Shown: piece after piece, positions 1 through 23,546 of the stretch
Numbering within the stretch: the stretch's first letter is position 1
How the letters are laid out: each line of letters opens with the position of its first letter
IMG/VR virus record: IMGVR_UViG_3300003690_000289
Span: 1-23,546 of that record
Strand: one strand, 5' to 3'
Length of the DNA: 23,546 nucleotides
Source of the DNA: a virus
Program-made: the position numbers and the translations under genes
Notes under the pieces: generated by a model
Databases searched by the model: none
The model's input: the letters and a program-made list of their open reading frames with translations, nothing else
What the model was told of the DNA's origin: nothing

Positions 1-2
1 AT

Positions 3-182
3 CAGGCTATCAATATCTTATTTGAGTCTAAAGAAGATATCGATATTTTTAATAAAAAAGCTATTTATTTATACTTGCGAGAGATTACCGGTTTAAACAC
101 CAAACAGATCGTCAATTCTCTCAAAAAGTTTCGAAAGAAATATTACAACTTTAAAGATGATTGGGATACTGGAGCATTATGA
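3..182 (+). CDS. 3' end of an unknown small basic phage protein (partial)
   Basis: The reading frame is open from the first bases of the window and stops at TGA 180-182, leaving 59 codons of a gene that starts upstream. The visible part is rich in Lys, Tyr and Ile and looks helical. Its middle (LYLREITGLNTKQIVNSLKK) has the spacing of a helix-turn-helix with a basic second helix, so nucleic-acid binding is possible, but I cannot name a family. The stop overlaps the next start as ATGA, a classic translational-coupling arrangement, which supports both genes being real. The function is unknown. Confidence 0.7.
   Translation, partial: QAINILFESKEDIDIFNKKAIYLYLREITGLNTKQIVNSLKKFRKKYYNFKDDWDTGAL
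171..174 (+). promoter_or_regulatory. Shine-Dalgarno that decides the start at 179
   Basis: GGAG at 171-174 lies four bases before the ATG at 179. It favours that start over the in-frame ATG at 161, which has no comparable upstream purine run. Confidence 0.6.
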
Positions 183-478
183 GCAAAAAAAATTTAGAAA
201 CACTAATTGATGAAGCTCTAACTAATATTAGAGACGATAGAAAGATTGCACGCGAGTTTCTAAATGAAATTGCCAATCAGATTGTGAAAGATCCCGAACA
301 AAATAAATATTTAAGCCCAGTAGCAGCTAAGCACGTTGAAACAATGCAGCGCTCCAACGAACAACTTGTAAAGATTATCGGCCTAAGACAAAAAGCCCAA
401 GGCACTCGCGAGAGTTTATCGGAGAATGACAAAACCAATCTTTTTGATTTAATTCAAGAGGGCATGAAAGATGTCTAA
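179..478 (+). CDS. Conserved-type phage protein of unknown function, 99 aa
   Basis: This encodes 99 residues starting MSKKNLETLIDEAL and ending QEGMKDV. The sequence is charged and predicted almost wholly helical, with no membrane segment or signal peptide. A central stretch (KHVETMQRSNEQLVKIIGLR) has heptad-like spacing and could form a coiled coil. An upstream in-frame ATG at 161 would add six residues, but the ATG at 179 has GGAG just before it and overlaps the preceding stop, so 179 is preferred. It overlaps the following gene by eight bases. I recall similar small proteins in environmental T4-like phages without a known role; this is memory, not a search. A packaging or assembly accessory role is possible but not shown. 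Confidence 0.8.
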   Translation: MSKKNLETLIDEALTNIRDDRKIAREFLNEIANQIVKDPEQNKYLSPVAAKHVETMQRSNEQLVKIIGLRQKAQGTRESLSENDKTNLFDLIQEGMKDV

Positions 479-1682
479 AGAATTTTTGGATTGGACAGCA
501 ACTCAAGGATCCGGCGCCGGCCTAGATATGCTTGGAAACGCTCTTAGAAAAGGTATCGGTTTCGATGCTTTTGGAGGGAAAAGGCAATTTAAAGCACGCG
601 CTCTCACGAATGCTTTTCCTTTAAATGATGCCGAAGGAGCCTTATTTTTAGAAACTGATTATGGTGCGCCCCCAAACACGGGCCCCCCCGGCGAACCTGC
701 AGCGGACAACGCCCCAATTGGCTATTCTCAATATATTTTCAAGGCTAGAATTATCGGAGAGAATTCGCCACACGCCTTCCTTCCAGATCCTTGCGACGAT
801 GCTTTTCTTGCATGCCCCGAGAAAGCAATTCCTTATGTTATGATGCACACTTCTTTTGTGACAGATATAAATGCTACTACGGACGACTTTCAATATATCA
901 AAAAGGGAGATATAATTATTGTTGAATTAAATCACAACGAATTTGCGTATGATTTACAATTTGGAAAATTTGTGAGAATTGCCAACACTAGAGTACAAAA
1001 CATAACCCAACGAGCCCCAGAAGCTTGTGCCTCCCTGGAGGGCCTTTTCGAAGATGCGCCCGGGCCCGCTGGTACCGTTGGCTCCCCGGGTACTGGCATC
1101 CCTGCTGCCGGCCTTCCAGCGCCACAAACCCCGAATACCCCGGCACGGATCCAGGAAGCAGCGGATAATTATGATGCGTCTACCACTTTGCCGAATAAAT
1201 CTCAGCATACTCCATTCTTTAGTCAGGCACATACAGATTTTGTGCCTTACATAAAGGCATTTATGTTTAATGCTTGGAATGACGCACAAGCAACAATTAG
1301 AATAAATCAAGTATATCGAACGCCACAACGTAGTGCTGAAATGCGTGCAGAATATGAAGCCGGCTCTCGAACTATTAGACCAAGTACAACGAGCTTTCAT
1401 TTATGGGGTATGGCTCTGGACTTCAATCCAACTATCGATGGGGTCACGATTAGGGGCCCACAAAACAGAGCCGAAAAACAATCCCGTGCCCGTTCAGCGC
1501 TGTGGCACTCCTCTGGCATCGTTGCTGCGGGAGAGAAAGCAAACCTTTACTGGGGCGGTCGGTTCCGCACGAATTATGATCCAATCCACTTTGATTTTAG
1601 AAATGTAGCCGGCTCCAGCGCTGACCTCATTGCGTTCTCAGAGGCACAAGGTGGCGCCCCCAATAGAATAAATATAGGATAA
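471..1682 (+). CDS. Tail-associated M15-type zinc peptidase with virion N-terminal domain
   Basis: This 403-aa protein has two parts. Residues 1 to about 185 resemble phage baseplate/hub proteins, with a beta-rich stretch including KKGDIIIVELNHNEFAYDLQ. Residues about 190-230 are a Pro/Gly/Ala linker. The C-terminal part (about 250-400) carries the signature of M15 (VanY/D-Ala-D-Ala carboxypeptidase-like) peptidases. SFHLWGMALD at residues 308-317 gives zinc ligands H310 and D317, and DPIH at 370-373 gives catalytic D370 and ligand H373. YRTPQRSAEMR near 285 fits the usual substrate-side Arg motif. The known activity is cleavage of peptide bonds in peptidoglycan. The gp25/gp6 genes downstream suggest a virion lysin used at entry rather than an endolysin. 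No holin or signal peptide is seen. AAGAGGG at 456-462 precedes the start. The exact bond cut is not predictable. Confidence 0.85.
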   Translation: MSKEFLDWTATQGSGAGLDMLGNALRKGIGFDAFGGKRQFKARALTNAFPLNDAEGALFLETDYGAPPNTGPPGEPAADNAPIGYSQYIFKARIIGENSPHAFLPDPCDDAFLACPEKAIPYVMMHTSFVTDINATTDDFQYIKKGDIIIVELNHNEFAYDLQFGKFVRIANTRVQNITQRAPEACASLEGLFEDAPGPAGTVGSPGTGIPAAGLPAPQTPNTPARIQEAADNYDASTTLPNKSQHTPFFSQAHTDFVPYIKAFMFNAWNDAQATIRINQVYRTPQRSAEMRAEYEAGSRTIRPSTTSFHLWGMALDFNPTIDGVTIRGPQNRAEKQSRARSALWHSSGIVAAGEKANLYWGGRFRTNYDPIHFDFRNVAGSSADLIAFSEAQGGAPNRINIG

Positions 1683-1686
1683 CATT

Positions 1687-1773
1687 ATGGCCGATGACAA
1701 TAAAACAACTTCTCCCGTCTGGGAAAGCGGTATAGATAAAGAGGGCCCCGAAGCAGAAGGCGAATCGGACTAA
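1687..1773 (+). CDS. Possible 28-aa acidic mini-protein
   Basis: A short frame opens at ATG 1687, four bases after the previous stop, and closes at TAA 1771-1773. It encodes MADDNKTTSPVWESGIDKEG followed by an acidic tail. AGGA at 1676-1679 sits seven bases before the ATG, good ribosome-binding spacing. It fills almost the whole gap between two structural genes and runs in the same direction. It has no recognisable domain and is too short for composition to prove coding. It could be a real small protein or a leader for the next gene, whose own start lacks an obvious Shine-Dalgarno. Confidence 0.5.
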   Translation: MADDNKTTSPVWESGIDKEGPEAEGESD

Positions 1774-1782
1774 CAAACAATA

Positions 1783-2772
1783 ATGCCAAACACCAAACAA
1801 TATTTTGATCTTCAAGGATTTGATCCCACTGGCCAGCAATCTTTAATAGATTGGTTGCAGTATATGGAGGATAATCACCCCCTTAACGAAACTCCTAGCG
1901 ATAGTGGCTTTTTTCACACTGAAGTGCCCGAGCCGACACCTGTTTTTATTCCGGCGAGAAATACCAAAAAAATAGGCAAAGGCAATGCTCAAATAACTTT
2001 CGGAACGGATCGCCCCACCGGTCGCGCCAGCGGAAAAGGAGCAATTGGAGCCCAAGGTGCCAACACAATTGATATTGTGGTGGGGCGCATGGCCTCTGCT
2101 AGAAAAGGCCGCGGCGTTAAAAATGGCACTTTGGTTAATAATAACTTTTTTGCAGATGCGGCGCGCATTTATATTAGCCAGCTTACAGATGTTGATGAGA
2201 ATTTTGGCATAGCGAAAGGAGCAACAGCACAATCTACTAATCGGTCAGCAATTGCTCTTAAAGCAGATGCCATCCGCCTCGTGGGCCGCGAAGGAGTAAA
2301 GATTGTTACAGGACGCTCCCGCGCTACTGGTTTTGGCTCTAGCGGAGAAACCAATTCAGTAGGAGGAAGAGTCGAGGCTGCACCCCCTATCGAATTAATC
2401 GCAGGTAATAATACCGATTCTAAAACTGTATGGGGAGGCATGTTCAATCCTAACGAAGAAGTACCGGGATTACAACCACTGGTAAAAGGTAAAAATATGC
2501 AGGGAGCACTCACCGAACTCCATCAAATTATTGGAGAAATATGGAGTGCACTATTTAATCTAACAATATTACAGACTACATTTAATGGCGTTCTGGGAGT
2601 TACTCCTCTTGCGTGGCATGCCTCCGCAGCCGCCCCAACGTGTACCGGAAATCTGAATCTCGTGATGAACAGCTTATATCATACACGAGTTAATGCAATG
2701 ATGTGGGAACTAGACTATTTATATCCCTTTGGTTATAAGTATATTTGTAGTACGAACGTAAGCGCGAATTAA
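1783..2772 (+). CDS. Putative virion protein, possibly baseplate or spike-associated, 329 aa
   Basis: This encodes 329 residues. The first 60 look extended and Pro-rich. Residues about 60-210 are rich in Gly, Ala and Val with alternating polar and hydrophobic residues (for example ADAIRLVGREGVKIVTGRSR), a pattern typical of beta-sheet or beta-helix virion proteins. The last 90 residues (from KNMQGALTELHQ) look helical. I see no enzyme motif, signal peptide or membrane segment. It lies between the M15 peptidase gene and the giant structural gene, so a baseplate, hub or spike-tip role is plausible but inferred. The start at 1783 has no clear Shine-Dalgarno, suggesting coupling to upstream translation. 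Confidence 0.75.
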   Translation: MPNTKQYFDLQGFDPTGQQSLIDWLQYMEDNHPLNETPSDSGFFHTEVPEPTPVFIPARNTKKIGKGNAQITFGTDRPTGRASGKGAIGAQGANTIDIVVGRMASARKGRGVKNGTLVNNNFFADAARIYISQLTDVDENFGIAKGATAQSTNRSAIALKADAIRLVGREGVKIVTGRSRATGFGSSGETNSVGGRVEAAPPIELIAGNNTDSKTVWGGMFNPNEEVPGLQPLVKGKNMQGALTELHQIIGEIWSALFNLTILQTTFNGVLGVTPLAWHASAAAPTCTGNLNLVMNSLYHTRVNAMMWELDYLYPFGYKYICSTNVSAN

Positions 2773-2782
2773 AAGGTTTAAA

Positions 2783-5700
2783 ATGGCAGAATCTAAATTT
2801 TTAAAATGGCAAGATAAAACTGGGGATGGTATTCCTGATGTTTGCGAGGATTTAGTACCTCCGGCACAAATTGATCCTTGTTCTGTATGTAAACCAAATC
2901 CAGGTGCTATTGTTCCCGATTGGAGAACAAAAGATGTCACGGAACCTTTTATTAACGAACGAGAATGTATCTACCAAATTGCTGTAGTAACCAACCGGAC
3001 ATCAACCGGCGCAGAGAACACGAGCAACGAAACGGCTGCCGAAGAAGCTCTCCAAGAAATTTATGAACTCCATGCATCGGATGCGATGGGAGGCCTCCTC
3101 ACCTTTTATAATAAAAAAGATAGTGCCGAAACCAGAGACACGCTAATCCAGGGTCTCTATCCGGATGATTATTATTTAGGACCACCACATTTTATTGCGA
3201 CTACGCTGCAATTATTATATTCAGTACCGATAGCAGTATTAGATTCGCTACCAGCCGCAGATGAGGAGGACGAAGAGCGAGATGACGATACTCCCGATCC
3301 CGGTACCGCACGCACAGTCTCTTATGAGGTTACGGAGCTGTTTGATAAAATAATGACGGTTCGAAAAGGCCTTCATTTATATAATCGATATTTTAAAGTT
3401 TCCCAATTTTTGGAAGGAACCAATATCTTTTTTGAAGATATGGAAAAAGTGTTTAATCTCGAAGACTACGGCGATCCTGGTTTCGGATCAGCACGTAGCG
3501 GCAATATTATGGCAGATATTCTGCCTCAATTAGAATCATTTTTAAATACCAAAAATATAAAGATGCCTGGAATCGGCTGGCCCGGATTTCAAGATAGTGC
3601 CACAAAACTTACATTTTATTTTGATAAAGATTATAAGATAACTCAATTAGATGTCTATACGGAAGGATGCGGCCCCAACAAACCAATAACTTATAAAAAA
3701 AGTGTAGACACCCACCTATATCCTAAATCTGCTTTTCAACAGCCCACAGCCATGGCCTATTTAGTTCGATTAGATGAGATGATAAGGGATTTGACAGCAC
3801 GCTCTCCTCTCCCTTGGGTAGAGTTTTTATTAAAGCATACTTATCCCAAATTATATGTAAAAGACGGTTCTACTATAGAAACAGGTGCTACTGCTGGCAG
3901 TTGTATAAAAAATGCGCTGATGAAAGAAGGCAAAGAGCTTGGCCAAGATTTATTAGATGAGGCGTTTAGTTTAGGGGACGCTATAGCATATAGATTTCAT
4001 CGAAATTTATGTTATAAAGACCAAGAAAAGGTTTTAGAAGAGGGGCGCGAATTGGGGTTCTTCACAATAGCGGATCCCGAGTCCGCAGATTTTAAAAGCA
4101 ATCTCCTGGCCGTGGCCCAAGAAAGAGCGTTTGGAGAAATAGACACAACATCCGCTGGTTTATGTCTCGCAGTCGCCCAATTTGGGGAATCTGAAGCAAC
4201 TCCCAATCTCGACAATTTATGGCAACAGGTGGTGGCCAGAATGAAAATGTGTGGGTTAATGGACATGATGACGGAGGCTATCCAGTGTTTGTTTAAAGGA
4301 ATGTCGTTAGAAGAAGGCCTGGGGATGATAATCAAAGCAGGACTGAAAGGAATGGGGGTCCAAGATTTTGGCGCAATGTTTATTTTATTGCCCCCAGAAA
4401 AGCAAGCCGAATTAAACGCATTGGTTCAACAAAAATTAAACAGTGGAGACATTTTTAAAGAAACTGGAGCACTGCAAGCGCGCTCCGACGCAGATACTGC
4501 AGCAGCCTTGGAATGGAATGCGGCGGATCCCAACTCCCCTGATTTATTGCCGTGGAACGATCAAAGATATATTGAACGGCAGGAGACGCGCGGCCGCTCT
4601 GAGAGTGCCATGCGTGAACGGCGCACCTTAGTACAAACCCTCGACAGCCCTGGTCGGGGGATTACAGTCTCCGGTCAACCCTTAAACCAAGACGTCGTAA
4701 TAGAAGCCTATATTTTAGCGCTTTTAGATGTATATAAAGGGTTTTATTTAGAACTCATTGATATCTTAAATCAGTTCCCCGGCGCCGAACTTGTTAAGAC
4801 CCTAGTAGCAGTATTTGACTGCCCTATACCTCCCCAAGGAGATTCCGGTGGTTATGATTTTATAAAAAGCGAGATCGATCTTCCTTATTGTCTTAATATC
4901 AATGATATCGTTCTGCCGCGTTTAGAGAACCCTTTTGCATGGTATCCTAAGAATACCGACTTCGTGGGACTTTTAATGGATGCAGCCAAACTGGCGATTC
5001 AAGAAATGGTCACACGAATGTTAATGCAGATTTTCTTAAAAATTTGCCAAACAGTAAGTGCCGCGGCATGTAAGGGGCTCGAAGTCTTGGGGGATTTAAT
5101 GCAAGCACCTTTTTCCAAAGATACTTTAAAAGAGATAGTAAAAGAAACCTTTTGTGGCCCGGATAGCGATGACGACACCGTTAATGAAGCACTTGTAGAG
5201 TTAGTCGCTTCTTTGGGCCCCGGGGCAATTGCCCTGGCAGATCAACAACAAGCCCTAAGATTTGCATCAGATCTCTCATCGGCCACCACCCGACGAGAAT
5301 TTGCTTTAGCATTCGATGGAAGACCGAATCCTACTCTGTTAAAGATCGGTATGAGACTAATCAACACTGAATATCCGGATTATAAGGAAGGCTTAAGCAA
5401 CGAAGACGATCTGGCCGCATTCTTCAAAGGGATCGGCGCCGCCATGCCACTTGGTGCGCGCAAGCAACTCCAAGATTATGCAGCAGGATTGGACGAAGAT
5501 GAATTTGTCCCTGCAAATCCTAATTTGTGTGCTACTCCCGAACAACAAGAACAATTCTGTGAGATTAGATCTGCGCTCTTAGGAGATCGAGCAAGTGATG
5601 CACAAAAAGCTCGTTTGTGTGTATTTCCCGAGCCAAATGCCGATTTAGCAGACATTCTTCAAACTGGAGTCGGCGAAACCATCGCAGCTTCGCTGCCCCC

Positions 5701-8700
5701 TATTGTGTCCCAACCGGGATGCGATGACGGACTTCTTCCATTCGAGCCGGCCGTGGCCATACAAACAGCCACCAGCGTTCTAGATAATGATCTCGAAATG
5801 TTAAAGATAGATTTTCTTGAAGACATGTTGGGTAATGGCCCTGGAAAACGCAATTGGGGCATGTTAAATCTTATCTTATCCGATACACGAGGCGCCCCCC
5901 TTTCAACCCATCAACGCAAAAAAGCTTGGGATTTCGGCTGGCAACAAAATTATGTAGATTTTTATGTAGAGTCTGCCGGCCGGATTTGGGATCCTTATGC
6001 GTCCCTCGAAAATCAAAGAGGTGCCTATCCTACAAAAGTAGCGGAATGGCTTCAATACGAGATCAATTACGGCCCGCTTTCGGATGAGGGCATAACTTCT
6101 AATAATGACTTTCTGGGGGAGTATGTATACAGTACAGTAACGTTTAAAGATAAAAATTTCGATGGATGGATGGGAAATGTTAATTTACTTTCATTGCCTG
6201 ATTTTGGTTACAATATAAAGATTGATGTAGATTTCGAAGGCGAAAACATCAACTGGGTTGCATTGGGACGCAAAAAAACACCGGATGCTACATTGGAATA
6301 TCGAGATAATGATTCGGACCAGCTCTCGGCCCCCGGCGGCGACAACTGGGGATATGGGCTTGATTTTGAAGTTTTTTTTGCTGATTTAGAAAAAACCGTT
6401 ACACCTGCGGCCGTTGCCGAAAAGGGAGAAAACGCCACCCCCACGATTCATAATGTAGCCGGCGATAATATGCGCATGAAAATATATGACGTCACAAAAC
6501 CCAGCCTCGCCGCCGCTCAGATAGTAGCCGGCTCCATGTCTCCCACCGAGGCCGCAGACTTCCTCGAAGAAGCCAAAGACCTCCTAGGTACCGGCGAAAA
6601 TAGAGAACTAAAATATGAATTTTTGTCTATCGACAACACACTTGATGATATAGATACTTCTCCATATGTGAATTTTTTAAGCACATTTATCCAGCATAGC
6701 GATTATTCTCCTCCTGTAGTTCTATTACGCGAAATGATAGAGCAAAATGGAGGTTCAATAACATTGCCCGATGCTCAAACGTTTTATGAATCAACCCTCG
6801 AAGGTTTATTGGATTCTTTCGCTAATGCTATTGTAGACAATGACGCAGCTTTTGCATATGGAGCGACTCTAGAAACTTTGACAGATGATGACTTGGAATA
6901 TGTGATTGATTCCGGACAAATTCCTGGCGCCTCCGGAGGAACACCTTATGATGAAATTTGGATAAATGATCCGGAGGGTCTTTCGCGCAAGATCAGAAAT
7001 AGTGATCAAATTTTAGGAATTAGCAAATACCAATGGGAAGTAAAACAAGGCACCCCCGGGTATGAATCCAATCGCGTTTTCTATCTTGATCCGGATAAGT
7101 TTGGAGGTTCTTATAAAAGTCCTCCATTGTATATCGCCCCCCTGCACGATAAAGGATGGTTTGGGTTGCTGGATGTCCTATTCCCAGAACAAGGTGCATG
7201 TAAACCCACTAGAACCGATTTAGTTGATTTTGGAGATATTCAAGCTAAAATTAATAAGACCTATCAACAGATTCCTGAAGATGAAAGATTAAAACTTGAT
7301 CGTGATTGTGCCATAGAAGTGCCCTACAATAGAATTCTCCAAAGACCAGCCGTGGCAGGCCTGGAAGGAATTATTACTGCTGCCATAAGAATTTATGCTT
7401 CAACGCATTTTATAAAATCATTAGCAACATTTACTACAATTAAGCCTGATTTTAAAACCAATTTTAGTTCTATCTATGCATCATATATTATTGAAGACAT
7501 GGAAGAAAGCTTTAAAGACGCTCAATCTGGAGCCGCCGAATTCTTTACTTTGTTTAAAGATGAAGAATTTTGGTATGCATTTTTAGAACAAGCAGTGCAA
7601 CTTTATTCTCGAAGAGTCGATGGCCGACAAATCAAGGGCGACGATTCAGATTCTAACGCCGATATTTTAGATCCACCCGCGAATGTGTTGAAGGCGTTAT
7701 ATACTATTAATGCTATGCAGGAAGAATATGAAATTCCCGATAGACAAGCCCTAAAGGATGCAAAGGACAATAATGATGCGGGTGAATTTCAAACTCTTCG
7801 TGGTTATAAAGGCGATAAGAACCTTGAAGCGATACAAGCAACCGAAGAAGAAGCAAAGCTAGTCTTAAAAGAACTTGTTAAAGAACAACTACAAATCATG
7901 GGAGAAAAGTTTATAGAGAATTTGGGCATTATTGATCTAAACCCCAGTATCCATGATGTGGCATATTACTTGCTAGAAAATTTGAGCGAAGGAAGTTCTT
8001 TGACGATTGATGGAAAAGAAATCAAAGAAGAAGTTAGCACTAATTCGGCTTTAGCCACCAGTGGCGAAGAGAACTATACTAATGGTAACGAGCTTGTAAC
8101 GGCAGACGGTGAAAATTATGTGGGATTCTATCATGTGAATAATGGCGTATATATGGAAGGAGAATTCCATGTTCCCGAAGATCATGGCATTTTAACTCCC
8201 GTAGCCAATCAGATAATTGTTCCAATTGGAGATGTAGCGCCTTATGAGTCCGTTACAGCAATGACGAAACCATTTACAATTGAAAAATATATTGCCGTTG
8301 AAGGAGTTAAGTATGCGCCTTCTGACGCAGTTGCTTTAATTTCACTAAACGCCGGTAGTGCTAATATTTCCACTGTCTACCCGGGCACTCTCACAGAAGT
8401 AACCGATGAACTGGGCAAAGTAGTGGGTCTGAAAGGTGAGTTAGGAGTAAGATATGGAGTAGAACTCTCTGTTAATATAGACGGAGTTAGAACTTCGATA
8501 GCAGAAACTGAAATAGACGTACTAGATCTTCCCATCAATAAATTTACAAGCATTGATGCCAATTCTAAAATACTTCTATGTTTAATCAACCAACTTAAAG
8601 ATGAAGACAAGTTTAAGTTGGTTTATAAATACATCTTCTCGTTGCCTAAAATTGTATCCACTCTCGCTATTTATAATGACATGGCATTTTTACCATCTAT

Positions 8701-9268
8701 TGGGCAGATTTCAGCACCCGTCGACGCAAGGACGGCCGCGGTGCAGGCCGCCCAGGACATGTTGGATGAGACCTCCACCGCGCTGATCGGCCTAGGCACG
8801 TTGTTCCCCCCCGGGCTTCTGCTGGGGGCGATCCTCAAGGGCATAGATCCGTCTTCGCTTGTCCCCGCCCCGCCATGGCCACCGCAGAAGGCCCCAGGTA
8901 AATATGTTGAGGATATAGAAGATGGGGCCCTGGGAGCCACCGGCGTCGATGGTTGGGTAGCTGCTTGGCGCCGCCAGAGGGGCCAAGGCCTTTTTGTTTT
9001 AGGGTGGAACCAATGGGATCAAGTATTAATGCGCAATTCTAAAAGTAGAATTAAAAAAATATTTAAGACTTATTATAACTCGGCCAACGGCATGGAAGAT
9101 ATATTATCGCAGATAAAAGGTAATGATCGCGCAAGCTGGACATGGGCCAAAAACCTTAAGTCCAGATTGAAGCCGTCCCCCGGCGCCGATTTGCTTCCCT
9201 GGTGGAAGAAAAGAAAGCTCCGTTCTAACCCGTTTGACGCCAAAGGGAATTTATGTGAAAAGAAATAA
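2783..9268 (+). CDS. Giant virion structural protein, probably baseplate/tail periphery, 2161 aa
   Basis: One uninterrupted 2161-codon frame, with AAAAGG at 2771-2776 before the ATG. The N-terminus has a DKTGDGIPD motif at residues 11-19, resembling calcium-binding DxDGDGxxD loops, followed by C21, C33 and C36. The rest is mixed: helical stretches (about residues 200-700 and 1500-1750), beta-rich stretches (about 1110-1230), and a beta-hairpin-like YVGFYHVNNGVYMEGEFHVP near residue 1776. Residues about 2000-2021 (ALIGLGTLFPPGLLLGAILK) form a hydrophobic patch inside a GC-rich DNA island. The C-terminus is basic (WWKKRKLRSNPF). I find no catalytic motif. Its position immediately before gp25- and gp6-like genes, with the gp25 start overlapping its stop, argues for a tail or baseplate part. 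I recall similar giants in environmental T4-like phages, without assigned function. It could alternatively be a fibre or internal scaffold. Confidence 0.85.
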   Translation: MAESKFLKWQDKTGDGIPDVCEDLVPPAQIDPCSVCKPNPGAIVPDWRTKDVTEPFINERECIYQIAVVTNRTSTGAENTSNETAAEEALQEIYELHASDAMGGLLTFYNKKDSAETRDTLIQGLYPDDYYLGPPHFIATTLQLLYSVPIAVLDSLPAADEEDEERDDDTPDPGTARTVSYEVTELFDKIMTVRKGLHLYNRYFKVSQFLEGTNIFFEDMEKVFNLEDYGDPGFGSARSGNIMADILPQLESFLNTKNIKMPGIGWPGFQDSATKLTFYFDKDYKITQLDVYTEGCGPNKPITYKKSVDTHLYPKSAFQQPTAMAYLVRLDEMIRDLTARSPLPWVEFLLKHTYPKLYVKDGSTIETGATAGSCIKNALMKEGKELGQDLLDEAFSLGDAIAYRFHRNLCYKDQEKVLEEGRELGFFTIADPESADFKSNLLAVAQERAFGEIDTTSAGLCLAVAQFGESEATPNLDNLWQQVVARMKMCGLMDMMTEAIQCLFKGMSLEEGLGMIIKAGLKGMGVQDFGAMFILLPPEKQAELNALVQQKLNSGDIFKETGALQARSDADTAAALEWNAADPNSPDLLPWNDQRYIERQETRGRSESAMRERRTLVQTLDSPGRGITVSGQPLNQDVVIEAYILALLDVYKGFYLELIDILNQFPGAELVKTLVAVFDCPIPPQGDSGGYDFIKSEIDLPYCLNINDIVLPRLENPFAWYPKNTDFVGLLMDAAKLAIQEMVTRMLMQIFLKICQTVSAAACKGLEVLGDLMQAPFSKDTLKEIVKETFCGPDSDDDTVNEALVELVASLGPGAIALADQQQALRFASDLSSATTRREFALAFDGRPNPTLLKIGMRLINTEYPDYKEGLSNEDDLAAFFKGIGAAMPLGARKQLQDYAAGLDEDEFVPANPNLCATPEQQEQFCEIRSALLGDRASDAQKARLCVFPEPNADLADILQTGVGETIAASLPPIVSQPGCDDGLLPFEPAVAIQTATSVLDNDLEMLKIDFLEDMLGNGPGKRNWGMLNLILSDTRGAPLSTHQRKKAWDFGWQQNYVDFYVESAGRIWDPYASLENQRGAYPTKVAEWLQYEINYGPLSDEGITSNNDFLGEYVYSTVTFKDKNFDGWMGNVNLLSLPDFGYNIKIDVDFEGENINWVALGRKKTPDATLEYRDNDSDQLSAPGGDNWGYGLDFEVFFADLEKTVTPAAVAEKGENATPTIHNVAGDNMRMKIYDVTKPSLAAAQIVAGSMSPTEAADFLEEAKDLLGTGENRELKYEFLSIDNTLDDIDTSPYVNFLSTFIQHSDYSPPVVLLREMIEQNGGSITLPDAQTFYESTLEGLLDSFANAIVDNDAAFAYGATLETLTDDDLEYVIDSGQIPGASGGTPYDEIWINDPEGLSRKIRNSDQILGISKYQWEVKQGTPGYESNRVFYLDPDKFGGSYKSPPLYIAPLHDKGWFGLLDVLFPEQGACKPTRTDLVDFGDIQAKINKTYQQIPEDERLKLDRDCAIEVPYNRILQRPAVAGLEGIITAAIRIYASTHFIKSLATFTTIKPDFKTNFSSIYASYIIEDMEESFKDAQSGAAEFFTLFKDEEFWYAFLEQAVQLYSRRVDGRQIKGDDSDSNADILDPPANVLKALYTINAMQEEYEIPDRQALKDAKDNNDAGEFQTLRGYKGDKNLEAIQATEEEAKLVLKELVKEQLQIMGEKFIENLGIIDLNPSIHDVAYYLLENLSEGSSLTIDGKEIKEEVSTNSALATSGEENYTNGNELVTADGENYVGFYHVNNGVYMEGEFHVPEDHGILTPVANQIIVPIGDVAPYESVTAMTKPFTIEKYIAVEGVKYAPSDAVALISLNAGSANISTVYPGTLTEVTDELGKVVGLKGELGVRYGVELSVNIDGVRTSIAETEIDVLDLPINKFTSIDANSKILLCLINQLKDEDKFKLVYKYIFSLPKIVSTLAIYNDMAFLPSIGQISAPVDARTAAVQAAQDMLDETSTALIGLGTLFPPGLLLGAILKGIDPSSLVPAPPWPPQKAPGKYVEDIEDGALGATGVDGWVAAWRRQRGQGLFVLGWNQWDQVLMRNSKSRIKKIFKTYYNSANGMEDILSQIKGNDRASWTWAKNLKSRLKPSPGADLLPWWKKRKLRSNPFDAKGNLCEKK
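8701..8910 (+). other. GC-rich island inside the 2161-aa gene
   Basis: Counting by hand, 8701-8760, 8761-8820 and 8821-8880 contain 41, 39 and 41 G/C of 60 (65-68%), while 8641-8700 contains 20 of 60 (33%). The composition falls again after about 8940. The frame stays open and encodes residues about 1980-2039, ending in a Pro-rich run (VPAPPWPPQKAPG). Such a sharp, in-frame change suggests a segment acquired by recombination or a fast-evolving linker. Confidence 0.7.
9243..9248 (+). promoter_or_regulatory. Shine-Dalgarno for the gp25-like gene
   Basis: AAGGGA at 9243-9248 lies six bases before GTG 9255. It favours this non-ATG start over the in-frame TTG at 9234 and over the later ATG codons at 9309 and 9312. 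Confidence 0.6.
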
Positions 9269-9623
9269 ATTTATTCCTATTTATAAAAGAAGCCAGGAAA
9301 ATGGCTATATGATGATCAAGTCAATGTCACCTATGATAAGGCAAAATTTAAAAATGCTTCTATTAACAAATCCCGGTGAACGAATTATGGTACCGGCCTT
9401 CGGAGTGGGCATGCGTACATATTTATTTGAGAATTTTGATGAAACTACCTATGCCAAAATACGCGCGAGAGTAAAGAGCCAAGCTAAGATTTTTATGCCC
9501 TATATTACCATTAATAATATACAGTTTATTCCGGAAGATATGGATAATGGGAAGCTATCTCTAATAATTAAATACGTAGTACCCTCTTTAAGGTCGCAAG
9601 ATGTATTTAAATTTAATGTCTAG
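9255..9623 (+). CDS. 25: Baseplate wedge protein, T4 gp25-like
   Basis: About 122 residues, close to T4 gp25 (132 aa). The family core is clear: SPMIRQNLKMLLLTNPGERI followed by MVPAFGVGMRTYLFEN, matching the conserved LLT-PGER...P-FG-G pattern. In T4 and other contractile systems gp25/TssE-type proteins sit in the baseplate wedge and nucleate the sheath. The start is probably GTG at 9255, six bases after AAGGGA; an in-frame TTG at 9234 would add seven residues. Either way the start lies inside the end of the 2161-aa gene (overlap 14 bases from 9255), implying coupled translation. The next gene is gp6-like, the same order as 25-6 in T4. The family assignment is firm; the exact start is less certain. 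Confidence 0.93.
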   Translation: MKRNKFIPIYKRSQENGYMMIKSMSPMIRQNLKMLLLTNPGERIMVPAFGVGMRTYLFENFDETTYAKIRARVKSQAKIFMPYITINNIQFIPEDMDNGKLSLIIKYVVPSLRSQDVFKFNV

Positions 9624-9636
9624 ATGAGGATTATGA

Positions 9637-11433
9637 ATGCCAGATGAACAGAAAAAGATTTTACCGATAGATTATACCCATAGGGAATTTGAGAGTATTA
9701 GAAGCGATCTTCAAGGTATCGCCGAGCGATTGTATCCCGATACCTTTAAAGATTTTTCTGAAGCTTCTTTTGGTTCTTTGATGCTCGATGCAGTCGCATA
9801 TGTAGGGGATCAACTTTCATTTTATTTAGATTATAATATTAATGAATGTTTTCTGGATACCGCTTATCAGTTTGATAATGTGGTACGACACGGTAGAATT
9901 TTAGGTTATAAATCTCCCGGTAGACCGTCAACTTATGGCAAAGTGGCTTTATATGTGATGGTTCCGGCATCTTCGACGGGTATTGGTCCTGATTCGGCAT
10001 ATACACCTCTATTAAAAAAAGCCACATCATTTTCGTCCCAAACGGGCCTTAAGTATATGTTATTGGAAAATGTGGATTTTGGAAATCCTAAAAATACTAT
10101 AATTGTTGCGCGCGTCGATGAAGCGACTGGTGCCCCCACATGGTATGCGATAAAAGCATATGGAACCGTCGTCTCGGGATATTTTTCACAGCAAACAATA
10201 ACTGTCGGAGATTATCAGAGATATAAGAAAGCACGGCTTTCAAATGCTAATATTTCTGAAATTATATCTGTAATCGATTCTCAAGGCCATGAATATTTTG
10301 AAGTAGATTATTTGGCACAAGATATGGTTTATAAAGAGTTGCCTAACAAAAATTTTAAAAACGATAATGTTCCCTCTGTTATTAAGCCGTATTTGGTTTC
10401 AAGAAAGTTTACTCTGGAAAAAGATTCCCGAGGTCCGTATCTGCAGTTTGGAAGCGGCAAAGCCGGCGAATCTAATGTGGTGGCCGATCCTCAATCGGTT
10501 GCCATTGATTTGTTCGGGAAAGATTATGTAACAGACACCACCTTCGATCCCACGCGACTGTCTAAAAATGAAAATTTGGGGATAGTCCCTTCTAATACAA
10601 CCTTAACAGTGGCATTCAGAGGATCGAATCCCGCAAATTCTAATATTGGAGTTGGGGTTTTGAATCAAATAAATCTCACTAAATTTGAATTTAAGGATAT
10701 TCAGTCTTTAAATAATGTTGTTGTAGGGGAAGTCAAGCGCTCTTTAGAAGTCAACAATGAAGAGCCGATTGTGGGAAGTGTGGCCTATCCCAATTCTACC
10801 GAAGTTAAAAGAAGGATTTATGACACATTCCCCACACAAAATCGTGCCGTTACTCAGGCTGATTATGAAAATATTTCTTATAGAATGCCGGCCAAATTTG
10901 GCTCCCTCAAGAGAATTAGCGTCCAGCGCGATCCTGATTCTCTTAAAAGAAATTTAAACATGTATGTGCTGTCCGTGAATGAAAGAGAAGAATTAATAGC
11001 CACCAACACAACTATTAAAAACAATCTTAAAACATGGCTCAATAACTATCGCATGATGAATGACACTATCGACATTTTAGATCCTTATATTATCAATATC
11101 GGAATCAATTTTATTATTAAAGCTGATATCGGCGCCGATAAATATGTGGTGTTAAATACCGCAATTGAAGCATTAAAGCAAAAATATAGAACTCATTTTT
11201 ATATTGGAGAGCCTCTCTATATTAGTGATATTTATCAAGAATTAAAGAAAACTACAGGCGTCTTAGATGTATTAAAAGTAAAACTTACTAATCCTCAAGG
11301 GACCAATTATTCGAGTACCAAAATAAACATTGATCAAAATATCTCCCCAGATGGGACTTATTTGATTGCTCCCAAGAATGCAATTTTAGAATTGAAGTTC
11401 CCTGCCACTGATATCAAAGGAAAGTGTAAGTAA
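9637..11433 (+). CDS. 6: Baseplate wedge protein, T4 gp6 / baseplate J-like
   Basis: This encodes 598 residues (T4 gp6 is 660). The N-terminus is diagnostic of gp6-like proteins: IDYTHREFESIRSDLQ, then LDAVAYVGDQLSFYLDYNIN and ECFLDTAYQFDNVVRHGRIL. A beta-rich middle follows, then the baseplate J-type region (NRAVTQADYENISYRMP at about 408-424) and a C-terminal region with YIGEPLYISDIYQELKKTTG near 527-546. Known family role: gp6 dimers form the iris ring that links baseplate wedges around the hub. AGGA at 9627-9630 is six bases before the ATG, and the gene starts 14 bases after the gp25-like stop. The stop overlaps the next ATG as TAATG. Confidence 0.93.
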   Translation: MPDEQKKILPIDYTHREFESIRSDLQGIAERLYPDTFKDFSEASFGSLMLDAVAYVGDQLSFYLDYNINECFLDTAYQFDNVVRHGRILGYKSPGRPSTYGKVALYVMVPASSTGIGPDSAYTPLLKKATSFSSQTGLKYMLLENVDFGNPKNTIIVARVDEATGAPTWYAIKAYGTVVSGYFSQQTITVGDYQRYKKARLSNANISEIISVIDSQGHEYFEVDYLAQDMVYKELPNKNFKNDNVPSVIKPYLVSRKFTLEKDSRGPYLQFGSGKAGESNVVADPQSVAIDLFGKDYVTDTTFDPTRLSKNENLGIVPSNTTLTVAFRGSNPANSNIGVGVLNQINLTKFEFKDIQSLNNVVVGEVKRSLEVNNEEPIVGSVAYPNSTEVKRRIYDTFPTQNRAVTQADYENISYRMPAKFGSLKRISVQRDPDSLKRNLNMYVLSVNEREELIATNTTIKNNLKTWLNNYRMMNDTIDILDPYIINIGINFIIKADIGADKYVVLNTAIEALKQKYRTHFYIGEPLYISDIYQELKKTTGVLDVLKVKLTNPQGTNYSSTKINIDQNISPDGTYLIAPKNAILELKFPATDIKGKCK

Positions 11434-13034
11434 TGGCATTAAAGCGATATACAGCGAGCGCTGATACAACGATTGTAAATGCTTATCAGCCCAACCTGCG
11501 CACTCGCGGCACAGGCGCAAATATGGGCGCCGCAGACGTTCTAGAAACGTTTTCTATCTATGGGCGCCAGTCTACCAGTTCCGCCGAGTTGTCCCGAATT
11601 CTTGTTAAATTTCCTGTTGCTTCTATCTCAACCGACAGAACAAACACAGTTATCCCGGGCTCAGGCTCCGTAAGTTTTTATTTGCGAATGTTTAATGCGG
11701 CCAATTCTAAGACAGCGCCTTCGGGAGCTTTTTCTTATACCGTCGAACCTTTATCCAGAGACTGGCAAGAAGGCTACGGACTCGATTTGGAGGGTTATAA
11801 AGATATAACTAAGGGTAACATTGGCGCCAACTGGATGAGCAGCAGCGATTCAACTGCATGGTCAAAGACCGGCGGTGATTATATCAGTACAGCAAACGCA
11901 GCCTATCCATATCGCTGGTATAATGTTGATGCCAGCACGGGAATAAGCAATCTAGAAGTTGATGTCACACAATTGGTAGAATTATGGATAGCCGGGACTT
12001 TAGATAATTATGGCGTTGGAGTACATTTATCGGGCGCATACGAGGCCTATTATAATAGTGCCGATGAGGGAACATACGATGGCTACAACAACGATCTAAC
12101 AGGCGCCACAACTTCATATTATACAAAGAGGTTTTTTGCTCGCGGATCTCAGTTTTTCTTTAAGCGTCCCACTCTGGAAGCGCGCTGGGATTCCACTAAT
12201 AAGGATGATCGAGGCGATCTCTATTATAGTAGTTCTTTGGCTGGAGTAAACGAAAACCTTAATACCATTTATCTTTACAACTATCTCCGCGGCCAGTTAA
12301 CCGACATTCCCGGCTCCTCAACTGGCGCGATTTACGTCAGCCTATACTCTGGTTCTGCCGACAACACAGAACCTTCTGGTAGCGCGCTGGCGCTCCCCAC
12401 CACGCTTCCGCGCACTACAGTTGAAGCTGAAAATCCCTATGTGGTTACTGGCGGGTGGATTTCAACGGGGATTTATACAGCCTCTTTTGCTGTAACATCC
12501 GCGGCCGCCCCCCTCACTAAACTTTTTGACGTATGGCATGGCGGCATTGGCACAGGTACCCCGGGGAGTACGAATGCTAGCACAGAATATGTGACAGCAT
12601 CTATTGTGCCGTTGCACTTTAGTTCGTCACAAGCGGTACAGAAATCGCATTATTATATGAATATTACCAACTTAGAGGAAAGATATTCCCCTACGGAAAC
12701 TGCTCGTTTTAACCTTTATGTCCGACATAAAAACTGGTCCCCCACTATTTACACTAAAGCCAATTCGTCCATAGAAAACCTTTCTATTTTAAGCGCATCT
12801 TATAGAGTGTTTAGGGTATTAGACGGCTATAACGCAGTTTCCTATGGAACAGGAAGCGATAAACATACAGAAATGTCTTATGATATTTCTGGGAATTATT
12901 TTGATTTTGATATGCGTCTCTTAGAGCCGGGATATACATATGCATTTAAATTTGCATTTTACGAGAATGGAATCAATTCTTGGCTCGAACAGCCGTCTAT
13001 GTTTAAGTTTCGAGTAGCAGATAATGAGTATTAA
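11433..13034 (+). CDS. Beta-rich virion protein with DNRLRE-like N-terminus, 533 aa
   Basis: The N-terminus (residues 1 to about 190) reads like a DNRLRE/CBM96-type beta-sandwich: an ADTTIVNAY strand, then RILVKFPV, then VDVTQLVELWIAG, the usual order of a hydrolysable-looking but non-enzymatic adhesive fold. The rest is Ser/Thr/Tyr/Gly-rich and beta-like, ending with LLEPGYTYAFKFAFYENGIN. There is no signal peptide or catalytic motif. AGGA at 11418-11421 lies 11 bases before the ATG, and the ATG shares a base with the previous stop. Position after gp6 suggests a baseplate-peripheral or fibre-connecting role; this is inference. I recall similar proteins in environmental T4-like phages just upstream of a LamG giant. 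Confidence 0.82.
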   Translation: MALKRYTASADTTIVNAYQPNLRTRGTGANMGAADVLETFSIYGRQSTSSAELSRILVKFPVASISTDRTNTVIPGSGSVSFYLRMFNAANSKTAPSGAFSYTVEPLSRDWQEGYGLDLEGYKDITKGNIGANWMSSSDSTAWSKTGGDYISTANAAYPYRWYNVDASTGISNLEVDVTQLVELWIAGTLDNYGVGVHLSGAYEAYYNSADEGTYDGYNNDLTGATTSYYTKRFFARGSQFFFKRPTLEARWDSTNKDDRGDLYYSSSLAGVNENLNTIYLYNYLRGQLTDIPGSSTGAIYVSLYSGSADNTEPSGSALALPTTLPRTTVEAENPYVVTGGWISTGIYTASFAVTSAAAPLTKLFDVWHGGIGTGTPGSTNASTEYVTASIVPLHFSSSQAVQKSHYYMNITNLEERYSPTETARFNLYVRHKNWSPTIYTKANSSIENLSILSASYRVFRVLDGYNAVSYGTGSDKHTEMSYDISGNYFDFDMRLLEPGYTYAFKFAFYENGINSWLEQPSMFKFRVADNEY

Positions 13035-13149
13035 AAAGTTATTCCAATCTACTGAAAAAAACAGAAACTATCTTTCAGACACAACTCAACAAGAAGCTTT
13101 CAAAAGCATTGAGTCTGCAGATAATTTAGAGCAGATCATCGTTTGCTAG
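13024..13149 (+). CDS. N-terminal 41-codon piece of the LamG giant, cut off by a frame break
   Basis: ATG 13024 lies inside the end of the previous gene, overlapping its stop by 11 bases in the same style as the other junctions here. It encodes MSIKKLFQSTEKNRNYLSD and continues to SADNLEQIIVC before TAG 13147-13149. The downstream giant frame has no start codon before ATG 13316, yet is plainly coding from about 13130. The simplest reading is that this is the true N-terminus of the giant, separated by a +1 frame change. From memory, related proteins begin similarly and have about 20 extra residues between this piece and FARFGSAYLYYK, so a local deletion is likely. A stand-alone 41-aa peptide is less likely. 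Confidence 0.65.
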   Translation: MSIKKLFQSTEKNRNYLSDTTQQEAFKSIESADNLEQIIVC

Positions 13150-16100
13150 GTTCGGTTCAGCTTATCTCTATTACAAGTCGTCGCTTGAAAGAGTCTTAGA
13201 GTTCTATCCCTACGATGGTTCCGACGCAGAAAAGAACGCATACCATAACAAATCTTTACCGATAGACAAATATATCTACGACAATCTCTATCCGAGAACC
13301 ACCGGATATATATCGATGAGCGCCGGAGGCTGGGGCACACAATCCTCTATCTCGGGCGGCTATGGTGTCCCGGCAACCGAAGAGTACATTACTTTCTTTG
13401 GTGGCCCTGGTACGGGCTCATTCGCTTCAGGCAGCAACGTCATGGGTATGCTCCCCGATGAATCTACAAGTCAGTTCCAGTATTCTAATATTTATGATAC
13501 CGACATCTACACCAACGCCGGATTGCCCTCTGATTACGCGTCAGGCTCCCGTGAGTCCAACTTAAAATCTGATTTTGATACTGGAGTCACTGTAGAATTT
13601 TGGCTCCAGACGGGATCCCTGGGCGGGGATGCTGACACTCAAAAACAAGTTGTCTTTGATATGTGGAATACTGAACTGTCATCAAGCGCTGATTATGGAC
13701 GCATTACTATTGAGTTGACAGGTGGTATGCGCGGAACAAGCACTCTTGGATGGACCGATTCTCCATTCTTGTTGACGGTTCAATCAGGAAACCTCTTTTA
13801 CAATCCAGACTCTCCCGGAACATTTCAGCAAAAGATTGGCTTAGGGATCACTACGGCGTCTTTGGGAGAATGGCACCATTATGCTATCACCATTTATAAT
13901 TCCGGCTCGGAACTAAGAACCGACTTTTATGTCGACGGAAGGCTAAATGATACAGCGCTCGGACCTGCAGCCACTGCAGTAGATGCAATCGATACCACCG
14001 GTGTGAAAGCCGCGACCACTGATAGCGCGTTTTCATTTACTATTCCAACTTCCGCCGGCGGAGAAAATGGCGCGACAACAATAGATCTGGACTACAGCGC
14101 GACTACCGCTCCAACAGCAGATGCCAGCTCAATTGGTATTGGCTTTAACGATAAAACAGACGCTGAAATTGCCACACTCATTATTAATGCTATTAATGGA
14201 GTTGCCACTACAAATATTGTCTTTGCAACGTCCGGAAATGGACAATCTGGCTATGATGCCGGCATTACAGCTACACAAGGCTCAAGCGATACTCAAATTA
14301 CACTCACAGTGGACAAAGCCGGCACATCTGGTAATCTTAGCACTGCTCTTGCAGACACTCTCGGTACGTCTCTGGTTGATGTCGCAGATTTTACTGGCGG
14401 AAAAGGTTTCCAGGTTTCATCTCTGGAAGAACTAACTTCCAAGAATATGATGGGGCGTTTAGGAGCCTTACAATATGCTCCTTCGGGCACCATGGCGAAG
14501 CCGTCGTGCACCGACTTGGATGGCGCAGGAAAGCTTTCTGGCTCGCTCGATGAATTCCGATTCTGGAAAGAAAAGCGCAGCGCCCAAGATATCGGCCGCT
14601 ATTGGTTTACACAAGTTGGCGGCGGTGTCAATACTGATTTAGCAAATGCATCTCTTGGAGTTTACTACAAGTTTAATGAAGGTATTACAACTAATGCTTC
14701 TACTGATAGTATCGTACTCGACTACGGTGGTCGTATTTGTAATGGTATCTGGACTGGTTATACTTCCACTTCTAGAAACACTGGTTCGGCTATAGTTTCT
14801 GCCAGCGCAGCCACCAAGGAATATCGCGATCCGATTATTCACAGCGACCATCCGAGCGTTATTACTCTTAAATCAGATTTATTGGCGACAGGATCCTATC
14901 ACGATAATACTAATGCTACGATGTTTGTTAAAAATGCTCCGGGATGGGTATTAGAATTAAATGACGATACTGAATCTGAAAATGATGATTTAAGAAAGCT
15001 TTCGCATATTGTTGGAACTTATTTCGATCAATTGTTTCTCCAGATTCAAGCATTGCCGAAGATTGTGGGCTCAACTTATCCCAGCAGTTCGCACAAGCCG
15101 CTACCCTTCGCACAACATTTACCGCAGTCGCTAGGTCTCTATACTCCCGAATTGTTTATCGATGCAACAGTGATGGAGAAGTTTACAAATCGTAATGACT
15201 TCATGCTCTTTGAAAACGATTTGACCGAGACCAAGAACTTAATTTACACAAACCTTTATAATAACCTCGCTCACATCTATAAGAACAAGGGTACCGAAAA
15301 AGCTGTCCGCAATGTATTAAGGTGTTTCAATGTTGATGAAAAGCTCCTGAGACTTAAGACTTATTCCACCAACACCACTTTCGAGCTAAAGAATAACCTT
15401 CAGCAAACAACTGTAAACAAAACATTCCTTAATTTCCACAATACCGGAAGTCTTGGCGCGGTTGTATATCAGAGAATAAGCTCTTCTAACCCCAATGCTA
15501 TTGGTTATATTTCTGGGAGTGGATATACTGCAGGCCCCACGCGCCACGGCTATGAAAATCGATATGGATTTACAGTCGAAGCTGATGTAACATTCCCAAG
15601 ATACACTGAAAAAAGTACAATCAACAGAGGTTTTGTAACTTCTTCGCTGTTCGGAATGTATACAGTTAATACCGGTAGCACATTTGGGCCCCCCAATGAA
15701 GATGATTCGCCCGGTCCCCGACCGGGGTATTTGGACGGAACTATTACTACTTTCGCGACGGGTGGTGTTACTGGGGATCCCCTCGCGATATTTGATCCCG
15801 CAAACTTCCAAGTATATGCATGCCGGCACTCCCCGGATTCTGACAACGTTTACTTCAAACTGGCATCGACCAATCATCCCCACCCATTCCGCGGAGACAT
15901 CGCAGAAGGCCTAACTAGTTCTATATTCCCTGACGTTTATGATAATAGTCGCTGGCAACTGTCAGTTCGTGTTCGACCACAAACCACAGGAACAGGCTCT
16001 ATCTATCCGATGGCCGGCTGGGTATCCGGCTCCACTGCAGCCACAGATTACAATTATGAAGTGATCTTCCGCGGATTGAACACTTATTTGGGCGAGATCC

Positions 16101-19100
16101 AAAATAGTTTTGAATTAACTGCCTCGCTGCCTTGGGTCTCCGGCTCAAACTTCCTCCAGTCAGCCAAGCGCATTTATACGGGGGCTGAAAGAACCAACAT
16201 TACTGGAGCACTCTTAAATCCCAGCGATGTTAAGGTGGCAGGCATCAAGGCTTGGACGAGAGCCTTAGATAACAATTCCCTTGATCAGCATGTGTTTGAC
16301 GTCGGAAACATGGGAATTTCTGCTTCTTATCAAAGCGTTTCGCCATTAGATTTGAATATCGGACACTACCTCGATGTGCCAAACGCCCGCATGCTGGCGC
16401 TCGACTGGAACTTTAATAATGTAAGTGGTGGATCAGATTCGTCTGGTAATTTCTATGTCACCGATATGAGTTCGGGTTCGGCACAATTAAGAGACAACTA
16501 CGGTTGGATTGGAAAAGAAACTGGCTATCAACACACAGGCTATGGCCACCATTTCCCAACTTCCACTAAGCAGGTAATCTCTAGAGAATTAGTAAATGCA
16601 TTTCAATTCGTGGATCCTGAACAAGCAATGGGATCTGATATGATCCAAATCTTATCTGACGACGATAAAGTATTTGGAGTTGAAGAGACAGTGCCGAGTT
16701 TCTATTACACCCTCGAAAAGAGCATGTACAGCGCAATTTCTGAAACCATGCTCGACTTCTTTGCGGGAGTTATTGACTTTAATAACCTCATCGGAGAGCC
16801 CGTAAATCGTTATCGTGACCGTTACAAGTCGCTGGAGAAGCTAAGAGAAGCTTTCTTCCGCAAGGTCACAACCAAGAGCGACATAGAAAAATACGTCGAA
16901 TATTACAAGTGGTTTGATGACACCATCTCCACTATTGTCGGACAAATGGTACCGGCCTCGTCTGAATTTGAAGGCGATGTGATGAACACAATCGAGAGTC
17001 ATGTCCTCGAAAGAAACAAGTATCAAACAAAATTCCCCACTCTTGAGTTTGTTGAACCCGATCTAGATGTGGCTATGCAGGGTGTGAAGCCTTCAATGTA
17101 TCCATGGCAACAAGGCTCTTCTACTATCAAAGGCTCTCCCCATTCAACCAAACAACATCTTTTATTCTGGCAACAACGAGCGCTAAGGAGTTCCGCAGAA
17201 ATAACGTCAGGCGATGCTACCGTAGATGCACAGAGAGAAATCTATCGCAAAGTCATTTATTCTACTCCACATATGAGTCAAAGTTATCCAGTTGCTTTCA
17301 CCAAAGCCGGCGCAGTATACAAGCCGGAGGAATTTGCACGTCGAACTTTTGGACAACCTTATGTCTTGACCATTACTAAGCCCACTGGTTCGAACTCCAT
17401 AGGCGGTGGTGTTAACTTTGAACCTCACAAGAACATTGCATTTACCTATGATGCGGTGAAGCCATTTGGCCCTGTAAATACTGCGGGAGGGATTTTTGTT
17501 CCACAAAACGTCTTATTCGCCAATACTGAAGATTTAGTAGGCCTTCAGAAATTGGATATGACGGATGGAAACCCGACCGATAAGAAGATCAAGAGAACTA
17601 TTAAGGTTCAGCACGGCAGAAATTGGGAGAATGGCGCCGGCTATTTTAATGTTAAATCTTCCATGGCTTTCCCTTTCAATATCATGAGTTCGTCGGTTGT
17701 AAGCGGATACAACAAAGAAGTAATCGACCGAGTAACAGGCAATATTTCTATCACAAACCTTCATAACGATGTGTATGGTGACAATATGGAAATCCCCCTC
17801 CAGGGTCCATTTACTGATTACGCAGTTGGTGGTCATCAATCTCGTCATGTGAGAGTTAATACTGGCTCTGCTGCAGGTGTTACTGACGATTTTAGAAGTC
17901 GTCCAGAAGCTTGGAAGCTTCTCCTAGGAAAGTGTGAGAACGTGACAGGCGCTCTTGGAATGGTCTCTGTAGACTATCCATGGCCCGAAATGGGACAAAA
18001 TCCAACTTCATCTGAAGGTACAGTTACATTAAGTGCCAACGCATCTGCCGGAGATTACGTCACAGTGGGCGATGGGGATACAACAGTTAAATTTGAAATT
18101 CCTTTTGAGAATACGAAAGCAACCAACTTTCCGAATTCTGATTGCCCCAGCATCCAGGTCGGGGGCACTAGTGCACCTAACGCAGACGAACTTTATGAAT
18201 TAGATCAGTGGACAATTTCGGGGTGGATACGTCTTGACCCCGCCGGCGGGGGGAGCCGTACAATTTTTCAATGTGGTGCCACAGGTCAAACTCGCAATTT
18301 CTTGGTAAGATCGAATGCTAAATTAAGATACAGTTGCCAATGGTCAGATACTGTAGCGGGAGGCGGCACCCATGAGCACTATTGGGAAGCCACAACTGCT
18401 TTATCGGATTCAACATGGTACCACGTAGCATTGGTATACGATGGGACTACAGGCAGCAGCGATCCTGTGTTTTATATTGACGGCGCCGTGGATGCTATTT
18501 CGTCTGAATATTCTCCCGCACCATCAGGCTCTCTAGTGGCGTTCGCTGACGGCGCCAGAGCCCGTGTTGGCGGGTCACAAGGATCCTGCGCAGCCCTTAG
18601 ATTCGAGGGAGATTTAGATGAAGTCTCCATTTGGCAGTTAACGATGAGCGCCGCTGAGATTACAGAATTATATGCCACCGGATCTGTTCTAAATTTGTTC
18701 AACCACTCAGTTTATACAACTAATAATAGTAATTTATATTCTTGGTGGCGCATGGGTGATGATGCCAATGATGCCATCGATGGAACGGGTGAATATGATT
18801 TAGGAGAGAACTCTATCGTTGATCAAACGGGAAGAGCCAATGGAAATCCATGGGAGAACACCACCACCACTTTCGATACGGATGTTGTCGCCGGCACCGC
18901 CGGCGCCGCGGGCACTATTTCTTGGCCTAGGGGGGCTTCTACCAACGCGACAGCCATTAATTTTATGTGGGCTGTTGATGAGCAATATGTATCCGGCAAC
19001 TTATCTGTTACGGCTTCATATCCCGACGCGTCGTCCGGCGATGAAGTGATCACTCTTTATAACTCTAAATATGGTACTTCTACTGGCATTAAATTTATGA

Positions 19101-22100
19101 TGAACGGAGCCAAAGGAAACGTACCGCTGGTTAAATCAGGTGACAATATAGCTGTTTCTGGAATGGACGCTGGTCGTGATCCCAAGGTGATGAACTATAA
19201 TGTTCCAAGAGCGGTCTATTATAGAGATTTCATTGCCAAGCGCCCTGTAAATATTCGAAACATTCAAATGAAGACTGGCTCTACCATTCTCGGCAATTAT
19301 CAACATAATTATCAAGTGATAAGCACAGTAGGGGCCTTCTCCAATCCCAGAAGCTTTGTTGAGAATCAGCCGGCAATTCCTACCGTAATTACTAGCAAGC
19401 TTAATCTTTCCGGTACCGATATGGTTTCGACGTTGATGAATCTCAACCGCTCTAACGCACAATATCCCACCGATGCCACATTCCCCGCCGCATCCGCTAG
19501 CTATTTTAACTTTGATTTAGAATATACCGTAAATGCCGATACAGGCTCAGACAATAAGTCTGTCATCATCTCTCGCTTTGGTGCACCGGGCAGTAGAGAA
19601 ACGATGGCAAGAGCATTTCAAGATTTTAGATCGACCGAGTTCTCAGTTTATAACACTATCAATAATCGAAACCTTACGGTCCGACGACCAGCACAGGTAC
19701 CCTCCGGCACCATAACAATCACAAGCAGCCAAATTCGTGTAAATGATATTCATGGCAAAGATGTAGGGCTTAATCCACATCTTGCGCGCCACTCAGCACG
19801 TTTTGGCCGGAGCTATATTTACACCCCCGATCCCGGCGCCTCTTATGATCAAGCGCCCAACTTCCACAAAGTTAATCGCAACCCGCGCCGGCGAATTGTG
19901 TTAGCAGGCTATCCAACTGAAGAGAGCCATTCTAGTAATTATCAATTTGATAACTTTTATGTACAACATCAGATCCCACGTAATGATAAACAATATGCGT
20001 GGGTAACAGGCTCTATAGTTATGGAAGTGAGCGCAGACGGCCGACCCGATGAAAACGATTTCTTTACTAAGAATTACCAATTCTATGGGATGGCTCCCAC
20101 ATGGGGACCGCAAGCTGGTTTAAGGTCTAGCTCTGCCGAAGGTTATGTAGCTTTCTTCAATTATGTGACATCGAGTGCCATCCAACCACGGGCAGGAAGC
20201 AGTACCCCAACCGGCCGCTATACGCGTATTTCATCTCCCTTTGCCTCTGGCGGATTGTTACAAACTTTTGCGCTGAATACTTATACGCTTGATCCTCTAA
20301 CATCTTCCACCAACACACTTGGGTATCCTAATGATCTTCTGACAGCCGGCGGCCCAAAGTCCTTTTCTGTGGTGACCCCATGGGTAGCTTATACTAACTA
20401 TACTCTTTTGGATGCAGAACTCGCGTCCGCAGCGCAAGACATCACATGCTCCGTATCAGACACTCCTGCAATCCCCGGCAAAGCTTCTAATTATCTTAAC
20501 CTCTTGCTTACCCGACGTCGCAGCTATTTTGGCTGGAGTTGGACCGCCACTCGTCAACAAGACCATCCGATTCTGCGAAAAGAATATGAAGAGAATAGAA
20601 TTTCAGTCATATCTGCATCCAATGGCAATATCTCCCACTATCGACTGTCGCCGGTTTCCATGCGAGGGCGTCCAGTTTTGGCCAACTTTGATGATGCACG
20701 CGGCAACAGCACAACCCTTCGTATGACTCACAACAATGAAGAGATCTTTTTTAATGACAGAAATTTCAATAATGTTTTAGATATTTCTTTGGATCAGATC
20801 GTAACTCCTTATGAGCAAATTGTTCCTCTCCTTAGACAAGGAAGCGATTATCAATTAAATTGGGTATTGTATACTCAAAACGTTTTCCCGTCTCTCCGAA
20901 ATGCATTTTCGAGTTCGGTTACGAGCAAGCTCACTTACGCTAATAACTATTGGCGCACCTCACAAGCAAAAAGAATTATAACTGGTTCTCTAGGGGCCCC
21001 CACTGTCCCGGTGGTTTCTCCCCCCGGTGGAAACAATTTCCAACGCGGCGGACAAGGACTCAATAGTTTTGGAATAAACATTAGCCAAAGCTCATGGTTA
21101 TTAGATGCCTCACAAGATTTTTTGACGCGGACTACCGCCAGCGCACCGGCCGCCTCCGGGGTTAATTTGCCGGCACTGCGCTTTTTAGATCCTTCTGGTG
21201 AATTACAAAATCACTATATGTATGCTGCTCCGGACCCCGCCGCAAGCCACAAAGAAGCTGCCCGAGGTGTGGCTTGGGATCACACCATACCCGGCGCAAT
21301 TTATGCGCGCCCCCATTTCTTAGCCGGCGTAACATCGGTTGTATCCCCCACAGGAGTAAAGATCCCCGAAACTGGTTCGCTGACCTCTTCTTTCCCTATC
21401 ACTGGGTGTCTTCTTGGCCAAGTTTTTGGCGGCGAGGCGCTGTGGGAAGCCAACACACAAGCAGGCATCTTAGCCCCTAATCCCGCCGGCACAGCGTCTT
21501 ATATCTATGAACTTACCGCATCTAATCCTTGGTATGACACTTATAGTGATTTTGATGAAGAAATTAGGTTGGTTGCTAAAGATTATGCCATCGTACCTGA
21601 GTTCCGCATTAGCGATCATGTAAAAGATTATTTAAAAGATGGATTGTTTAACGAAAACAAATTCGATACATTTGGCATCCCAGGCACACTGCATAATAGT
21701 AGAACAGCTTCTTTCTTTAAAGAATATACCAATTCTGAATTTATGCAAGACTTCTTAAAAGTCAAAACTGATTCAGGCCTAAAGGGCGCCCAGATTAAAT
21801 TAGAATGTCACGCAATCATTAAATTTAATCCTTATAAAGATTTTTGGCCTGCCCAACGTACATTGAATATGGTATCGGAATTTTCAAGTTCATATATTGA
21901 TGGTATCAAAAATAGTTACAACCAAGGACAATATTCCGCTTATGCGTTAGCTACAAATTGGGATGTTGCTGGACTATCTCGACCCCTGTGGCAACCCTTC
22001 TTCGCCCCGGGAATTTTGTACAATACAATAAAATCAGGTATAGCAGTAGATTTCCCGGTAGTAACTGATCCTGAAAAAGTCCTGCGCCACGCACTTTGGA

Positions 22101-23546
22101 CGGGTAATACGCTAGACAGTGATAAATGGGAAGAAGCTGAAGATTTATGGGCCACCTGGGCCAAGGCTAGTGGTTCACTCGAAATCGCCGACGAATACCC
22201 GCTAGTGGAGCAAGCAGGTTGGAATAACACTGGCAGCTTTTTTGATATGCGCATTCCCTTCGAAGGAATCATAACGCCAGAAAAATATCTGCAAGAAAAT
22301 CAATTTGTAGATATGGAGGCACACCCCTCAGCCTCTCTCCCCTATGCCACTGCATCCTGGGCCGGCACCATTAACGCTCCCACTACCTATACTTTAATGG
22401 CGCGCAATTTCTTTGGAGCAACAGCCGAATTTTATCTTAAAGATGGTGAACCCACCAAACTAGAGTCAGGGATTATCGGAGAAGATCTACAGTTTGCAAG
22501 TGGCAGCATTTACGGCGCCCGCTTAAAAATGAGACGCTCTATGAAGGGCGAACGTAATTATGCAGGATCCTTTTATCCGATATACGCGGAAATGAGTGGC
22601 TCTGGACCATGGACTAATGACGGCGCCAAAAACATAGTTGGCGCGCAGATGATTACTACCACGGATCCTGATATCTATTCCGGCTTCTCTCCATCTTATG
22701 GATCTGGTTCCTATCCGGTACCTCAAGATCCCAATAATAATCCCGAATATCGCGAAACCTTTACAATGTATAGTCGCCCTACCGCTTTCGGTCCCTCTTT
22801 CGCCGGCCGGCCGTTTAGAACTGGGAGTTCATCCCGGGAATTTATTTCTGGTAGCGCATTTTCAGGCACGATGGACTGTTTTAATGGATATAACTGGGCA
22901 TATTCTCCGCCACCTTATCACGGTGAAGCCTGGGTCGACTTTATTTTCAAGCCCACTTCGTCGGTATCCTATAACCTCGAAAGGATTTTGGCAGAGACCC
23001 AAACTGTTTATTGGCGCGTTGATTCTGGGTGCCCTCTCTTCGGTTTCCGGGCCGGCCGCCAACTGAAAAGTCCGAATTACGGCGAAGCGACCAATGTAGA
23101 TACAGTCTTTTATAATGGCGAAACGCCCTTGGTAGCTGACTTTTCCAATGTTAGCCCAACTATTAGGGGTTACGCCAACCCAAGCGCAAAATTAGCATGG
23201 CCAGTATATGGCGGCAAGGTTATTAACGATAATGCGATGCAAATAAGTGCTAGTATAAATCTTTTTGGAATGGACAGCGTGTTCTTTGAAGAGAAGGATA
23301 AATTCGGTAATGTGATTGCACAACGAAATACTCCGATTGGTCAAAAATGGATCATCAAACCTAAATTTGAAACTCCTATGCTTAATTTTAATGATGAAGG
23401 CAGCCGCCCCATTACCAATACCGCAGGTACCTTAACTCTTCCCACTTTTGCTTCAGGAGCCGTACCCCGCGGCATGTGGCACCAGTTTGGAACTATTCCA
23501 GATTCTCCAGAAAAAGGAATCTTTCTTGAAATAGGCGATATCCCAC
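13130..23546 (+). CDS. Giant LamG-domain virion protein, putative adhesin/baseplate component (main frame, 3' partial)
   Basis: The frame opens after TAG 13127-13129 and stays open to the window end, more than 3,460 codons without a stop. The protein is recognisable from SFARFGSAYLYYKSSLERVL onward, before any start codon; the first ATG is 13316. It therefore depends on the 41-codon piece upstream or has lost its start. Order: a LamG-like jelly roll at about 13562-14620 with a second domain nested inside; a helical region (about 14900-15400); beta-rich stretches; a charged helical region (about 16800-17040); a second LamG-like domain (about 18186-18700); then a long beta-rich, aromatic-rich C-terminal half. 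There is no signal peptide or enzyme motif. LamG/ConA-like folds often bind glycans, so host or capsule recognition is plausible. The family resembles giants I remember from environmental phages encoded just after the gp6 region. Confidence 0.88.
13562..14623 (+). other. First LamG-like jelly-roll domain
   Basis: Hallmarks of a LamG/ConA-like lectin fold appear in order: FDTGVTVEFWLQ (strand with Trp) near 13571, GEWHHYAITIYN near 13866, DFYVDGRLND near 13923, and GSLDEFRFWKEKRSAQDIG near 14540. The last two are normally close together, but here about 400 bases of another domain lie between them. Function inferred from the fold: carbohydrate or surface binding. Confidence 0.75.
13985..14415 (+). 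other. Domain nested inside the first LamG fold
   Basis: Between DGRLNDTALG and the resumption of the LamG core (SSLEELTSKNMMGRLGALQY) lie about 140 residues of a different type. They are Ala/Thr/Gly/Ile-rich, with FSFTIPTSAGGENGATTIDL, then DKTDAEIATLIINAINGV, then SSDTQITLTVDKAGTSGNLS. The strand-helix-strand pattern repeats motifs common in phage structural proteins, but I cannot name the family. Confidence 0.6.
18010..18910 (+). other. Second LamG-like domain in a likely inserted cassette
   Basis: A short strand-rich lead-in (EGTVTLSANASAGDYVTVGD) is followed by a second LamG-like core. Its marks are LDQWTISGWIRLD near 18204, STWYHVALVYDG near 18411, PVFYIDGAVDA near 18465, and GDLDEVSIWQLTMSAAEI near 18609, then LYSWWRMGDDA near 18735. 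This is the textbook order for the fold. GC-rich patches sit within it (18238-18251 and 18888-18915). Confidence 0.75.
18238..18251. repeat. 14-bp perfect GC-only palindrome
   Basis: CCCCGCCGGCGGGG reads the same on both strands. It lies in frame inside the second LamG domain (encoding DPAGGG). With no loop it is a palindrome rather than a terminator hairpin, and it is not followed by a T-run. Confidence 0.6.

Follow-up and report, generated by a model that had tools for sequence, protein, structure and literature searches.

Probable accidental loss of about 50 nt near the start of a giant LamG gene in a tailed marine phage

In the 23,546-base virus record IMGVR_UViG_3300003690_000289 (referred to below as the window), which comes from a tailed marine phage, a giant structural gene is interrupted shortly after its start. 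It has probably suffered an accidental loss of about 50 nt, whose origin is more likely technical than a recent inactivating deletion. Nothing at the frame break points to new biology. This one giant gene, located beside a baseplate-wedge gene, is short of a net ~50 nt about 117 nt past its start, and this length, not being divisible by three, puts the first 41 codons in a different frame from the >3,400 that follow. As the record is written, translation would end at the TAG at 13147, and the giant protein would be absent or made only from a start ~170 nt downstream, minus its conserved N-terminal block. If the origin is technical, the loss may have arisen in assembly, in the library, in scaffold joining, or from a chimeric or deleted read.

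The broken frame and the missing block

The coordinates of the two pieces, the junction, and the neighboring genes are collected in Table 1. Read directly from the sequence, the 41-codon frame opens at ATG 13024 with MSIKKLFQSTEKNRNYLSDTTQQEAFKSIESADNLEQIIVC and stops at TAG 13147–13149. Its start and the stop of the preceding gene overlap, as in most relatives. The giant frame opens after TAG 13127–13129 and runs on without a stop for ~3,472 codons, as far as the record goes, so that its truncation is simply due to the contig end. Its earliest ATG/GTG/TTG codon lies at 13316, although SFARFGSAYLYYK is already encoded upstream of that position. Both frames overlap only at 13130–13146. The sequence-only reading had given the same limits for the short frame, the same opening of the giant one, the same overlap, and no start before 13316, all of which are borne out by re-reading the sequence. 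No other break is apparent in the tightly packed genes of the window, and the remaining genes are intact.

Table 1. Features around the frame break and their positions in the window
Feature	Position	Strand	Remarks
Baseplate wedge (gp6/J-like) protein	9637..11433	+	PHROG matches; intact; syntenic in relatives
Upstream gene, 533 aa	11433..13034	+	Intact; syntenic in relatives
Detached N-terminal piece of the giant gene	13024..13149	+	41 codons and TAG; homologous to residues 1–38 of relatives
Remainder of the giant LamG-containing gene	13130..23545	+	Frame open up to the contig end
Junction, net 50 nt absent	13138..13146	+	Multiple alignment; gap after about 13140
Laminin_G_3 (PF13385) domain inside the giant gene	18188..18661	+	E 5e-19, above the Pfam cut-off

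Multiple alignment places a single 50-nt gap at about 13140–13142, in the window alone and in none of the aligned relatives. Homology on the left extends to about the codons ATC ATC, and on the right it restarts at TTTGCTAGG (13142); the loss lies about 117 nt past the start codon, near residue 39. Since 50 modulo 3 equals 2, the observed frame change is accounted for exactly; a linker of 55 or 57 residues in this phage, as in the shorter or longer relatives, instead of 56, would make the loss 47 or 53 nt, both of which are also 2 modulo 3. The lost block corresponds to ~17 residues and matches the ...VPQVDYSDPAN... stretch of the family, including P47 and P54, which are invariant across 16 diverse members. 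Thus, the deletion of a length not divisible by three that had been favored from the sequence alone agrees with the net 50-nt loss of a conserved block in the alignment; that a block is absent was right, while its size, previously put at about 20 residues, is about 17 (50 nt) by alignment.

As judged from these sequences, the frame break is not a product of chance, the two pieces being both ends of one N-terminus that is conserved in every relative. In addition, the changes after the junction with respect to the nearest relative (locus L002), counted over 58 codons, fall mostly at third positions (30, against 11 at first and 10 at second positions), which indicates that the stretch now devoid of a start was coding in this lineage until very recently.

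Relatives of the giant gene

The family, named here the giant LamG gene of marine phages, is defined by the relatives recovered in two scans. The first one searched IMG/VR with only the opening 400 codons of the giant frame, a query that cannot favor loci with an intact upstream piece, and returned 25 loci. All 25 hold one unbroken frame that reaches upstream to a homologous ATG (MSIKKLF... in most) and that is also open downstream as far as the DNA was examined. The second one used a profile of the N-terminus and yielded 83 loci (the best 80 of 535 confirmed stretches, plus three loci from bacterial genome assemblies), representing 65 distinct N-termini on contigs partly shared with the 25-locus set. 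All of these 83 (best 80 of 535, plus three) are intact, ATG-started, and in a single frame, in a set whose ranking by match to the full N-terminus would by itself favor intact copies. They have 51–57 residues ahead of the FA..GSA motif; in the family as a whole, the distant L026 has 67.

The window holds both signature blocks of the family—MSIKKLF...VES and FA[RK][FY]GSA...YPYDGS—in different frames, and its gene comes right after the baseplate wedge gene and a ~530-aa gene, as expected for a member. However, the continuous frame with 51–57 residues from the Met to the FA.. motif is missing from it, as 50 nt are absent and the frame is broken. Relatives that lack the upstream piece and have an intact start within the giant frame, which the sequence-only reading had named as the case against a split gene, were not seen: all begin at the homologous upstream ATG.

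The nearest relative, the uncultivated marine phage IMGVR_UViG_3300025141_012314 (locus L002/L027), shares with the window the gene order, the overlapping start, and the N-terminal pattern MSIKKLF...VES...FARFGSAYLYYK...YPYDGS, with about 74% amino-acid identity past the junction. Nevertheless, its giant gene reads as one complete frame of 3,758 aa, whereas in the window a net 50 nt is absent near residue 39 and the contig edge ends the gene. The corresponding frames of four further contigs are likewise single and long.

No relative of the giant N-terminus was found among named phages, a PDB search with it gave insignificant matches only, and a search of the literature on giant LamG genes gave no match. 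The structure model of the N-terminus of L002 has a mean pLDDT of 41. Three relatives—L033 (CP070664.1), L034, and L035—come from records labelled as bacterial MAGs (a candidate division WOR-3 chromosome and Maricaulis sp.), and could represent a prophage, an infecting phage, or binning contamination.

Origin of the loss

A technical cause is favored over a real recent deletion, being considered about twice as likely, because the break is a singleton in an otherwise open and conserved gene, and because a conserved tail-region protein is likely to be needed. In the GeneTack survey, homolog-confirmed singleton frame breaks are expected to come from sequencing errors and not from true indels (PMC3711429). 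The singleton frameshifted genes classed there as error or indel pseudogene resemble the window in having one homolog-confirmed break, unclustered and with no conserved shift site, but they involve indels of 1–2 nt, whereas the lesion in the window is a block of ~50 nt (PMC3711429). Local repeats were not found around the junction, and no repeated word of at least 10 nt occurs near it within the window. Repeat-mediated misassembly was rejected on this ground; with no sign of a simple repeat collapse, a technical cause would have to be a faulty scaffold or gap join, or chimeric reads. Also against a technical cause, the contigs of the relatives show no comparable break, so that errors of this sort are uncommon among such records.

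The absence of a repeated word of this length also argues against the commonest graph error, which keeps alive a second reading, in which the genome of the sampled phage, or of a defective part of its population, recently underwent a genuine inactivating deletion of ~50 nt. This is possible, although rather unlikely. The join is clean in the letters, it bears no assembly-type repeat, and the other genes are intact. Microhomology at the breakpoints, judged from the relatives rather than from the lost bases themselves, amounts to 0–4 nt and is uninformative. On the other hand, every relative has an intact copy and the gene adjoins a baseplate gene, so that it is probably needed for infection, and the >3,400 downstream codons show no decay. 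In addition, the junction word has 0 matches in IMG/VR, with the reservation that very near records may be left out. No sibling contigs of this phage turned up in an exact search, which may omit very near records and the window's own.

A contig made of two phages joined at 13142 is very unlikely. A join of two strains could also lose sequence, and the best-matching relatives vary somewhat along the window, but identity to L002 crosses the junction without a step (0.67 before; 0.74, 0.69, and 0.66 after), GC3 stays near the L002 range, and both flanks keep the gene order. Given this absence of a step in identity or GC3, a chimera of distant phages is not indicated, while one of very close strains is conceivable and counts as a technical cause. 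Also very unlikely is that the deletion is both real and fixed, and that the virus lives with a split or shortened giant tail-region gene read from an internal start at 13316 or later, in which case the otherwise invariant N-terminal block would be dispensable in this phage.

Programmed +1 ribosomal frameshifting near GTT-TGC-TAG, also proposed by the sequence-only reading to join both frames, hardly deserves credence. The direction fits (frame 1 to frame 2) and a stop codon lies at the would-be shift site, which however lacks the CTT-TGA-C pattern of prfB (PMC3711429). All the relatives (25 and 83 loci, the latter including the best 80 of 535) are in one frame, so there is no site to conserve, and no homolog carries a frame transition at a common position. 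As read directly, GTT TGC TAG G offers no slip-prone re-pairing codon: GTT to TTT and TGC to GCT mismatch, and neither tRNA re-pairs. Furthermore, the ~17 missing residues would stay missing.

Phage tail genes are sometimes switchable, and a phase-variable mutation had likewise been put forward; as a switch of a host-contact gene by slipped strands or inversion, it is just as implausible, since tandem, direct, and inverted repeats are all absent around the junction, leaving slippage unsupported, and no relative is in an "off" state (25 and 83 loci, the latter including the best 80 of 535).

Under the favored accidental loss, 13024 and not 13316 should be annotated as the start of the giant gene, with the defect flagged. 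This reading also keeps split-gene or frameshift expression from being wrongly claimed for a giant phage gene.

Gene neighborhood

Between the window and L002, amino-acid identity is 71% for the baseplate wedge protein over its whole length, 65% for the next gene, and 74% for the N-terminal 200 residues of the giant protein. The first LamG-like stretch of the giant gene, near 13577–13972, scores under the Pfam cut-off. Within this first LamG-like region, a module at 13900–14400 (SFTIPTSAGG...SSDTQITLT...) is common to L002 at about 67–90% DNA identity and has no alignment with L004, L008, L010, or L013; these comparisons suggest a domain that was exchanged or inserted.

At 471–1682, the window encodes an endolysin-like protein that carries an M15 peptidase domain (Peptidase_M15_4) at its C-terminus. 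Its C-terminal half is unmatched in the syntenic L002 gene, which suggests that the catalytic domain was swapped. A second giant gene of 2,161 aa, at 2783–9268, shows no PHROG match over its first 739 residues, and holds about 43% identity with its counterpart in L002.
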